DNA from: Micromonospora parathelypteridis
GTDB taxonomy: Bacteria > Actinomycetota > Actinomycetes > Mycobacteriales > Micromonosporaceae
DNA: 64,000 nt
Direction of reading: 5' to 3'
Assembly: GCF_014201145.1 (NCBI RefSeq)
Contig: NZ_JACHDP010000001.1
Coordinates: forward strand, 2,604,001 to 2,668,000
In this document: positions 1-64,000 of the stretch, one piece after another
Layout: every line of letters begins with the position of its first letter
How positions within the stretch are numbered: the first letter of the stretch is position 1
Translations under genes and position numbers: made by a program
Notes under the pieces: generated by a model
What the model saw: the letters and a program-made list of their open reading frames with translations, nothing else
Databases searched by the model: none
What the model was told of the DNA's origin: nothing

Positions 1-2
1 GG

Positions 3-1286
3 CAGGACCCCGGCTGGGATCCCCTGGCCTTCCTGGTCGCCGAGGCCCACCGGCGCAACCTGGAGTTCCACGCCTGGTTCAACCCGTACCGCGTCTCGAT
101 GCCCGCGCCCGGCGGCGCCGGCGCGGACCTCGCCCAGCTCGCCCCCGGCCACCCGGCCCGGCAGCATCCGGACTGGACCTTCGCCTACCCGCCGGCCGGC
201 GTGGCCGGCAGCCGGCTCTACTACAACCCCGGCATCCCCGAGGTCCGCGAGTTCGTGCAGACCGCGATGATGGACGCGGTCAGCCGGTACGACATCGACG
301 GCGTGCACTTCGACGACTACTTCTACCCCTACCCCAGCGGCACGTACCAGGTGCCGGACGACGCCACCTTCGCGGCCTACAACCGGGGCTTCACCGACCG
401 GGCGGACTGGCGGCGCGACAACATCAACCTGCTGATCCAGGAGATGAACGGCAAGATCAAGGCGGCGAAGCCGTGGGTGAAGTTCGGGGTCAGTCCGTTC
501 GGCATCTGGCGCAACAAGGCCGTCGACCCGCTCGGCTCGGACACCACCGGCAGCCAGTCGTACGACATCATCTCCGCCGACACCCGTAAGTGGATCAAGC
601 AGGAGTGGATCGACTACGTGGTGCCGCAGCTCTACTGGTACATCGGCCAGTACCCGGCGGCCGACTACGCGCGACTCGTGCCGTGGTGGGCCGAGACCGT
701 GCGGGGCACCCGCGTACAGCTCTACATCGGCCAGGCCGACTACAAGAGCGGCGATGCGGCGTACGGGCCGTTCTGGCAGAACCCGAGTGAGCTGTCCGAC
801 CACCTGACGCTCAATCAGGCGTACCCCGAGGTGCAGGGCAACGTGCACTTCTCGGCAGTTCAGGTGCGGGCCAACCGGCTCGGCGCCACCGACATCTACG
901 CGGCCGAGCACTACTCCCGTCCGGCGCTCGTGCCAGCCATGCCGCACCTGCCGGCCCGTCCACTGCTCTTCCCGGTGGTCACCAAGGCGGCACGGCAGGC
1001 CGACGGGGTCCGGCTGACCTGGCGCCAGCCGGCTGACGGCGTCGGGCCACTCGGCACCGCCACCTCGTACGCGATCTACCGGTTCGACGGCACCACGCTG
1101 CCGGGTCGGTGCGGCACCGCGGACGCCGCACACCTGGTCGACACCGTCCGGGCCACCCCGGGCGGCTCCCAGTCCTGGGTGGACACCTCGGCCGTGCCCG
1201 GCCGGCGCTACACCTACCAGCTGACCGCGCTGGACCGGTCGGCCAACGAGAGCCCGACGAGCCCGCCGGCCTTCGTCCTGCGCTGA
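3..1286 (+). CDS. GHL10-type glycoside hydrolase (DUF187/YngK-like), 5' end missing
   Basis: The frame is open from the window edge, so the N-terminus (signal peptide and first part of the barrel) lies outside; 427 codons are visible. The catalytic barrel shows the hallmarks of the GHL10 (PF02638) family: FHAWFNPYR near the edge, a DGVHFDDYFYPYP segment whose acidic residues fit the active-site region, and the FGVSPFGIWRN and YVVPQLYWYIGQYP strands. About the last 110 residues look like a fibronectin type III-like domain. The family is secreted or surface-located and is thought to cleave cell-wall or other polysaccharides; the substrate cannot be read from the sequence. A strong terminator hairpin follows the stop. 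Confidence 0.85.
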   Translation, partial: QDPGWDPLAFLVAEAHRRNLEFHAWFNPYRVSMPAPGGAGADLAQLAPGHPARQHPDWTFAYPPAGVAGSRLYYNPGIPEVREFVQTAMMDAVSRYDIDGVHFDDYFYPYPSGTYQVPDDATFAAYNRGFTDRADWRRDNINLLIQEMNGKIKAAKPWVKFGVSPFGIWRNKAVDPLGSDTTGSQSYDIISADTRKWIKQEWIDYVVPQLYWYIGQYPAADYARLVPWWAETVRGTRVQLYIGQADYKSGDAAYGPFWQNPSELSDHLTLNQAYPEVQGNVHFSAVQVRANRLGATDIYAAEHYSRPALVPAMPHLPARPLLFPVVTKAARQADGVRLTWRQPADGVGPLGTATSYAIYRFDGTTLPGRCGTADAAHLVDTVRATPGGSQSWVDTSAVPGRRYTYQLTALDRSANESPTSPPAFVLR

Positions 1287-1302
1287 CCCGTCCGTCCCTC
1301 GC

Positions 1303-1339
1303 CGAATGCCCCGGGTGCTCAATGCTCCCGGGGCATTCG
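1303..1339 (+). terminator. Hairpin terminator after the GHL10 gene
   Basis: A perfect 13-bp stem (1303-1315 with 1327-1339) and an 11-nt loop start 17 bases after the stop codon. A T-rich stretch (tctgttt) follows. It probably ends transcription of the glycoside hydrolase gene. Confidence 0.75.
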
Positions 1340-1472
1340 TCTGTTTCGACGCCTGTCATCAATAGTTGGCGCGGCACATACCGACCGGTTGATCAGCTGA
1401 TCGAGACTCATCGACATCCGGTAACCCGCCGGTAACTTCCGTCCCGCCCGCTCACCCCCGCGGAGGTAACCC

Positions 1473-2012
1473 GTGCCCCGACGTCTCGCCACCCTGTTCG
1501 CCTCGGGCGCGCTAGCGCTGCTCGCCACCCTCGCCATCGCCTCCCCCGCCGCCGCCGTCACCCCCGCCCAGCGGCTCTCCGTGCTGTCCAGTTGGACCCA
1601 GACCAGCGCCTCCAGCTACAACTCCTGGAACAGCGCCCGGGTCAACCGGGCCCCCTGGGCCGAGTACAACTTCAACTGGTCCACCGACTACTGCTCGTCC
1701 AGCCCGGACAACCCACTCGGGTTCACCTTCAACCTGGGCTGCTACCGGCACGACTTCGGCTACCGCAACTACAAGGCGGTCGGCCAGTTCCCCGCCAACA
1801 AGTCCCGACTGGACAGCGCCTTCTACGAGGACCTGAAGCGCGTCTGCGCCACGTACAACGCGATCGTCCGGCCAGCCTGCTACAGCCTGGCCTGGACCTA
1901 CTACCAGGCGGTCAGCATCTTCGGATCGGTAGCGGCCGTCCAGCAGGCCGACATCGACCGCGCCGCCCGAATGAAGGCCGACGCCGAACGCCGAGCCGCC
2001 ACCCGCGCCTAA
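1473..2012 (+). CDS. Secreted prokaryotic phospholipase A2
   Basis: This 179-residue protein starts at a GTG placed five bases after GGAGGT. It has a clear signal peptide: MPRR, then a hydrophobic stretch ending SPAAAV, with cleavage likely near residue 29. The mature part matches the small actinobacterial/fungal phospholipase A2 family (PF09056, as in Streptomyces violaceoruber PLA2). It has the Ca/catalytic motif GCYRHDFGYRNYK, where the His-Asp pair is the catalytic dyad, and four cysteines suited to two disulfides (DYCSS, GCYRH, RVCAT, PACYS). It should hydrolyse the sn-2 ester of phospholipids outside the cell. It is convergent with the cyclase-like regulator, and a large palindrome covers both gene ends. 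Confidence 0.9.
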   Translation: MPRRLATLFASGALALLATLAIASPAAAVTPAQRLSVLSSWTQTSASSYNSWNSARVNRAPWAEYNFNWSTDYCSSSPDNPLGFTFNLGCYRHDFGYRNYKAVGQFPANKSRLDSAFYEDLKRVCATYNAIVRPACYSLAWTYYQAVSIFGSVAAVQQADIDRAARMKADAERRAATRA

Positions 2013-2118
2013 CCCCACCCCCCACCCGCGTTGATCATGAAGTTGTCGCGCGCCTACTCGGCGTGTCGCGGCAATAACTTCATGATCAACAACGGTGGGG
2101 GTGGGTGGGTTAGGCGCG
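2004..2118. repeat. 115-bp imperfect palindrome spanning both stop codons of convergent genes
   Basis: The inner arms are perfect: 15 bases at 2030-2044 (GTTGATCATGAAGTT) and their complement at 2076-2090. Outer C-rich and G-rich arms (about 2011-2028 and 2092-2112) also pair imperfectly. The palindrome reaches into both genes: CGCGCCTAACCC at 2004-2015 mirrors the sequence at 2107-2118, so each TAA stop lies in a stem. It should act as a bidirectional terminator; the inner GATCATGAAGTT arms look like a dispersed intergenic element. Confidence 0.75.
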
Positions 2119-4950
2119 TTCGGTGCGGGTTGCTGGATGGCGGTCGGGGTCGGCGGGGCTGAGCGGGGTTGGCTCCGGCAGGCCGGTGCTGAAACGGATT
2201 GAATCCGCCGCCAGGTCCGGATGCTCCACGTCCAGTGCCAGCGCCGCGGCCTCGTCCAACCCCAACTCCGCACCCTCGCCGTACGCGTCGTCGAAGGCCG
2301 CGTCGCCCAGCACCGCGCGCAACTCCGCCTGCTGTTCGGCCCAGTAGCTGCCGTAGATACCCGGGGTCGCTCGCATGCTCGCCCGGGTGGCCTGCGCCGC
2401 TCCGAACAGGCGAGCGGCGGTCAACCGGTCTCCGCCGATCGCGCAGCGCACCGCGATCGCGTTCAACGTGTCGCAGGCCCGGCCGTGATAGCCATGGCCC
2501 ATCCGAGAACGCAGTGCCACCAACAGGTGCTCATGTGCCGCGATCACGTCACCCCGGGCCAGCGCGACCATCCCGAGCAGCATGTCCACCGAACGCCGAC
2601 CCCGCTCGACCGGACGGACCGCCTCCACCGGGCGGACCGCACCCAGCAGATCCGCGGCCTCCTCCAGGGCGCCCCGCCGCCAGAGCAACTCGGCCAGGCT
2701 GAACACCGCCAGCAGTGCCTCGCCGACCACGTCCTGCCCATGCGCCCAGTCGATGACCTCCCGGCACACCCGCTCGGCCTCGACGAACTGGCCCATGTCC
2801 ACCAGCGGAGCGGCCCTGCCGGCGAGCACCCGGGCCAGCAACCCGGCATCACCGGCCTGCCGGGCGGCCGCCTCCGCCCGCTGGGAGTAGCGCAACTCCT
2901 CGGCGAACTCGCCGTCGGCACCGGCGTGCAGCGAATGCATGTGGTAGACCGCCGCCAGCTCCGCCTCCGGGATCCGCTCGCCCGTTTCAGCGAGACGCCC
3001 GTACAACCGGAACAGCCAGAGCCGCCCCTCCCGGGCCAAGCCCCGCTCAAGCCACCACTGGTCCAGGCCACCAGCCAACCCGAGACCGGCGCGGGCGCTG
3101 CCACCGGTCGCGCACCAGCGCAGGGCGGCGCGAAGCTCCCCGGCCAGCGGATCGAGGGCGTACAGCGACAGCGTCACCGGCCGGCCGTCCTGGCCCAGGC
3201 GCGCCCGCTCCACCGCATGCCCCGACCAGGCCACATGCCGGTCCCGGGCGGCCTGCTCCTCACCCGCCTCGACCAACCGCCGCGCCGCGTACGCCCGGAT
3301 GGGGTCGAGCATCCGGTAGGTGCTGCCGGCGGCACGTGGCTCGGCCAACACCATCGACTTGTCCACCAGCACCGAGAGTGGATCCAGCGGGTCGTCACCC
3401 AGCAGCCACTCCACCGTCGCCAGGTCCACCGGCCCGGCGAAGACCGCCAGCCACCGCAGCAGACGAGCGGCCCGAGGCCCCAGCGTCCGGTACGACCAGG
3501 TGACGGTGGCCTGCATGGTCAGGTGCCGCTCGGTGGCTGAGCGCTGCACCGCCCTGCTCGCCGGGGTGGGCGGCGACGCCCCGGCGGCCGCGGCGACCAG
3601 GTCCACCGTGTCCTGCTGATTGCCGGACCAACCCCGCTCCACCGGTGGTGGATCCGGGTCCTCCCGGCCGGCGTCCAGTGTGCCGAGCACATCGTCGAGC
3701 CGCTCGGCGAGTTGACCGACCGAGAGCACCCGCAGGCGGGCGGCGGCCAACTCGATGGCGAGCGGCAACCCGTCCAGCCGCTGCACCACCCGGCGAAGAT
3801 CGGCCGACTCGGCGGGGTCCGGCTGTCGGCCGCCGCGGGCCGCCGTCGTACGGTCCAGCAACAACGCCACCGCGTCGCTCTCCACACCGTCCGCCTGCGG
3901 GTCGACCGAGAGCGGCGGGATCCGCCACACCACCTCGCCCGGCAGGCTGAACGACTCACGGCTGGTCGCCAGCACCCGCACACCGCCCCCGCCGGACAGC
4001 AACCGCGCGATCACCTCCGCACAGGCGGCCGGTTGGGTGTCGCAGGTGTCCAGGACGACCAGCATGCGGCGGCCGGCCGCGTGCTCGACCAGGGTGTCCA
4101 CCATCGGCCGGCCCGGCTCGGGTCGCAGGCCGAGCACCGCGGCGATCGCGAACGCCACCAGCCCCGGGTCGGTCACCGTGGCGATGTCGACGAACCAGAC
4201 CCCATCCGGGTACGCCTCGACCACCCCGCTGGCCAGCTCCACCGCGAGCCGGGTCTTGCCCGCGCCCCCCGCCCCCAGCACGGTCACGAGGCGGTGCTGC
4301 TCCAGCAACAACCCCAGCTCGACGCGCTCGGACTGCCGACCAACGAACGACGTCACCTGGGTCGGCAGGTTGTGCGCCACCGCGTCGGCGGTACGGGGTC
4401 GGGGGAACTGCCGCTCCAGGCCCGGTGCGACCAGTTGGAAGAGTCGTTCCCGGTCGTCGAAGCCGCGCAACCGGTGCAGGCCCAGGTCGAGCAGGGACGC
4501 ACCGGGCGGCAACGGATCGGCCCGACGGGCGGTGGACGCCGAACAGAGCACCTGCCCGCCATGGGCGGCGGCGGCCACCCGAGCGGCGCGGTGCACCTCG
4601 GGGCTGGCGTACTCGCCGTCGCGCGGCTCGGCGTAGCCGGTGTGCAGGCCCATCCGCACCCGGGGCGCGGCTTCCGCGGTGGGCCAGTCATGGCTGGACA
4701 ACGCCCGCTGGGCGGTCAGACACGCGGTCAGCGCCGCCGCCGCGTCCTCGAAGGCCAGGAAGAACGAGTCGCCCTCGGTCAGCAGCTCAGCGCCGCCCGT
4801 GCTGGCCAGCGTCCGGCGCAGCAGCCGTCGATGCTCGGCGAGCACCGGGCGGTAGTCCGGCCCGAGCAGCTGAGCCAGCCGGGTCGAGCCCTCGATATCG
4901 GTGAACACGAAGGTCACCCAACCGCTCGGGAGCTGGATCCGTGGCGACAT
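2110..4950 (-). CDS. Class III cyclase-like domain fused to NB-ARC-type ATPase and TPR-like regulator
   Basis: The protein has 946 residues from an ATG preceded by GGAGG at 8 bases; an upstream in-frame ATG at 5010 lacks this site. Residues about 10-175 form a class III nucleotidyl cyclase domain (VTFVFTDIEGSTRLAQ, LLTEGDSFFLAF, VRMGLHTGYA). The usual VNxAAR motif reads VHRAAR, so the catalytic Asn is replaced and cyclase activity is doubtful. A STAND/NB-ARC-type ATPase follows, with Walker A LGAGGAGKTRLA and Walker B-like RRMLVVLDTCD, then a winged-helix region and a helical TPR-like C-terminal half. Members of this architecture are signal-responsive regulators common in actinomycetes. No LuxR DNA-binding domain is visible at the C-terminus. 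A low-complexity, Pro/Ala-rich insert lies between the ATPase and the following helical region. Confidence 0.8.
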   Translation of the reverse strand: MSPRIQLPSGWVTFVFTDIEGSTRLAQLLGPDYRPVLAEHRRLLRRTLASTGGAELLTEGDSFFLAFEDAAAALTACLTAQRALSSHDWPTAEAAPRVRMGLHTGYAEPRDGEYASPEVHRAARVAAAAHGGQVLCSASTARRADPLPPGASLLDLGLHRLRGFDDRERLFQLVAPGLERQFPRPRTADAVAHNLPTQVTSFVGRQSERVELGLLLEQHRLVTVLGAGGAGKTRLAVELASGVVEAYPDGVWFVDIATVTDPGLVAFAIAAVLGLRPEPGRPMVDTLVEHAAGRRMLVVLDTCDTQPAACAEVIARLLSGGGGVRVLATSRESFSLPGEVVWRIPPLSVDPQADGVESDAVALLLDRTTAARGGRQPDPAESADLRRVVQRLDGLPLAIELAAARLRVLSVGQLAERLDDVLGTLDAGREDPDPPPVERGWSGNQQDTVDLVAAAAGASPPTPASRAVQRSATERHLTMQATVTWSYRTLGPRAARLLRWLAVFAGPVDLATVEWLLGDDPLDPLSVLVDKSMVLAEPRAAGSTYRMLDPIRAYAARRLVEAGEEQAARDRHVAWSGHAVERARLGQDGRPVTLSLYALDPLAGELRAALRWCATGGSARAGLGLAGGLDQWWLERGLAREGRLWLFRLYGRLAETGERIPEAELAAVYHMHSLHAGADGEFAEELRYSQRAEAAARQAGDAGLLARVLAGRAAPLVDMGQFVEAERVCREVIDWAHGQDVVGEALLAVFSLAELLWRRGALEEAADLLGAVRPVEAVRPVERGRRSVDMLLGMVALARGDVIAAHEHLLVALRSRMGHGYHGRACDTLNAIAVRCAIGGDRLTAARLFGAAQATRASMRATPGIYGSYWAEQQAELRAVLGDAAFDDAYGEGAELGLDEAAALALDVEHPDLAADSIRFSTGLPEPTPLSPADPDRHPATRTERA

Positions 4951-5102
4951 GCGTGGAACCTCCGCCCGTGACGTCGGGTTCATGCTGCCTGAGTCCGAGT
5001 GGTCACACATCGTGAGAACGGCCGGGCAGGTGCCGCCTCAAAGTGCCACTCGGACCCGCTCCCGGCAAGACCAGCCCACCAGGTGGCGGCGAACTGACCA
5101 GA

Positions 5103-5318
5103 TCAGCAACCGCAGGCGCCGCCGCAGCACCCACCACCGGCGGACGCCGGGGCACCACCGGCCGCACCACCCCGGCCGGTGACCGCGACCGCGGAGAGCA
5201 GCTTGACTGTGTCGGCGTGTCCCTGCGGGCAGGTGGCCGGGTCGGCGGCCGCAGCCATCGAACGGTTGACCTCGAAGGTGTCGCCGCAGGCGCGGCAGCG
5301 GAACTCGTACCGGGGCAT
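5103..5318 (-). CDS. FmdB-type zinc ribbon protein
   Basis: This 71-residue protein starts MPRYEFRCRACGDTFEVNRSM, the signature of the FmdB regulatory family (PF09723). The expected Zn pair CRAC is present; the second ligand group is a single Cys followed by His (ATCPQGHAD). The C-terminus is Gly/Ala-rich and ends in CCGGACGC, a Cys cluster seen in some FmdB-like proteins. The role is unknown. It diverges from the transglycosylase gene with only 37 bases between starts, so the two share a promoter region. No clear Shine-Dalgarno sequence precedes the ATG. Confidence 0.8.
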   Translation of the reverse strand: MPRYEFRCRACGDTFEVNRSMAAAADPATCPQGHADTVKLLSAVAVTGRGGAAGGAPASAGGGCCGGACGC

Positions 5319-5355
5319 GGCACCCAGGGTACGTGGATCTGGCGTTCGGCGGAGC

Positions 5356-6879
5356 ATGGGTGATACTCGACAGGTGGTGGACGGCGAGGACGACACGCGT
5401 GTGCAACCGTTACGACCGGCCGCGCCGCTGGACGGGCCACTGGAGGGCTCGGGAGCCGCGCCCGATCCGGTGCGCGCGGTGCCCCGCCCCCGCCGGCCCT
5501 GGCTGGGCGGCCGGTCCGGGGGTGCCCCGACCGCACCTGCCGCCACGTCCAGCCCTGGCGATCCCGCCGGATCGGGTGCGAGCGTCACCGCACCCGAGGC
5601 GAAGGCCCCGGCCGAGCCCGACCCGAAGGCCGAGACGAAGGCCGACAGCCCGAAGACCGAAGGTGCAAAGGCCGAAGACGCGAACACCGAGGGCGCAAAG
5701 GCCGACAGCACGAAGGCCGAAGGTGCGAAAGCCGAAGACGCGAACACCGAGGGCGCAAAGGCCGACAGCACGAAGGCCGAAGACGCGAACACCGAGAGCC
5801 CGAAGACCGAGGGCGCGAGCGCCGGCGCGTCGGCTGACGATGCGAAGACCGTCACGGTGGTCGCCGCCGCGGACCTGGCGAAAACCAGTGTGGACGAAGT
5901 GCCCGTCGTAACGGCGTCCGCACCCACCCGGCGCCGGCGGGTGCCGTTCGCACACGCGGTACGGCTGCCGCCGCGTCAGGCAGCAGCCTCCGCCGCCCGC
6001 GCGACCCGTGCCTGGGCTCGCCGCCCGAGTGGTCGGCTCACCCTGCCCGGACTCTTCCTTCTGGCGCTGGTGGCCGCGACCGCCGCGGCCGGCGCGCTGC
6101 TCGTGCCGGCCACGATCCGTGCACCCCGCACTGTCGCAGACGACTCCTCGGCCGGGCCGAGCGCAACCGCACCGTCGGGCCTGCCGTCCGAGGTCCCGAC
6201 CGGCGGGCTACCCGGCGGCGGGCTTCCCAGTGGCGGGCTGCCCAGCGGGTATCCCAGCAGCGGGCTTCCCAGCGGGTATCCCAGTGGCGGGCCGGTGACC
6301 GGAGTCCGGCCCTCGGACGCCCTGGCCGGTTGGGCTCAGCAGGTCGGCGCCAAGGTGGGCGTCCCGGCTGTCGCCATGCAGGCGTACGGCTACGCCGAGC
6401 TGATGCTCGCCCAGACCAACCGCAGCTGCGCGCTGAGCTGGACCACGCTGGCGGCGATCGGTCAGGTCGAATCGGGGCACGGTTCGGCAAACCGCGCACG
6501 GCTCGGGCAGGACGGCAAGGCGCTACCGAAGATCATCGGGCTGCCCTTGGACGGCAAGGACGGGCGGATGCGGATCATCGACACCGACCGCGGGCAGCTC
6601 GACGGCGACACGATCCTCGACAAGGCGATCGGGCCGATGCAGTTCATCCCGAGCACCTGGCAGGAGATCGGCGCGGACGCGGACAACGACGGAGTCAAGG
6701 ACCCGCACGACCTGGACGACGCCGCCCTGGCAGCGGGGAACTACCTCTGCAAGGGCGGCCGTAACCTGAGCATCCCGACCGACTGGTGGAACGCGATTTT
6801 GTCCTACAACGACGTGCGCCGCTACGCCCAGGATGTCTACGACACCGCGAACCGGTACGGACGGGCCAGTCGCCCGTGA
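5356..6879 (+). CDS. Membrane-anchored lytic murein transglycosylase with repeat-rich N-terminus
   Basis: The predicted protein has 507 residues from ATG 5356; GTG codons at 5374 and 5377 are alternatives, as no start has a strong RBS. Order of parts: a cytoplasmic Ala/Glu/Lys/Thr-rich tail of about 200 residues containing a 20-residue tandem repeat, a transmembrane segment at about 229-251 (LTLPGLFLLALVAATAAAGALLV), a Gly/Ser/Pro linker with GLPSGYPS repeats at about 282-314, and a transglycosylase domain from about 325. The catalytic Glu is about residue 372 (IGQVESGHG), followed by GPMQFIPSTWQ and LSYND, typical of MltB/SLT_2-like enzymes of actinomycetes. It should cleave peptidoglycan glycan strands outside the membrane. 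Confidence 0.85.
   Translation: MGDTRQVVDGEDDTRVQPLRPAAPLDGPLEGSGAAPDPVRAVPRPRRPWLGGRSGGAPTAPAATSSPGDPAGSGASVTAPEAKAPAEPDPKAETKADSPKTEGAKAEDANTEGAKADSTKAEGAKAEDANTEGAKADSTKAEDANTESPKTEGASAGASADDAKTVTVVAAADLAKTSVDEVPVVTASAPTRRRRVPFAHAVRLPPRQAAASAARATRAWARRPSGRLTLPGLFLLALVAATAAAGALLVPATIRAPRTVADDSSAGPSATAPSGLPSEVPTGGLPGGGLPSGGLPSGYPSSGLPSGYPSGGPVTGVRPSDALAGWAQQVGAKVGVPAVAMQAYGYAELMLAQTNRSCALSWTTLAAIGQVESGHGSANRARLGQDGKALPKIIGLPLDGKDGRMRIIDTDRGQLDGDTILDKAIGPMQFIPSTWQEIGADADNDGVKDPHDLDDAALAAGNYLCKGGRNLSIPTDWWNAILSYNDVRRYAQDVYDTANRYGRASRP
5641..5780 (+). repeat. 60-bp tandem repeat inside the transglycosylase gene
   Basis: Two full units (5641-5700, 5701-5760) and one third of a third unit differ at only a few bases. 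Each encodes 20 residues of the pattern ADSxKxEGAKAEDANTEGAK. The unit length is a multiple of three, so copy-number change by slippage keeps the frame. Confidence 0.85.
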
Positions 6880-6948
6880 CGTGATCGTCTCGATACGTTG
6901 GAGAACTGGACACTTCCCCCCGGCACCTGTTAGCGGCAAGCTAGACGG

Positions 6949-7968
6949 GTGATGGTGCGCGAGTGGGACCCGAGGACCGCGTCGTCCGCCGAGATCGCGT
7001 CGCTGCTGGCCACGCTGAACGCGGTCCTGGCGACCGATCTGCCGCACGACCCGCCGTGGCGGGAGACCTCGCTGCGGGAATACCTCGCCGAGGTGATGCC
7101 CGGCGAGCGGCGGATCTCCTGGATCGCGCAGGCCGACCCGACCTCCCCCGACGACCCGGGCGCGGTGCTCGGCCAGGTTCATGTGCTGCTCCTCGGTGAC
7201 ATCGGCGTACTCGAGGTGCTGGTGCACCCGTCCGCGCGGCGCGGCCACCTCGGCCGTGACCTGGTGTTGCGTGCCGCCCGCCGGGTCTACCAGGAGGGTT
7301 TCCGGTCGATCGGCGTCGAGGTGGTCGGCGACACGCCCGCGGTCGGGTTCTACGAGTCGCTCGGCTTCACCCGGGAGTACGTGGAGACGCGCAGCGTGCT
7401 CGACCTGACCACGGTCGACTGGGCCGAACTGACCCAGATGGCCACCGGCGTCGCGGCGGGCTACCACCTGGAATTCTTCCCGGGCGGGCCACCGGACGAC
7501 CTGATCGAGGCGTACGCGCGGGCCAAGGCCGAGGTGCGCGACGTCGACGACGGCGAGCTGCGCCCCAGCTCCTACGACCCGGAGCGGCTGCGCGACAGCC
7601 TCGACACCCTGCACCGGCGGGGCATGAAGCCGTACATCGTGCTCGCCCGGCACGAGCAGAGCGGCGAGGTGGCCGGCCTGACCGAGGTGGTGGTCCCGGC
7701 GCAGCACCCGACCCGCGCCGACCAGTACGACACGATCGTCGCCCAGGACCACCGGGGTTACGGCATCGATCGGGCGATCAAGGCCCGGATGCTGCTGGAG
7801 CTGCGCTCCGCCGAGCCGGAGCTGATCGAGGTGCAGACCTGGAACGCGCAGGCCAACGAGGCGATGCTGAAGGTCAACGCCGAGCTGGGTTACCGGCCCG
7901 ACCGCGACTGGTGCGAATACAGCGTCGATGTCGCCGAGTTGGTGCACCGCCTCGACCCACCACGTTGA
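6949..7968 (+). CDS. Tandem-domain GNAT acetyltransferase
   Basis: The 339-residue product has two GNAT folds. The first (about 1-155) shows the acetyl-CoA loop ARRGHLGRDLVLRAARRVYQ and the end GFYESLGFTREYVE. The second (about 180-335) shows HRGYGIDRAIKARMLLEL and WNAQANEAMLKVNAELGYRP. This layout resembles mycothiol synthase (MshD) and related double-GNAT proteins of actinomycetes, but it is not obviously MshD itself; the substrate is unknown. The start may be GTG 6949 or ATG 6952, and no Shine-Dalgarno sequence is evident. It stands alone between the transglycosylase and nuclease genes. Confidence 0.8.
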   Translation: MMVREWDPRTASSAEIASLLATLNAVLATDLPHDPPWRETSLREYLAEVMPGERRISWIAQADPTSPDDPGAVLGQVHVLLLGDIGVLEVLVHPSARRGHLGRDLVLRAARRVYQEGFRSIGVEVVGDTPAVGFYESLGFTREYVETRSVLDLTTVDWAELTQMATGVAAGYHLEFFPGGPPDDLIEAYARAKAEVRDVDDGELRPSSYDPERLRDSLDTLHRRGMKPYIVLARHEQSGEVAGLTEVVVPAQHPTRADQYDTIVAQDHRGYGIDRAIKARMLLELRSAEPELIEVQTWNAQANEAMLKVNAELGYRPDRDWCEYSVDVAELVHRLDPPR

Positions 7969-8061
7969 GGGAATTCACGGAACTGTCCACTAGGGGATGG
8001 ACGATGGACAGTCGCGCACCTTAACGTGCGTTGACTCCCATCCACCCATCGTGGAGGCCCT

Positions 8062-11000
8062 ATGCGCCCGCGCCGCTCAATCGCCGCGCTCGCGACCGCC
8101 ACCGCCGCCGTGACCATCACGGCGCTCGGCGTCGCACCCACCGCGGCCAGCGCCGCACCCACCGACCTGTTCATCTCGGAGTACGTCGAGGGTTCGTCGA
8201 ACAACAAGGCGATCGAGCTGTTCAACGGCACCGGTGCCCCGGTCGACCTCAGCGCCGGCGGCTACCAGCTCCAGCTCTACTTCAACGGCTCCACCACGGC
8301 CACCACGATCGCGTTGACCGGGAGCGTGGCCGCGGGTGACGCGTTCGTGTTCGCCAGCGCCTCGGCCGGGGCCGCCATCCTCGCCCAGGCCGACCAGACC
8401 ACCGGGGCGAGCCTTTTCAACGGTGACGACGCGATCGTGTTGCGCCGGGGCACCACCGTGCTCGACTCGATCGGGCAGGTGGGCGTCGATCCGGGCACCG
8501 AGTGGGGTGCGGGCACGACCAGCACCGCGGACAACACCCTGCGCCGGCTGTCGACTGTCACCGCTGGCGACACCGACCCGGCCGACACGTTCGACCCCGC
8601 CGCGCAGTGGGCCGGCTTCCCGGTCGACACCTTCGACGGCCTCGGCGCGCACACCGTCGAGGGCGGCGGCCCGGTCGACGTGCCGGCAACGCTGACCTGC
8701 GGCGGCCCGTTGGTCACCGCCGCGGGCACGGCGGCCAGCCGGGAGGTCACCGCCACCGATCCCGATGACACGATCGTCGACCTGGCCGTGACCACGGTCA
8801 GCCCGACCCCGGCCGCCGGCTCGATCACCCGCACCGCGTTCACCCCCGCCGAGGGCGTCGGCGGCACCGCCCACGCCACGGTCGGCACGAGCGCCGACCT
8901 CGCCGCCGGGGCGTACACCGTCACCCTGACCGCGACCGACGCGGGCGGTGGCACCGCGACCTGCGCGCTGGTCGTGCAGGTGACCCGGGAGTTGACCGTC
9001 GGCGAGGTGCAGGGCCCGACCACCGACGCCGAGTCCGGTCCGACCGACCGGTCGCCGCTCGCACCGGCGAGCGGCAACGGCACGAGCAGCACGCTGTACG
9101 ACGTTCGCGGCGTGATCACCCAGTTGACCCTGGCCCGCACCTCGGCCGGGGCGGAGCAGCACGGCTTCTTCCTGCAGAGCCGTACCGGCGACACCGACGG
9201 AGACCCGACCAGTTCCGACGGCATCTTCGTGTTCATGGGCACGTTCACGTCGCTGATCGGCGGCTACGTCCCAACGGTCGGCGACGAGGTCGTGCTCCGG
9301 GCCCGGGTGTCCGAATACTTCAACCTCACCCAACTCTCCGGCGCCTCGCTGGTCCGCCGGATCGCCAGCGGCCTGGCCGTGGACGCCGCGGTCGCGGTGA
9401 CCGACGCGGTACCGCCGGCCGAGTTGACCGACGCGCAGCGTTTCTGGGAGCGGCACGAGGGCACCCGGATGCGGGTACGGGCGGGCAGTGGCGCGGTAAG
9501 CGGACGGGACGTCTTCTCCTCCACCGCCGACGCCGAGCTGTGGGTGGTCGACCGCGACGACCCGCTGCTGGACCGCGCCGACCCGTACGCCCGGCGGGTC
9601 TTCCGTGACTCGCACCCGCTGGACAACGACCCGACCCGGCGCTTCGACGACGGCAACGGCCAGCGGGTGCTGCTCGGCAGCATGGGCGTGAAGGCCACCG
9701 CCGGGGACAGCACCGCGCTGCTCCCGCCGGCGCACACCTTCGACACGCTGCGCGGGGACGCGGTGGGGGCGGTCTACTACTCGTTCGAGAAGTACGGCGT
9801 CCAGGTCGAGCGGGCGGAGTTCGACGCCGGGGCCGACCCGTCGAAGAACAACCCGCCCAAGCCGGCCGACCGGTCGCAGGAGGTGGCCGTCGCCACCTAC
9901 AACGTGGAGAACCTGTACGACTACCGGGACGACCCGTTCGACGGTTGCGACTTCACCGGTAACGCGGGCTGCCCGGGTGTCGACCCGCCGTTCGACTACG
10001 TGCCGGCCAGCGAGGCGGAGTACCGCGAGCAGCTGAGCGCGCTCGCCGACCAGATCGTCTCCGATCTGCACGCACCGGATCTGATCCTGGTGCAGGAGGC
10101 CGAGGACCAGGACATCTGCACGGTCTCCGGGGCGGCGCTGAGCTGCGGCGACACCAACAACGCCGACGGCGCTCCGGACAGCATCCAGGAGTTGGCGCTC
10201 GCGGTGGCGACGGCCGGCGGGCCGGCGTACGCGGCTGCCTATGACCGGACCGGCGCGGACGCCCGCGGTATCACCGCCGCCTTCCTGTACCGCACGGACC
10301 GGCTGTCGTTGGCGGCCGCGACGGCGAGCGACCCGCTGCTCGGCTCGGCACCGACCGTTCAGTACCGCGCCGCGGGGCTGCCGGCCAACTCCGACGTGCA
10401 GAACCCGAAGGCGCTCAACGCGGTGCTGCCCTCGGACGTGGACACCTCGACCGGGCGGGACGGGAACAACGTCTTCACCCGCGCTCCCCAGTTGGGCAAG
10501 TTCAGCGTGGCCGCGTCCCCCGGTTCGACCGAGCGGTTCACCCTGTACGCGCTCAGCAACCACTACTCCTCCGGCCCTGACAGCCGGGTCGGGCAGCGGC
10601 GGGAGCAGGCGCGGTACGGCGCGGCGATCGTCACCGCGATCGAGGCGGCCGACCAGACCGCACGGGTGGTCTACGGCGGGGACCTGAACGTCTTCCCCCG
10701 CCCGGACGATCCCATCGCCACCGGCAGCCAGCCGACGCCGTCGGACCAGCTCGCCCCGCTCTACGAGGCGGGCCTGCACAACCTGTGGGACAACCTCGTC
10801 GCCGACGTGCCGGCGTCCGCCTACTCGTACAGCTTCGAGGGGCAGGCGCAGACGCTCGACCACCTGTTCGTCAACGACGCGTTCTACGGCGACCTGGTGC
10901 AGGTGCGGGCGGCGCACATCAACGCCGACTGGTCGGCGGAGTTCACCGGCGACGGGTCGCGCGGTTCGAGCGACCATGACCCGCAGGTGGCGAGGTTCCG

Positions 11001-11340
11001 GTCCCGGGCGTCGCTGACCGTCGCCGACACGACGGTGGTCGAGGGCGACCAGGGCAACCGGCAGCTCACCTTCACCGCCACCGTGTCCCGGCCGCTGTCC
11101 CAGCCGGTGCTGCTCTGCGCCGCCACCGTCGGCCTCACCGCGCAGGGCGGCTCCGACTTCGACCCGTACGCCGGTTGCAAGGTGTTGGCTGCCGGGCAGA
11201 CGTCGGTCGCCTTCCCGGTGACCGTGCGCGGTGACCGGAAGCGGGAGTCGGACGAGAAGCTGACCCTGCTCGTGGCAGGTGTGCCCGGTCTACGGCTGGC
11301 CGACCCGCTGGCAACGGGGACGATCACCAACGACGACTGA
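8062..11340 (+). CDS. Secreted ExeM/NucH-type endonuclease with lamin-tail and Calx-beta domains
   Basis: This 1092-residue secreted protein starts at an ATG after GGAGG with 4-base spacing. A signal peptide of about 30 residues ends ...TAASAAPTD. Then come a lamin-tail domain (about 33-150, DLFISEYVEGSSNNKAIELFN), an Ig-like segment, an OB-like region (VRGVITQLTL), and an endonuclease/exonuclease/phosphatase domain at about 609-980. The last has VATYNVENLYDY, LILVQEAED, YGGDLNVF and SSDHDPQ, which contain the usual metal and catalytic Asn, Glu, Asp and His residues. A Calx-beta domain (TTVVEGDQGNRQLTFT) closes the protein. ExeM/NucH proteins are extracellular DNases, so scavenging of DNA or phosphate is the likely role. 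Confidence 0.9.
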   Translation: MRPRRSIAALATATAAVTITALGVAPTAASAAPTDLFISEYVEGSSNNKAIELFNGTGAPVDLSAGGYQLQLYFNGSTTATTIALTGSVAAGDAFVFASASAGAAILAQADQTTGASLFNGDDAIVLRRGTTVLDSIGQVGVDPGTEWGAGTTSTADNTLRRLSTVTAGDTDPADTFDPAAQWAGFPVDTFDGLGAHTVEGGGPVDVPATLTCGGPLVTAAGTAASREVTATDPDDTIVDLAVTTVSPTPAAGSITRTAFTPAEGVGGTAHATVGTSADLAAGAYTVTLTATDAGGGTATCALVVQVTRELTVGEVQGPTTDAESGPTDRSPLAPASGNGTSSTLYDVRGVITQLTLARTSAGAEQHGFFLQSRTGDTDGDPTSSDGIFVFMGTFTSLIGGYVPTVGDEVVLRARVSEYFNLTQLSGASLVRRIASGLAVDAAVAVTDAVPPAELTDAQRFWERHEGTRMRVRAGSGAVSGRDVFSSTADAELWVVDRDDPLLDRADPYARRVFRDSHPLDNDPTRRFDDGNGQRVLLGSMGVKATAGDSTALLPPAHTFDTLRGDAVGAVYYSFEKYGVQVERAEFDAGADPSKNNPPKPADRSQEVAVATYNVENLYDYRDDPFDGCDFTGNAGCPGVDPPFDYVPASEAEYREQLSALADQIVSDLHAPDLILVQEAEDQDICTVSGAALSCGDTNNADGAPDSIQELALAVATAGGPAYAAAYDRTGADARGITAAFLYRTDRLSLAAATASDPLLGSAPTVQYRAAGLPANSDVQNPKALNAVLPSDVDTSTGRDGNNVFTRAPQLGKFSVAASPGSTERFTLYALSNHYSSGPDSRVGQRREQARYGAAIVTAIEAADQTARVVYGGDLNVFPRPDDPIATGSQPTPSDQLAPLYEAGLHNLWDNLVADVPASAYSYSFEGQAQTLDHLFVNDAFYGDLVQVRAAHINADWSAEFTGDGSRGSSDHDPQVARFRSRASLTVADTTVVEGDQGNRQLTFTATVSRPLSQPVLLCAATVGLTAQGGSDFDPYAGCKVLAAGQTSVAFPVTVRGDRKRESDEKLTLLVAGVPGLRLADPLATGTITNDD

Positions 11341-11354
11341 GGTCCGCCCTTCGC

Positions 11355-11431
11355 ATGATCGCGCTCGATCCAGGATGTAGTGGCCTCCGCCGACCAGGAG
11401 GCCACTACATCTTTGTTTCAGCACGATCTTG
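11355..11431. repeat. Dispersed palindromic element, family B, copy 1
   Basis: A 77-bp intergenic element after the nuclease gene. The inner arms are 15 perfect bases (11374-11388 with 11397-11411, loop of 8). The outer arms GATCGCGCT and AGCACGATC pair with one mismatch. Related copies lie at 13067-13144 and 51364-51440. Here it may also terminate the nuclease transcript. Confidence 0.8.
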
Positions 11432-11522
11432 CCGAGAGGTCCGTCCCGCGCGGGCGGATGTAACGCCGCGCCGCCGCCAGACCAATGAAGGGGTGTAAGG
11501 ACGGCCAACGAGAGGACGGCCT

Positions 11523-12092
11523 GTGACCAACCCGAGCCCCGGCGGCGGGGATCTCACCGCCATCGGTACGGACTCCGCGGCGTTCGAGCGGTTCTACCGC
11601 CGACACATCGAGACGATCAGCCGGTTCGTCGCTCGCCGCGTCGATGACCCCCACACCGCCGCGGACCTCACCGCCGAGGTGTTCCTGGCGGTGATCGACT
11701 CCGCAGCCGGTTACCGGCCGGAGCGGGGCAACGAGGTGGCCTGGCTCTTCGGCGTGGCCCGCAACGTCATCGCGGCCGAGCACCGCCGGGCGACCCGCCT
11801 CCTGCGGGCCAGCGGTCGCGTCGCGGGACGACGGCTGCTGGACGCCGACGACATCGCCCGCATCGAGGAGCGCATCGACGCGGAGTCGCTGGCCCGCCGC
11901 ACCTATCAGGCCCTCAGCGGCCTACCGGAACGTACGCGCGCCCTGCTGGAGCTTGTCGCCGTCGACGGTCTGTCCCTGGCGGACGCGGCCGGCGCGCTCG
12001 GAATCTCCCCGGTCGCCGCTCGGGTCCGTGTGCACCGGGCCCGCCGGGCCGTACGCCTCGCACTCGCGCAGTCCGAATCCGCGCTCGCCTGA
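11523..12092 (+). CDS. ECF-type RNA polymerase sigma factor
   Basis: This 189-residue sigma-70 family protein starts at a GTG after GAGAGGA. Region 2 lies at about 20-90 (FERFYRRHIETISRFVARRV, TAADLTAEVFLAV, NEVAWLFGVARNVIAAEHRR). Region 4 lies at about 130-180 (LSGLPERTRALLELVAVDGLSLADAAGALGISPVAARVRVHRARR) and supplies the helix-turn-helix. It directs RNA polymerase to a set of promoters that cannot be named here. The next gene, 17 bases on, encodes a CU044_5270-type protein, the usual partner of this kind of sigma factor in actinomycetes; it probably anchors or controls the sigma factor. Confidence 0.9.
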   Translation: MTNPSPGGGDLTAIGTDSAAFERFYRRHIETISRFVARRVDDPHTAADLTAEVFLAVIDSAAGYRPERGNEVAWLFGVARNVIAAEHRRATRLLRASGRVAGRRLLDADDIARIEERIDAESLARRTYQALSGLPERTRALLELVAVDGLSLADAAGALGISPVAARVRVHRARRAVRLALAQSESALA

Positions 12093-12109
12093 TCGGAGGG
12101 ACGATCACC

Positions 12110-13051
12110 GTGACCCACACCGAAGAGCCCCTGGGCAACTTCGAGGAACGACTTCTCGTCGAGTTGAAGGAACACGTCACCACCCGGACCGCCGCCGAAG
12201 CGGCGCTGACCACGCCGAACACCGTTCGCGCGACCCGCTGGGGCGCACGGTGGCGCGCGCCAGGCTGGCGCCTGGCCGGGGTAGGCGGCCTGGTCGCCCT
12301 GCTGACCGTCGGCGGGTTGCTGGCCCAGACCCTGGGCGACGCTCCACCCACGGCGAGCGCGGCCGAGATCCTGAACGAGGCCGCGGAGACCGCCCGGCAG
12401 CAGCCGGACCTGGTGGCACGCCCGGGCCAGTTCCTCTTCATCGAAATGCGACTGACCTACCGGGAGCTGCCAGATTCCGGCCCGTACATCAAGGAGCGGC
12501 TGCAGCGCTGGGTGCCGGTCGGCGACGGCACGACCTGGCAGCAGCGACGGCGGCTGGAGAGCCGCCCCGACGAGTGGCGCACCGACGACGTCTCGCACCT
12601 GTCTCCGCCGCCCGGCTATTTCCAGGGCCTGCCTACCGAGCCGGAGCAGTTGGCGCAGCACCTGCGGGACCACCCGAGACCCTTGGATCTACCCGCCGGC
12701 GCGGACCTGGAGGCCATCAGGAACGAACCAACTACGATCTTCGGCGACGGGATGGTGATGCTCCAGGGCTACGTACCGCCGCAGTCGCTCGGCGCATTGT
12801 TCCAGGTGATGGCCCAGGTGCCCGGAGCCACGGTCGTGCCGGGCGAGGTGCGGGACGCCGCCGGGCGGCGTGGAGTGGCGCTGCGGACACCGGGCGTGTT
12901 CGGCGCGCACCTCGACCTGATCTTCGACCGGGAGACCCACGCCTACCTCGGCAGGCGCGACCTTCAGGTGCGGGATGGCAAGGAGTCGCTCTACCAGAGC
13001 ACCGCCATCATGCGGATGGCGATCGTCGACCACTCGGGGCAGCAGCCCTGA
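12110..13051 (+). CDS. CU044_5270-type membrane protein, probable sigma-factor partner
   Basis: The 313-residue protein starts at a GTG after GGAGGG. The N-terminal ~70 residues look cytoplasmic, followed by one transmembrane segment (VGGLVALLTVGGLLAQTL, about 60-77). The outer part begins AAEILNEAAETARQQPDLVARPGQFLFIEMR, a pattern typical of the family NCBI names CU044_5270. It lies directly behind the ECF sigma gene and is probably cotranscribed. An anti-sigma or sensor role is inferred from position and topology; no canonical zinc anti-sigma motif (HxxxCxxC) is present. Confidence 0.7.
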   Translation: MTHTEEPLGNFEERLLVELKEHVTTRTAAEAALTTPNTVRATRWGARWRAPGWRLAGVGGLVALLTVGGLLAQTLGDAPPTASAAEILNEAAETARQQPDLVARPGQFLFIEMRLTYRELPDSGPYIKERLQRWVPVGDGTTWQQRRRLESRPDEWRTDDVSHLSPPPGYFQGLPTEPEQLAQHLRDHPRPLDLPAGADLEAIRNEPTTIFGDGMVMLQGYVPPQSLGALFQVMAQVPGATVVPGEVRDAAGRRGVALRTPGVFGAHLDLIFDRETHAYLGRRDLQVRDGKESLYQSTAIMRMAIVDHSGQQP

Positions 13052-13066
13052 CCGGCAGAACGCGGC

Positions 13067-13144
13067 GATGATCGCGCTCGATCCTGGAAATAGTGGCCTT
13101 TCCCGCGGGGGAGGCCATTATTTCCTTGTTCTAGCGCGATCGAG
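13067..13144. repeat. Dispersed palindromic element, family B, copy 2
   Basis: Located between the convergent CU044_5270-type gene and hemB. The inner arms (13086-13099 with 13112-13125) have one mismatch; the outer arms GATCGCGCT and AGCGCGATC are perfect. It shares the outline of the copies at 11355 and 51364, including CTCGATCCxGGA and TAGTGGCC. It may act as a bidirectional terminator. Confidence 0.8.
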
Positions 13145-13173
13145 CCGCAGCGCGATCGCGGCCTCCGGGCCGC

Positions 13174-14157
<984 letters not shown>

Positions 14158-14178
14158 GAGAGGCCTTCCTGAAGACGA

Positions 14179-15759
14179 CTACCGGAAGCGCAGGGCGGTC
14201 GGCCCCTGCACCTTCGAGCCGCGGCGCTGCTTGGCCGGCATGGCGGCCAGCTTCTCGCGCAGCTCGACGGCGTAGGCGGCGAGCGCCTCCACCAGGTCGG
14301 GCACCGAAGCGTGCGGCGGCTGGACGTCGACCCGCAGGCCGAACTCCGTCGCGGTCTCCGCCGTCTTGGGCCCGATGACGGCAACAACGGTACGCGCGTG
14401 CGGCTTCCCGGCGATGCCGACGAGGTTCCGCACGGTGGAGGATGACGTGAACAAGACAGCGTCGAACCCGCCCGACTTGATCGCGTCCCGGATCTCGGCG
14501 GGCGGCGGCGCGGCCCGCACCGTCCGGTACGCGGTCACGTCGTCGACCTCCCAGCCGCGCTCGGTGAGCCCGGCGGCGAGCGTCTCGGTGGCGATGTCGG
14601 CGCGCGGCAGCAGCACCCGACCCACCGGGTCGAGGATCTCGTCGTGCGGGGAGAACTCGGCCAGCAGCCCCTCGGAGGACTGCTCCCCGGCGGGGATCAG
14701 CTCCGGCTGGATGCCGAACGCGCGGACCGCGTCGGCGGTCGCCTCACCGATGCAGGCGATCTTGACGCCGCCGAAGTGCCGGGCGTCCAGCCCGTGCTCG
14801 GCGAACTTCTCCCAGACCGCGCGGACCGCGTTCACCGACGTGAAGATCACCCAGGCGTACCGGCCGTCGACCAGGCCCTTGACGGCCCGCTCCATCTGCG
14901 CCGGGGTGCGGGGCGGCTCGACCGCGATGGTCGGCACCTCGCACGGGATCGCCCCGTACGCGCGCAGCCGGGCGCTCATCGCGCCAGCCTGCTCCTTCGT
15001 GCGGGGTACGAGCACCTTCCAGCCGTACAGCGGGCGGTTCTCCCACCAGCTCAGCTTGTCGCGCTGACCCACGCCGACACCGATGGTGAGCACCACCCGG
15101 CCGGTGAAACCGAGGGCGGCGGCCACGAAGCTGTCGACGGTCGACGTGGTCGTGTACTGGGTCTCGCCGGTGCCGTCGCCGGTCACACCGACGCCGGTGG
15201 TGCCGTCGACCCCGGCGGCGAGCAGCCCGTCCCGGACGGCGGCGAGGTCACCGGCGTCCACGGCGAGCGCGAGCGAACCCCGACCGACGGCCGTGGCCAG
15301 CGCCTCGAAGTCCAGTGCGCTGACGTCCTCGACGTCGGCGGCCGTACGCACACCCGGCAGCGGGACCCCCGCGTAGGTGGCCACACCCTCGGCCTGGCCC
15401 ACGCCGGGCACCACCTCGAAGTGGGCGGCGGTGCGGGCCACCGCCTGCACCTCCTTCACCACCGAGTCGTGGCCGAACGGGTCGCCGGCGACCAGGTGCA
15501 CCGCGTTCAACCCGGAGCGGGCCGCGGAGATCAGCACCTTCGCCACGTCCCCGGGCGCGCCCTCGGCGGGGGTGAACTCGGCATCGTCCCTGGCGTCGGC
15601 ACGGACGACGGCGAGCAACGACTCCGGGACTCCCCGGTCGTAGATCACCTGGTCGGCGTCGACCAGGGCGTCGTGTGCCCGACGGGTCAGCAGACCCGGG
15701 TCACCGGGGCCAGCCCCGACGAACGCGATACGGCCGACGGGCTTACGGGTGCGGGTCAT
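14179..15759 (-). CDS. Fused uroporphyrinogen-III C-methyltransferase / uroporphyrinogen-III synthase
   Basis: The 526-residue protein joins two enzymes. Residues about 8-250 are a SUMT/CobA domain, with the SAM-binding VGAGPGDPGLLTRRA near the start and VHLVAGDPFGHDS later; this makes precorrin-2 for sirohaem and B12. Residues about 260-505 are a HemD domain (GWKVLVPRTKEQAGAMSARL, FTSVNAVRAVWEKF, DAVLFTSSSTVRNLV) that closes uroporphyrinogen III. The CobA part lacks an obvious SUMT signature in places, so methyltransferase activity is less sure than the synthase. Such fusions are normal in actinobacterial hem operons. Its start overlaps the hemC stop as ATGA. Confidence 0.9.
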   Translation of the reverse strand: MTRTRKPVGRIAFVGAGPGDPGLLTRRAHDALVDADQVIYDRGVPESLLAVVRADARDDAEFTPAEGAPGDVAKVLISAARSGLNAVHLVAGDPFGHDSVVKEVQAVARTAAHFEVVPGVGQAEGVATYAGVPLPGVRTAADVEDVSALDFEALATAVGRGSLALAVDAGDLAAVRDGLLAAGVDGTTGVGVTGDGTGETQYTTTSTVDSFVAAALGFTGRVVLTIGVGVGQRDKLSWWENRPLYGWKVLVPRTKEQAGAMSARLRAYGAIPCEVPTIAVEPPRTPAQMERAVKGLVDGRYAWVIFTSVNAVRAVWEKFAEHGLDARHFGGVKIACIGEATADAVRAFGIQPELIPAGEQSSEGLLAEFSPHDEILDPVGRVLLPRADIATETLAAGLTERGWEVDDVTAYRTVRAAPPPAEIRDAIKSGGFDAVLFTSSSTVRNLVGIAGKPHARTVVAVIGPKTAETATEFGLRVDVQPPHASVPDLVEALAAYAVELREKLAAMPAKQRRGSKVQGPTALRFR

Positions 15760-16724
15760 TCTGTGCTCCCAAATTGCTGGGTCCCCGGGCCGGTGTGTCC
15801 TTCGTGGCCGAGGATCGAGTCGGCGCCGAGTTCGAGGAGTTCGGCGGCGAGTGCCTTACCGATCTCCGCCGCGTCGGCGGGCGTTCCGGTGCGGGACAGC
15901 CGGAGGTCACGAGTGCCGTCCGGGCTGATCACCGCCCCGCGCAGGTAGATCTCATCGCCGTCGTCACCTTCGGCGAGTTCGGCGTAGGCGGCGACGGGTG
16001 CGCTGCACCCGGCCTCCAGGGTCGCCAGCAACGCGCGTTCCGCGGTGACCGCGGCGCGCGACGGTGCGTGGTCGAGCAGCGCGAGCAGCTCGACCAGGTC
16101 CTGGTCATCGACCCGGCACTCGACCGCCAGCGCACCCTGGGCGGGCGCGGGCAGCATCAGCATCGGATCCAGCGTCTCGGTGATCGCGTCGGTCCGACCG
16201 ATCCGGGCGAGCCCGGCCCGGGCCAGCACGACCGCGTCGAGGTCGGCCTCGGGGCCGAGCACTCGCGCCAGGCGGGTGTCGATGTTGCCGCGGATCGGGG
16301 TGACCTCCAGCTGCAGGCCGAGGGCGTGCAGCTGGGCGATACGGCGCAGCGCGCCGGTGCCCACGGTCGCCCCGGGCGGCAGCTCGGCGAGCGTCCGGCC
16401 GCCCTTGGCGATCAGCGCGTCGCGCGGGTCCTGCCGGGCCGGCACCGCCGCGATGTGCAGCCCGCCGGCGGCAGCCGTGGGCAGATCCTTGTAGGAGTGC
16501 ACCGCGAAGTCGATCGTCCTGGCGGTCAGCGCGTCGCGCAGCGCGGAGACGAACACCCCGACGCCGAGCCGGTGCACCGGCGCGTTGGAGCGGTCGCCCG
16601 CGGTGACCACCTCGACCAGCTCGACCGGGCGGCCGGTGGCGGCGGTCACCGCCTCGGCGATCTGGCCGGACTGGGCCATCGCCAGGGTGCTGCCCCGGGT
16701 GCCGAGACGCAGGGGGGCGGTCAT
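15756..16724 (-). CDS. hemC: Hydroxymethylbilane synthase (porphobilinogen deaminase)
   Basis: The 322-residue enzyme polymerises four porphobilinogen units to hydroxymethylbilane. It begins LRLGTRGSTLAMAQSGQIAEAV as the family does. It carries the substrate-binding HSYKDLPT and the cofactor-binding Cys in LEAGCSAPVAAYA, where the dipyrromethane cofactor attaches. It overlaps hemA upstream and hemD downstream by four bases (ATGA) at both ends, so translation is probably coupled. Confidence 0.96.
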   Translation of the reverse strand: MTAPLRLGTRGSTLAMAQSGQIAEAVTAATGRPVELVEVVTAGDRSNAPVHRLGVGVFVSALRDALTARTIDFAVHSYKDLPTAAAGGLHIAAVPARQDPRDALIAKGGRTLAELPPGATVGTGALRRIAQLHALGLQLEVTPIRGNIDTRLARVLGPEADLDAVVLARAGLARIGRTDAITETLDPMLMLPAPAQGALAVECRVDDQDLVELLALLDHAPSRAAVTAERALLATLEAGCSAPVAAYAELAEGDDGDEIYLRGAVISPDGTRDLRLSRTGTPADAAEIGKALAAELLELGADSILGHEGHTGPGTQQFGSTE

Positions 16725-18118
16725 CGCGCACCTCCGGTAGGTGGGGTCGGCTCGGCGGCGTCTGCTCCGGACACCGGATCGATGCCGGGGAGCGCCATGC
16801 CGAAGTCGGGGGTGAGCACGTCGGGGACGGTGTCCACCGGCGAGGTCTGCGGCACCTCGAGGTCGAACAGCTCGCGCAGCAGGGCCGCGTACTGGTCGCC
16901 GCCGGGCTCCGCGGCCAACTGGCGGACCTTGACGGTGGGTTGGTGCAGCAGCCGCTGCACGACCCGGTGCACCGTGCGGGCCACCTCGGCCCGCAGGTCG
17001 TCGCCGAGGTCGGGGCGACGCTGAGCCAGCCGGCGGAGCTCGGCGGTGACCACGTCGTCGGCCCGGCCGCGCAGCGCGGCCACGGTGGGTGCCACGTCGG
17101 CACCGCGCAACCAGGTGAGGAAGCTCTCCACCTCGCCCAGCACGATCCGTTCGACGGCGGCCGCGTCCGCGGCTGCCGGACCGTCGGCGAGCAGCGCCGC
17201 CATCCGGTCGATGTCGATCACCTCGACGCCGGGCAGCGCGGCGACGCCCTCCTCGACGTCGCGCGGGACGGCCAGGTCGAGCAGGACCAGCGGGCCGCGG
17301 GCCGGGTCCCGTTCGGCCAGCGCCGCGCTGACCACCGCCCGGGTGAGGACCGGTTCGGTGGACGCGGTGGCGGCCACTACGATGTCCACTGTGGAGAGGG
17401 TGTCGACCAGCGCGGTCATCGGCGCGGCACTCGCCCCGTACGACTCGGCGAGCCGCACGGCCCGGTCGGCGCCCCGGTTGCTGACGGTGAGCGGCCCGGC
17501 GCCCAGCCGGGACAGCGTGGCCACCCCGAGCGAGCCCATCGCGCCAGCGCCGACCACCAGGGCCGGGTGGCCGGCGAGGTCACCGTCGAGGTGCCCGGCC
17601 GCCAGCTCCAGCGCGGCGGTGACGACGCTCTGGCCCGCCCGGTCGATGCCGGTCTCGGCGTGGGCACGCTTACCGACCCGCAGCGCCTGCTGCATCAGCT
17701 CGTGCAGCAGCCGGCCGGCCGAGTCGGCGCCGGTGGCCCAGTGGTACGCGTCGCGCAGCTGGCCGAGGATCTGCGCCTCGCCGACCACCATCGAGTCCAG
17801 ACCGGTGGCGACCCGGAACACGTGATCCACGGCGGCGGTGTCGTAGTGCACGTACAGGTGGTTGGCGAGCGCCGCCGGCGAGCTGCCGGCCTGCTCGGCC
17901 AGGGTGGCGCAGACATCGCCGAGCCCACCGTGGAAACCGGACACTGCGGCGTAGACCTCCACCCGGTTGCAGGTGGAGACGATGACCGCCTCGGCCACGT
18001 ACGGCTGGGCGATCAGGTGGTCGAGGGTGCGGGTCAGGTCGGCGGGAGGGACGGCCAGTTGCTCCAGCGTGGCGACCGGGGCGGTCCGATAGGACGCGCC
18101 GACGACGAGCAGTTTCAC
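16721..18118 (-). CDS. hemA: Glutamyl-tRNA reductase
   Basis: The 465-residue enzyme reduces glutamyl-tRNA to glutamate-1-semialdehyde, the first step of C5-pathway haem synthesis. Family marks are VVGASYRTAPVATLEQLAV at the start, the catalytic Cys in VSTCNRVEVYA, GEAQILGQLRDAY, and an NADPH-binding VVGAGAMGSLGVATL. The start is the GTG that overlaps the rex stop (GTGA); the longer open frame upstream lies within rex. It is probably under Rex control together with rex. Confidence 0.96.
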   Translation of the reverse strand: MKLLVVGASYRTAPVATLEQLAVPPADLTRTLDHLIAQPYVAEAVIVSTCNRVEVYAAVSGFHGGLGDVCATLAEQAGSSPAALANHLYVHYDTAAVDHVFRVATGLDSMVVGEAQILGQLRDAYHWATGADSAGRLLHELMQQALRVGKRAHAETGIDRAGQSVVTAALELAAGHLDGDLAGHPALVVGAGAMGSLGVATLSRLGAGPLTVSNRGADRAVRLAESYGASAAPMTALVDTLSTVDIVVAATASTEPVLTRAVVSAALAERDPARGPLVLLDLAVPRDVEEGVAALPGVEVIDIDRMAALLADGPAAADAAAVERIVLGEVESFLTWLRGADVAPTVAALRGRADDVVTAELRRLAQRRPDLGDDLRAEVARTVHRVVQRLLHQPTVKVRQLAAEPGGDQYAALLRELFDLEVPQTSPVDTVPDVLTPDFGMALPGIDPVSGADAAEPTPPTGGAR

Positions 18119-18885
18119 GTGCCGATCGCCTCCTGGGTGTCGGTGGCCGCGAACCCGCCCGGCAGGGCGGTGAGAGCGGACCCGCCGGTGGCGGGCAGCG
18201 CGGTCAGCGACGCCTTGCGGTGCTCGTGGAAGGACAGAATCTGCAGCTCGATGGCGAGGTCGACCTTGCGCACGTCGACCCCCTCCGGAACCGAGAGTAC
18301 GCACGGCGCGAAGTTGAGGATGCTTGTCACGCCGACGGCGACCAGTTGGTCGGCGACCTGCTGGGCCGCGGCGGCGGGGGTGGCGATCACGCCGATCGCG
18401 AGGGATTCCTCGGCGGCGACCGTCGGCAGGTCGTCGACATGCCGGACTACCAGGCCGTTGATCTCCTCGCCGACCCGGGAGGGATCGGCGTCGAGCAGTG
18501 CGGCGATCCGGAAGCCTCGGCCGGCGAAGCCGTCGTAGCCGGCCAGAGCGTGACCGAGATTACCCACGCCGACCAGGGCGACTGCCCGTCGTTGGGTGAG
18601 CCCGAGCACATTCTCGATCTGCTCGATCAGCAGCGCGACGTCGTAGCCCACCCCCCGGGTGCCGTACGAGCCGAGGTGGGAGAGGTCCTTGCGGAGCTTG
18701 GCCGAGTTGACTCCGGCGGCGGCGGAGAGACCCTCGCTGGACACCGTCTCGTGCCCGGTGTCGCCGAGGTTGTGCAGCGCGCGCAGGTACTCCGGGAGCC
18801 GAGCGACGGTCGCCTCGGGCAGATCCGGGAGCGCCGGTACGGCACCGGCGCGGCCGGGCGCGCCTGGGTGACGGTGCTGACTCAT
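18115..18885 (-). CDS. rex: Redox-sensing transcriptional repressor Rex
   Basis: This 256-residue homodimeric repressor senses the NADH/NAD ratio. The N-terminal winged helix (LPEYLRALHNLGDTGHETVSSEGLSAAAGVNSAKLRKDLSHLGSYGTRGVGY) and the Rossmann core (VALVGVGNLGHALAGY) are typical. The ATG is preceded by GGAG at 4 bases. Its stop overlaps the hemA start, giving rex-hemACDB as in Streptomyces, where Rex represses this operon. A near-consensus Rex site lies about 120 bases upstream. Confidence 0.95.
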   Translation of the reverse strand: MSQHRHPGAPGRAGAVPALPDLPEATVARLPEYLRALHNLGDTGHETVSSEGLSAAAGVNSAKLRKDLSHLGSYGTRGVGYDVALLIEQIENVLGLTQRRAVALVGVGNLGHALAGYDGFAGRGFRIAALLDADPSRVGEEINGLVVRHVDDLPTVAAEESLAIGVIATPAAAAQQVADQLVAVGVTSILNFAPCVLSVPEGVDVRKVDLAIELQILSFHEHRKASLTALPATGGSALTALPGGFAATDTQEAIGT

Positions 18886-19004
18886 GAGACTCCGTGCGGT
18901 GCGATCCTCGGCCAACTCCGCTGGTCGGCCGCTTATGGACTCCCGCTGGCGACCGAGGTTGCCGGCTGTGCTAGCAGGGCGCGTCGGAGTCACAGAGTAG
19001 GCGC

Positions 19005-19022
19005 TTGTGAAGACGTGCACAA
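19005..19022. promoter_or_regulatory. Rex operator (ROP site)
   Basis: TTGTGAAGACGTGCACAA matches the actinobacterial Rex operator pattern TTGTGAA-N4-TTCACAA except for one base in the right half. It lies upstream of rex and implies redox autoregulation of the rex-hem operon. It could also touch the divergent histidine kinase gene. Confidence 0.8.
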
Positions 19023-19025
19023 ATC

Positions 19026-19082
19026 GCGATCTTGCCGCTGCGTGACGCAACCTCACCAGCACCTCCATTCCGCAAGATCGAT
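19026..19082. repeat. Dispersed inverted repeat, family C, copy 1
   Basis: Arms CGATCTTGC (19027-19035) and GCAAGATCG (19072-19080) enclose 36 bases, between the divergent rex and histidine kinase genes. A longer version with 11-bp arms is at 55352-55423. The rest of the 18886-19237 gap holds the rex and kinase promoters and the Rex site. Confidence 0.6.
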
Positions 19083-19237
19083 CCGACGGGTCTTCGCCTT
19101 CGCCGCCCGGGCGATTATTGCTCAATCCCGACTTCTCTGACCAATCCCGCGCCGAGCCTCGCTCGGCCCTCCCCGAGGTGGTAGGGACAGCACTACGAGG
19201 GAGAGGCAGGGCTTCGGGATGGGGACGGAGAGCGCAG

Positions 19238-20560
19238 ATGCCTAGCCTTCAGGGCATGACCGCAGTTGCCGCCACCAGCGACCAACCGATCCTGGCACCG
19301 AGCATCCCCCGCCAGCTCTTCGTCGACTCCGGGTACGTGCTGCTCGGCCTGCCACTGGCGGTGGCCAGCTTCGTCGTCCTCCTGGTCGGCCTCGCGGTCG
19401 GCATCGGCCTGGTGGTCACGGTGATCGGTCTGCCGATCCTCAGCGGCACCCTCTACGCCGCCCGTGGGCTGGCCGACATCGAGCGGCTGCGGCTGCCCTC
19501 GGTGCTCCGACAGCCCCGGATCCGGCCGCACTACCGGCTGCCCGAGGCGGGAGCCAACGCCTGGCGGCGGATCTTCGTGCCCATGCGGGACGCCCAGTCC
19601 TGGCTCGACCTGGCACACGGCATCCTGCGGCTGATCGCGGCGGCTGGCACCTTCGTGGTGGCCCTGGCCTGGTGGGCGGCGGCGATCACCGGCTCGCTCT
19701 ACTGGGCCTACGACTGGGCCCTGCCCCGAGCCGACGGCGAGGGTGACCAGGACCTGGCGCAACTGCTCGGCCTGGGCGACTCGACCACGGCCCGGATCGG
19801 TCTGTACACCGCGCTCGGGGTGTTCTTCCTGATCACCCTGCCGATCGTGGTGCGGGGTTGCGCGCTGCTCCAGGCCAGCTTCGCCAAGGCCATGCTGACC
19901 GGTGTCGCCGAGATGCGGGACCGGATCACCGTGCTGGAGGAGCAGAAGCGGGCCGCCGTCTCCGCCGAGGCGTCCGCGCTGCGCCGGCTGGAACGCGACA
20001 TCCACGACGGCCCCCAGCAGCGCCTGGTGCGTTTGGCGATGGACCTCAGCCGGGCCCGGATGCAGCTCGCCTCCGACCCGGAGGCCGCCGGCCGGACCAT
20101 CGACGAGGCGGTCACCCAGACCCGGGACACGCTGGCCGAGCTGCGGGCACTGTCCCGGGGCATCGCCCCGCCGATCCTGGTCGACCGTGGCCTGCCCAGC
20201 GCCCTGGCCGCGATCGCCGGGCGCGGGCTGATCCCGATCGAGCTCCAGGTGGACCCGCAGCTCGGCACCCCGGACGGGCGGCTCGACCCGGCGGTGGAGA
20301 ACACCGCGTACTTCGTGGTGTCCGAGGCGCTGACCAACGTCGCCAAGCACAGCCGGGCCACCGAGGCCGTGGTCGCCGTCGCCCGGCAGGGCGGCCAGCT
20401 CCAGGTGCGGGTCGGCGACGACGGGCAGGGCGGCGCGCACCTGGCCAAGGGGCACGGGCTGGCCGGCATCGCCGACCGGGTCCGGGCTGCCGGCGGTGAA
20501 CTGATGGTGGTCAGCCCTGCCGGCGGCCCCACCGAGATTCGCGCGGAGCTACCGCTGTGA
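19238..20560 (+). CDS. Sensor histidine kinase, NarL-type, with membrane sensor domain
   Basis: The start is chosen at ATG 19238 because GGAG lies 7 bases upstream; ATG 19256 is an alternative. The 440-residue protein has a four-helix membrane sensor region (PF13796-like; SGYVLLGLPLAVASFVVLLVGLAVGIGLVV and later segments to about residue 230). A HisKA_3 dimerisation domain follows, with the phospho-His in LRRLERDIHDGPQQRLVRLAMDL, then HATPase_c (ENTAYFVVSEALTNVAKHSRATE, VGDDGQGGAHLAKGHGLAGIADRV). It phosphorylates the response regulator encoded 58 bases downstream. The stimulus is unknown. Confidence 0.9.
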   Translation: MPSLQGMTAVAATSDQPILAPSIPRQLFVDSGYVLLGLPLAVASFVVLLVGLAVGIGLVVTVIGLPILSGTLYAARGLADIERLRLPSVLRQPRIRPHYRLPEAGANAWRRIFVPMRDAQSWLDLAHGILRLIAAAGTFVVALAWWAAAITGSLYWAYDWALPRADGEGDQDLAQLLGLGDSTTARIGLYTALGVFFLITLPIVVRGCALLQASFAKAMLTGVAEMRDRITVLEEQKRAAVSAEASALRRLERDIHDGPQQRLVRLAMDLSRARMQLASDPEAAGRTIDEAVTQTRDTLAELRALSRGIAPPILVDRGLPSALAAIAGRGLIPIELQVDPQLGTPDGRLDPAVENTAYFVVSEALTNVAKHSRATEAVVAVARQGGQLQVRVGDDGQGGAHLAKGHGLAGIADRVRAAGGELMVVSPAGGPTEIRAELPL

Positions 20561-20618
20561 CCGATCGGGCACCGCGCCGCGCTCTCGGGACGGGCCGAAC
20601 GTGGTAGACAACACAGCC

Positions 20619-21272
20619 ATGCGAATCGTGATCGCCGACGACGCCGTCCTGCTCCGGGAGGGGCTCGTACGGCTGCTGACCGAGAGCGGGCACCAGGTGG
20701 TGGCCGCCGTTGGGGACGGCGACGCGCTCGTCGAGGCAGTCGTGGAGCACCGGCCGGACGTGTCGATCGTCGACGTCCGGATGCCGCCGTCACACACCGA
20801 CGAAGGGCTGCGGGCTGCGGTGGAGGCGCGGCGGCTGGTGCCGCGTAGCCCGATCCTGGTGCTCTCCCAGTACGTCGAGGTCTCGTACGCCGATGACCTG
20901 CTGGCCACCACCGGCGGCGCCGGCGGCGGCATCGGCTACCTGCTCAAGGACCGGGTGGCCGCGATCGACGAGTTCCTGGACGCGCTGCGCAGGGTCGCGG
21001 CCGGCGGCACGGTGCTCGACCCGGAGGTGGTCGGCCAGCTCTTCGCCCGGCGCCGCCGGGACGACCCGCTGCGCGAGCTGACCCCCCGCGAGCGCGAGGT
21101 GCTCTCCCTGATGGCCGAGGGACGCTCGAACACGGCCATCGCGCGCGCCCTCGTGGTCAGCGACGGCGCGGTGGAGAAGCACGTGCGCAACATCTTCACC
21201 AAGCTCACCCTGCCACCGGACACCGAGCAGCACCGGCGGGTGCTGGCCGTCCTCACCTATCTGCGGAACTGA
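20619..21272 (+). CDS. LuxR/NarL-family response regulator
   Basis: The 217-residue regulator has a receiver domain (MRIVIADDAVLLREGLVRLL, phospho-Asp in DVSIVDVRMPP) and a C-terminal LuxR helix-turn-helix (LTPREREVLSLMAEGRSNTAIARALVVSDGAVEKHVRNIFTKL). It pairs with the histidine kinase just upstream. GTG 20601 would add six residues; ATG 20619 fits the family start better. Its 3' end overlaps the convergent HAD phosphatase gene by 20 bases. Confidence 0.92.
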   Translation: MRIVIADDAVLLREGLVRLLTESGHQVVAAVGDGDALVEAVVEHRPDVSIVDVRMPPSHTDEGLRAAVEARRLVPRSPILVLSQYVEVSYADDLLATTGGAGGGIGYLLKDRVAAIDEFLDALRRVAAGGTVLDPEVVGQLFARRRRDDPLRELTPREREVLSLMAEGRSNTAIARALVVSDGAVEKHVRNIFTKLTLPPDTEQHRRVLAVLTYLRN

Positions 21273-21915
21273 CCTCCCGGGCCAGCCGCACCGCGTCGGT
21301 GAGAGTGTCGGCCACCGGGTGACCGGAGGCGCGCAGCCGGGCCGGATCGGTGAACCCACCCGTGTAGAGCACCGCACGGCCGCCCACCGCGAGCGCCGCG
21401 TCCGCGTCGTCGATGGAGTCGCCGATCAGCACCACCGAGGCGCCGTCCACGCCCAGCTCCGCCAAGTGCAGCTCGAGCGACTCGGCCTTACGGCCGCCGC
21501 CGACCGTCGCCCGCAGCCCGTCGACCCGGGTGAAGTGGCCGGTCAACCCGTACGTGTGCACGGTCGGCACCAACTCCTCGTGGAACCACATGGAGAGCAG
21601 ACTCTGGCTGCCCGGCCACGCGGCCATCGCGGTGCGCGCGTCGGCGGCCAGCTCACAGGTGGTCAACCCGGTGCGGTACGCGTCGTGGAAGATCCGGTCC
21701 AGTCGGCCGAACTCGTCGTCGTCCACGGCCTGCCCCAGCACCTCGGCGTAGTACTCGGCGATCGGCCTGCGGAACCGCACCCGGTGCTCGTCGAGGGTGA
21801 CCGTCGGCCCACCGAGGCTCGTGAACACGACGTTGGTGGCGGACACCACCAGACTGAGGTCGTTGAGCAGGGTGCCGTTCCAGTCCCACACGAGGTGGGG
21901 GTGCGCAGGGGTCAT
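21253..21915 (-). CDS. HAD-superfamily hydrolase (phosphoglycolate phosphatase-like)
   Basis: The 220-residue protein carries the four HAD motifs. Motif I is VWDWNGTLLND, with a Trp between the catalytic residues as in many actinobacterial members. A cap domain is inserted after it. Motif III is in VGGGRKAESLELHL, and motif IV is VVLIGDSIDDADAALAVGG. A small-molecule phosphatase role is likely, with unknown substrate. The start ATG 21915 fits the family N-terminus. A glutaredoxin-like gene lies 20 bases upstream on the same strand, so the two may be cotranscribed. Confidence 0.85.
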   Translation of the reverse strand: MTPAHPHLVWDWNGTLLNDLSLVVSATNVVFTSLGGPTVTLDEHRVRFRRPIAEYYAEVLGQAVDDDEFGRLDRIFHDAYRTGLTTCELAADARTAMAAWPGSQSLLSMWFHEELVPTVHTYGLTGHFTRVDGLRATVGGGRKAESLELHLAELGVDGASVVLIGDSIDDADAALAVGGRAVLYTGGFTDPARLRASGHPVADTLTDAVRLAREVSSADR

Positions 21916-21935
21916 CAGAGCACCATAGGCACCGC

Positions 21936-22190
21936 TCAGAGCTGCGGCGTGGTCAGGTCCCGCAGCAGCCGGTCCTCCTCGACCCGCCAGTAGCCGTGCT
22001 CCTTGCCGTCGAGCATCACGACCGGCAGCCGGTCTCCGTACTCCCGCTCCAGGCCCTCGTCGGCGGTGACGTCCCACTCGACCCACTTGTCGCCGGTGAC
22101 CGCCACCACCCGGTCGAGCGCCGCCTTGGCGTCGTCGCACAGGTGGCAGCCGGGTCGGGTGATCAGGGCGAGCCGGGCGTCACTGGACAT
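21936..22190 (-). CDS. Glutaredoxin-family thiol-disulfide protein
   Basis: This 84-residue thioredoxin-fold protein has the redox motif CHLC (ITRPGCHLCDDAKAAL), the cis-Pro in DRLPVVMLDGKEHGYWRV, and the short length of actinobacterial glutaredoxin-like proteins encoded near hemA. Since these bacteria use mycothiol rather than glutathione, the reductant is uncertain. In M. tuberculosis the equivalent gene sits directly before hemA; here a two-component system separates it from rex-hemA. Confidence 0.88.
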   Translation of the reverse strand: MSSDARLALITRPGCHLCDDAKAALDRVVAVTGDKWVEWDVTADEGLEREYGDRLPVVMLDGKEHGYWRVEEDRLLRDLTTPQL

Positions 22191-22666
22191 CGGTTACCTC
22201 CGTGGGGTGGGCGATCGCCGGTGGGTCGGTCGGCATCGTCGCCGGTCGCCCCGGCGCCGGCACCACGTTACGTCGGCACAGTCTCATCCGCGCCCGGACG
22301 GCGATGTCGCAGAGTCCCGTTGACGGGACTGTCCTGTGTGCCACCGGCGGCACGATCAGGTCCTGTCGATGGGATGCGCGGAGTCGCCGGCGGCCGATTC
22401 GGCCGCGCCCGCGTCGCCACCCGGGGCGGCGGGTCAGCCGAACGGGCCACCCGCTCCGACCAGGGTATCCATCCTGGAACACCGGCCCGACGGAAAGTCA
22501 ATCGCACACGACGGACAACCGGTCCGCCGCCGGTACGGCAGAGCGGGAAATACTTCCGCCTTGTGTAACGGACTTGCCACGCGCGGGTGACGTTGGCCCT
22601 ATCATCACTCGGGTCGGGTCACCCCATTTGCCGTGAGTCGACACCCCTCAGCCCGAGGAGGCCCCC
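22191..22666. other. 476-bp intergenic region between glutaredoxin and sigma-factor genes
   Basis: No convincing coding sequence is seen. An 18-base palindrome (AGTCCCGT, tg, ACGGGACT) lies at 22313-22330. A GAGGAGG ribosome-binding site lies at 22655-22661 at the right end. The promoter(s) of the sigma gene must lie here; candidate -35/-10 elements could not be assigned with confidence. Confidence 0.5.
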
Positions 22667-22840
22667 GTGCCTGTGAGCGCATTGGACCAGCACCTCCAGG
22701 GGATTTGCCGCCCGTCGGCAACCCCCGCGACCGTCCTGCCCGACCGGCTGCCCGGTCGGTCCGCCCCGACGACACAAAGACCGGCCCCAACGAACAGACC
22801 GGCCCGTCCGGCGACCGATCCGACGGGGGCAAGCCGGTGA
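22667..22840 (+). CDS. Possible 57-residue leader ORF coupled to the sigma-factor gene
   Basis: The GTG at 22667 has a strong RBS (GAGGAGG, 5-base gap). It opens a frame beginning VPVSALDQHLQGICRPSATP and ending GASR, whose TGA overlaps a GTG start of the sigma frame (GTGA at 22837-22840). The sequence is Pro/Arg/Thr-rich and matches nothing I recognise. Either it is a real translationally coupled upstream ORF, or the true sigma N-terminus starts here and a frameshift (biological or sequencing) separates the two. Confidence 0.35.
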   Translation: MPVSALDQHLQGICRPSATPATVLPDRLPGRSAPTTQRPAPTNRPARPATDPTGASR

Positions 22841-23787
22841 CCACCTTCGGTTATGCGGAACGCCCCGTCGGCCTGACCGGCCAGCCGGCACGCTCCCACG
22901 TCAACGAGCGACCGGCGGCCCGTGCCCCGCTGGACGAACCACACGGCCCCGCCGTGCGGGGCGACGGCGCGGCGCAACGGATCCGCAGCCGGCCACACCA
23001 CAACGAGCCGCCGCCGCGGCCCGCGGTGCCCGGCGGAAACGCGAGACCGACCGGTGGCCGGGTTGCCGTTCCGGCCCGACCGACCATGCCTGCGCAGGGT
23101 CGACGGGGCAGCGAGACACCGGTGGTGACCACCGACCCGGCGGCGGGCGAGACAGCGGTGCTTCCGGCAGTGCCGGCCACTACCACCCCGACCGGTTTCC
23201 CGAGCCGCCCGGACCCGTCCGACCCGGCCACCGAGGTCTGGACGCTGATCGAGCGGGCCCAGGCCGGCGAGTCCGAGGCGTTCGGTCTGATCTACGACCG
23301 GTACGTGGACACCGTGTTCCGGTTCGTCTACTTCCGGGTCGGCAACCGCCAACTCGCCGAGGACCTGACCTCGGACACCTTCCTGCGCGCGCTGAAGCGG
23401 ATCGGCAGCTTCACCTGGCAGGGCCGCGACCTCGGCGCCTGGCTGGTGACGATCGCTCGCAACCTGGTCGCGGACCACTTCAAGTCGGGCCGGTACCGGC
23501 TGGAGGTCACCACCGGCGACGTGCTCGACGCCGATCGGGAGGACCGCGGCCCGGAGGGCAGCCCGGAGGCGGCGGTGGTGGAGCACATCACCAACGTCGC
23601 GCTGCTCACCGCCGTGAAGCAGCTCAACCCGGAGCAGCAGGAGTGCATCGTGCTCCGCTTCCTGCAGGGCTTCTCGGTCGCCGAGACGGCCCGCGCGATG
23701 GGCAAGAACGAGGGTGCCATCAAGGCACTCCAGTACCGGGCCGTCCGCGCTCTGGCCCGACTCCTGCCTGACGGCTTCCAGCCGTAG
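22837..23787 (+). CDS. bldN: BldN-like ECF sigma factor with long N-terminal extension
   Basis: The 316-residue product starts at the GTG overlapping the small upstream ORF; a GTG at 22633 gives a longer frame without an RBS. About 130 residues of Pro/Arg/Ala-rich extension precede sigma region 2 (LIERAQAGESEAFGLIYDRYVDTVFRFVYFRVGNRQLAEDLTSDTFLRAL, SFTWQGRDLGAWLVTIARNLVADHFKSGRYRLEVTTGD). Region 4 follows (LNPEQQECIVLRFLQGFSVAETARAMGKNEGAIKALQYRAVRALARLLP). These stretches closely match Streptomyces BldN, which is made as a proprotein with an N-terminal extension. The RsbN-like gene downstream supports the call. In Streptomyces it drives aerial-hypha coat genes; the role here is open. Confidence 0.85.
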   Translation: MTTFGYAERPVGLTGQPARSHVNERPAARAPLDEPHGPAVRGDGAAQRIRSRPHHNEPPPRPAVPGGNARPTGGRVAVPARPTMPAQGRRGSETPVVTTDPAAGETAVLPAVPATTTPTGFPSRPDPSDPATEVWTLIERAQAGESEAFGLIYDRYVDTVFRFVYFRVGNRQLAEDLTSDTFLRALKRIGSFTWQGRDLGAWLVTIARNLVADHFKSGRYRLEVTTGDVLDADREDRGPEGSPEAAVVEHITNVALLTAVKQLNPEQQECIVLRFLQGFSVAETARAMGKNEGAIKALQYRAVRALARLLPDGFQP

Positions 23788-23795
23788 TTTCTGGC

Positions 23796-23849
23796 GGCGG
23801 GACCGATGGACGTCGATCGACGTCCGTGCAGCTCAGAGTCGGTCCCGCC
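23796..23849 (+). terminator. Double-stem hairpin after the bldN-like gene
   Basis: Outer arms GGCGGGACCGA (23796-23806) and TCGGTCCCGCC (23839-23849) enclose a perfect 18-base palindrome, GGACGTCGATCGACGTCC (23808-23825). It starts 9 bases after the sigma stop. It may reduce read-through into the anti-sigma gene, or be a regulatory structure in the shared message. The rest of the 23788-24076 gap shows nothing else clear. Confidence 0.65.
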
Positions 23850-24076
23850 CGGTGACGACGATCACTTTCTGTAATTTCCGCCCCGCCAGGCCCGTAACCC
23901 GTGCCCGGTCCGCCGCGTTTCTCCGGGTGCGACCGGTGGACGTCCCGGCAGGCCCGGGTCACCGAGGTCCGACCGGCATGCCGGCGGCACCTCACCTCCG
24001 TGGTGTCACAATGCCGCCCGGTCGTCGGCAACGACGGCGGCCGACCGGCCGTGACCAGCGAGAGGAGGTGCCTGCG

Positions 24077-24955
24077 GTGGACGACATCCTCTTCTCCCGT
24101 CGGCGCGCCGAGCGCTTCGCGCAGCTTCTCGACGAGGCCAACGGCGCTCGGCGACACCACGTGCGATCCCGGGTGGACGGTCAACTCGCGCCGCTCGTCG
24201 CAGTGGGCCAGCGGCTCAGCGTCGACCCACCGGCTGTCGAGGTGGACCAGGACTTCCGGACCGGCCTGCGGGCGATGCTGCTCGCCACCGCCGAACGGGA
24301 AGGGCTGGGCACCGCACCGGCGGCCAGCGAACCGGCCGCCACGCGGCCCAGCACGGCCGCCCGTGGGCGGCTGCTGCCAGCCGCCACCGCCCGCCGGGCC
24401 CGAGCCCGGGGCGCGATCCTGGTCGGCATCGCCGCCGGCGCCATCGCCGTCTCCGGCATCTCCGCCGCCAGCGAGAACGCGGTGCCCGGCGACGCGCTGT
24501 ACGGGATGAAGCGCTCGACCGAACGGGCTCAACTCGCGCTGGCCAGCTCCGACATCAGCCGTGGCCAGCTCTTCCTGGACTTCGCCCGGACCAGACTCGG
24601 CGAGGCCGCCAAGCTGCGCGGTGACCGGATCGGCTACAGCGCGGTCCTCGACGACATGGACGCCGACACCCGGCAGGGCGTTCGCCTGCTGACCACCGCC
24701 GCGGTGCAGCGGGCCGAGTCGGGCAGCCTGGACACGCTCAACAGTTTCGTCACGAGCCAACGCCGGGCGGTGAGCGGCCTGCTCGACGGGAGCACCCGCG
24801 TCGACCGGGACCGGACGCAGCGGTCGCTGCACCTGCTGGAGAGCGTCCGGGAGCGCTCGGACACGCTGCGCGCGGCGATCGCCTGCGGCCTCCCGGCGCC
24901 GACCGCCAGCGATGCCCTCGGCCCCGATCCGAGCACCTGCCCCGGGGCTCGCTGA
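24077..24955 (+). CDS. rsbN: RsbN-like membrane anti-sigma factor (DUF5667)
   Basis: The GTG at 24077 has GAGGAGG eight bases upstream and gives 292 residues; the longer frame upstream is non-coding. The cytoplasmic N-terminus (VDDILFSRRRAERFAQLLDEA) should bind the sigma factor. One transmembrane helix is at about 113-132 (AILVGIAAGAIAVSGISAA). The outer part matches DUF5667 (ENAVPGDALYGMKRSTERAQLALASSDISRGQLFLDFARTRLGEA). This is the layout of Streptomyces RsbN, the specific anti-sigma factor of BldN, also encoded next to it. Confidence 0.85.
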   Translation: MDDILFSRRRAERFAQLLDEANGARRHHVRSRVDGQLAPLVAVGQRLSVDPPAVEVDQDFRTGLRAMLLATAEREGLGTAPAASEPAATRPSTAARGRLLPAATARRARARGAILVGIAAGAIAVSGISAASENAVPGDALYGMKRSTERAQLALASSDISRGQLFLDFARTRLGEAAKLRGDRIGYSAVLDDMDADTRQGVRLLTTAAVQRAESGSLDTLNSFVTSQRRAVSGLLDGSTRVDRDRTQRSLHLLESVRERSDTLRAAIACGLPAPTASDALGPDPSTCPGAR

Positions 24956-25080
24956 CCCGCGCCCCTATACCGCACGTCCGACCGGCCGCGCCACAGTTCG
25001 CTCTGTGCCCGGCCGGTCGACCGCGTACGGCGGCTACCCTCGCTGGAGGCATCCGTTGTTCCAGGCAGGAAGGGAGTCGC

Positions 25081-25956
25081 GTGGCGCGCAGCCGTAAGGT
25101 GACGGTCAGTACCGACGCCGAGGGGCACACCGCAGGCTGGGCGGAGACCGACCTCGCCCCGGTCACCGCCCCCGCACCGGACCCGACGGCCGCAGCGTTC
25201 TTCGACGTGGACAACACGATGATGCAGGGCGCGTCGATCTACTGGTTCGCCCGCGGGCTCGCCTCCCGGAACTACTTCACCACCGCCGACCTGGCGCGAT
25301 TCGCCTGGCAGCAGCTCCGGTTCCGGCTGCTGGCCCGGGAGCACGCCGGTGACATGTCCCTGGCCAAGGAGGCCGCGCTGGCCTTCGTCGAGGGCTGGCG
25401 GGTCGACGAGGTGGAGCGCCTCGCCGAAGAGATCTTCGACGAGATGATGGCTCCCCGAATCTGGGCCGGCACCCACCAGCTCGCTCAACGTCACCTGGAG
25501 GCCGGCCAGCGGGTCTGGCTGGTCAGCGCCGCCCCGGTGGAGATCGGTCGGGTGATCGCCGCCCGGCTCGGCCTGACCGGTGCCATCGGCACGGTGGCCG
25601 AGGTGGTGGACGGGGCGTACACCGGGCGGTTGGTGGGTGACCTGATGCACGGGCCGGCGAAGGCCGAGGCGGTCACCCAACTCGCCGCCGTGGAAGGGCT
25701 CGACCTGGTCCGCTGCGCGGCCTACAGCGACTCGGCCAACGACCTGCCGCTGCTCTCCTCCGTGGGCAGGGCGGTGGCCGTCAACCCGGACGGCGCCCTG
25801 CTGCGGCAGGCCCGCCAGCACGGCTGGGAGGTGCGGGACTTCCGCACCGGCCGTCGGGCGGTCAAGATCGCCGTGCCGTCGACCGCGGCAGCCGGTCTGG
25901 TCGCCGGCGCGGTCACCGCCGGCCTGGCACTGCAGCGCCGTCGCCGCGCCGGCTGA
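25081..25956 (+). CDS. HAD-IB family phosphatase (SerB1-like)
   Basis: The 291-residue protein starts at a GTG after AGGAAGGGAG. Motif I FFDVDNTMMQGASI (DxDxT), VWLVSAAPVEIGRVIAARLG (motif II) and YSDSANDLPLLSSVG (motif IV) place it in the HAD-IB hydrolases related to phosphoserine phosphatase. A hydrophobic C-terminal stretch (AAAGLVAGAVTAGLAL) may anchor it in the membrane. M. tuberculosis serB1 occupies the same neighbourhood, next to an acyltransferase and galE2, so a link to phospholipid or phosphate-ester metabolism is possible but unproven. Confidence 0.88.
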   Translation: MARSRKVTVSTDAEGHTAGWAETDLAPVTAPAPDPTAAAFFDVDNTMMQGASIYWFARGLASRNYFTTADLARFAWQQLRFRLLAREHAGDMSLAKEAALAFVEGWRVDEVERLAEEIFDEMMAPRIWAGTHQLAQRHLEAGQRVWLVSAAPVEIGRVIAARLGLTGAIGTVAEVVDGAYTGRLVGDLMHGPAKAEAVTQLAAVEGLDLVRCAAYSDSANDLPLLSSVGRAVAVNPDGALLRQARQHGWEVRDFRTGRRAVKIAVPSTAAAGLVAGAVTAGLALQRRRRAG

Positions 25957-25965
25957 CTCAGGCTC

Positions 25966-26964
25966 TCACGGGCCGAACGGGTCGGGCCGTCGCTCCAGCA
26001 GCGTGTGCAGGGTCTGCTGAATGGTCTCCCGCACCTGGTCGGCGAGGTTGAAGACCACCAACGGGTCATCCGCGGAGTCGGTCAGGTGGGCGGTGGGGAT
26101 CGGCGGGCAGAACTCGATCAGCCATTTGCTGGGCAGCGGCACCATGCCCAACGGGCCGAGCCACGGGAAGGTCGGCGTGACCGGGAAGTAGGGCAGCTTG
26201 AGCAGCCGCGCCAGGGGCTTGATGTCGGCGAGCATCGGGTAGATCTCCTCGCCGCCGACGATGGCGACCGGCACGATCGGCGTGCCGGTGCGCAGCGCCG
26301 CCGAAACGAACCCGCCGCGCCCGAACCGTTGCAGCTTGTACCGGTCGGCGTAGAGCTTGCCGATGCCCTTGAAACCCTCGGGGAACACACCGACCAGATC
26401 GCCGCCGCCGAGCAGCCGCTCGGCATCCGGGTTGCAGGCCACCGTGCCGCCGGTCTTGCGGGCGATCTCGGAGACCACCGGCATCCGGAAGACCAGGTCA
26501 GCGCCGAGCAGCCGCAGGTACCGGTGGGCGGGATGCTTGTCGTGCAGCGCCGCCGAGAGGATCAACGCGTCCAGCGCCACCGTCCCCGAGTGGTTGCCGA
26601 CCACCAGGGCGGGGCCGTCGACGGGCACGTGCTCGACCCCACTGACCTCGGTGCGGAACCAGTCGCGGTAGAGCAGCCGCAGTAGCGGGTGGAAGACGGC
26701 GTCGGTCAACTCCGAATCGAAGCCGAATTCGTCGACCTCGTAGTCGCCGGAGAGCCGTCGGCGCAGGAACGCCAGGCCGTTCGCGACCTTACGGTCCCAG
26801 TGGTCGCCCGGCCGGTCCGGCACCGCCGGCTCGGCCGGGGGGACCTGCACCGCCGGTCGATGTCCGTTGCGCCGCGCCGGCTCCGGATCGGCTGTGGGCG
26901 ACTGCTGCGGTACGTCGAAACGCCCGACCCCCTGCGGGTCGCGCCCCGCCGCTGGCCCGGTCAT
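25966..26964 (-). CDS. Lysophospholipid (1-acylglycerol-3-phosphate) acyltransferase family protein
   Basis: The 332-residue protein has the PlsC motifs: catalytic NHSGTVALD (His-x4-Asp form), the acceptor-binding FPEGFKGIGK, and the later TPIVPVAIVGGEE. A Pro/Ala-rich N-terminal tail of about 55 residues precedes it. It probably acylates a glycerolipid intermediate at the membrane. Its start overlaps the stop of the epimerase gene by ATGA, so the two form an operon; this pair is conserved in mycobacteria (Rv0501-Rv0502, from memory). Confidence 0.88.
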   Translation of the reverse strand: MTGPAAGRDPQGVGRFDVPQQSPTADPEPARRNGHRPAVQVPPAEPAVPDRPGDHWDRKVANGLAFLRRRLSGDYEVDEFGFDSELTDAVFHPLLRLLYRDWFRTEVSGVEHVPVDGPALVVGNHSGTVALDALILSAALHDKHPAHRYLRLLGADLVFRMPVVSEIARKTGGTVACNPDAERLLGGGDLVGVFPEGFKGIGKLYADRYKLQRFGRGGFVSAALRTGTPIVPVAIVGGEEIYPMLADIKPLARLLKLPYFPVTPTFPWLGPLGMVPLPSKWLIEFCPPIPTAHLTDSADDPLVVFNLADQVRETIQQTLHTLLERRPDPFGP

Positions 26965-28046
26965 GACAACCGCTCCTGCAGTGCGGAGCGCACCTGGCGG
27001 ATGCCGTCCAGGACGAGTTGCTCAGCGGCGGCCAACTGACCCCGCGTGACCACCACCCCACCGTGGTGGGCACGAATGAAGTCCTCGAACGCTTCGGCCG
27101 TGGAGCGGGGCGTGAAGTCGTACTCCTGCTCAAGCCGGGTGGTGTCGACCACCCGGCCGTGCACGAAGAGGTCGACCTGGTCCAGGCCGTAACGGCCGAA
27201 GCCCATGGTGCGGGCCAGCGTGGCGGCACCGGAGAGACTCGGCTCCAGCACCGGCACGGCCACCCGACCGGCTCGCCGGATCGCCTGGGACAGCGACAGC
27301 ACCCCCGGGCCGGCGACGTTGTAGGTGCCGGGATGGTCCTCCACGATCGACCGGTGCAGCACCTCCAACGCGTCGTCGAAGTGCAGGAACTGCAGACGGG
27401 GATCACGGCCGAAGACGGTCGGCACGAACGGCTGCGAGAAGTAACGGGTCAGCGTGGTGTCGGCGGTCGAACCGATGAACGGGGCGAAACGCAGCACGGT
27501 CGCCGTGACGTCGGACCGGCGACGCCGGAAGCCACGGACGTACCCCTCGATGTCGAGGATGTCGCGGCCGAACCCACCGCGCGGCACCTCGCGGGGCTCG
27601 GTCTCCTCGGTGAAGACCGCCGGGTCCCGGAACGACACCCCGTACGCGGCGGTCGACGAGCGGACCACGAGCTTACGCAGCCGGGGTGCCCGTTGGCAGG
27701 CGGCGAGCATCTGCATGGTGCCGATGACGTTCTGGTCCTTCATGGCGGACCGGCCACCGTGCTGCGGGTCCGCGGAGCTGGCCAGGGCGAGGTGCACGAC
27801 CGCGTCGACGTCCAGGTCGGCGAGGATGCCACCGAGCGAGCCGGAGTCGACGCGGATCCGTTCGACCCGGTCCAGCAGATCGGTGAACTCGGTGCCGGAG
27901 TCCGGAGCGTCGACCCCGATGACCCGTTCGATGCGCGGGTCCGCGGCCAGTCGGGCCGCCACGTGGGCACCCAGATAGCGGCCCACCCCGGTGACGAGGA
28001 CGACCCCCGGAGCACCTGAGGTGCCACCGGGGGTCATCTGACGCAC
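26961..28046 (-). CDS. NAD-dependent epimerase/dehydratase (extended SDR, GalE2-like)
   Basis: The 361-residue protein starts MRQMTPGGTSGAPGVVLVTGVGRYLGAHVAARLAADPR, with the nucleotide-binding TGxxxxxG motif. It shows VVHLALASS, and a catalytic-type Ser followed by Tyr in STAAYG. The position of the YxxxK motif is degenerate, so classic epimerase activity is uncertain. It is a homologue of the protein called GalE2 in mycobacteria. It is cotranslated with the acyltransferase gene, suggesting a lipid- or glycolipid-related job. Confidence 0.82.
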   Translation of the reverse strand: MRQMTPGGTSGAPGVVLVTGVGRYLGAHVAARLAADPRIERVIGVDAPDSGTEFTDLLDRVERIRVDSGSLGGILADLDVDAVVHLALASSADPQHGGRSAMKDQNVIGTMQMLAACQRAPRLRKLVVRSSTAAYGVSFRDPAVFTEETEPREVPRGGFGRDILDIEGYVRGFRRRRSDVTATVLRFAPFIGSTADTTLTRYFSQPFVPTVFGRDPRLQFLHFDDALEVLHRSIVEDHPGTYNVAGPGVLSLSQAIRRAGRVAVPVLEPSLSGAATLARTMGFGRYGLDQVDLFVHGRVVDTTRLEQEYDFTPRSTAEAFEDFIRAHHGGVVVTRGQLAAAEQLVLDGIRQVRSALQERLS

Positions 28047-28118
28047 CTACCCCGGCAGGGAGGATCGAGCCGGGACGACCACGGCCTGATCACCTGAGCC
28101 TCCGGGGGTCGACAGTTT

Positions 28119-28168
28119 GGCAAGTGACGCCGAACGCCGGGCTCTGAGCCCGGCGGCGATCACTTGCC
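28119..28168. terminator. Nested hairpin overlapping the end of the 33-residue basic protein gene
   Basis: A perfect inner stem GCCGGGCTC-t-GAGCCCGGC (28136-28154) is enclosed by arms GGCAAGTGA (28119-28127) and TCACTTGCC (28160-28168). The right outer arm contains the TGA stop and last codons of the basic-protein gene, so termination and the coding end overlap. Confidence 0.65.
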
Positions 28169-28261
28169 GAGACGGCGACGCTGGACGCGGGTCTTGCGCA
28201 GCAGCTTGCGGTGCTTCTTCTTAGCCATGCGCTTACGGCGCTTCTTGACCACCGAGCCCAT
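28160..28261 (-). CDS. 33-residue basic protein, AURKAIP1/COX24 domain (bS22/bTHX-like)
   Basis: The protein reads [18 protein letters not shown] then [15 protein letters not shown], over half Lys/Arg. ATG 28261 is preceded by AAAGG with 7 bases spacing. This tiny AURKAIP1/COX24-domain protein is conserved throughout actinobacteria beside an excisionase-type gene (Rv0500A/Rv0500B in M. tuberculosis, from memory). In mycobacteria it has been seen as an extra ribosomal protein, bS22, at the 30S subunit. A ribosome role here is by homology. Confidence 0.92.
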
Positions 28262-28475
28262 ACGACAGCCTTTCGATACAACGTGCGGGGCGGACCGGAT
28301 GACACCACGCAGGTGGCGACGGCGACCGCTTGCGGACAACGGACCGGACCAGTCTGGGCGGCGGGGCGCACCGGTGGGGTCTCGGTCGGGCTCCAGGGTA
28401 GCCGGAGGGCGTCAGCCGGACCAACGCGCCCCCGTCGATGCCGGTTAACTGGCACCCGGAGGGCGGGGCGGTGAC

Positions 28476-28685
28476 TCAGGCGGTCTCTTGAAAAGCACCC
28501 CGGAGATATTCGTGCACCGCATGCTCAGGCACCCGGAATGACCGACCGACCCGGACGGCGGTGAGCTCACCGCTGTGCACCAGGCGATAGACCGTCATCT
28601 TCGACACCCGCATGACCGTCGCGACCTCCGCGACGGTCAGGAACCTGACCTCCGACAGCCGTCCGTCGGACTGTGACCCGGCCAT
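28476..28685 (-). CDS. Excisionase-type (MerR-like) helix-turn-helix DNA-binding protein
   Basis: This 69-residue protein is a single winged helix-turn-helix: VRFLTVAEVATVMRVSKMTVYRLVHSGELTAVRVGRSFRVPEHAVHEYLRGAF. It belongs to the excisionase/BldC-like set, and resembles the actinobacterial protein encoded near bldN in Streptomyces (the BldD target called bdtA, from memory). It is a transcriptional regulator rather than a phage excisionase, since no phage gene is nearby. A short palindrome, TACCagtacGGTA, lies in the gap upstream at about 28760 and could be its promoter operator. Confidence 0.9.
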   Translation of the reverse strand: MAGSQSDGRLSEVRFLTVAEVATVMRVSKMTVYRLVHSGELTAVRVGRSFRVPEHAVHEYLRGAFQETA

Positions 28686-28897
28686 GGCTCACCAACCCAT
28701 CCCATGCCCGGCGCGTGCCAACCCGACGGATGCTCCGGGCCGGGCGGCGACGCGCGTGTTACCAGTACGGTAGCGGGGCGGCTGTGACCGGCGCGATCCC
28801 TTCGTACAACTGATCATGATTCTCCTCGCCGGTTCACCCGATCCGCGCTTCCGGTATCTCCCCGCCTGCGCCCGACGTCCCGGTTGCCCGACGCTGA

Positions 28898-30082
28898 TCA
28901 CTCGGCGCGCAGCGCGACCACCGGGTCGAGTCGGCCGGCGCGCTGCGCGGGGACGACCCCGAAGACGATGCCCACCACCGCCGATACGCCGAAGGCGAGC
29001 GCCAACGACCACCAGGTGACCGCGGCCGGGATCGGCGACAGCGCGTCGACCAGCAGGGCGGTCCCCACGCCGAGCGCCATCCCGGTGAGCCCACCGATCG
29101 TGGTGAGCAGCACCGCCTCCAGCAGGAACTGCACCCCGATGTCGCGGGGACGCGCACCGACGGCTTTGCGCAGCCCGATCTCCCGGGTCCGCTCCCGGAC
29201 GCTGACCAGCATGATGTTGGAGACCCCGACGCCGCCGACGAGCAACGAGATGCCGGCGATGGCGGCGAGTACGCCGGTGAGGACTCCGAGGATGTCGCCG
29301 AGCACGCCGAGGATCTGCTGCTGGGTGACAGCACTGAACTCGGTGTCCGGGTGGCGCCGGGTCAGCTCGGCGACGATCCGTTCGCCCAGCTCCTCGATCC
29401 GCTCGCGGTCCGGTGCCTTCACCGCGATGCCGTCCACCCGCTGGGTGCCCCAGAGCCGCTGCGCGGCGGTGACCGGCACGTGCACCTCGTCGTCCCGGTC
29501 GACGCCGAGGCTCTGCCCGAGTGGCGCGAAGACGCCGATCACCCGGAACCGCACCCCGGCCAGCGCCACCTGCTGGCCGAGCGGGTCCCGGTCGGGGAAG
29601 AGCGTGCGGGCCACCGCGTCGCCGAGCACCGCCACCCGCCGGCTGGTGTCCACGTCGGTGCCGGTGAGGTAGCGGCCCCGGGCCAGCGACCGCGTGAACA
29701 CCGCCGGGGTGGTCTCCAGCACTCCCTGCACGGTGGTGAAGTCGGAGCGGTTGCCGGCCCGCGCGGTCGCCCCCGAGGCGACGGTGACGGCCACCCGGTC
29801 GGGGTCGCCGACCACCCGGCTGACGGCGTCGGCGTCCTTGAGGGTCAGCGGCGAGACCACCGGGGCGTTGCCGACCTCGATCCGGCCGGGGACGACCAGC
29901 AGCAGGTTGGAGCCGAGGCCCTCGACCTGTTGCTCGACCTTCTGTTTGGTGCCGGTGCCGATGGCCACCAGCAGGACCACCGAGGCCACCCCGATGATCA
30001 CTCCGAGCATGGTCAGCGCGCTGCGCAACCGGTTGGCCCGCAGGGCGTCCAGCGCCACCCGCCACGCCTCGGCGAGCCTCAC
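28898..30082 (-). CDS. MacB-type ABC transporter permease
   Basis: The 394-residue membrane protein has an N-terminal transmembrane helix (LTMLGVIIGVASVVLLVAIGTGT), a large extracytoplasmic MacB core domain (about 50-265), and three C-terminal helices of the FtsX family (ILGVLTGVLAAIAGISLLVGGVGVSNIMLVSVRERTREIGLRKAVGA and the two following). It should work with the ATPase and adaptor encoded just upstream as a MacAB-like tripartite-style system, adapted to a Gram-positive envelope. It may export peptides or drugs, or transmit force to envelope enzymes. GTG 30082 overlaps the ATPase stop (GTGA). Confidence 0.92.
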   Translation of the reverse strand: MRLAEAWRVALDALRANRLRSALTMLGVIIGVASVVLLVAIGTGTKQKVEQQVEGLGSNLLLVVPGRIEVGNAPVVSPLTLKDADAVSRVVGDPDRVAVTVASGATARAGNRSDFTTVQGVLETTPAVFTRSLARGRYLTGTDVDTSRRVAVLGDAVARTLFPDRDPLGQQVALAGVRFRVIGVFAPLGQSLGVDRDDEVHVPVTAAQRLWGTQRVDGIAVKAPDRERIEELGERIVAELTRRHPDTEFSAVTQQQILGVLGDILGVLTGVLAAIAGISLLVGGVGVSNIMLVSVRERTREIGLRKAVGARPRDIGVQFLLEAVLLTTIGGLTGMALGVGTALLVDALSPIPAAVTWWSLALAFGVSAVVGIVFGVVPAQRAGRLDPVVALRAE

Positions 30083-30975
30083 GCCGCGCCTCCCGGCCGC
30101 TCGACCTCGGGTCTGCCCGGGTCGACCTCCCGCGGAAGGCGCCCGGTGGCTCCGGCGGCGCCACCGGAGCCACCGGACGGGTGCCCCGGGCCGCTTCCGG
30201 ACGCGGACCGGGGCTCCGCGCTGGGAGCGGCAACCAGTGTCGCAGGTCGACCGTGATCAACGGACGGCGGTCGATCATGCTTGGTGTCGCTGTCCGCCAC
30301 GACCACACCGTCACGCATCGTGATCCGGCGCTGGGCCCGGGCTGCCACCTCCTGGTCATGGGTGACCATCACCAGCGCCACCCCGGACTCCACGTTCAAC
30401 TGCTCCAACAGCTCCAGCACCGCCGTGCCGGTGACGCTGTCCAGGTTGCCGGTGGGCTCGTCGGCCAGCAGCACCGTCGGTTCGGTGACCAGCGCACGGG
30501 CGATCGCCACCCGTTGCTGCTCACCGCCGGACATCTGGTTGGGCCGGTGGTCGAGGCGGTGCCCGAGGCCGACCCGGCCGAGCATCGCCGCCGCCCGCTC
30601 CCGACGCTGCCGGGCCGGCACACCCCGGTAGACCAGCGGCAGCGCCACGTTCTCCACCGCCGAGGTACGCGGCAGCAGGTGGAACGCCTGGAAGACGAAG
30701 CCGATCGTCTCGTTGCGCAGGGTGGCCATCTCCGGCGGGGCGAGGGCGTTGACGTCCCGCCCGCCGATCACCAACCGGCCACCGGTGGGCCGGTCCAGCC
30801 CACCGAGGAGGTGCATGAGAGTGGACTTGCCCGAGCCGGACGGGCCGACCAGGGCCACGTAGTCCCCCGGTTGCACGACCAGCGACACCCCGCGCAACGC
30901 CTCGACGGACACCCCGTCCAGTTGGTACGTCCGGGAAACGTCCACCGCCTCGATCGCCGGCGGTGCGCCGGTCAC
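30079..30975 (-). CDS. MacB/LolD-type ABC transporter ATP-binding protein
   Basis: The 298-residue ATPase has Walker A GPSGSGKST, the Q-loop in FVFQAFHLLPRTSAVENV, signature MSGGEQQRVAIARALV, Walker B VLLADEPTGNLDS and the switch His in VMVTHDQEVAA. After about residue 225 comes a Pro/Gly/Ser-rich C-terminal tail that is not part of the domain. GTG 30975 follows AGGAGG and overlaps the adaptor stop. It powers the permease encoded next. Confidence 0.94.
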   Translation of the reverse strand: MTGAPPAIEAVDVSRTYQLDGVSVEALRGVSLVVQPGDYVALVGPSGSGKSTLMHLLGGLDRPTGGRLVIGGRDVNALAPPEMATLRNETIGFVFQAFHLLPRTSAVENVALPLVYRGVPARQRRERAAAMLGRVGLGHRLDHRPNQMSGGEQQRVAIARALVTEPTVLLADEPTGNLDSVTGTAVLELLEQLNVESGVALVMVTHDQEVAARAQRRITMRDGVVVADSDTKHDRPPSVDHGRPATLVAAPSAEPRSASGSGPGHPSGGSGGAAGATGRLPREVDPGRPEVERPGGAA

Positions 30976-32363
30976 CGCACCTCCTGGCCGTCGCGCACCT
31001 GATCGGTGCCGCGCACCACGATCCGGTCGCCGGGCTGCACGCCGTTGAGGATCTGCACCAGATCCGACCCCTGTACGCCCACGGTGACCGCCGCCCGGCC
31101 AGCCTTGCCGTCGCGGACCACCCAGACCGCGTCCCGGCCGTCGGAGGAGAACACCGCCGAGGCGGGGACGGTCACCGCGTCGGCGGCCTCGCGTACCCGC
31201 AGGTGCACGATCGCGTTCATACCGGGCCGGGGGTTGGGCGCGGGCTCGTCCTCGGCCAGCTTCCCGGCGCCCAGTGCGAGGCGTACCCGGTAGGTGACCC
31301 CGCCCTGCGCGGAGTTGGTGGGCAGCACGTCCACCGAACGGACCGTCGCGTCGTAGCTGGCACCGGTGACGGCGTCCAGCTCGACGGTGGCGGTCACGCC
31401 GGCCTTGACCAGCAGCACGTCCGTCTCGTCCACCTCGGCGAGCAGCCCCAACTGCCCGGTGTCCACCACGGTCAGCACCGGCGTGCCGGCGCTGACCTGG
31501 CCGCCGACCGCGACCGCGTCGTCCACCCCGGCGGGCGGCCCACCCTGGCTGGGGGTCAGCACGGACGGGTCGATGCCGGCCGCCTGGGCGCCACCGGCCT
31601 GCTCCAGCAGCCCCGCGAGGCCCCCGGTCGACCCACCGCTGGCCCGGGTGCCACCCGGCTGCACCACCCCGGCGATCGGGGTGCGCAGGGTCAGCGCGTC
31701 GACTGTCGCCTTCGCCAGGTCGTACGCCTGCTGGGCCTGCAGCCGTTGCGCCGCGGAGAGCGCGCCGACGGCGGAGCTCAGCCCGCTGATCCCCCGCTGC
31801 ACCGCGCGGACGGCCTGGTCGGCGCTGCGAGCGGCGGCGGCGTACTGCCGTTGCGCGGACGTCACCTGGGTCAGCAGCGCGTCCCGCAGTTGCGGGTCGG
31901 CGATCTTGTCGGCGGCCTTCCGGGCGGCGTCGAACGCCTCGTCGGCCGCCTTGTCGGTGCCACGCCGACTGCCGGTCAGGTCACCCGTGGAGACACCCCG
32001 CCCGGCGCGCTTCGCCGCCTCCAACGCCTGCTTCGCCTGACGAAGCCGCTGCTGAGCCGAGGGCGAGTCGACCACGGCGAGGATCTGACCGCGCTTCACC
32101 TGCTGTCCAGGCTGGACACGCAGGCTCGCCAGGGTGCCGTCGGCGGGAGCGGTGAGCGTGGCCGCGGCCCGGGCGGTCACGGTCGCCGGCGCGTCGATCA
32201 CCTCGCTGACCTGGTTGCGGGCCGCCGACGCCAGCGCGAGGTCGGGGTCGTCGTCGCCGCACGAGGCGGCGGTGGTGACGGTGAGGACGGCGACGGCGGT
32301 CAGGGCGGTGAGCAGGCGGGGCCGCGTGGCGCTGGACGGCCGCGGCAACTGGGGGCGGCGCAC
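30972..32363 (-). CDS. HlyD/MacA-type periplasmic adaptor lipoprotein
   Basis: This 463-residue protein has a signal sequence with a probable lipobox (VTTAASCGDDD). A barrel-sandwich hybrid follows (GTLASLRVQPGQQVKRGQILAVVDSPSA), then a long alpha-helical hairpin (about 105-230, Ala-rich coiled coil), the returning lipoyl half (VGGQVSAGTPVLTVVD), and membrane-proximal beta domains ending GVQPGDRIVVRG. It fits the MacA/RND adaptor family. First gene of the three-gene exporter operon; a divergent or separate promoter must lie in 32364-32405 or upstream. Confidence 0.9.
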   Translation of the reverse strand: MRRPQLPRPSSATRPRLLTALTAVAVLTVTTAASCGDDDPDLALASAARNQVSEVIDAPATVTARAAATLTAPADGTLASLRVQPGQQVKRGQILAVVDSPSAQQRLRQAKQALEAAKRAGRGVSTGDLTGSRRGTDKAADEAFDAARKAADKIADPQLRDALLTQVTSAQRQYAAAARSADQAVRAVQRGISGLSSAVGALSAAQRLQAQQAYDLAKATVDALTLRTPIAGVVQPGGTRASGGSTGGLAGLLEQAGGAQAAGIDPSVLTPSQGGPPAGVDDAVAVGGQVSAGTPVLTVVDTGQLGLLAEVDETDVLLVKAGVTATVELDAVTGASYDATVRSVDVLPTNSAQGGVTYRVRLALGAGKLAEDEPAPNPRPGMNAIVHLRVREAADAVTVPASAVFSSDGRDAVWVVRDGKAGRAAVTVGVQGSDLVQILNGVQPGDRIVVRGTDQVRDGQEVR

Positions 32364-32405
32364 CCATCGATGGTACGGCTCACCGTCGCACCGCCCAGGA
32401 GCCCG

Positions 32406-33695
32406 TCAGGCGGTGGCGGCGCGGACGTACGCGACGCACTCGTCGTGCAGCGTCGACCACTGCTCGCCGAACGCCTCCTCGGCGGCCACGTCGAGGGTCT
32501 TGCGCTCGTGCACCACGGCCTTGAAGAAGGTGAGCAGCCGCTGTGGCCCGTACCGGTCGACGAGGTGCCGGACCGCGAGGTAGCCGACGCCGTAGCTGCC
32601 ACTGACCTGCTCGGCGGAGGCGTCGTCGGCGGGGTTGATGCCCGCCAACTTGCCATCCCAGTTGCCCCGGACCAGTTTCCGCACCTCGGCGAGCCCTTCG
32701 TACCGGTCGACCGCCTGACCGCCGGCGCCGGCGAACTCGGCCAGCCCTTCCACCAGCCACCAGGTGGTCTTACCCGGATAGCCGCGCTCCGGCAGCGAGG
32801 CCGCGTGGGTCAACTCGTGCCGGAGCAGGTCGTCGGTGCCGCTGCTGGGGAGCCCGTCGGCGTTGAGCACCACCTCGTGGTGGCCGCCGCCGACGGTCAC
32901 CGCGTAACCGCCGGTCCATTCTGGTCGATCGCCGCCGTACCAGCGCTGCCACTCGGTGCGGCCGGCGTAGAAGATCCGGTAGCGATCCGGCGGCGAGCCG
33001 GCGACCACGTACCCGTCGGCGACCTTGGCCGCCGCTTCGGCCTGGGCCAGCAGGCCGGGCAGCTTGCCGCGCAGCGCCGGGGTGGTGGCGACGATGGTCC
33101 GCGCGCCGATCGCGACGGCCAGGTCGCTGATCTCCCACGGCCGGGTGCCGGTCTCCACCGACTTGGACTCTTCCATGGCGACCAGGCGGGGCTGCTCGCC
33201 GTTCTCCCGCCAGCGGGTGCCGATCAGCACCGGGCTGGGCCGGCAGTTCGGTGCGACGAAGCAGTACTGGAAGCGCACCAGGAGGCGCCACTCTCCCGGC
33301 TTGCCCACGATCGGCGCGGGCAGACCGCTCGGCTCCGCCCGCCAGACGGTCACCTTGAGCTCGCGTAGTGCGGCGAAGCGCCGGCGCAGGTCGGCGTGCG
33401 TGGTGGGATCGGCGATGGCGAGGAAGCCGGCACGGTCGCCGCCGAGCAGTGCCGTGGACTGCCGGTCGAGCTGGGCGGTCATCCGGTCGGCCAGCGCTCG
33501 GGCCGCCGCGGTGGCCGGGTCGTCGGTCGCCGAGGCGCCGACCCGGCTGAGTGTCGACCGGGCACCGCCCTCCCGGATCACTCCGACGACGAGCAGCGCC
33601 GGCAGGCCGCAGCCCAGCAGCAGGACGACCACCACGAGCACCGTCCACAGCGGCCAGAGCCGCCGTGGTGCTGGCTGCTGCACCCCGTCAGTCAC
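32406..33695 (-). CDS. Membrane-anchored zinc peptidase-like protein (peptidase MA-type gluzincin)
   Basis: The GTG at 33695 gives 429 residues; upstream codons of the open frame read as non-coding Arg/Ser-rich sequence. A single N-terminal transmembrane segment (LWPLWTVLVVVVLLLGCGLPALLVVGV) puts the rest outside. HELTHAAS at residues 293-300 followed by WWLVEGLAEFAG gives the HExxH plus downstream Glu of gluzincin metallopeptidases (peptidase_MA_2 type). Substrate unknown. It follows the exporter genes by 42 bases on the same strand but is transcribed before them, so it could lead that operon. Confidence 0.8.
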   Translation of the reverse strand: MTDGVQQPAPRRLWPLWTVLVVVVLLLGCGLPALLVVGVIREGGARSTLSRVGASATDDPATAAARALADRMTAQLDRQSTALLGGDRAGFLAIADPTTHADLRRRFAALRELKVTVWRAEPSGLPAPIVGKPGEWRLLVRFQYCFVAPNCRPSPVLIGTRWRENGEQPRLVAMEESKSVETGTRPWEISDLAVAIGARTIVATTPALRGKLPGLLAQAEAAAKVADGYVVAGSPPDRYRIFYAGRTEWQRWYGGDRPEWTGGYAVTVGGGHHEVVLNADGLPSSGTDDLLRHELTHAASLPERGYPGKTTWWLVEGLAEFAGAGGQAVDRYEGLAEVRKLVRGNWDGKLAGINPADDASAEQVSGSYGVGYLAVRHLVDRYGPQRLLTFFKAVVHERKTLDVAAEEAFGEQWSTLHDECVAYVRAATA

Positions 33696-33759
33696 CCGCC
33701 GAAGGGTACGACCAATCGGTGGACGGGGCGAGGCCGGTACCGCCCGGCGTGTGGTCCGG

Positions 33760-34089
33760 TCAGGTGGCGCGGCGCAGCAGGATCGTGACGACCACCCAGA
33801 CGACGACCAGGGCGAGGCCGAGCCACGGCTGCCCGAGCAGGGCGAGCATCGCGCCGCCGAGCACGAACCAGCCGGTCTGGAACGCGAACTTGGCTGGCGG
33901 GCGCAGCGGCAGCCGGGCTCGCGGCGAACCGAGAGCACCCCAGAGTCCGGCGAGCAGCAGCGGCACGCCGATGGCGGCGAGCAGCCTGCCCGCGGTGGGC
34001 GCGTCCAGTGCCCAGCCCCAGCGCGCGCCGATCGCCAGCACGGCCAGTTCCAACAGGAAGATCAGCAAAAGCCCGAGCGCTCGGATCAC
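33760..34089 (-). CDS. YrdB-family (DUF2568) membrane protein
   Basis: This 109-residue protein has four predicted transmembrane helices (LGLLLIFLLELAVLAIGARWGW, LLAAIGVPLLLAGLWGAL, FAFQTGWFVLGGAMLALLG, LALVVVWVVVTILLR) and matches the YrdB/DUF2568 family. Its function is unknown. The ATG overlaps the tetR stop (ATGA), making it the last gene of a hydrolase-tetR-yrdB operon. Confidence 0.85.
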   Translation of the reverse strand: MIRALGLLLIFLLELAVLAIGARWGWALDAPTAGRLLAAIGVPLLLAGLWGALGSPRARLPLRPPAKFAFQTGWFVLGGAMLALLGQPWLGLALVVVWVVVTILLRRAT

Positions 34090-34694
34090 GACTGCTGCTC
34101 CCCGCCCTGCTGCGCCGCGCTCTGCTGGGGGTCGGGCCAGGAGCGGAACGCGACGTCCATGCCGGCGACCAGTTGGTGGTACGAGCGGTCGACATCCTGG
34201 GGCAGGCCGAAGCCGCCGGCGGCCTCCAGGGCGACGAAGCCGTGCAGAGCGCTGCGTAGGGCCCGGGTCGCGTCCACCGCGTCGTCGTCGGTGAGCCCGT
34301 ACCCGCGTAGTACCGCGAAGACGGCACCGACCGCGCGCTCGCCCGCCTCGACGTGCTCCGGGTCGGCCGGATCGGGCACCCGTTGGGTGGCCGGGTAGCG
34401 GCCGGGGTGCCGGTGGGCGTAGCCACGGTAGGCGTCGGCCATCGCCCGGAGCGCGTCGCCGCCGGCCCGGCCGACGGCGGCGGTGGTCATCTCCGTCGCC
34501 AGCTCGGCGGTGGCCAGGGCGGAGAGCTTCTGGTCCAACGCGTCCGCCCCCCGCACGTGCTTGTAGAGGCTGGGCAGCGCGACGCCGAGCCGGCTGGCGA
34601 GCGCGGCGAGGGTGAGCTGCTGGTAGCCGACCTCGTCGGCCAGCCGGGCGGCCTCCCGCACGACGGTCTGCTGGTTGAGGCCGACCCTAGGCAC
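34086..34694 (-). CDS. TetR-family regulator with WHG-type C-terminal domain
   Basis: The 202-residue regulator has an N-terminal TetR helix-turn-helix (VREAARLADEVGYQQLTLAALASRLGVALPSLYKHVRGADAL) and a ligand domain with the WHG-like stretch ALRSALHGFVALEAAGGFG. GTG 34694 overlaps the hydrolase stop by eight bases. Its likely operator is the palindrome cluster at the hydrolase start, so it should autoregulate the whole operon. Ligand unknown; perhaps the substrate of the hydrolase. Confidence 0.88.
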   Translation of the reverse strand: MPRVGLNQQTVVREAARLADEVGYQQLTLAALASRLGVALPSLYKHVRGADALDQKLSALATAELATEMTTAAVGRAGGDALRAMADAYRGYAHRHPGRYPATQRVPDPADPEHVEAGERAVGAVFAVLRGYGLTDDDAVDATRALRSALHGFVALEAAGGFGLPQDVDRSYHQLVAGMDVAFRSWPDPQQSAAQQGGEQQS

Positions 34695-35487
34695 CGGCGC
34701 ACACCGCCAGAAAGCCGAGCAACTCGTCGGCGGTGCGCTGCGGCCGGTCGGCGTGCGGGTAGTGGCCGGACTCCTCGATCATCCGAGCTTCGGCGGTGCG
34801 GAAGAGCCGGCGGGCGGCGCGCGCCTCGGCTCCCGGGTCGGGGAAATCCGGGTCCTTGGCACCCATCAGCACCAGCACCGGTTGCCGGACCTGCGGGGCG
34901 CGGGCGGTCCAGTGCGGCTCGACCGGCTCGATCACGCCACGGACCGCGGCCATCCGGCCGGGCTCGCGCAGGTTGGCCACCATCGACCTGCGGTACGCGG
35001 CGTCGTCGTCGGGCCGGTGCACCGGGAAGAGCGTGTTGTGGAACATTCCGAACAGTCGAGGGCTGCGCAGCACGGCCCCCATCGCCATCCGCAGCAGAGG
35101 GTTGAGCTTCGGCTGACCGACGAACGCGCCGATCTGCACGATGCCGGTGACCAGCTCGGGCGCGTCGGTCGCGGCGAAGACCACCCCCGCCGCGCTGGAC
35201 GAGCTGCCGACCAGCACGGCCGGTCCGGCGTCGAGGTCGCGGACCACGGCCAGCAGGTCGGCGCCGACCTCCGCCGGGGCGTACGTCGGCCATCCGGCGC
35301 TGGACTCTCCGTGCCCCCGGACGTCGACCGAGGCGACCCGGTGGCCGGCCGCGACCAGCAGCGGCACCAGGTGTCGATAGCTCGCCCTGTTCTCGCCCAT
35401 CCCGTGTGCGAGCACGACGAGTGGGCCGTCCCCGTGCACCTCGTACGCGATGTGTCCGCGGTCCCGGCGGACCTGGTTAGTAGTCAT
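34687..35487 (-). CDS. Alpha/beta-hydrolase fold protein
   Basis: The 266-residue protein starts at ATG 35487 (MTTNQVRRDRGHIAYEVHGDG). It shows the oxyanion HGMGENRASY, the nucleophile elbow VGSSSSAAGV (Ser as nucleophile), an acid in VLVLMGAKDPDFPD, and the catalytic His in EESGHYPHADRP. The substrate is not known. No Shine-Dalgarno sequence precedes the ATG; instead palindromes touch the start codon, so the message may be leaderless. First gene of the overlapping hydrolase-tetR-yrdB operon. Confidence 0.88.
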   Translation of the reverse strand: MTTNQVRRDRGHIAYEVHGDGPLVVLAHGMGENRASYRHLVPLLVAAGHRVASVDVRGHGESSAGWPTYAPAEVGADLLAVVRDLDAGPAVLVGSSSSAAGVVFAATDAPELVTGIVQIGAFVGQPKLNPLLRMAMGAVLRSPRLFGMFHNTLFPVHRPDDDAAYRRSMVANLREPGRMAAVRGVIEPVEPHWTARAPQVRQPVLVLMGAKDPDFPDPGAEARAARRLFRTAEARMIEESGHYPHADRPQRTADELLGFLAVCAGA

Positions 35488-35512
35488 AGCCTTAAGGCTA
35501 AGCCTATTAGCC
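35487..35512. promoter_or_regulatory. Palindrome cluster, probable TetR operator
   Basis: TAGCCTTAAGGCTA (35487-35500) is a perfect 14-base palindrome. It overlaps a second, GGCTAA-N5-TTAGCC (35496-35512). The cluster ends on the hydrolase start codon, where a bound repressor would block transcription of hydrolase-tetR-yrdB. It is low in GC for this genome, as operators often are. Confidence 0.65.
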
Positions 35513-35587
35513 AATCCCGTCAAGCCACAGACACGAACGGGCCGGCGGGACCAGAGGGTCACCGCCGGCCCGTCGACCGGTTCGGGG

Positions 35588-36508
35588 TTACTTCTTGGAG
35601 ATCAGAGCGCGGCCGAAGAAGACCAGGTTGGCCGGGCGCTCGGCGAGCCGGCGCATCAGGTAGCCGTACCACTCGTCGCCGTACGGAACGTAGGTGCGGA
35701 CGGTGTAACCCTCGCCGGCCAGGCGGGCCTGCTCCTCGGGGCGGATGCCGTAGAGCATCTGGAACTCGAAACGCTCCGGCCCCCGGTCGAACCAGCGGGC
35801 CCGGTCCTCACCGATGGCGATCATCCGAGGGTCGTGGGTCGCCAGCATCGGGTAGCCGTCGCCGGACATCAGGATGTTCATGCAGCGCACGTAGGACTTG
35901 TCCACCTCGCGGGCCGACTGGTACGCCACCGACTCCGGCTCCTTGTAGGCGCCCTTGCACAGCCGCACCCGCGACCCGGCCGAGGAGAGCTCCCGGCAGT
36001 CCGACTCGGTCCGACGCAGGTACGCCTGGAGCACGGCACCGGTCGACGGGAAGTCCTTGCGCAGCCGGCCCAGCACCTCCAGCGTCGAGTCGGTGGTGGT
36101 GTGGTCCTCCATGTCCAGGGTGACCGTGGTGCCCGCCGCATCGGCCGCCACGCAGATCGCCCTGGCGTTGTCGTAGGCCAACTGCTCGTCGAACATCTGG
36201 CCGAGAGCGGAGAGCTTCACGCTCACCTCGGCGGCCGGGGTGAGCCCCGCACCGCCGAGCATCTTCAACAACTTCAGGTATTCGTCACGCGTGGCGGTGG
36301 CCTGCTCGGGGGTGACGGTGTCCTCACCCAGGTGGTCGAGGGTGACCGCGAGACCGTCGTCGACGAGCCCGCGGGTCGCGCGCAACGCGTCGTCGGTGGC
36401 GGCGCCGGCAACGAACCGGCGAACGACGTCCCGGGTGTACGGGGCGGTCGCGACGAGCCGCTCGACCTGGGATGACCGGGAGGCGGCGAGGATGACGGAA
36501 CGGAGCAT
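35588..36508 (-). CDS. Proline dehydrogenase (monofunctional)
   Basis: The 306-residue FAD enzyme oxidises L-proline to 1-pyrroline-5-carboxylate. It shows the TIM-barrel motifs of the PRODH family: LDMEDHTT, LQAYLRRTESDC, RVRLCKGAYKEP, LATHDPRMI, FEFQMLYGIRPE and the C-terminal YLMRRLAERPAN, with the paired arginines that bind substrate. The P5C dehydrogenase that completes proline catabolism is not next to it, nor is a regulator. In mycobacteria proC (the reverse direction) sits in the corresponding neighbourhood. Confidence 0.93.
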   Translation of the reverse strand: MLRSVILAASRSSQVERLVATAPYTRDVVRRFVAGAATDDALRATRGLVDDGLAVTLDHLGEDTVTPEQATATRDEYLKLLKMLGGAGLTPAAEVSVKLSALGQMFDEQLAYDNARAICVAADAAGTTVTLDMEDHTTTDSTLEVLGRLRKDFPSTGAVLQAYLRRTESDCRELSSAGSRVRLCKGAYKEPESVAYQSAREVDKSYVRCMNILMSGDGYPMLATHDPRMIAIGEDRARWFDRGPERFEFQMLYGIRPEEQARLAGEGYTVRTYVPYGDEWYGYLMRRLAERPANLVFFGRALISKK

Positions 36509-36614
36509 GAGCCGAGCGTAACGCCCCTGCCAGGACCCCCGCCGAGGGGCGGCCGGGGCACTCCGACCCGGGGGCGGGGCGGCGGCGGTGGCGCCAATCG
36601 GCTACAACGATGCC

Positions 36615-36893
36615 GTGGACCAACGCCCCCGCCCCCGCCGCCGGCTCCGGTCGGCCTCCGTGCAGCTCGGCGCGCTCACCGCCCTCGCGCTCGCCCTCTC
36701 CGGCTGCAACATGACCTCGGACGACGACGATGACGACGACTGCGCCCTCGGGCCGGTCGGCGGCGGCGAGACGGTCGCACTGGCGATGCGGGTGTCCGCA
36801 CCGACCGCCGGTCGCGCGGCCCCGGAGCCGACCACGGCGGCCCTGCCCGATCGTGGAGGGTTCGGCACCCACCTCGCCTCCTGCGGCGGCTGA
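36615..36893 (+). CDS. Small poly-Asp lipoprotein
   Basis: A 92-residue product from GTG 36615. Basic N-terminus, hydrophobic stretch and lipobox ALALSGC predict a lipoprotein. After the Cys come NMTSDDDDDDDCALG, a run of seven Asp that could bind a metal, and a short Thr/Pro-rich mature part with two more Cys. No family recognised. Its stop is 1 base before the start of the glutathionylspermidine synthase-like gene, so the two form an operon and probably work together. Confidence 0.65.
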   Translation: MDQRPRPRRRLRSASVQLGALTALALALSGCNMTSDDDDDDDCALGPVGGGETVALAMRVSAPTAGRAAPEPTTAALPDRGGFGTHLASCGG

Positions 36894-36894
36894 G

Positions 36895-38061
36895 GTGCGC
36901 CGTGAGACGGTCACGCCCCGACCCGACTGGGACGCCACCATCCGGGAGCAGGGGCTGGTCTACGTCGACACCGAGCTGCCCGACGGCGGGATCATGTCGT
37001 ACTGGGACGAGACCGCCGCGTACGCGTTCGACCTGGACGAGGTGCTGCGGCTGGAGGAGGCCACCGAGGAGCTGCACCGGATGTCGGTGGCCGCCGCCGA
37101 GCACGTGGTGGCCCACCGCCGGTACGCCGACTTCGGTATCCCGGCGTGGGCGGCCGACGCGGTGGCCCGGTCGCTGCGCGAGGCGCCACCCACCCTCTAC
37201 GGGCGCTTCGACCTCGCGTACGACGGCAGTTGGCCGCCGAAGCTGCTGGAGTACAACGCGGACACCCCGACCGCGCTGGTCGAGGCGAGCATCATCCAGT
37301 GGTACTGGCTGGAGCACACCCGGCCGGAGCTGGACCAGTGGAACAGCCTGCACGAGCGGCTGGTCGCCGCCTGGGCCAAGATCGGGGCCGGACTGCACGC
37401 TCCACGGGTGCACGTGCTCTGGTCGAACGAGGAGGAGTCGGGCGAGGACCACATGACCGCCGGCTACCTCGCCGAGACCGCCCGACAGGCCGGTCTGACC
37501 GTCGAGCTGCTCCCGATCCAGGAGATCGGCTGGGACGGCCGCCGCTTCGTCGACGCCGCCGACCGCCCGGTGACCACCTGCTTCAAGCTCTACCCGTGGG
37601 AGTGGATGCTGGCCGAACCGTACGGGCCTGCGGCGCTGGCACCGGGCACGCCGACCACCTGGATCGAGCCGGCCTGGAAGCTGCTGCTGTCCAACAAGGC
37701 GCTGCTCGCGGTCCTCTGGGAGCTGTACCCCGACCACGAGTACCTGCTCCCGGCCTACCTCGACTCGCCGCGGGGCATGACGGAGTACGTGGCCAAGCCG
37801 CTACTCGGCCGGGAGGGCGGCTCGGTACGCATCGTCACCGCCGACGAGGAGATCACCAATCCGGGGATCTACGGCGACGAGGGCTGGTGCTACCAGGAGT
37901 TCCGGGCATTGCCCCAGTTCGACGGTAATCGGATGGTGCTGGGCAGCTGGATCGTCGACGGCGAGTCGGCCGGGGTGGGGGTGCGGGAGAGCGCCAGTCT
38001 GATCACCGACGGCTACGCGCGCTTCCTGCCGCACTACATCGACGCGGCACGCACCCCATGA
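36895..38061 (+). CDS. Glutathionylspermidine synthase-family ATP-grasp protein
   Basis: The 388-residue protein from GTG 36895 matches the C-terminal synthetase domain of GspS (PF03738): GRFDLAYDGSWPPKLLEYNADTPTALVEASIIQ, EWMLAEPYGPAA, WKLLLSNKALLAVLWELYPDHEYLLPAYLD, YVAKPLLGREGGSV. These form the ATP and metal sites of an ATP-grasp amide ligase. Actinomycetes normally make mycothiol, not glutathione, so the true product is unlikely to be glutathionylspermidine. It may ligate an amine to a peptide or cell-wall acid. The paired lipoprotein suggests an envelope context. Confidence 0.85.
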   Translation: MRRETVTPRPDWDATIREQGLVYVDTELPDGGIMSYWDETAAYAFDLDEVLRLEEATEELHRMSVAAAEHVVAHRRYADFGIPAWAADAVARSLREAPPTLYGRFDLAYDGSWPPKLLEYNADTPTALVEASIIQWYWLEHTRPELDQWNSLHERLVAAWAKIGAGLHAPRVHVLWSNEEESGEDHMTAGYLAETARQAGLTVELLPIQEIGWDGRRFVDAADRPVTTCFKLYPWEWMLAEPYGPAALAPGTPTTWIEPAWKLLLSNKALLAVLWELYPDHEYLLPAYLDSPRGMTEYVAKPLLGREGGSVRIVTADEEITNPGIYGDEGWCYQEFRALPQFDGNRMVLGSWIVDGESAGVGVRESASLITDGYARFLPHYIDAARTP

Positions 38062-38080
38062 GTCGTCTACCGTTGGGGGC

Positions 38081-38668
38081 GTGAACTTCGACGCGTACGC
38101 CCGGACCGGCGTTGACCTGGTCAACGCCCGCCTGGACGACCTCGACGACCTGCGGGCCATCTTCCCCGACGACAACGCCTGGATGCGCGACGAAGTCGCC
38201 GACCGGGACGTCGCGATCTTCCGGCGGGCGCAGAAGCGGTTGCGCGACGTCTTCGAATACGGCACCTCGGGCCGTGACGCCCAGGCGGTCACCGAGCTGA
38301 ACGCGCTGCTTGAGGCGTTCCCGGTGCAGCCGCGCATCTCCGGGCACGACTCCAGCGACTGGCACATGCACGTGACCAGCCGGGGCGCCTCGGTCAGTGC
38401 GGAATACCTGGCCGGCGCGGTCTGGGGGCTGTCGGTCTGGCTCTGCGAGTACGGCAGCGCACGGTTCGGGGTCTGCGCCGACGAGCGGTGCGGCAACGTC
38501 TACCTGGACACGTCGTCCAACTGCTGCCGGCGGTTCTGCTCGGAGCGCTGCGCCACCCGCTCGCACGTGGCCGCGCACCGGGCCCGCAAGCGGGCGGCGG
38601 TCGGCGAGCAGGTGACGGTCGCCCCGCAGCCGACCGCGGGCGCCGACTCGCTCTCGCCGGTCAGCTGA
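38081..38668 (+). CDS. CGNR zinc-finger protein (ABATE domain)
   Basis: The 195-residue protein begins at GTG 38081. An N-terminal ABATE-like helical domain (about 1-135) precedes a C-terminal CGNR zinc finger: GVCADERCGNVYLDTSSNCCRRFCSERCATRSHVAAHRARK, with Cys pairs to bind zinc. These proteins are thought to be stress-linked transcription regulators. It follows the ligase gene by 19 bases and may be cotranscribed. Confidence 0.88.
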   Translation: MNFDAYARTGVDLVNARLDDLDDLRAIFPDDNAWMRDEVADRDVAIFRRAQKRLRDVFEYGTSGRDAQAVTELNALLEAFPVQPRISGHDSSDWHMHVTSRGASVSAEYLAGAVWGLSVWLCEYGSARFGVCADERCGNVYLDTSSNCCRRFCSERCATRSHVAAHRARKRAAVGEQVTVAPQPTAGADSLSPVS

Positions 38669-38701
38669 CACCGCCACCGCCCGGTCGCGGGGCGGGACGG
38701 C

Positions 38702-39508
38702 TCAGACGTCGACCGGGGACGGCGCGGTCAGGTGCTGACGGGCGAACTCCAGTGCGGCGCGCAGGTCCGCCTCGCGCACCGCGCGGCTCTTCGCGCCCCG
38801 GGTGGCGACCTCCACCGCCACCGCCCCGGTGAAGCCACGCCCGGCCAGCGAGGAGAGCAGCTCGCCGCAGGGTTGGGTGCCGCGGCCGGGCACCAGGTGC
38901 TCGTCGCGGCCCTCACCGGTGCCGTCGCCGAGGTGCACGTGGGCCAGCCCGGCGCCCATCCGGTCGGCCATTTCGAGAGGGTCGCTGTGCGAGGCCGCGC
39001 AGTGCGAAAGATCCAGGGTGTACGACGGGTAGCCGGTGTCGGTGGGATCCCAACCCGGCACGTACGGAACAAACTGCCGACCTGCCATCCGCACCGGGTA
39101 CATGTTCTCCACCGCGAACCGCAGCCCGGTGAACCGGGCCGCGACGGTGGCCAACCCCTCGGTGAAGTTGCGCGCGTAGTCCCGTTGCCAGGTGAACGGT
39201 GGGTGCACCACGACGGTCGGCGCCTCCAGCGTCTCGGCCAGCTCGGCGGCCCTGCGCAGCCGCTCCCACGGGTCCGGGCTCCACACTCGCTGGGTGACCA
39301 GCAGGCAGGGCGCGTGCACCGAGAGCACCGGCATGCCGTAGTGCGCGGAGAGGCCGCGCAGCGCGCCCGCGTCCTGGCTGACCACGTCGGTCCAGACCAT
39401 CACCTCGACGCCGTCGTAGCCGAGTGCCGCGGCCAGTTGGAACGCCGCCGCGGTCGGCTCGGGGAAGACCGACGAGCTGGACAGGAGCACGGGAACGCGG
39501 GAAGTCAC
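38702..39508 (-). CDS. Sugar phosphate isomerase/epimerase family TIM-barrel protein
   Basis: The 268-residue protein fits the xylose isomerase-like TIM barrel (AP_endonuc_2): [110 protein letters not shown]. The His, Glu and Asp residues in these strands bind a metal. Mycobacterial Rv0498 occupies the same place beside the Ppx protein. Its substrate is unknown. Confidence 0.85.
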
Positions 39509-39583
39509 ATCAGTCAGCGTAGCCCGGCAGCGCCGGGGGCATCGTGACGAGCGCCGGCAAATCAGCCGAAACCGCCCGCCCGG

Positions 39584-40528
39584 TCAGACCGGTTCGAGTT
39601 GATCGAGTCGGCGGAGGATGACGCCCTCCCGCAGTGCCCACGGGCAGATGTCCAGCGAGTCCAGATCCAGGCGGCGCATCACCGCCTCGGCGACCACCGC
39701 GCCGGCCAGCAACTGGTGGGCCCGGCCCGAGCTGACCCCCTCCAACTCCATCAACTGTGCCGGTGGGATGTGTCGGATGAAGCCGATGACCTGGCGCAGA
39801 CCAGGGCGGGTCAGGCTGCGCCGCGCCCAGAGCCCGGCCCCGGACGGCGCCGCCCCCGCCAACCGGGCCAGGGTGCGGAACGTCTTCGAGGTGGCCACCG
39901 CGCGACCCCAACCCACCTCGGTCATCTGGTCGACCACCTTGTCCAGCCGACCCTCCACGTAATCCCGCAGCTTGTCGACAGCCTCGGCGGACGGCGGCGC
40001 CGCGCTGCCCGGGTCGACCCGCAGCCGCTCCCGGGTCAGCCGCCCCGCGCCGAGCGGCAGCGAGATCGCGGCGTCCGGGTCCTCGTCGATGCCGGCGGCG
40101 ATCTCCAAAGAGCCACCGCCGATGTCGAGCACCAGCAGCCGACCCGCCGACCAGCCGAACCAACGCCGCACGGCCAGGAACGTCAGCCGCGCCTCGTCCG
40201 CGCCGGAGAGCACTGCCAGGCGTACGCCGGTCTCGTCCCGGACCCGGGCCAGCACCTCGGCCGCGTTGGTGGCGTCGCGCACCGCGGACGTGGCGAACGC
40301 GATCAGGTCGTCGGCCTCCAGCCCGGTGGCGGCCGCCTTGGCCATGCTCACGGCCTTGACCAGGCCGTCCGCGCCCGCGGCGGTCAGCGCGCCGTCGGGG
40401 CCGATCTGCTCGGCCAGCCGGAGCACCACCTTCTCGGAGTGCGCCGGCCACGGGTGCGCGCCGTGGTGCGCGTCCACCACCAGGAGGTGCACCGTGTTGG
40501 AACCGACGTCGAGGACACCCAGTCGCAT
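39584..40528 (-). CDS. Ppx/GppA-family phosphatase
   Basis: The 314-residue protein of the ASKHA fold has [23 protein letters not shown] (phosphate 1 motif), [19 protein letters not shown], and [18 protein letters not shown] (phosphate 2 motif). It is a short, single-module Ppx/GppA protein as in mycobacteria (Rv0496 type), likely to degrade polyphosphate or ppp(G)pp. Placed near the phosphate regulators, though in a separate transcript. Confidence 0.92.
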
Positions 40529-40602
40529 GGTGAAGACCCTAGGTGCAACACGTTTGCGCGGCTCGCCGGCCCGGCGACGTCACCGCGCGTACGCTGGTCC
40601 GG

Positions 40603-41406
40603 GTGACGATGGAGCTCCGTGTGCTGGTGGACGACCCGGACGACCCGCGTAGTCGTGAGGTGCCGCTGGACTTCCCCCGGGAGTGGATCGAGTTCACCGA
40701 CCCGGCTGACGAGGCGCACCTGATCCGCGCCGACCTGACCTGGCTGCTCTCCCGCTGGACCTGCATCTTCGGCAAGGGCTGCCACGGCATCATCGCCGGG
40801 CGGGCCGCCGACGGTTGCTGCTCGCACGGGGCGTTCTTCACCGACTCGGACGACGAGAAGCGGGTCCGCAACGCCGTCAAGCGGCTCACCCCGTCGACCT
40901 GGCAGCACTTCCAGCGCGGGTTCAAGAACTGGACCGACGAGGACACCATCGACGGCAAGAACCCGGCCCGCCGCACCGCCACCCAGGGCGCCGAGGGCCC
41001 GTGTGTGTTCCTCAACGACGCCGACTTCGCCGGCGGTGGTGGCTGCGCTCTGCACGCCCAGGCGTTGCGCGACGGGGTGCACCCGTTGGAATACAAACCG
41101 GACGTCTGCTGGCAGTTGCCGATCCGCCGAGATCAGGACTGGGTCAAGCGGCCGGACAACTCCAAGGTGCTGGTCTCCACGCTGTCCGAGTTCGATCGGC
41201 GCGGCTGGGGGGCCGGCGGGCACGACCTGGACTGGTGGTGCACCTCCTCGACGGACGCGCACGTCGGCGCCGAACCGATGTACCTGTCGTACTCCCCGGA
41301 GCTGACCGCGCTGATCGGCGCTGCCGCCTACGAGCGGCTGGCCGAGCTGTGCGCGGCGCGGACGAAGCAGGGCATGGTCGCGCCGCACCCCGCCGACGAG
41401 CTCTAG
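40603..41406 (+). CDS. Conserved Cys-rich protein, YkgJ-like cysteine cluster
   Basis: The 267-residue product is taken from GTG 40603 (ATG 40609 possible). It contains grouped cysteines: [33 protein letters not shown] and [10 protein letters not shown]. This spacing resembles the Zn/Fe-binding cysteine clusters of YkgJ/DUF3109-like proteins; function unknown. The C-terminal half is rich in Trp and acidic residues ([16 protein letters not shown]). It diverges from the ppx-like gene with 74 bases between starts. After its TAG stop the same frame stays coding-like for about 35 codons. Confidence 0.78.
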
Positions 41407-41505
41407 CTGATCCTGGCACGACGGAAGGTCAAGGATTTCGGCGATCTCGCGGACGAGATCATCGAACGACACGCCACGCTGCTCGCTCGCCTGGCTGAGC
41501 GCCGA

Positions 41506-42084
41506 TCAGCGCAGAGCGGCGTCGACCAGGGTGCTGGCGCTGCGCCGGGCCGCGTCGGCGATCAGCGGGTCGCCGTCCAGCACACCGCTGGCAAGCCCGC
41601 CGTCGAGCAACAGGGTGAGCTGCCGGGCGAGCAACTCCGGATCGACCGCGCCGGCCTGACGGGCCAACTCGGTCACCCAGGCCCGGACCACTGTCTTGTG
41701 CTCGACCGTCCGAGCGTGCACCGGGCCGCCAGCAGGTGACTCGGCGGCGGTGTTGATGAACGCGCAGCCGTGGTAGCCATCCCGCCGACAGGCGCCGGCC
41801 AACGCGTCGAACATCCCGACCAACTGGTCGCGCGGCTCGTTGCCGGCGTCCCGGGCCGCAGCCCGTAACGCGCCGAACCACGCCTGGTCGACCCGATCGA
41901 GGTACGCCAGCACGAGATCGTCCTTGCGCGGGAAGTGCTTGTAGAGCGTCGCCTTGGCCACGCCCGACTCGGCGATCACGGTGTCCACCCCAACGCCGCG
42001 CGGCCCGTGCGCGTAGAAGAGCCGGAACGCGGTGTCCAGGATCCGGTCCCGGGCCGAACCGGCCGGACTGCGAGGCGCGGGCAT
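41506..42084 (-). CDS. TetR/AcrR-family repressor
   Basis: The 192-residue protein starts at ATG 42084 with GAGGGAG five bases upstream. Its helix-turn-helix reads RILDTAFRLFYAHGPRGVGVDTVIAESGVAKATLYKHFPRKDDLVLAYL. The C-terminal domain (FINTAAESPAGGPVHARTVEHKTVVRAWVTELARQAGA) is of the type found in regulators of reductases and quinone/xenobiotic response. It is divergent from the F420-reductase-like gene, and similar palindromes lie before both genes, so it probably represses both. Confidence 0.92.
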   Translation of the reverse strand: MPAPRSPAGSARDRILDTAFRLFYAHGPRGVGVDTVIAESGVAKATLYKHFPRKDDLVLAYLDRVDQAWFGALRAAARDAGNEPRDQLVGMFDALAGACRRDGYHGCAFINTAAESPAGGPVHARTVEHKTVVRAWVTELARQAGAVDPELLARQLTLLLDGGLASGVLDGDPLIADAARRSASTLVDAALR

Positions 42085-42123
42085 CGATACTCCCTCAACG
42101 TGCTGGTGACCGGCCGATATTAC

Positions 42124-42137
42124 AGACAGTTCCGTCT
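42124..42137. promoter_or_regulatory. TetR operator-like site before the tetR gene
   Basis: AGACAGttCCGTCT, 40 bases upstream of the tetR start, matches the site at 42353 in all but one half-site base, with the same two-base spacer. It is likely an autoregulation site. Confidence 0.65.
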
Positions 42138-42227
42138 GCGGCAGTATGCACCCGTCCTGCGCCGGACGCCGCCACCCGCAAGACCCGCGACGGGCCCGCG
42201 AAGGAGCTGGGGACATTGGGTCGGCCT

Positions 42228-42292
42228 GCCTTTGGAGCTGAATCGTTTGCGGCATCAGCGGATGACTCGTTTATGACATCAGCTCCAAAGGC
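42228..42292. repeat. Palindromic element, family D, with internal direct repeats
   Basis: Outer arms GCCTTTGGAGCTG (42228-42240) and CAGCTCCAAAGGC (42280-42292) are perfect. Inside are two direct repeats of 21 bases, TGAATCGTTTGCGGCATCAGC and TGACTCGTTTATGACATCAGC, separated by GGA. It sits between the two divergent promoters, between the two TetR operator-like sites. The rest of the 42085-42424 gap holds the promoters. Confidence 0.7.
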
Positions 42293-42352
42293 GGCGCGGG
42301 CACTCCCCCGCCGCCGCCGGCACTCTCCCGCCGCTGGAAAGGGACAGCCAGT

Positions 42353-42366
42353 AGACAGACCTGTCT
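42353..42366. promoter_or_regulatory. TetR operator-like site before the F420-reductase gene
   Basis: AGACAGacCTGTCT is a perfect inverted repeat, 58 bases upstream of the reductase start. Together with the site at 42124 it gives the consensus AGACAG-N2-CYGTCT. Confidence 0.75.
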
Positions 42367-42424
42367 GTTAGCCTGCTGCGACCGGCGCGACGCCACTCCG
42401 CGCCCCGACGGAGGATCGATCGAC

Positions 42425-43078
42425 ATGCGTATCGCAGTTCTCGGAACCGGCTCGGTCGGGCAGGCGATCCCCGCCCGCTCGGCGGTGCTGGGCCACCAGG
42501 TCACCATCGGCACCCGCGACGTCGCGGCCACGCGGGCCGGCGAATACGCCGCCTGGGCGGCGCAACACCCCGAGGTCGGTCTCGCGACCCTGGCCGAAGC
42601 CGCCAGCGCCGCCGAGTTGGTGGTGAACGCCACCAACGGCAACGGCTCACTCCCGGCGCTCACCGCAGCCGGCGCGCCGAACCTGGCCGGCAAGGTCTTG
42701 CTCGACATCGCGAACCCGCTCGACTTCGGTGCGGGTTTTCCGCCCACCCTGTCGGTGCACAACACCGACTCCCTCGCCGAACGGATCCAGCGCGAGTTTC
42801 CGCAGACCAGGGTGGTCAAGTCGCTCAACACGCTGACCGCCGAGCTGATGGCGCATCCACGTCAGCTCGCCGACGGTGAGCACAGCGTCTTCGTCTCCGG
42901 CGACGACGCGGAGGCCAAGCGGATCGTCACCGGGCTGCTCGTCAGCTTCGGGCACAACGACGTGATCGATCTCGGTGACCTCTCCAGCGCGCGGGGCACT
43001 GAGATGCTGCTCCCGCTCTGGCTGCGGCTCTTCGGCCGGCTCGACACCGCCAACTTCAACTTCAAGGTCGTCCGCTGA
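42425..43078 (+). CDS. NADPH:F420 reductase-like NAD(P)-binding protein
   Basis: The 217-residue protein starts MRIAVLGTGSVGQAIPARSAVLGHQVTIGTRD, a Rossmann motif with an NADP-preferring tail. It continues VVNATNGNGSLPAL, KVLLDIANPLDF, RVVKSLNTLTAELM and ends in the family pattern TEMLLPLWLRLFGRL. It belongs to the F420-dependent NADP oxidoreductase superfamily, but many single-copy members under a TetR repressor may reduce other substrates. GGAGG precedes the ATG. The paired TetR and operator sites suggest induction by a xenobiotic or electrophile. Confidence 0.88.
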   Translation: MRIAVLGTGSVGQAIPARSAVLGHQVTIGTRDVAATRAGEYAAWAAQHPEVGLATLAEAASAAELVVNATNGNGSLPALTAAGAPNLAGKVLLDIANPLDFGAGFPPTLSVHNTDSLAERIQREFPQTRVVKSLNTLTAELMAHPRQLADGEHSVFVSGDDAEAKRIVTGLLVSFGHNDVIDLGDLSSARGTEMLLPLWLRLFGRLDTANFNFKVVR

Positions 43079-43102
43079 CCAACCGCTGACCAACCTCGGA
43101 CA

Positions 43103-43143
43103 GCCCGAAGGGGGCCCGCGCCGAACGCAGACCCCCTTCGGGC
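43103..43143. terminator. Bidirectional hairpin between F420-reductase and phoP genes
   Basis: GCCCGAAGGGGG (43103-43114) pairs perfectly with CCCCCTTCGGGC (43132-43143). It lies between the convergent genes, and can end both. Confidence 0.75.
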
Positions 43144-43150
43144 ACGCCGA

Positions 43151-43834
43151 TCACGGCTCGAACTTGTAGCCCAGGCCCCGGACGGTGACGATGAAGCGCG
43201 GCGCGGACGGCTCCGGCTCGATCTTGGAACGCAGCCGCTTGACGTGCACGTCCAGCGTCTTGGTGTCACCGACGTAGTCGGCGCCCCAGACCCGGTCGAT
43301 GAGCTGGCCGCGGGTGAGCACCCGGCCCGCGTTGCGCAGCAGCAGTTCCAGCAGCTCGAATTCCTTCAGCGGGAGCTGTACGGCCCCGCCGTCGACGGTC
43401 ACCACGTGCCGTTCGATGTCCATCCGCACGGGCCCGGCGGCGAGCGTCGGAGCGCCCGCTTCGGCCACCTCCGGGCTCTGCCGGCGCAGCACCGCCCGGA
43501 TCCGGGCAACCAGTTCCCGCGGCGAGTACGGCTTGGTGACGTAGTCGTCGGCGCCGATCTCCAGCCCGACCACCTTGTCGATCTCGCTGTCCCGGGCCGT
43601 GACCATGATGATCGGCACGGCCGACCGCTGCCGCAGTTGCCGGCAGACCTCGGTCCCCGACATCTCTGGCAACATCAGGTCGAGCAGCACGATGTCGGCG
43701 CCGGTCCGGTCGAACTCGGTGAGGGCGTCGGTGCCGGTCGCAGCGACCGAAACCTCGAAGCCCTCCTTACGGAGCATGTACGACAAGGCGTCGGAGAACG
43801 ACTCCTCGTCCTCGACCACCAGAACGCGGCTCAA
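43151..43834 (-). CDS. phoP: OmpR-type response regulator PhoP/RegX3
   Basis: The protein matches Streptomyces PhoP and mycobacterial RegX3 closely: SRVLVVEDEESFSDALSYMLRKEGFEV, phospho-Asp about residue 52 in DIVLLDLMLPE, IMVTARDSEIDKVVGLEIGADDYVTKPYS, and winged-helix DNA-binding end GDTKTLDVHVKRLRSKIEPEPSAPRFIVTVRGLGYKFEP. I choose the TTG at 43834 (227 residues) because a very strong RBS, GGAAAGGAAG, lies six bases before it and the family starts here; ATG 43852 would add six residues and overlaps that RBS. It regulates phosphate-starvation genes. Confidence 0.93.
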   Translation of the reverse strand: MSRVLVVEDEESFSDALSYMLRKEGFEVSVAATGTDALTEFDRTGADIVLLDLMLPEMSGTEVCRQLRQRSAVPIIMVTARDSEIDKVVGLEIGADDYVTKPYSPRELVARIRAVLRRQSPEVAEAGAPTLAAGPVRMDIERHVVTVDGGAVQLPLKEFELLELLLRNAGRVLTRGQLIDRVWGADYVGDTKTLDVHVKRLRSKIEPEPSAPRFIVTVRGLGYKFEP

Positions 43835-43858
43835 CGGGGACTTCCTTTCCATTTGCTG

Positions 43859-45142
43859 TCAGACCTGCCGTAGCCCAGTCGGACCGGACTCGATCCCAAC
43901 CGGCGGCAGTGTCGCCAGCAGGTCATCCGGGGGACTGGCGGGCAGCCGGAGGGTGAACGTCGATCCACCACCAAGAGTGCTCGACACCTCGACCCGTCCG
44001 CCATGGTTGCTCGCGATGTGTTTCACGATTGCCAGGCCGAGGCCGGTGCCGCCGGTGGCACGCGAACGGGCCTGGTCTGCCCGGTAGAACCGTTCGAAGA
44101 TCCGGTCCACGTCGGTGGGGGCGATGCCGATGCCCTGGTCGGCGACCGCGATCTCGACGTGCTCGTCGTCACCGCGCAGGGTGACCCGAACAACCGTGTC
44201 CTCGCCCGAGTAGTTGATGGCGTTCTCCACGAGATTCGCCACCGCCGTGGCGAGCTGGGAGTCACTGCCGTACGCGGTGAGGCCACGCTCACCGTCCACG
44301 CTCACCTCGACGCCCCGGGCGGAAGCCGTGGTGCGGGTCCGGTCGACCACCTCGGCGATCACCCAGTCCAGTGCGACCGGCTCGGGTGGCGGCTGCGGTT
44401 CGGCGCCCTGCAACCGGGTCAGCTCCAGCAACTCCTGCACCAACCGGCCCAGGCGGGTCGACTCGTGCTGGATCCGCTCGGCGAACCGGCGGGCGGCCAC
44501 CAGGTCCTCGGAGAGGTCGGGTGCCGCGGCGTCGGCCGGCTCGGTCGCGTCCAGCAGTGCCTCGGCGAGCAGTTGCAGCGCCCCGATCGGGGTCTTGAGC
44601 TCGTGGCTCACGTTGGCCACGAAGTCGCGTCGTACGCGGGTCAGACGGTGTGACTCGGTCACGTCGACCGCCTCCACCGCGATGAAGCCATTGCCGAGGC
44701 CCATTGCCCGCAGGTGCACGCCGAGCGGGTTCTCCCCCGCGCTGTCGCGACCCCGGGGCAGGTCCAGCTCGATCTCGCGCCGCACGCCGGTGCGTCGTAC
44801 CTGGCCGGCAAGGGTGCGGATCAGGGGGTGCGCGGCGATCGAGCCGGGGAGGCCACCGGTACGCAGAAGCCCCATCGCGCGGGCGGCCGGGTTGATCAGC
44901 ACGGGCATGTCGTCGTTGTCCAGTACCACGACACCGGCCCGGAGCGAGTCGATCGTCCGGCGGCCGAGCCCGGCCTGTTGCTCGTCGGCGATCGCGGGCC
45001 TCCCCCTGCTCCAGCGGGAGCTCGCGCTCCCCGTCGACGTGGAGCGACCGTCCCGCGCTCGCAGGAACCGGGGCAGCAGGAAACCGGCGGCCAACCCGGC
45101 CACCAACGCCACGGCCACCACGACCGCCACCGCCCACTCCAC
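43859..45142 (-). CDS. phoR: Sensor histidine kinase PhoR/SenX3
   Basis: The 427-residue kinase begins at a GTG, with one transmembrane helix at about 3-25 and a short charged linker. A PAS-like segment follows (IDSLRAGVVVLDNDDMPVLINPAARAMGLL). The HisKA domain has the phospho-His at residue 180 (FVANVSHELKTPIGALQLLAEAL). HATPase_c motifs are AVANLVENAINYS, VADQGIGIAPTDVDRIFERFYR and GTGLGLAIVKHIASNHGG. It partners the response regulator just downstream to sense phosphate limitation, with PhoU as negative partner. Confidence 0.94.
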   Translation of the reverse strand: MEWAVAVVVAVALVAGLAAGFLLPRFLRARDGRSTSTGSASSRWSRGRPAIADEQQAGLGRRTIDSLRAGVVVLDNDDMPVLINPAARAMGLLRTGGLPGSIAAHPLIRTLAGQVRRTGVRREIELDLPRGRDSAGENPLGVHLRAMGLGNGFIAVEAVDVTESHRLTRVRRDFVANVSHELKTPIGALQLLAEALLDATEPADAAAPDLSEDLVAARRFAERIQHESTRLGRLVQELLELTRLQGAEPQPPPEPVALDWVIAEVVDRTRTTASARGVEVSVDGERGLTAYGSDSQLATAVANLVENAINYSGEDTVVRVTLRGDDEHVEIAVADQGIGIAPTDVDRIFERFYRADQARSRATGGTGLGLAIVKHIASNHGGRVEVSSTLGGGSTFTLRLPASPPDDLLATLPPVGIESGPTGLRQV

Positions 45143-45214
45143 CCGGCGATCGTAGGGTCATTGTTAACCTGGCTACCACACAGACCGGGACGAACCACCC
45201 TCACTTTCAGAATT

Positions 45215-45254
45215 GTTCACCCCTGAGTCTGGCGTCGTTCACCGTGGTTCATCC
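45215..45254 (+). promoter_or_regulatory. PHO box-like direct repeats in the phoR-phoU promoter region
   Basis: GTTCACCCCTG at 45215 and GTTCACCGTGG at 45237 lie exactly two 11-base units apart, and GTTCATCC follows at 45247. The intervening unit (45226) is weak. This is the PhoP/RegX3 binding pattern known in Streptomyces (GTTCACC repeats every 11 bases), in line with autoregulation. Confidence 0.7.
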
Positions 45255-45346
45255 GGGGTCCGTCCGCGCCCCCTACCGTTGGCGTCGCACCTGCTCAACC
45301 CCCTGCGCCGGCACCCGTCGGCGGCGACCGACCACAGGACGTGATG

Positions 45347-46000
45347 ATGCGCGACGAGTTCCGGGCCGACCTCCAGATCGTCAGCCAACTGCTGGTGGAC
45401 ATGGCGGAGGGCGTCCGCGCCGCCATGCGCCAGGCCACCCGGGCCCTGCTCACCGCCGACCGGCAGGCCGCCGAGACGGTCATCGAGCGGGACGCCGAGA
45501 TCGACGACCTCTACCGGCACGTCGAGGAGCGGGTCTGTGACCTGCTCGCCCGACAGGCGCCGGTCGCCTCCGACCTCCGGGCAATGATCACCGCGCTGCA
45601 CGTCGCCGCGGACCTGGAGCGGATGGGTGACCTCGCCGAGCACGTGGGCAAGACCGCGCTGCGCCGGCACCCCTCCCCCGCCGTCCCCGCCGAACTGCGG
45701 ACGGTCTTCACCGAAATGTCGGAGATCGCCGACCGGATGGCCGTGAAGATCGGTTCGGTGCTGGCGAAGCCCGACGCCGACCTCGCCGGCGAGTTGGACC
45801 GCGACGACGACGCCATGGACGAGCTGCACAAGAACCTGTTCGCGATGCTGCTCGGCGACGAGTGGCCGTACGGGGTGGAGACCGCGATCGACGCCACCCT
45901 GCTGGGCCGGTACTACGAGCGCTTCGCCGACCACGCGGTCAACGCCGGCGAGCACGTGATCTACCTGATCACCGGGCAGAACACGCCCAACGCCAGCTGA
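45347..46000 (+). CDS. phoU: Phosphate signalling protein PhoU
   Basis: The 217-residue protein is all-helical with the two PhoU repeats: MRDEFRADLQIVSQLLVDMAEGVRAAMRQATRALLTADRQ and the metal-binding E/DxxxD patterns ERDAEIDDLYRHVEERVCDLLARQAPVASDLR and ERFADHAVNAGEHVIYL. It restrains PhoR signalling when phosphate is plentiful and may act on phosphate uptake. The start is chosen at the last of GTG-ATG-ATG because AGGA lies seven bases before it. It diverges from phoR. Confidence 0.94.
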   Translation: MRDEFRADLQIVSQLLVDMAEGVRAAMRQATRALLTADRQAAETVIERDAEIDDLYRHVEERVCDLLARQAPVASDLRAMITALHVAADLERMGDLAEHVGKTALRRHPSPAVPAELRTVFTEMSEIADRMAVKIGSVLAKPDADLAGELDRDDDAMDELHKNLFAMLLGDEWPYGVETAIDATLLGRYYERFADHAVNAGEHVIYLITGQNTPNAS

Positions 46001-46014
46001 CCCCGATCGAGGTT

Positions 46015-46058
46015 GGGGCCCCTCGTCACCGCTCACGCGTTGACGGGGGGCCCCTTTT
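46015..46058 (+). terminator. Hairpin with T-tract after phoU
   Basis: GGGGCCCCTCGTCA (46015-46028) pairs with TGACGGGGGGCCCC (46041-46054) with one wobble, followed by TTTT. It terminates phoU and, read from the other strand, the convergent gpmA gene. Confidence 0.8.
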
Positions 46059-46065
46059 CAGTAGC

Positions 46066-46833
46066 TCAGCGGCCCTGGTTGGCCACCGCGGCGGCGGCTT
46101 CCTTCGCGGCGGTCGGGTCGAGGTAGGTGCCACCCAGGGTGTGCGGGCGCAGCTGCGGGTCGAGGTCGTAGCGCAGCGGGATGCCCGTCGGGATGTTCAG
46201 CTTGGCGATCGCCTCGTCGGAGATCTGGTCGAGGTGCTTGACCAGGGCCCGCAGCGAGTTGCCGTGCGCGGCCACCAGCACCGTCCGGCCGGCCAGGATG
46301 TCCGGCACGATCGAGTCGTACCAGTAGGGCAGCATCCGGTCGACGACGTCCTTGAGGCATTCGGTACGCGGCATCAGCTCGGTCGGCAGCAGCGCGTAGC
46401 GGGGGTCACCGACCTGCGACCACTCGTCGTTGTCGTCGATCGGCGGCGGTGGGGTGTCGTACGACCGGCGCCAGAGCATGAACTGCTCCTCGCCGTACTC
46501 ATCCAGGGTCTGCTTCTTGTTCTTGCCCTGCAGGGCGCCGTAGTGCCGCTCATTGAGCCGCCACGACCGGCGCACCGCGATCCAGTGCCGGTCAGCGGCG
46601 TTGAGCGCCAACTCGGCGGTGCGGATCGCACGGCGCAGCACACTGGTGTGCACGACGTCCGGCAGCAGGCCGTGCTCGCGCAGCAGCTCGCCACCGCGCC
46701 GCGCCTCGCCCTCGCCCTTCTCGGTCAGGTCGACGTCCACCCAGCCGGTGAAGAGGTTCTTGGCATTCCAGTCGCTCTCACCGTGCCGCAGCAGGACCAG
46801 CGTCCCGACGGTGGGCCCTTCGCTCGCAGTCAT
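46066..46833 (-). CDS. gpmA: 2,3-bisphosphoglycerate-dependent phosphoglycerate mutase
   Basis: The 255-residue glycolytic enzyme interconverts 3- and 2-phosphoglycerate. The catalytic [30 protein letters not shown] with the phospho-His, [17 protein letters not shown], and the second His in [16 protein letters not shown] are clear. ATG 46833 has AGGA at 8 bases; ATG 46842 overlaps this. In mycobacteria gpm1 also neighbours senX3-regX3. Confidence 0.96.
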
Positions 46834-46984
46834 GCGGATCATCCTGCCTCAACCGCCCCTGGGACACGCGGGCAGCCGTCGTGACGACCACCACGTGAAA
46901 ATGCGGGTGACCAGCGGATCCGCCCGCCGCTAGGGTTGTAAGGCACGACAGTCACATCGGTCATTACTTACAGCGGGGCGCCAT

Positions 46985-48271
46985 ATGCGGACGATGCGGA
47001 GTTGGTTCCGGGACACCACCGGCGGCCTGCCGACCACCTTCTGGTACCTGTGGTCGGGCACCCTGATCAACCGGCTCGGCTCGTTCGTCCTCGTCTTCCT
47101 CGCCATCTACCTGACCCAGGAGCGCGGCTTCTCGGCCTCCCAGGCCGGCCTGGTGATCGGCCTCTGGGGCGTCGGCGGGGCGTTCGGCACCACCGCCGGC
47201 GGCACGCTGGCGGACCGGTGGGGCCGCCGACCGACGTTGCTCACCGCACACGTGGGCGCAGCGGCCATGATGCTCGCGCTCGGGCTGGCCCGGGACCTCT
47301 GGGCGGTGGCACTGGGCGCCCTGCTGCTCGGCATGTTCGCCGAGGCGGCCCGGCCCGCGTTCGGGGCGATGATGATCGACGTGGTGCCGGCGAAGGACCG
47401 ACTGCGCGCCTTCTCGCTCAACTACTGGGCGATCAACCTGGGCTTCGCCTGCGCCGCCATCCTCGCCGGCCTCGCCGCGCAGGCCGACTACCTGCTGCTG
47501 TTCGTGGTCGACGCCGGCACCATGCTGGTAACCGCGCTGATCATCTTCACTCGGGTGCCGGAGACCCGGCAGGCGGGTTCTGCCAGCACCGCGGCGGCGA
47601 GTGCCCCACGCGGCGCCCTGCGCACGATCCTCACCGACCGTGTCTACCTCGGTTTCGTGGCCCTCAACCTGTTCTCCGCGCTGGTCTTCCTCCAGCACAT
47701 CTCGATGCTGCCGATCGCCATGGGCGACGACAACCTGAGCCCGGCCACCTACGGCTCGGTCATCGCGCTCAACGGCATCCTCATCGTGGTCGGCCAACTC
47801 TTCGTACCCCGGCTGATCAGGGGTCGGAGCCGCTCGCACGTGCTCGCGCTGGCAGCGGTGGTGATGGGTGTCGGCTTCGGGCTGACCGCGTTCGCCGGCA
47901 CCGCCTGGTTCTACGGGCTGACCGTGCTGATCTGGACGGTCGGCGAGATGCTGAACTCGCCGTCCAACTCCACGCTGATCGCCGAACTCTCCCCGGCCGA
48001 GTTGCGCGGGCGCTACCAGGGGGTGTTCTCCCTCTCGTGGCAGATCGCCGGCGCCAGCGCACCGATCCTCGGCGGCCTGCTACGCGAACACGCCGGCAAC
48101 GACACGCTCTGGTACGGCTGCGCCGCGCTCGGCGTCCTGACCGCGGTGGCCCACCTGGTGTCGGGGCCGGCCCGGGAGCGGCGTGCCGTCGCGCTGCGCC
48201 GCTCCGGCGAAGCGCTGGCACCGGTCACCCCCGCCAACCGGGGGCCCCAGCCCGCCGAGGCAGTCGCCTGA
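46985..48271 (+). CDS. MFS transporter, first of two tandem paralogues
   Basis: The 428-residue protein has twelve predicted transmembrane helices and MFS loop motif A (GGTLADRWGRRPTLLTAHV). It starts MRTMRSWFRDTTGGLPTTFWYLWSGTLINRLGSFVLVFLAIYL, nearly the same plan as the next gene. A drug or metabolite exporter of the DHA1-like type is likely; substrate unknown. No regulator lies beside it. Confidence 0.9.
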   Translation: MRTMRSWFRDTTGGLPTTFWYLWSGTLINRLGSFVLVFLAIYLTQERGFSASQAGLVIGLWGVGGAFGTTAGGTLADRWGRRPTLLTAHVGAAAMMLALGLARDLWAVALGALLLGMFAEAARPAFGAMMIDVVPAKDRLRAFSLNYWAINLGFACAAILAGLAAQADYLLLFVVDAGTMLVTALIIFTRVPETRQAGSASTAAASAPRGALRTILTDRVYLGFVALNLFSALVFLQHISMLPIAMGDDNLSPATYGSVIALNGILIVVGQLFVPRLIRGRSRSHVLALAAVVMGVGFGLTAFAGTAWFYGLTVLIWTVGEMLNSPSNSTLIAELSPAELRGRYQGVFSLSWQIAGASAPILGGLLREHAGNDTLWYGCAALGVLTAVAHLVSGPARERRAVALRRSGEALAPVTPANRGPQPAEAVA

Positions 48272-48338
48272 CGACAAGCCCGAAGATCAGGAAACCGACT
48301 GGCGCAACGCGGCCCGACTTCCTACCGTGCAGAGGAAA

Positions 48339-48352
48339 TGGTTAAGAAACCA
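48339..48352. promoter_or_regulatory. Palindrome TGGTT-aaga-AACCA before the second MFS gene
   Basis: This 14-base palindrome in an AT-richer patch lies 17 bases upstream of the GTG start. It may be a repressor operator for the second MFS gene; the binding protein is unknown. Confidence 0.4.
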
Positions 48353-48369
48353 AACTGTCGGGAGGTTGG

Positions 48370-49668
48370 GTGCACGCCCTGCGGCGCTGGTGGCACGACA
48401 CCGCGGGCGGTCTCCCCGCCACCTTCTGGTACCTCTGGGCCGGCCTGCTGATCAACCGGGCTGGCGCGTTCGCCATGCTGTTCCTCTCGCTCTACCTCAC
48501 CGACGTACGCGGAGCGAGCGTTGGGCTGGCCGGCACGGTGGTCGGCGCGTACGGGGCCGGTGGGGCCGCCGGCGTGCTGCTCGGTGGGGTGCTGGCCGAC
48601 CGGTGGGGCCGCAGGGCAACCCTCCTCGCCGCGCACCTGGTCACGGCCGGTCTGATGGTGGCGCTCGCCTACAGCCGGCCCCTACTCCTGATCGCGGTGC
48701 TCTCCGCGCTGATCGGCGTGGTCCACTCGATGCCCAGCCCCGCGTTCGTCGCGGCGATCGTCGACGTGGTGCCCGCCGAACGGCGCTCGCGCGCGTTCAA
48801 CCTCCAGTTCTGGGCGTTCAACCTGGGAATGGCGGTCGCCTCGTTGCTCGCCGGGGTGCTGGCCGAGGCGAGCTTCACCGCGCTGTTCCTGGTCGACGCC
48901 GGGGCCACACTGGCGGCCGCCGCCGTGATCGGCTGGAAGGTGCCAGAGACCCTGCGCCTGACCACGCCAGCCGTCGACCTCCAGCCGGCGGCACCCTCGG
49001 CACCGAAGTCCACCCGGACCCGCCGCCCGGGGCTGCACACCGCGCTCACCGACCGTACGTTCCTGGTCTTCGTCGGGCTCACCTTCGTGCTGGCCGTGCT
49101 CACCATGCAGACCTCGACGATCATGCCGCTGGCGATGAGCGCGGACGGCCTGGGCCCATCGTCGTACGGGTTGGTGGTGGCGCTCGGTGGCGCGCTGATC
49201 GTGGTCGGGCAACTGTTCGTGCCCCGGCTGATCGACCGGCACCGCAAGGACGTCGTGCTGGCCGCCTCCACCGCGCTGCTCGCGCTCGGCTTCGGCGTGC
49301 TCGCCGTCGCCGACGAGCTGGCCATCTACCTCGGCGCCGCAGCGGTCTGGACGGTCGGCTCGATGCTCGCCGCACCGCCCAACGCGCAGATCAACGCCGA
49401 TCTGGCGCCGCCGCAGCTACGCGCGCGGTACCAGTCGGTCTTCTACCTGACGTTCCCGGCTGCGGCGTTCGTCGCCCCCACCCTCGGCGGGCTGAGCCTG
49501 CAGCACCTCGGCGACCGGCACTGGCTGATCGTGGGAGGGCTGGGCCTGGTGGCCGCACTCGGACATCTGCTCGCCGGACCACCCCGGGAGCGACACGTCG
49601 CCGCGCTCCGCCAAGCCGCCGAGCGGAAACCGACAACCCACGCCGAAGACCGCGCGCCGATCGCCTGA
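48370..49668 (+). CDS. MFS transporter, second of two tandem paralogues
   Basis: The 432-residue protein starts at GTG 48370 after GGGAGG. It shares the N-terminal plan of its neighbour (LRRWWHDTAGGLPATFWYLWAGLLINRAGAFAMLFLSLYL) and motif A GGVLADRWGRRATLLAAHL, with the same twelve-helix pattern. The two genes are probably an old tandem duplication. A strong hairpin follows. Confidence 0.9.
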   Translation: MHALRRWWHDTAGGLPATFWYLWAGLLINRAGAFAMLFLSLYLTDVRGASVGLAGTVVGAYGAGGAAGVLLGGVLADRWGRRATLLAAHLVTAGLMVALAYSRPLLLIAVLSALIGVVHSMPSPAFVAAIVDVVPAERRSRAFNLQFWAFNLGMAVASLLAGVLAEASFTALFLVDAGATLAAAAVIGWKVPETLRLTTPAVDLQPAAPSAPKSTRTRRPGLHTALTDRTFLVFVGLTFVLAVLTMQTSTIMPLAMSADGLGPSSYGLVVALGGALIVVGQLFVPRLIDRHRKDVVLAASTALLALGFGVLAVADELAIYLGAAAVWTVGSMLAAPPNAQINADLAPPQLRARYQSVFYLTFPAAAFVAPTLGGLSLQHLGDRHWLIVGGLGLVAALGHLLAGPPRERHVAALRQAAERKPTTHAEDRAPIA

Positions 49669-49685
49669 CGATTTCCTTACGCAAA

Positions 49686-49719
49686 GCGCCCACCACGTCC
49701 CTGAGGACGTGGTGGGCGC
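49686..49719 (+). terminator. Perfect 15-bp hairpin after the MFS pair
   Basis: GCGCCCACCACGTCC (49686-49700) pairs perfectly with 49705-49719 across a CTGA loop. It starts 18 bases after the stop codon and should terminate the MFS transcript. Confidence 0.8.
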
Positions 49720-50039
49720 CCGCCGGTGGGGCCGGCGGCGGCGGGCAATACTCACCCCCGTAAGCATCGCCCGCTCAGCCGCCGGTCCAAACAGGTGGGC
49801 ACCGTCCCCCAACGGTAGGTCCACCCGTCCCCTCGCGCCTTGCCTGGTGCGCGGATCTGTTCGATCCGCCGCTCCCCCGAACGTTTCCAAGCAGGGCGCG
49901 GTGCAATAAAGCTAGTTCGCCCGGATTCTGGATTCAACCCAGAACGGCTGTCTCGCCGGTCACAACTGGCGAGTATCCGCTGCTCCGGCCTCGCTGTTTG
50001 GCAACAGCCGCGTACCCGTCAGCCATTCCCGCAAACACC
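49720..50039. other. 320-bp region between convergent genes
   Basis: No gene recognised. A small hairpin GCGGATC-tgttc-GATCCGC lies at 49851-49869. AT content is higher around 49900-50000 than elsewhere, and a small RNA is possible but nothing matches a known family. Confidence 0.4.
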
Positions 50040-51254
50040 TCAACCGTCTTCCCGATCGGGTGACTCGGTCCGGAAGAAGTTACTCTGCCGGCCATCACGC
50101 AGCTGTTCCTGATAAATCAAGTTCAGCCGGCGCAGGTCAAAGGTGTAGAACCAGTCATCCCAGGTGATCTCGCGAATTCGGCTGCTTTCCCGGTATCCGG
50201 GAATGTTGAAGGTCAAAACACCCGCCCGGCCGTCCCGCTCAGTGCCGGCAATGGTCGCCGGCTTCGCACCACGCTCCCGGGCCCAACGCTGAATCACCTC
50301 ATGATTCGCGGTGATCAAGCTCCGCCCCGGACGCTCCGGCCGGTCCGACGCCGACGAGATTACCTGCGAGCTGCGGACCGACCGTCCGGTGCCCCGTCCG
50401 GTCCGGATCCCACCGGCACCCGTGCCGCTGCTGGCCGACGGTGACGCCGTGCGCTTGGCAGGCGCCGCACGCTTCACCGTGGTGCGACTGACGGGTGCCG
50501 TGCGCTTGGCCGTGGTGCGCTTGGCGGGCGCCGCGCGCTTGGCCGTGGTGCGCTTGGCGGGTGCCGTGCGCTTGGCCGTGGTGCGCTTGGCGGGCGTAGC
50601 ACGCTTCGCCGCTGGCCGCGCCGGTGCCTTCTTGGCCGGCGCCTTCCGCGCCGGAGCGGTACGGGCGGTCGTCGACTTGGTCGCCGCTGTCGCCCTGCGC
50701 GCGGCGGTCGACCTGGTCGCCGTTGTCGTCTTCTTGGCGGCGGTCGTCTTCTTCGCCGCGGTCGTCTTCTTCGCCGCCGCCGTCGTCTTCTTCGCGGCGG
50801 CCGTTCTCTTGGCCGCCGTCGTCTTCTTCGCGGCGGCCGTTCTCTTGGCCGCCGTCGTCTTCTTGGCGGCGGCCCGCTTCGCGGGAGCACTCTTGTTGGC
50901 CGGTGCGGCCTTCGCGCGACTCGGTGCCACCCTCGACGCCGACTTCTTCGTCGCGGAGGCCCGACCTGCCGACGCCCTGGTGCCGGTGGCCCGACCAGCC
51001 GGTCCACTGCTACGCCGGCCCGCGCCACCAGCATTGGAACGCAGCGAGCGCACCAACTGTTTCACCAGGTCGGGCTTGCGCAGCGCGGAGATCCCGGAGA
51101 CCCCGCGTTTGCGCAACTGCCCGCGGATGTCGTCCACCCGCATCCGGGAAATCTCCGACTCGGAGATCCCGGGAGTACCCGGCGTCTGGTTGCCAGCCTG
51201 TCGTTTGGTCCTGGTCGCAGTCCCGCCGCGACCTGAGCTGTTCCGCTGAGCCAT
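50040..51254 (-). CDS. Rho_N-domain protein with histone H1-like Lys/Ala tail
   Basis: The 404-residue protein from ATG 51254 has three parts. An N-terminal SAP/Rho_N-like domain at about 35-75 reads ESEISRMRVDDIRGQLRKRGVSGISALRKPDLVKQLVRSL. A long, basic, low-complexity middle (about 80-300) is built from AAKKTTAAKRT and APAKRTTAKR repeats like histone H1 tails. A folded C-terminal domain of about 95 residues (ITANHEVIQRWARERGAKPATIAGTE, ITWDDWFYTFDLRRLNLIYQEQ) follows. A nucleoid-associated role is likely. The middle resembles Lsr2/HupB-type tails of actinomycetes but is not one of those proteins. Confidence 0.8.
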   Translation of the reverse strand: MAQRNSSGRGGTATRTKRQAGNQTPGTPGISESEISRMRVDDIRGQLRKRGVSGISALRKPDLVKQLVRSLRSNAGGAGRRSSGPAGRATGTRASAGRASATKKSASRVAPSRAKAAPANKSAPAKRAAAKKTTAAKRTAAAKKTTAAKRTAAAKKTTAAAKKTTAAKKTTAAKKTTTATRSTAARRATAATKSTTARTAPARKAPAKKAPARPAAKRATPAKRTTAKRTAPAKRTTAKRAAPAKRTTAKRTAPVSRTTVKRAAPAKRTASPSASSGTGAGGIRTGRGTGRSVRSSQVISSASDRPERPGRSLITANHEVIQRWARERGAKPATIAGTERDGRAGVLTFNIPGYRESSRIREITWDDWFYTFDLRRLNLIYQEQLRDGRQSNFFRTESPDREDG

Positions 51255-51363
51255 GGGACGCTCACGCTCCTCGACACTCCGTCCTCGGCGCGCGGGGGTC
51301 CCTTGCCGCACCGCGCGGTGCGGCATACCCGTCAGGAGCAGTCCGAACCACCGTCAGCTCGCC

Positions 51364-51440
51364 ATGATCGTGCTCGATCCAGGATCGAGTGGCATCGGCG
51401 CCGCACCAAGACCACTACTTCCTGGTTCGAGCACGATCTT
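51364..51440. repeat. Dispersed palindromic element, family B, copy 3
   Basis: Outer arms GATCGTGCTCGA (51366-51377) and TCGAGCACGATC (51427-51438) are perfect over 12 bases. The inner arms around CCAGGATCGAGTGG and CCACTACTTCCTGG are partly degenerate. It lies between ybjN and the Rho_N gene, both on the minus strand. A GC-rich tract of short GCGGGG units follows to 51513. Confidence 0.8.
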
Positions 51441-51513
51441 CGCGCGGGGCGCGGGGCGCGGGGCGCGAGGTGCGGGTGCGCGGGTGCGCAGGGTGCGGGT
51501 GCGCGGGGGGCGG

Positions 51514-52029
51514 TCAGGTTGGGTCGGGGCCGGAGCCGGAGGGCTCGAAGAGATGGGCGAACGCGGCCAGGTTGGCGGTCGACTCGCCACGCTTGACCCG
51601 CCACTCGTACTCCCGCCGGATCGAACTGCCGAAGCCGATCTCCAGCATCGTGTCGAACGACTCGTCGGCGTACGTGAGGACGGCGCCGAGCAGTCGGTCC
51701 AACTCGTCGGCGTCCACGCCGGCCGGATTGACGCGCCCGGTCAGGTACACGTCGCCGACCGCGTCGGTGGAGAAGGAGACGCCGTACATCCGGGCGTTGC
51801 GCTGCAACAGCCAGGCCCACAGCTCCTCACGGCGCTCATCCGGTTGGCGCATCACGAACGCCTCGACCCGCAGCGCGTGCTCGCCGACGATCAGGTTGCA
51901 GACCGTCTTGAGCTTGTGGGTGCCCGGCAGGGTCACCGCGTACGAGTTGGGGCCGGTCGACTCCCAGGTCAGGTCCCGCTCGGCACAGACCGACTCGATC
52001 AGGGTGGCAAGATCGCTCTTCGGGCTCAC
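51514..52029 (-). CDS. YbjN-domain protein
   Basis: The 171-residue protein matches the actinobacterial YbjN domain: LIESVCAERDLTWESTGPNSYAVTLPG, LRVEAFVMRQPDERREELWAWLLQRNARMYGVSFSTDAVGDVYLTGRV. It has a type III secretion chaperone-like fold. Its role is unknown, but it is regularly encoded right after mshA (Rv0487 after Rv0486 in M. tuberculosis, from memory). Here 55 bases separate them. Confidence 0.88.
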   Translation of the reverse strand: MSPKSDLATLIESVCAERDLTWESTGPNSYAVTLPGTHKLKTVCNLIVGEHALRVEAFVMRQPDERREELWAWLLQRNARMYGVSFSTDAVGDVYLTGRVNPAGVDADELDRLLGAVLTYADESFDTMLEIGFGSSIRREYEWRVKRGESTANLAAFAHLFEPSGSGPDPT

Positions 52030-52084
52030 CGGCCCACTCTACGACCGACCCGGCCGGCGCACCGGTTGGCGACCAACGCCCGGG

Positions 52085-53449
52085 TCACCAGGAGCAGGAG
52101 AGCGCAGGGTCGCCCGCGAGGTCGGCGGCGAGCCGGGCGCGGTGCGCGGCGATCGCCTCGCCGTAGACACCGAGCAGACCCGTGACCGTACGGTCCCAGG
52201 AGAAGTGCCGGGCGTGCTGCTCGGCGCCCCGGGCGAGCACCGCCCGGAGGGCCTGGTCCGGCAGCAACCGGCCCAGCGCCCTGGCCCAGTCGACCGGGTC
52301 GTGCCCGTCGATCAGCACGCCGCTCACGTGATCCCGCACGGCAGTGACGAGCCCTCCGACGGCGGCGGCCAGTACGGGCGTACCGCAGGCCTGTGCCTCC
52401 AGGGCGACCAGCCCGAACGATTCGTTGTGTGACGGCACCGCGACCAGGTCGGCCGCCCGGTACAGGGCCGGCAGGTCGTCCCCGGTGAGCGGTGGCAGGA
52501 ACCGCACCCCGTCGGTGACGCCGAGCTTGGCGGCCAGTTCGATCAGCGCGGTCGGCCGGTCCAGCCCGCTGCCGCTGGGCCCGCCGCAGATCACCACGGT
52601 CACCTGGGCGGCCAGCGCCGGGTCGCGCTCCCGCAGGGCGGCAACGGCGCGGATCAGCACGTCGGGGGCTTTGAGTGGTTGGATCCGACCGACGAAGGCG
52701 ACGACGTACCCGTCAGCAGGCAGCCCCAGCCGACGGCGAGCCTCACGGGTCGACGCGGACCGGTCGCCCGGTGCAGGCCGGAACCGACGCAGGTCGACGC
52801 CCGGTTGCACCACGGAGACCCGGGTCGGGTCGGCGTCGTAACGATCGAGGAGGTCGCTGGCCTCGACCCGGGTGTTGGCGACCAGCCGGTCCGCCTCGGC
52901 GACCACCTGCTCCTCGCCGATGAGCCGGGCCTTGGGCTCCGGCCGGTCGCCGGCCGCTAGCTGGGCGTTCTTGACCTTCGCCAGGGTGTGCGCGGTGTGC
53001 ACCAGCGGCACCCCCCAGCGCTCCTTGGCCAGCCAACCGACCTGGCCGGAGAGCCAGTAGTGGGAGTGGATCAGGTCGTAGTGCCCGGGCGGGCGGGACG
53101 CCTCGGCGCGCAGCACCCCGGCGGTGAAGGCGCAGAGCTGGCCGGGCAGCTCTTCCTTGGTGAGGCCCTCCAGCGGGCCCGAGGTGATGTGCCGGACCTG
53201 CACTCCGGGTGCCATCTCGACGATCGGGGGCAGGTCACCGGAGGTCGCCCGGGTGAAGATCTCCACCTCGACGTTGGCCTCGGCGAGTCGCCGGGCGACT
53301 TCGAGGATGTAGACGTTCATGCCGCCGGCATCGCCCGTCCCGGGCTGGTGCAGGGGCGAGGTGTGCACCGACAGGGTGGCGATGCGGCGAGGCCGGGGCC
53401 ACGGTTGGGTACCTCGCTGACGACCGACACCGGTGTGCATTTCCGCCAC
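52085..53449 (-). CDS. mshA: D-inositol-3-phosphate glycosyltransferase (mycothiol biosynthesis)
   Basis: The 454-residue GT4 enzyme joins N-acetylglucosamine to inositol-3-phosphate, the first step of mycothiol synthesis. Family marks are [81 protein letters not shown] and the donor-site [23 protein letters not shown] 53449 has AAAGGAG five bases upstream. It confirms that this organism uses mycothiol as its main thiol. Confidence 0.95.
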
Positions 53450-53654
53450 ATCCGCTCCTTTGTCACGGTTGATGCCGACTCGCACGACCGGCGCTTCTCG
53501 GTCAACCTCTACGCCGGGTGTCATCTTCCCCATCGGGCTTCGGAAAATCCCCGGCGCGGCCCCCGGGCGTGACGGACCTCATCACCGCACACCCGTCGAT
53601 GTCGGCCCGACGCCCGGTCGGAACGGGTTGCGCGGTCGGGGTGAGAATGTCGGG

Positions 53655-54416
53655 ATGACCTCTGTCGCCATCGTCACCGGAGCATCGAGCGGGATCGGCG
53701 CGGCCACCGCCCGCCGACTCGCCGCCGAGGGCTTCCACGTGCTCGCCGCCGCCCGCCGCGCCGAGCGGCTCGCCGACCTGGTCGCCGAAATCACCGCCGC
53801 CGGCGGGCAGGCCACCGCGGTGACCTGCGACATCACGTCGGACGAATCGGTAGCCGGACTGGCCGAGGCCGCGGCCCAGGCACCCGGGCCGGTCACCCTG
53901 CTGGTCAACAATGCCGGCGGAGCGCGGGGGCTGGACCCGGTGGAGTCCGGCTCGGTCGCCGACTGGCAGTGGATGTACGACGTCAACGTGCTCGGCACAC
54001 TGCGGGTCACCCAGGCGCTGCTGCCGGCGCTGGAGGCGTCCGGCTCCGGCACCATCGTGGTGGTCTCCTCCACCGCAGGCCTGACCGTCTACGAGGGCGG
54101 GGGCGGCTACACCGCGGCGAAGCACGCGCAGACCGCCATCGCCGGCACGCTCCGCCTCGAGCTGTGCGGCCGACCCCTGCGGGTGATCGAGATCGACCCG
54201 GGCATGGTGAAGACCGACGAGTTCGGGCTGGTCCGTTTCGAGGGTGACGCGGAGCGGGCGGCCGCCGTCTACGCCGGAGTGCCGGGGCCGTTGGTAGCCG
54301 AGGACGTGGCCGACTGCATCGCCTGGTGCGCCACCCGCCCCGAGCACGTCAACATCGACCGGCTGGTGGTCCGGCCGCGGGCGCAGGCCGCCCAGCACAA
54401 GGTGCACCGGGTCTAG
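53655..54416 (+). CDS. Classical short-chain dehydrogenase/reductase
   Basis: The 253-residue protein has the SDR motifs TGASSGIGAATARRLA, NNAGG, catalytic Ser in VVSSTAGLTVYEGGGGYTAAKHA with the YxxxK pair, and IDPGMVKTDEF. The likely cofactor is NADP, given Arg residues after the first strand. Mycobacterial Rv0484c has the same position near mshA and murB. Substrate unknown. Confidence 0.92.
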   Translation: MTSVAIVTGASSGIGAATARRLAAEGFHVLAAARRAERLADLVAEITAAGGQATAVTCDITSDESVAGLAEAAAQAPGPVTLLVNNAGGARGLDPVESGSVADWQWMYDVNVLGTLRVTQALLPALEASGSGTIVVVSSTAGLTVYEGGGGYTAAKHAQTAIAGTLRLELCGRPLRVIEIDPGMVKTDEFGLVRFEGDAERAAAVYAGVPGPLVAEDVADCIAWCATRPEHVNIDRLVVRPRAQAAQHKVHRV

Positions 54417-54494
54417 CAGCGCGCCAGCCGGGTCTGCGAGCCCCGCAGACGCGCACGGAGACCGGCACCAGGGTCATCGACCGGGAGGGGCGGT

Positions 54495-55283
54495 ATGAGC
54501 GGCGCGGCACGACACCGGCCGCTCGGCGTGGTCACGAGGGGCACGACCAACCCGAACCGGCTCCGTCGGGTGGACAACTGGATCGTCGCCACCTGCGCCG
54601 ACCGGCTGCTGGCGGCGGCCGACCCCCTGGTGGTCGACCTCGGCTACGGCGCCACCCCGGTGACCGCGGTGGAGCTGCGCGCCCGGCTGGCGGCGGGAGT
54701 GCGTCCCGACGTACGGCTGGTCGGGCTGGAGATCGACCCGGCCCGGGTGGCCGCCGCGACGCCGGCCGCCGACCCGCCCGGCCTGACGTTCGCCCGAGGC
54801 GGGTTCGAGCTGGCCGGGCTCCGGCCGGTGCTGGTCCGCGCGTTCAACGTGCTGCGACAGTACGACGAGAGCGAGGTGCCCGACGCCTGGCGGACGATGA
54901 CCGCCGCGCTCGCCCCTGGTGGGGTGCTCGTCGAGGGCACGTGCGACGAGTTGGGCCGGCTCGCCAGTTGGCTGCTGATCGACGCCGAGGGCCCCCGAAC
55001 GCTGACCCTGGCCGCGAAGCTCACCACCCTGGGTAGTCCCGCCGAGCTGGCCGAGCGGCTGCCCAAGGCGCTGATCCATCGCAACGTCCCCGGCGAGCCG
55101 ATCCACGATCTGATCCGCGCGCTCGACGACGCCTGGCAGGCCGCCGCGCCCTACGCCACCTTCGGCCCCCGCCAACGCTGGCTGAGCGCGGTGACCCGTC
55201 TCCGCGAAACCGGCTGGCCCATCCTGGGCAGCCCGAACCGCTGGCGCCAAGGAGAGCTGACCCTCCCCTGGCCCCCAGCCTGA
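54495..55283 (+). CDS. Class I SAM-dependent methyltransferase-like protein
   Basis: The 262-residue protein starts at ATG 54495 after GGGAGGGG. SAM-binding motif I reads LVVDLGYGATPVTAVELRARL, motif II VRLVGLEIDPARV, followed by VRAFNVLRQYDESEVPDAW and LAPGGVLVEGTCDELGRLASW. These suit a methyltransferase fold, with unknown target. Conserved in this neighbourhood in actinomycetes. A C-rich 12-base tandem repeat starts at its stop codon. Confidence 0.85.
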   Translation: MSGAARHRPLGVVTRGTTNPNRLRRVDNWIVATCADRLLAAADPLVVDLGYGATPVTAVELRARLAAGVRPDVRLVGLEIDPARVAAATPAADPPGLTFARGGFELAGLRPVLVRAFNVLRQYDESEVPDAWRTMTAALAPGGVLVEGTCDELGRLASWLLIDAEGPRTLTLAAKLTTLGSPAELAERLPKALIHRNVPGEPIHDLIRALDDAWQAAAPYATFGPRQRWLSAVTRLRETGWPILGSPNRWRQGELTLPWPPA

Positions 55284-55351
55284 CCCCGCCCCTGACCCCG
55301 CCCCTGACCCCGCCCTGCCCCGCCCCGCCCCACCCCACCCCACCCCGCCCC
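55281..55351. repeat. C-rich tract with 12-bp tandem repeat
   Basis: TGACCCCGCCCC is repeated about three times from the stop codon of the methyltransferase gene and runs into CCCCACCCCACCCC-type sequence to 55351. On the minus strand this is a run of more than ten GGGG blocks with 1-3 base loops, a candidate G-quadruplex. It lies at the 3' side of both convergent genes. Confidence 0.7.
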
Positions 55352-55423
55352 GCGATCTTGCACTTCCTGTCGTTGATATCTGGCTCTACGCCCGATATGT
55401 CGCGTCAGAAACTGCAAGATCGC
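55352..55423. repeat. Dispersed inverted repeat, family C, copy 2
   Basis: Perfect 11-base arms GCGATCTTGCA (55352-55362) and TGCAAGATCGC (55413-55423) enclose 50 bases. It is related to the element at 19026-19082 by the GATCTTGC arms. Confidence 0.75.
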
Positions 55424-55493
55424 CGGAAGGTCGGGTGGGGCGGCCGGTCAGTTCCGCAGGGGCCAGCCGGCGGACGTCTACCGGCGACTCGGG

Positions 55494-55573
55494 CGTGATC
55501 GACTCCATGTCGCCGATGTGGGGGTATCTCGCCCGGCGGATACCGCCTTGTCGCCGAAACTGTGTGGATCACG
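55494..55573. repeat. Palindromic element, family E, with internal direct repeats
   Basis: Outer arms CGTGATC (55494-55500) and GATCACG (55567-55573), inner arms GGTATC (55523-55528) and GATACC, and a direct repeat TGTCGCCGA at 55508 and 55549. The layout resembles family D. The remaining bases to murB (55574-55652) show nothing clear. Confidence 0.55.
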
Positions 55574-55652
55574 CCCCGCCTCCCCACCGCGGGGGTCACG
55601 GGGCCGTCCGTCTGGGGTATTCGTCCGGCGGGCGAGGTCGACTGGGTGTGGG

Positions 55653-56735
55653 TTAGAGGGTGCAGTTGATGAGGACTGGTTCGGGGTGGAGGGTCACGCC
55701 GAAGCGGGCGTGCACCGTGTCGCGGATGTCGCGGGCCAGGGTCAGCAGGTCGGCGGTGCGGGCTCTGCCGGTGTGGTTGGTGAGGGCCAGGGTGTGCTTG
55801 CTGGAGATGGTCACCCCACCCGCACCGGCGTAGCCCTTGGTGAAGCCGGCCTTGTCGATCAGCCAGGCCGCGCTCACCTTGACCAGGCCGTCGGCCCCCG
55901 GCCAGGCGGGCGGATCACCCAGCTCGGCGGCACGCTCCAGGAGCAGCTCGTAGGTCGACTGGTCGAGCACCGGGTTGGTGAAGAAGGAGCCGACCGAGCG
56001 AGTGTCCGGGTCGGTGGTGTCGAGCACCATGCCCTTTCCCGCGCGCAGTCGCAGCACCGCGGCTCGGGCGTCGGCCAGGGGCACCTGGTCGCCCACCTCG
56101 ACACCGAGCGCGCGGGCCAGTTCGGCGTAACGCACCGGGCCGGAGATCGGGGACCGGGCGAGCCGGAAGTCGACGGCGAGCACCACCCAACGGTCCCGGT
56201 ACTTGAAGATGCTGCCCCGGTAGCCGAACCCGCAGTCGGCGGCGGGGATGACGTGGCGGGTGCCCTTGGCCCGGTCGTACACCTCGACGCCGGTGATCGT
56301 CTCGGCGACCTCCTGGCCGTACGCGCCGACGTTCTGGATCGGGGTGGCGCCGGTCGAGCCGGGGATGCCGGAGAGGCACTCCAGGCCGGCCCAGCCGTTG
56401 GCCACCGTGGCGGCGACCAGGTCGTCCCACGGCTCGCCGGCGTCGACCCGTACGGTGACCGACTCGGCGTCCTCGGCGAGGACGCGCAGGCCACGGGAGC
56501 GGACCAGGACGACGGTGCCGGGGAAGCCGGAGTCGCCGATCACCACATTGCTGCCGCCGGCCAGGATCAGGAGTGGCGCCTCCGCGGCCCGGACCGCTCG
56601 AACGATCTCGTCAGCACTGCCGGCGGTCACGATCCGCTCGGCCGACCCACCCATCCGCAGAGTGGTGTAGCTGGCCAGTGGACCAGGGGTGGCACGATCG
56701 GCTTCGGTTGTCGGCTGGGCGGAGGCGTCTGGCAC
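55653..56735 (-). CDS. murB: UDP-N-acetylenolpyruvoylglucosamine reductase
   Basis: The 360-residue flavoenzyme reduces UDP-GlcNAc-enolpyruvate to UDP-MurNAc for peptidoglycan. FAD-binding segments are YTTLRMGGSAERIVTAGS, LLILAGGSNVVIGD and GIPGSTGATPIQNVGAYGQEVAE. The catalytic Ser is in RSVGSFFTNPV and the Glu in TLHPEPVLI. GTG 56735 is chosen; the sequence before it in the open frame is antisense to the next gene. A type I MurB by length. Divergent from the TIGR03083 gene. Confidence 0.95.
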   Translation of the reverse strand: MPDASAQPTTEADRATPGPLASYTTLRMGGSAERIVTAGSADEIVRAVRAAEAPLLILAGGSNVVIGDSGFPGTVVLVRSRGLRVLAEDAESVTVRVDAGEPWDDLVAATVANGWAGLECLSGIPGSTGATPIQNVGAYGQEVAETITGVEVYDRAKGTRHVIPAADCGFGYRGSIFKYRDRWVVLAVDFRLARSPISGPVRYAELARALGVEVGDQVPLADARAAVLRLRAGKGMVLDTTDPDTRSVGSFFTNPVLDQSTYELLLERAAELGDPPAWPGADGLVKVSAAWLIDKAGFTKGYAGAGGVTISSKHTLALTNHTGRARTADLLTLARDIRDTVHARFGVTLHPEPVLINCTL

Positions 56736-56804
56736 GCCCTTCACCTTAGGCTGACTGATAGCCGTGGCACCCACTGGTCGCCCGGCACCCCCGGGAGGAT
56801 GGCG

Positions 56805-57557
56805 ATGAGCAGACTGCAGGGCAGCAAGGATTTCTGGATCGGGGCACTCCGAGCGGAGGGTCCGGCTTTCGCCGCGGCGGTGGCCGAGGCGCCGCCGGAG
56901 ACACCGGTCCTGTCCTGTCCGGGCTGGACGGTCAACGATCTCACGCTGCATCTCGCTCGGATCTACCACTGGGTTTCGTCGTTCGCCGGCAACGGGCAGA
57001 CCACCCGACCGGACCGCCAGGACCCGGCCGACGCGGGCGTGAGCCCGCTAGAGCTGTGGCACCAGGGGTACGACCGGCTGATGACCGTCTTCGACGGGCT
57101 CGACCCGGAGGCACCGGCGTGGAACTGGGCGCCGCAGCCGAAGAAGGCCGGTTTCTGGCCGCGTCGGATGGCGCACGAGACGGCGGTGCACCGCTGGGAC
57201 GCCCAGCTTGCCATCGCGGCCGGCGAGCCGGTGGAGGCGAAGCTCGCGGCCGACGGGGTGAGTGAGGTGCTGGACACCTGGCTCCCCGCGGGCCGTCGGC
57301 GGACGCCGGGCGACTGGCACGGGGTGGTTCAGCTCACCGCGACCGACGCGGCTCAGGAGTGGTATCTGCGGCTGCGTGGCCAGGGGGTGGCGCTGCTCGA
57401 TACCGCGACCATCTTCGACCACGACGACCACCACGCCCGGGCGCAGGTCAGCGGCACCGCGAGCGACCTGCTGTTGGCGCTCTGGGGTCGAGTGAGCTTC
57501 GAGACGCTGGACGTTGCCGGCGATCCCTCCCTGCTGGAAGGTCTGCGTACCCGCTGA
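56805..57557 (+). CDS. TIGR03083-family (maleylpyruvate isomerase-like, mycothiol-dependent type) protein
   Basis: The 250-residue protein starts at ATG 56805, six bases after GGGAGG. It has a DinB-like four-helix N-terminus (VLSCPGWTVNDLTLHLARIYHWV) and the second half HETAVHRWDAQLA. The His residues of these two segments, with the Asp or Glu, form the metal site of mycothiol-dependent maleylpyruvate isomerase-type enzymes. The substrate is unknown; the family includes thiol transferases and detoxifying enzymes that use mycothiol. Confidence 0.88.
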   Translation: MSRLQGSKDFWIGALRAEGPAFAAAVAEAPPETPVLSCPGWTVNDLTLHLARIYHWVSSFAGNGQTTRPDRQDPADAGVSPLELWHQGYDRLMTVFDGLDPEAPAWNWAPQPKKAGFWPRRMAHETAVHRWDAQLAIAAGEPVEAKLAADGVSEVLDTWLPAGRRRTPGDWHGVVQLTATDAAQEWYLRLRGQGVALLDTATIFDHDDHHARAQVSGTASDLLLALWGRVSFETLDVAGDPSLLEGLRTR

Positions 57558-57633
57558 TCGGCTCCGCCTCGACGAGGGCGTCATCCTGCCGGGGTGGCGT
57601 CCTCGATGGCGTCCGGGTTCGATCCGGCAGACG

Positions 57634-57651
57634 CAAGAGAGCGCTCTCTTG
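57634..57651. promoter_or_regulatory. LacI-type operator 1 overlapping a -35 element
   Basis: CAAGAGAGCGCTCTCTTG is a perfect 18-base palindrome of the LacI/CebR type with central GCGC. Its right end overlaps a perfect -35 hexamer, TTGACA (57649-57654), so binding would block polymerase. Confidence 0.8.
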
Positions 57652-57682
57652 ACACAGCGTGGATTCACCCACCACCCTGACG

Positions 57683-57696
57683 GGAGAGCGCTCTCC
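57683..57696. promoter_or_regulatory. LacI-type operator 2
   Basis: GGAGAGCGCTCTCC is a perfect 14-base palindrome with the same GAGAGCGCTCTC core as operator 1, about 48 bases (centre to centre, close to 4.5 helical turns) downstream. It probably lies just after the -10 region. Confidence 0.8.
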
Positions 57697-57788
57697 GGGT
57701 GTCGACGCCCTCGGTGAGCGAGCAGCGCTGCTGACCTTCCAGGTCTTCAGCCGCGGATCTTCGGCGGATTCGTGAAAGGGCGGTCAGC

Positions 57789-58034
57789 GTGAGTGATATC
57801 CGTGTCCCCGAGCAGCTCCCCCCGGGGCCCGTCGCCCACCGGTTCGATGGCGCGGCTCGCGACGACGATTCAAGTCCGTCCAACTGGGACGCCCACGCCA
57901 ACACTGATCACCGCGGCGATCTCCCGGGGCGTGGACCTGGGCACCTATCTCGTATGGTCAATCCTGGACAACGTCGAACAGGCGGAGGGTTACCGCAGGC
58001 GGTTCGGGCGACGAGCGGGGAGAAGGCGCGATGA
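57789..58034 (+). pseudogene. Decayed GH1 beta-glucosidase, only N- and C-terminal pieces left
   Basis: The GTG at 57789 has AAAGGG eight bases upstream and opens VSDIRVPEQLPPG, then GAARDDDSSPSNWDAHANT. This corresponds to the GH1 start pattern LPPGF...IEGAAREDGRTPSIWDTF with residues lost. From about 57908, one frame over, follows ISRGVDLGTYLVWSILDN then VEQAEGYRRRFG, the GH1 C-terminal pattern RGYFVWSLLDNFEWAEGYxxRFG. More than 1 kb of a normal GH1 gene, including both catalytic Glu regions, is missing. The N-terminal frame runs on to a TGA that overlaps the lacI start (ATGA). It is inactive as an enzyme. Confidence 0.8.
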
Positions 58035-59038
58035 CGACGGCGCAGCGGCCGACGCTCGAAGCGGTGGCGGCGCGGGCCGGGGTGTCCCGGGCCACCGTGT
58101 CCCGTGTGGTCAACGGCTCCACCACCGTCGCCGAACCGATCCGCGAGGCAGTCACCCGGGCGGTCGCCGAATTGGGGTACGTCCCCAATCTCGCCGCCCG
58201 CAGCCTGGTCACCCAACGCACCGACTCGATCGCCCTGGTCATGCCGGAGGCGGCCACCCGGGTCTTCTCCGACGACCAGGTCTTCCCCGGCATCATTCGC
58301 GGCGTCAGCCAGGAGTTGGAAGCGGCCGACAAGCAACTGGTGCTGATGCTCGCCGGTTCACCCGCAGGCCACCATCGGGTCGAGCGGTACACCACCGGCC
58401 GGCACGTCGACGGGGTGCTCTTCGCCTCGCTGCACGGCGCCGACCCGCTGCCCGGCACGCTGGCCCGGCTCGGCATCCCGGTGGTGGTCAGCGGTCGACC
58501 GCTCGGCGACGCGCCCGTGCCGTACGTCGACGTCGACCACGTCGGCGGGGTGACCGCCGCCGTACGACACATGATCGACAACGGTCGCCGACGGATCGCC
58601 ACCATCGCCGGGCCGCAGGACATGGTCGCCGGGATCGAACGGCTCAACGGTTACCGCGCCGCGGTCGCCGACGCGGGGCTGCCCGAGCTGGTCGCCGTCG
58701 GTGACTTCACCCGGGAGTCCGGGTCGGCGGCGATGCACCGGCTGCTCACCGAGCACCCCGACCTGGACGGTGTCTTCGCCGCCTCCGACCTGATGGCGCA
58801 CGCCGCCCTGCGTACGCTGCGCGAGGCCGGCCGGCGGGTGCCGGAGGATGTCGCGGTGGTCGGCTTCGACGACATCGAGACCGCCGCCTACACCGAGCCG
58901 CCGCTGACCACCGTCCGGCAACCGATCGTGGAGCTGGGCCGGCGGATGACCCGGCAACTGCTCCGGCTGGCCGCCGGGGAGACCATCGAGCAGGCCGTCA
59001 TGCTCCCCACCGAGCTGATCCGGCGCGCCTCCGCCTGA
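58031..59038 (+). CDS. LacI-family sugar-responsive repressor
   Basis: The 335-residue repressor has the LacI headpiece (TLEAVAARAGVSRATVSRVVNGSTTVAEPIREAVTRAVAELGYVPNLAARSL) and a periplasmic-binding-protein-like sugar domain (IALVMPEAATRVFSDDQVFPGIIRGVSQELEA, DGVLFASLHG, VAVVGFDDIETAAYTEPPLTTV). It resembles CebR/BxlR-like regulators of actinomycetes that control beta-glucoside uptake and hydrolysis. Its likely operators lie at 57634 and 57683. The genes it would normally control, a transporter and a beta-glucosidase, are missing or decayed here. Confidence 0.93.
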   Translation: MTTAQRPTLEAVAARAGVSRATVSRVVNGSTTVAEPIREAVTRAVAELGYVPNLAARSLVTQRTDSIALVMPEAATRVFSDDQVFPGIIRGVSQELEAADKQLVLMLAGSPAGHHRVERYTTGRHVDGVLFASLHGADPLPGTLARLGIPVVVSGRPLGDAPVPYVDVDHVGGVTAAVRHMIDNGRRRIATIAGPQDMVAGIERLNGYRAAVADAGLPELVAVGDFTRESGSAAMHRLLTEHPDLDGVFAASDLMAHAALRTLREAGRRVPEDVAVVGFDDIETAAYTEPPLTTVRQPIVELGRRMTRQLLRLAAGETIEQAVMLPTELIRRASA

Positions 59039-59173
59039 GTGCGCCGGGCGGGGCCGCGCTCGCCGCACGATCCGCGCAACCACCAGGACGTTGGCGCCTG
59101 CTGGGCGGTCGTGAGCGAGGGACGCCTGGTTAATGCGTCGCTCCGGCGGGCGATCATGGTTAGCCTCGCCGGC

Positions 59174-59587
59174 ATGCCGGAACCTGTCGCGCTGTTGCAC
59201 GTCCCCGCCCTCTCCGACGTCGCCGAGTACGCGTACGCGGCCACCGTCGATCCACCCGCCCGGCTGATTTTCACCGCCGGCGCCTGCCCGCTGGACGCCG
59301 AGGGACGCACCGTTGCGCCGGGTGACCACGCCGCGCAGGCCCGGCAGGTGATGACGAACCTGGAGACGGCCCTCGAGGCGTCCGGCGCCCGGCTCACCGA
59401 CGTGGTCAAGACCACCGTCTACGTGGCGTCCTCCCGGCAGGCAGACCTGGTGACGGCCTGGGAGGTGGTCCGCGACTTCTTCGGCGACCACGACCCGCCC
59501 AGCACCCTGCTCGGGGTGGCCGTGCTCGGCTACACCGACCAACTCGTCGAGGTCGAGGCCGTCGCCGCCGTTCGGACGGGGGCCTGA
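59174..59587 (+). CDS. RidA/YjgF-family protein
   Basis: The 137-residue protein starts at ATG 59174. RidA family parts visible are LIFTAGACPLDAEGRTVAPGDHAAQARQVMTNLETALEASGARLTDVVKTTVYVAS and STLLGVAVLGYTDQLVEVEAVAAV. The usual Arg that binds the carboxylate in RidA deaminases (SRxxV/VR) is replaced around the STLLGVAVL segment, so the imine-deaminase activity is not assured. The GNAT gene follows by 1 base. Confidence 0.85.
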   Translation: MPEPVALLHVPALSDVAEYAYAATVDPPARLIFTAGACPLDAEGRTVAPGDHAAQARQVMTNLETALEASGARLTDVVKTTVYVASSRQADLVTAWEVVRDFFGDHDPPSTLLGVAVLGYTDQLVEVEAVAAVRTGA

Positions 59588-59588
59588 C

Positions 59589-60485
59589 ATGCGGATTCGT
59601 GTGGCGCAGCCGGATGATGCCCCGGCCGTGGTGGCCCTGCGGGCGATGGTCTTCCCATACCTGGTGCGCGGGGTCGAGTCGACCCGGAAGATGATCGCCG
59701 AACCTCCGCCGGGGGAGGAGTGGACCGCCCTTGTGGCCGAGGTCGATAACCAGGTCGTCGGCTGGGTGTCCGCCGAGCGCATCGGCACGACATCGCTGGC
59801 GAACGTCGGCGGCATCAATCTACTGCACGTGCACCCGGAGCACCGGCGTCGCGGCGTTGGCAGCGGGCTGCTGACGGCCGCGACCAACTACCTCCGCCCG
59901 TTGGGAGTCCGCCGGGTGCGTGCCATGGCACAACCGGAGGCGCTGCCGTTTGCCCGCCGGCACGGCTACGAGCCCAGCCGCGAGGTGCGCTACTCGGCGC
60001 TCGATCTGGACCCGGCACCCGCGCTACCCGAGCCGCCGCCTGGCATACGGCTGTGCCCGATCGCCGACCTGGACCCGCACCTGCTGTACGCGGCGGACGT
60101 GGCCGCGGCCGCCGACGAACCGGGCGACGTGCCGGTCGACACGAAGGACTACGAAAGCTGGCAGTACGACGTCTGGGACAACCTCGGCCTGGACAAGACG
60201 GCCAGCGTCGCCGCCGAGGTCGGCGGGGAGGTGGTCGCCTTCAGTCTGGTCAAGAGGGACGGCGACCGGATGTGGTCGGACTACACCGGCACCGTCCCGT
60301 CGTACCGGGGTCGTGGGCTGGCCCGGTTGGCCAAGATGGCGGCGCTGCACCGGGCAGCCGCCAACGGCGTACGGATCGCGTACACCTCGAACGACGAGGA
60401 GAACGCGCCGATGCTCGCGATCAACGCCCGGCTGGGCTACCGGCCGGTGGCCGCCCAGTGGTCCTGCCTGGCCGAGCTGACCTGA
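59589..60485 (+). CDS. Tandem-domain GNAT acetyltransferase
   Basis: The 298-residue protein has two GNAT domains: the first with LLHVHPEHRRRGVGSGLLTAATNYLRP, the second with TGTVPSYRGRGLARLAKMAALHRAAANGVRIAYTSNDEENAPMLAINARLGYRPVA. Both keep the acetyl-CoA-binding R/QxxGxG/A loop. Substrate unknown. It is translationally close to RidA (1-base gap), so the two may act in one pathway, such as amine or amino-acid damage control. Confidence 0.88.
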   Translation: MRIRVAQPDDAPAVVALRAMVFPYLVRGVESTRKMIAEPPPGEEWTALVAEVDNQVVGWVSAERIGTTSLANVGGINLLHVHPEHRRRGVGSGLLTAATNYLRPLGVRRVRAMAQPEALPFARRHGYEPSREVRYSALDLDPAPALPEPPPGIRLCPIADLDPHLLYAADVAAAADEPGDVPVDTKDYESWQYDVWDNLGLDKTASVAAEVGGEVVAFSLVKRDGDRMWSDYTGTVPSYRGRGLARLAKMAALHRAAANGVRIAYTSNDEENAPMLAINARLGYRPVAAQWSCLAELT

Positions 60486-60518
60486 TCAGTCGAAGGCCGA
60501 GGCCGGCGGAGAAGCTCG

Positions 60519-61034
60519 TCAGGCAGCGTCGAAGACCTGGCGGGCTGTCGCGTGGGTGTCGGCGCCGAAGAGCACCAGGCGCGCCTCCGTGACGGCGACG
60601 GGCGTGGCCGGGCGCAGCACCGACAACGCCTGACGGACCGCGTCGTCGAGCGGCCAGCCGTAGATGCCGGCGGAGATCAGCGGGAACGCCACGGTGGTCG
60701 CGCCCAACTCGTCGGCCACCGCGAGGCTGTTGGCGTAGCAGTCGCGCAGCAGCGCGGCACGGTCCTCGGCGGCCGACCAGACCGGTCCGACAGTGTGGAT
60801 CACCCAGCGGGCCGGCAGTTCACCGGCCGTGGTCGCCACCGCCTGCCCGGTGGGCAGGCCCTTGCCGTAGTGGGACGCCCGCAGCGCCCGACACTCCGCC
60901 AGGATGGCCGGGCCGCCGCGCCGGTGGATGGCGCCGTCGACCCCGCCGCCACCGAGCAGGGACGAGTTCGCGGCGTTCACGATGGCGTCCACCTGCTGGG
61001 TGGTGATGTCCCCCTCGACCAGGGTGATCTCCAT
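60519..61034 (-). CDS. Macro-domain O-acetyl-ADP-ribose deacetylase
   Basis: The 171-residue protein is a single macro domain: MEITLVEGDITTQQVDAIVNAANSSLLGGGGVDGAIHRRGG (the Asn and GGGGVDGA are the ADP-ribose and catalytic site), AVATTAGELPARWVIHTVGP, and FPLISAGIYGWPLDDAVRQAL. It is of the MacroD/YmdB type that hydrolyses O-acetyl-ADP-ribose or mono-ADP-ribosyl esters. It starts one base after the EI24 gene stop, so the two form an operon. Confidence 0.94.
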   Translation of the reverse strand: MEITLVEGDITTQQVDAIVNAANSSLLGGGGVDGAIHRRGGPAILAECRALRASHYGKGLPTGQAVATTAGELPARWVIHTVGPVWSAAEDRAALLRDCYANSLAVADELGATTVAFPLISAGIYGWPLDDAVRQALSVLRPATPVAVTEARLVLFGADTHATARQVFDAA

Positions 61035-61035
61035 G

Positions 61036-61827
61036 TCAGCTCTCCTCGATCGGCTGGCCGAGCGAGCGGCGGGCCAGCAGGGTGGCGCCGGCGACGGCGG
61101 CCGGCATGATCAGCACCGCGCCGAGCGGGATGAGGAAGCAGAGGAAGACGGCCACCCCGAAGCCGAGGGCGGCGGGTCGGTCGGCCCTCAGGATCGTCCG
61201 GCGCTGCGGCAGCCGCATTCCGCGTCGGTAGAACGGTGCCCCGACCAGTTCCACGGCGAGGAACCAGCCACCCACCGCCGCCCCGATCACCGGGACGACC
61301 GTCTGGCCGACCACCGGGATGAAGCCGGCGAGGAACAGCGGGATGCCGACCAGCGCCGTGAGGGCCACCAGCCGTACCGAGTCGGCGAGGCTGCGGCGCA
61401 ACGACGACCAGAAGGGCACGTCGATCGCGTTCGGCGTGCCGCCGTACCGCTGCTCGACCTGCTCGGAGATCTTCTCGTAGAACGGGTCGCCGATGACCAG
61501 GGTCACCGCGGTGAAGGTGAGCACTCCGAGCAGGCCGCCGAGCCCCAGGAAGGCCAGCCCGGCGATCACCCGGACCAGGCTGCGGGCGGTGGTCGACCAG
61601 TCGTCGGCGAAGGGGGTGACGAGCGCGGCGAGGTCGTCCACGAAGTACACCAGGGTGGCGAGCGCGGCCACGAAGAGCGCTCCCGAGATAAGCGCCGGCA
61701 CCACACCGAGCAGCATCAACCCCGGGCTGCGGACGTAGAGGCCGAGCCCCCGCAGGAGGAGACCCGCTCCGGCGAAGAAGCGTCCGACGACCCCGGTCAC
61801 CGGGCTGGCGATTCTGCTGACGTCCAC
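61036..61827 (-). CDS. EI24-domain (CysZ-like) membrane protein
   Basis: The 263-residue protein from GTG 61827 matches the EI24/CysZ family: GRFFAGAGLLLRGLGLYVRSPGLMLLGVVPALISGALFVAALATLVYFV, then paired long hydrophobic segments and IGDPFYEKISEQVEQRYGG. In proteobacteria CysZ moves sulfate. The function of actinobacterial members is not known. Transcribed with the macro-domain gene. Confidence 0.88.
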   Translation of the reverse strand: MDVSRIASPVTGVVGRFFAGAGLLLRGLGLYVRSPGLMLLGVVPALISGALFVAALATLVYFVDDLAALVTPFADDWSTTARSLVRVIAGLAFLGLGGLLGVLTFTAVTLVIGDPFYEKISEQVEQRYGGTPNAIDVPFWSSLRRSLADSVRLVALTALVGIPLFLAGFIPVVGQTVVPVIGAAVGGWFLAVELVGAPFYRRGMRLPQRRTILRADRPAALGFGVAVFLCFLIPLGAVLIMPAAVAGATLLARRSLGQPIEES

Positions 61828-62025
61828 GATCGAGCAGCCTAACGAGCGGTGATCGAATCCGCCGGGCGGAGCGCTAGCAGTGACTCTCGCCGTACACATC
61901 AACCGGTTGGTGGACGGGGGCGATCCACCGGCGACGGCGGTGATCGTCGCCGAGCGGTCGATTCGCCGCCGGGTCACCCCGACGACCCTTGAAGGGGTAC
62001 GAAGCCAGCGGCGGAAGGCGGCACG

Positions 62026-62934
62026 ATGGCAGTCATCGAGGTGACCCATCTGAAGAAGCGGTACGGCGATCTGATGGCGGTGAACGACGTGTCGTTCACC
62101 GTGGAGGCCGGAGAGATCTTCGGCGTCCTCGGCCCGAATGGCGCCGGTAAGACCACCACCGTCGAGTGTGTCGCCGGCCTACGCGTCCCAGACGGGGGCG
62201 GGGTGTCGGTCCTCGGGCTCGACCCGCGCCGGGACGCGACCCAGCTTCGGCAGCAGGTCGGGGTGCAACTCCAGGAGAGCCAACTGCCAGACCGGCTCCG
62301 GGTGGCCGAGGCACTGGAGTTGTACGCCTCGTTCTACCGCAACCCGGCCGACCCCGCGGCGTTGATCGACAAGCTGGGCCTCGGCGAGAAGCGGAACACC
62401 GCGTACAAGAAGCTCTCCGGAGGTCAGAAGCAGCGGCTCTCCATCGCGTTGGCTCTGGTCGGCAATCCGAAGATCGCCATCCTCGACGAGCTGACCACCG
62501 GGCTGGACCCGCAGGCTCGCCGGGACACCTGGGGCCTCATCGAACAGGTCCGCGACAGCGGGGTGACGATCGTGCTGGTCACCCACTTCATGGAGGAGGC
62601 CGAGCGGCTCTGCGACCGGGTCGCGGTGATCGATCGGGGCCAGGTCGTCGCCCTGGACAGCCCGGCGGGCCTGGTGTCGACGGTGGCTCCGGAGCAGCGG
62701 ATCCGGTTCCGGCCGTCGGCCCCGATCGACGACCGGCTCCTCACCGACCTGCCGGAGGTCACCGGCGTGCAGCGCACCGGCAGCCAGGTGGTGGTGACCG
62801 GCACCGGTGAAATGCTGCACGCGGTCACCTCGGTGCTCGCCCGCCACCAGATCGTCGCCGCCGACCTGCGGTTGGAGCAGTCCACCCTCGACGACGCCTT
62901 CGTCGAGCTGACCGGGCACCGCCTTGCAGACTGA
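62026..62934 (+). CDS. ABC-2 type transporter ATP-binding protein
   Basis: The 302-residue ATPase shows Walker A GPNGAGKTTTVECVAGL, signature LSGGQKQRLSIALALVGNP, Walker B IAILDELTTGLDPQARR and the switch His in VLVTHFMEEAERLCDRV. The C-terminal extension after about 220 is of the DrrA type. The permease gene begins 12 bases downstream, so the pair forms an exporter of unknown substrate. A sensor-kinase-like gene follows in the same direction, as in many ABC-two-component modules. Confidence 0.93.
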   Translation: MAVIEVTHLKKRYGDLMAVNDVSFTVEAGEIFGVLGPNGAGKTTTVECVAGLRVPDGGGVSVLGLDPRRDATQLRQQVGVQLQESQLPDRLRVAEALELYASFYRNPADPAALIDKLGLGEKRNTAYKKLSGGQKQRLSIALALVGNPKIAILDELTTGLDPQARRDTWGLIEQVRDSGVTIVLVTHFMEEAERLCDRVAVIDRGQVVALDSPAGLVSTVAPEQRIRFRPSAPIDDRLLTDLPEVTGVQRTGSQVVVTGTGEMLHAVTSVLARHQIVAADLRLEQSTLDDAFVELTGHRLAD

Positions 62935-62946
62935 GAGGGAGTCACC

Positions 62947-63681
62947 ATGCACGCCTTCCGCCAGATCCTGAGGATCGAGGCGCGGCTCTACCTGCGGGAC
63001 CTGCCGACGCTGTTCACCATCGTCGGGCTGCCCACCCTGATCCTGGTGGTGCTCGGGCTGATCCCCTCGCTCCGCAGGCCGGATCCGAACTTCGACGGGC
63101 AGACCTTCGTCAGCTACTTCGCCCCGTCGTTGCTGGTGGTGACGCTCGCCATGGTCGGGGTGAACATCCTGCCCTCCGTGCTGGCCACGTACCGGGAACG
63201 CGGGGTGCTGCGCCGGCTGGCGACCACGCCGGCGAACCCGGCCGCCCTGCTCGCCGCCCAGTTGGTGCTGGCCCTGACCGGGATCCTGGTCAGCGCGCTG
63301 CTGCTCGTCGTGGTCGCCCGGTTGGCGTTCGGGGTGCCACTGCCCCGGCACCCGCTCGGCTTCACCCTGGCCTTCGTCCTCGGCACGGCTGCGCTGCTGG
63401 CGCTCGGCCTGCTGGTCGCCGCCGTGGCCCGGACGGCGAAGGCGGGCCAGGCCCTGGCCGTGCCGCTGTTCCTGGTCGTCATGTTCTTCGGCGGGGTCTA
63501 CCTGCCGCGGTTCCTGCTTCCGGACGTGGTGGCGCGGATCGGCGACTACACGCCGCCCGGGGTGCAGGCGCTCCTCGACGCCTGGACCGGGACGTCGCCG
63601 CAGCCGCTGCACCTGGCGATAATGGCGGTGATCGCCGTGGCGGCCGGCGCTGGCGCGGCGAAACTGTTCCGCTGGGAGTGA
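62947..63681 (+). CDS. ABC-2 type transporter permease
   Basis: The 244-residue membrane protein has about six transmembrane segments, with SYFAPSLLVVTLAMVGVNILPSVLATYRERGVLRRLATTP, the typical ABC-2 stretch, and VMFFGGVYLPRFLLPDVV near the end. It starts at ATG 62947 after GAGGGAG and pairs with the ATPase just upstream. Confidence 0.92.
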   Translation: MHAFRQILRIEARLYLRDLPTLFTIVGLPTLILVVLGLIPSLRRPDPNFDGQTFVSYFAPSLLVVTLAMVGVNILPSVLATYRERGVLRRLATTPANPAALLAAQLVLALTGILVSALLLVVVARLAFGVPLPRHPLGFTLAFVLGTAALLALGLLVAAVARTAKAGQALAVPLFLVVMFFGGVYLPRFLLPDVVARIGDYTPPGVQALLDAWTGTSPQPLHLAIMAVIAVAAGAGAAKLFRWE

Positions 63682-63692
63682 GCGGGGATCCG

Positions 63693-64000
63693 ATGACCAG
63701 CAGCTGTGGGCACGACCGCCTGACCAACTGGCGAAAGCGCGAGGCGAACGTCTATCGCGTGTTTCCCTTCGGCGGGCTGGCTCTGGGCACCCTGCTGGCC
63801 CTCGTCGCACCGGCACCCGCCGGCCTCGGGGCGGTGCCCACCCTCGCCATCGCCGTGGCTGCCGGATGCTGGGTCGCCTGGTTCGTCACTCTGCACCCCG
63901 ACTGGCAGAGCCGGCTCACGCTGATGGCCGTCTACTACGCCGGGCTGCTCACGTTCGCCGCCGCGCTGGTGGCCGCCAGTCCGTGGTACGGCTTCTTCGC
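63693..64000 (+). CDS. Membrane sensor-kinase-like protein, 3' end beyond the window
   Basis: About 102 codons are visible from ATG 63693 (GGGGA at four bases). MTSSCGHDRLTNWRKREANVYRVFPF is followed by at least three hydrophobic segments (FGGLALGTLLALVAPAPAGLGAVP, LAIAVAAGCWVAWFVTLHP, LTLMAVYYAGLLTFAAALVAA). This, and the position behind an ABC-2 exporter, suits the sensor part of a NarL-type histidine kinase, but the catalytic part is not in view. Confidence 0.6.
   Translation, partial: MTSSCGHDRLTNWRKREANVYRVFPFGGLALGTLLALVAPAPAGLGAVPTLAIAVAAGCWVAWFVTLHPDWQSRLTLMAVYYAGLLTFAAALVAASPWYGFF

Follow-up and report, generated by a model that had tools for sequence, protein, structure and literature searches.

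The window analysed here is a stretch of 64,000 nucleotides of the 7.0-Mb genome of Micromonospora parathelypteridis (genome G000; G000:C1:2604001-2668000). It includes an intact lacI gene, an MDMPI gene upstream of it and, between the two, a promoter with two copies of the exact palindrome GAGAGCGCTCTC followed by fragments of a permease gene and of a GH1 gene (Table 1). Of the 158 loci tabulated, 157 have the MDMPI gene 5' of lacI, the exception (G098) being a contig edge.

Table 1. Features of the lacI locus of M. parathelypteridis, in positions of the window.
Feature	Position	Strand	Basis
MDMPI gene (mycothiol maleylpyruvate isomerase-like), left synteny anchor	56799..57557	+	Pfam MDMPI_N, 85.8 bits
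Operator 1, GAGAGCGCTCTC	57637..57648	.	Exact palindrome; position matches intact relatives
-35-like TTGACA, abutting operator 1	57649..57654	+	Sequence; intact-operon relatives
-10-like CACCCT, 18 bp past -35	57673..57678	+	Inferred from position; weak match to a sigma-70 box
Operator 2, GAGAGCGCTCTC, over presumed transcription start	57684..57695	.	Exact palindrome; start inferred
Permease 2 3'-end remnant	57727..57788	+	blastn to orthologous junction in relatives
GH1 5'-end remnant, from old GTG start, 35 codons	57789..57893	+	blastn to orthologous GH1 5' ends; side-by-side with G002
GH1 3'-end remnant, other frame	57912..58008	+	Pfam PF00232; up to 89% identity to intact relatives
81-codon frame built from both remnants, not a conserved gene	57789..58034	+	Absent from two sister species
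lacI, intact, 335 aa	58031..59038	+	Pfam LacI HTH and Peripla_BP_3

The promoter side is that of relatives carrying the full operon. Indeed, among the 122 full-operon genomes that have an exact operator at this place, TTGACA directly follows operator 1 in 118, and a second exact operator is found 45-48 bp further on in 118. As for the -10 region, CACCCTGT starts 17 bp past the -35 in 31 full-operon genomes, and CCACCCTG starts at the spacing of G000 in three. Homology to the intact promoter stops just past operator 2, and no origin was found for positions 57696-57726.

Beyond this point, positions 57727-57893 are about 68-72% identical, in the longer alignments, to the permease-2/GH1 junction of intact relatives, the best-documented alignment being that with G002 (177 columns, E 3e-21 within its 14-kb locus). 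Positions 57912-58008 share 75-89% identity with the GH1 3' end of 18 fetched relatives, G062 and G099 being excluded from this set, and the GH1 tail has lost a further stretch of about 87 bp at 58008/58010. The C-terminal GH1 pattern GVDLGTYLVWSILDNVEQAEGYRRRFG is located in the frame of position 57793, not in the 81-codon frame; its frame matches Pfam GH1 with 30.3 bits (profile positions 390-423; 27.6 bits in a whole-genome search), and the 81-codon frame has no match in Pfam or NCBIfam. With its frame broken, its ends in different frames and the enzyme core and interior absent, the GH1 gene is a pseudogene. A preliminary description of this DNA had recognized a GH1 gene cut to its two ends with a frame change between them, which is borne out by the Pfam match for the C-terminal part and by synteny for the N-terminal part. 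It was also right about the GTG start, which opens the 81-codon frame, about the ATGA overlap of this frame with the ATG of lacI at 58031, and about the two intact 12-bp operators and the intact -35. The RBS, likewise described as intact, is so only in part, the old RBS region within the permease-2 end being altered by substitutions and small gaps.

Intact Relatives and Sister Species

In relatives, the orthologous locus comprises the promoter, a solute-binding protein gene, two permease genes, GH1 and lacI between the same flanking genes, the identities of the operon genes having been checked by Pfam in one intact relative, G024. From the promoter side to the GH1 3' end, the distance is about 4.4-4.8 kb in 16 of the 18 relatives and about 1.4 kb in G073 and G015, versus about 0.2 kb in G000.

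Two sister species, G062 and G099, carry related scars. They share with G000 the internal GH1 junction, a FEW-to-VEQ change and the loss of the GH1 stop codon, and both still possess the 87 bp of GH1 tail missing from G000. The deletions beside operator 2 differ, with homology stopping at 57692 in G062, where operator 2 is cut, at 57694 in G099 and at about 57695-57699 in G000. The segment 57693-57886 is wholly missing in G062, whose GH1 remnant contains a stop codon, and the leader of G099 is different. The 81-codon frame was found in neither sister species; the whole of this short stretch is matched only by G000 itself among 160 genomes (8e-204, the next being G062 with 1e-43, as best E-value per genome).

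Up to lacI, the scar diverges by 8.5-10% among the three species (129-219 columns), which is near their lacI dS (0.12-0.14) and exceeds the total LacI difference of about 4%, so that the scar appears to be drifting. The common GH1 junction and substitutions, followed by different deletions without any shared 81-codon frame, point to a decaying pseudogene whose decay began in a shared ancestor. Thus, of the recent decay event proposed earlier, the decay stands, given the intact orthologous loci, but it is not confined to G000. As three species carry related yet different scars, an assembly error is unlikely. On the other side of lacI, a RidA-like gene (59180-59587) gives only partial matches in L039 (G062), L054 (G070) and L076 (G178), which suggests that it is in decay in relatives as well.

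Losses of the Operon across the Genus

The census covered 160 genomes of Micromonospora as GTDB draws the genus, with 157 of the 159 other loci fetched in addition to the window; G020 and G122, which are without intact LacI, lie outside this fetch. Genes were scored by tblastn and taken as full at more than 80% coverage. The full five-gene operon is present in 123 of the 160 genomes, so an intact GH1 gene and a sugar ABC transporter do precede lacI in relatives, as the preliminary description had thought they might. Both the transporter and a full GH1 are missing in 14 genomes in which LacI is open. A full GH1 with the transporter lost or partial is found in 16 genomes, one of them (G142) with a broken LacI, and the transporter is kept with GH1 lost or truncated in four (G022, G033, G091, G172). 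One locus (G098) is cut by its contig edge, and G020 and G122 make up the rest. A reverse loss, with GH1 gone and the transporter and LacI kept, is seen in L066 (G033) and L068 (G172).

Among the 14 operon-less genomes, a GH1 3' remnant persists in seven (G000, G032, G062, G099, G132, G144, G182), those of G132 and G144 being only 51-55% identical, and none was found in the other seven (G016, G080, G104, G105, G133, G165, G181). When only losses are assumed, the double loss of transporter and GH1 falls into eight clades on each of two trees, one built from lacI and the upstream gene and the other from the upstream gene alone, and the loss of GH1 into 10 or 11, these trees resting on one or two short genes. 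The best 80 of 114 LacI relatives from named genomes are mostly from Micromonospora and Salinispora, and also include one Verrucosispora, one Micromonosporaceae bacterium, Actinoplanes aureus and Plantactinospora alkalitolerans.

Co-occurrence of Operators and LacI

At least one exact GAGAGCGCTCTC site is present in all 157 genomes with an intact LacI, and none in the three genomes without (G020, G122, G142); the reversed control pattern occurs 0 or 1 time per genome. All 14 operon-less genomes have two to nine exact sites, local ones counted. The chance of such a perfect co-occurrence is 1 in 669,920 if the three genomes are taken as independent random draws and kinship is ignored. In G122, LacI lacks residues ~119-212 and its two parts are in different frames, so its first 118 residues could, judging from the reading frame, still be produced. 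In G142, residues ~127-201 are missing and the frame is broken in the HTH, and no LacI was found between the neighbour genes in G020. The broken LacI proteins of L323 (G122) and L075 (G142) lack nearly the same middle part. On the one-gene tree, G020 stands beside G016 and G104 (support 0.978) and G142 beside G141, and G122 belongs to no clade of at most eight genomes. The data thus favour a retention of LacI that tracks a distal regulon rather than its own operon. Within the clade of G140, G141 and G142, exact operators number three, one and zero, and LacI is broken only in G142; the regulon is possibly under loss there.

A Distal Set of Predicted Beta-1,3-Glucanases

The genome of M. parathelypteridis contains eight GAGAGCGCTCTC sites, two of them local, and five GGGAGCGCTCCC sites, versus one for a reversed degenerate pattern. 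All 13 were read in G000, and 18 loci were read in operon-less relatives, in six genomes with 34 sites. The six distal GAGAGCGCTCTC sites of G000 adjoin F5/8C-GH55, GH55, DUF1996, ThuA, GH16 and GH81 genes. The GH16 protein carries a ricin-B domain and ThuA a sugar-dehydrogenase domain, the link to ThuA being weaker because its site lies about 290 bp from the presumed start. GH81 was assigned by its C-terminal Pfam domain, the N-terminal domain remaining below the cut-off. The GH55 target (G000:C1:260667-262112) obtains no family from Pfam or NCBIfam; it matches 4pex/4pew, which are annotated only as putative secreted protein and which we take to be GH55, with 370 bits.

Upstream sites were counted at 38 glucanase loci drawn from searches of 14, 14 and 20 chosen genomes. 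An exact GAGAGCGCTCTC is found near the start of 23 of 28 GH16, GH81 and GH55 genes, a one-mismatch site in three and none in two. The GH55 genes of G140 and G141 have no site though LacI is present, G141 having a single exact site overall. For F5/8C-GH55, an upstream site is found in five of 10 genomes, but the miss in G016 (L340) is not a real test since the flank is cut by a contig end. Among 760 shuffled 1.5-kb flanks, none contains an exact site and five contain a site with at most one mismatch.

Operators near glucanases persist in operon-less genomes, where further sites adjoin GH64, GH16-CBM6 and fucosidase genes, GH64 being another family of predicted beta-1,3-glucanases. Two sites, in G080 and G105, also adjoin other LacI-family genes, so that a different regulator could read some of the sites. 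Queries with GH16, GH81 and GH55 gave no match at E 1e-60 in G020, G122 and G142, the three genomes without intact LacI. Among the 14 operon-less genomes, all of which have LacI, the GH55 query matches 13 (not G181), and the GH16 query matches eight of 10 tested (not G165 and G181). As the GH81 query matches only G000, G062, G099 and G024 among 14 genomes, the lack of a GH81 match in the three LacI-less genomes carries little weight. From signal peptides judged by eye, the glucanases are predicted to be secreted, and the nature of the targets suggests beta-1,3-gluco-oligosaccharides as inducer.

A Paralogous Operon

The GGGAGCGCTCCC sites of G000 adjoin GH12-CBM2, GH9, a GH1, the solute-binding protein gene of a paralogous operon and a gene that, judged by eye, resembles a subtilase. 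This paralogous transporter-GH1-LacI operon is intact behind GGGAGCGCTCCC at G000:C1:4946423-4952301 (L196), and its LacI is 57% identical to that of G024. The HTHs differ at two positions (GVSRATVSR in the LacI of the scar locus, GVGRGTVSR in the paralog), which may set the specificity for GAGAG versus GGGAG. The distribution of GGGAGCGCTCCC does not follow the scar-locus LacI, in a comparison that is only partly clean: it is absent from G010, G013, G063 and G110, which have three to six GAGAG sites, and present four times in G142, whose scar-locus-type LacI is broken. It occurs once each in G020 and G122, no more often than its reversed control does in many genomes (0-4), and the GGGAG regulon may therefore have been lost there as well.

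Why lacI Is Retained

The LacI of G000 possesses both the LacI-type HTH and the sugar-binding domain (Pfam PF00356, PF13377) and is 97.6% identical to its G024 ortholog. All 157 intact LacI frames have 334-341 codons and no internal stop. LacI is under purifying selection in operon-less genomes: dN/dS is 0.07-0.13 among G000, G062 and G099 and 0.09-0.23 for seven further close pairs of operon-less genomes (dS 0.13-0.30), versus medians in full-operon pairs of 0.094 (IQR 0.077-0.135) at dS 0.10-0.20 and 0.214 (0.125-0.268) at dS 0.20-0.35. The G080-G105 pair (0.23 at dS 0.13) exceeds the full-operon range for its dS. Over all 91 operon-less pairs, the median is 0.206 at a median dS of 0.42, and it is 0.213 in full-operon pairs at dS 0.35-0.60.

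In one of its two readings, the preliminary description had the repressor gene autoregulated. At least operator 1 is exact at the locus in G000, G062, G099, G016 and G104, which makes autoregulation of lacI plausible in these genomes from their operators. The other nine of these 14 genomes have no operator between the upstream gene and lacI, even with two mismatches allowed, so local autoregulation is dispensable for the retention of lacI. In these nine, lacI lies 18-590 bp past the upstream gene and, judging from this arrangement, may be transcribed from the promoter of that gene. In L062 (G165), L063 (G181), L060 (G105) and L071 (G182), lacI follows the maleylpyruvate isomerase-like gene by 18-91 bp, and both genes possibly form a new operon.

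The most likely explanation, to which we give a probability of about 85%, is that positions 57696-58008 are the scar of the five-gene operon and that lacI was kept because LacI also represses the distal glucanase regulon; binding of LacI to the sites, repression, autoregulation, enzyme secretion and the substrate are its predicted parts.

Alternatively, lacI could be of no current use and simply the next gene to go, too little time having elapsed since the loss of the operon. Its loss or breakage in G020, G122 and G142 fits this sequence of events, as does the grouping of G020 with the operon-less G016 and G104. However, LacI is open in all 14 operon-less genomes, its dN/dS is similar to the values in full-operon genomes of comparable dS even as the GH1 remnant drifts, and the operators by glucanases persist, which together make such a delay improbable.

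Still less probable is the earlier suggestion that the 81-codon frame is a relic retained as a leader for translational coupling to lacI and for autoregulation. The ATGA overlap and the intact operators of G000 would suit such a role, but the frame is absent from G062 and G099, in which lacI is equally conserved, the former lacking 57693-57886 and the latter carrying another leader. Moreover, G024, whose operon is intact, has a gap of about 22 bp instead of an overlap between GH1 and lacI, nine operon-less genomes have no local operator, and frames of at least 60 codons are common, 70 of them overlapping 12 kb here with real genes counted in. As improbable as the leader is an ancestral short locus that acquired the operon in other species, through insertion or transfer. 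The patchy presence of the operon, with losses counted under a loss-only assumption, would fit such a gain. Against it stand the full operon in 123 of 160 genomes and the remnants resembling GH1 that the trio, G032, G132, G144 and G182 carry at the corresponding place, which indicate earlier presence. For these seven genomes, gain of the operon is unlikely.

Under the preferred reading, in which lacI outlived its operon in the service of the distal regulon, the ancestor shared with G062 and G099 would have lost the GH1 interior and, at some point, the transporter, and each lineage would then have lost further pieces. Where the operon is intact, LacI would repress both this operon and the glucanases as long as no oligosaccharide is taken up. 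In G000, only lacI would be left under the promoter at 57649, and the two operators would provide negative feedback, so that lacI is probably transcribed from its old operon promoter and limits it. The main task of LacI would now be performed at the distal GAGAGCGCTCTC sites of the GH55, F5/8C-GH55, GH16, GH81, DUF1996 and ThuA genes.

Relation to CelR-Type Systems

The best PDB sequence match of the G000 LacI (334 bits) is 5ysz, annotated as a LacI-family regulator and presumably the CelR of T. fusca. The CelR operon of Thermobifida fusca and relatives is described as comprising a putative cellobiose ABC transporter, a beta-glucosidase and celR (PMC3377646). The intact relatives of G000 resemble it in the order of transporter, beta-glucosidase and LacI-family regulator, in the palindromic GAGCGCTC-core operator in front and in the predicted control of glycoside hydrolase genes at other loci by the regulator (PMC3377646). 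An operon with ABC transporter and GH1, as in CelR/CebR systems, is thus present in intact relatives and not in G000, where a separate paralogous operon with GGGAGCGCTCCC is retained. The CelR operator is TGGGAGCGCTCCCA, whereas GAGAGCGCTCTC follows the G000 LacI, and the distal targets in G000 are mainly predicted beta-1,3-glucanases.

Both the type of regulator and the pattern of loss have precedents in PMC3377646 and are therefore of a known kind. GAGAG-type palindromes precede cellobiose-like ABC operons in C. acidiphila, S. roseum and T. bispora, and in C. acidiphila GAGAGCGCTCTC-core palindromes are also located 5' of two GH16 genes, maybe endo-1,3-beta-glucanases (PMC3377646). They are a side result from single genomes, and the section of PMC3377646 devoted to them contains no test of regulator co-loss and no comparable operon loss. 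Ndas_0809, the CelR homologue of Nocardiopsis dassonvillei, which has no cellobiose ABC transporter, is likewise a regulator kept with sites elsewhere in the absence of the transporter operon, but it concerns one genome, a CelR-type site and cellulases, an MFS transporter carrying the site instead (PMC3377646). The exact 12-mer GAGAGCGCTCTC also occurs in PMC3377646 and PMC9657692, and no other account of a GAGAGCGCTCTC/LacI regulon was found in the limited literature searched. New are the recurrence of the loss within a single genus, the test for co-occurrence and the beta-1,3-glucanases among the targets.

Significance

About eight lineages would have dropped the import-and-digest half of the system and kept the glucanases and the repressor. 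In a scenario that we consider tentative and on the doubtful side, the products no longer enter via the ancestral transporter, the inducer comes by another route, and the glucanases are used otherwise, for example to attack fungal walls.

Grown from the observation of a pseudogene, the locus provides a tested example of a regulator that survives the loss of its operon. With the loss repeated within one genus, two reasons for keeping the regulator, local autoregulation and a distal regulon, can be told apart, and the data speak for the latter. A further outcome is a predicted beta-1,3-glucan regulon in Micromonospora, in the GTDB sense of the genus, whose operator is one base per half-site off the CelR-type core.
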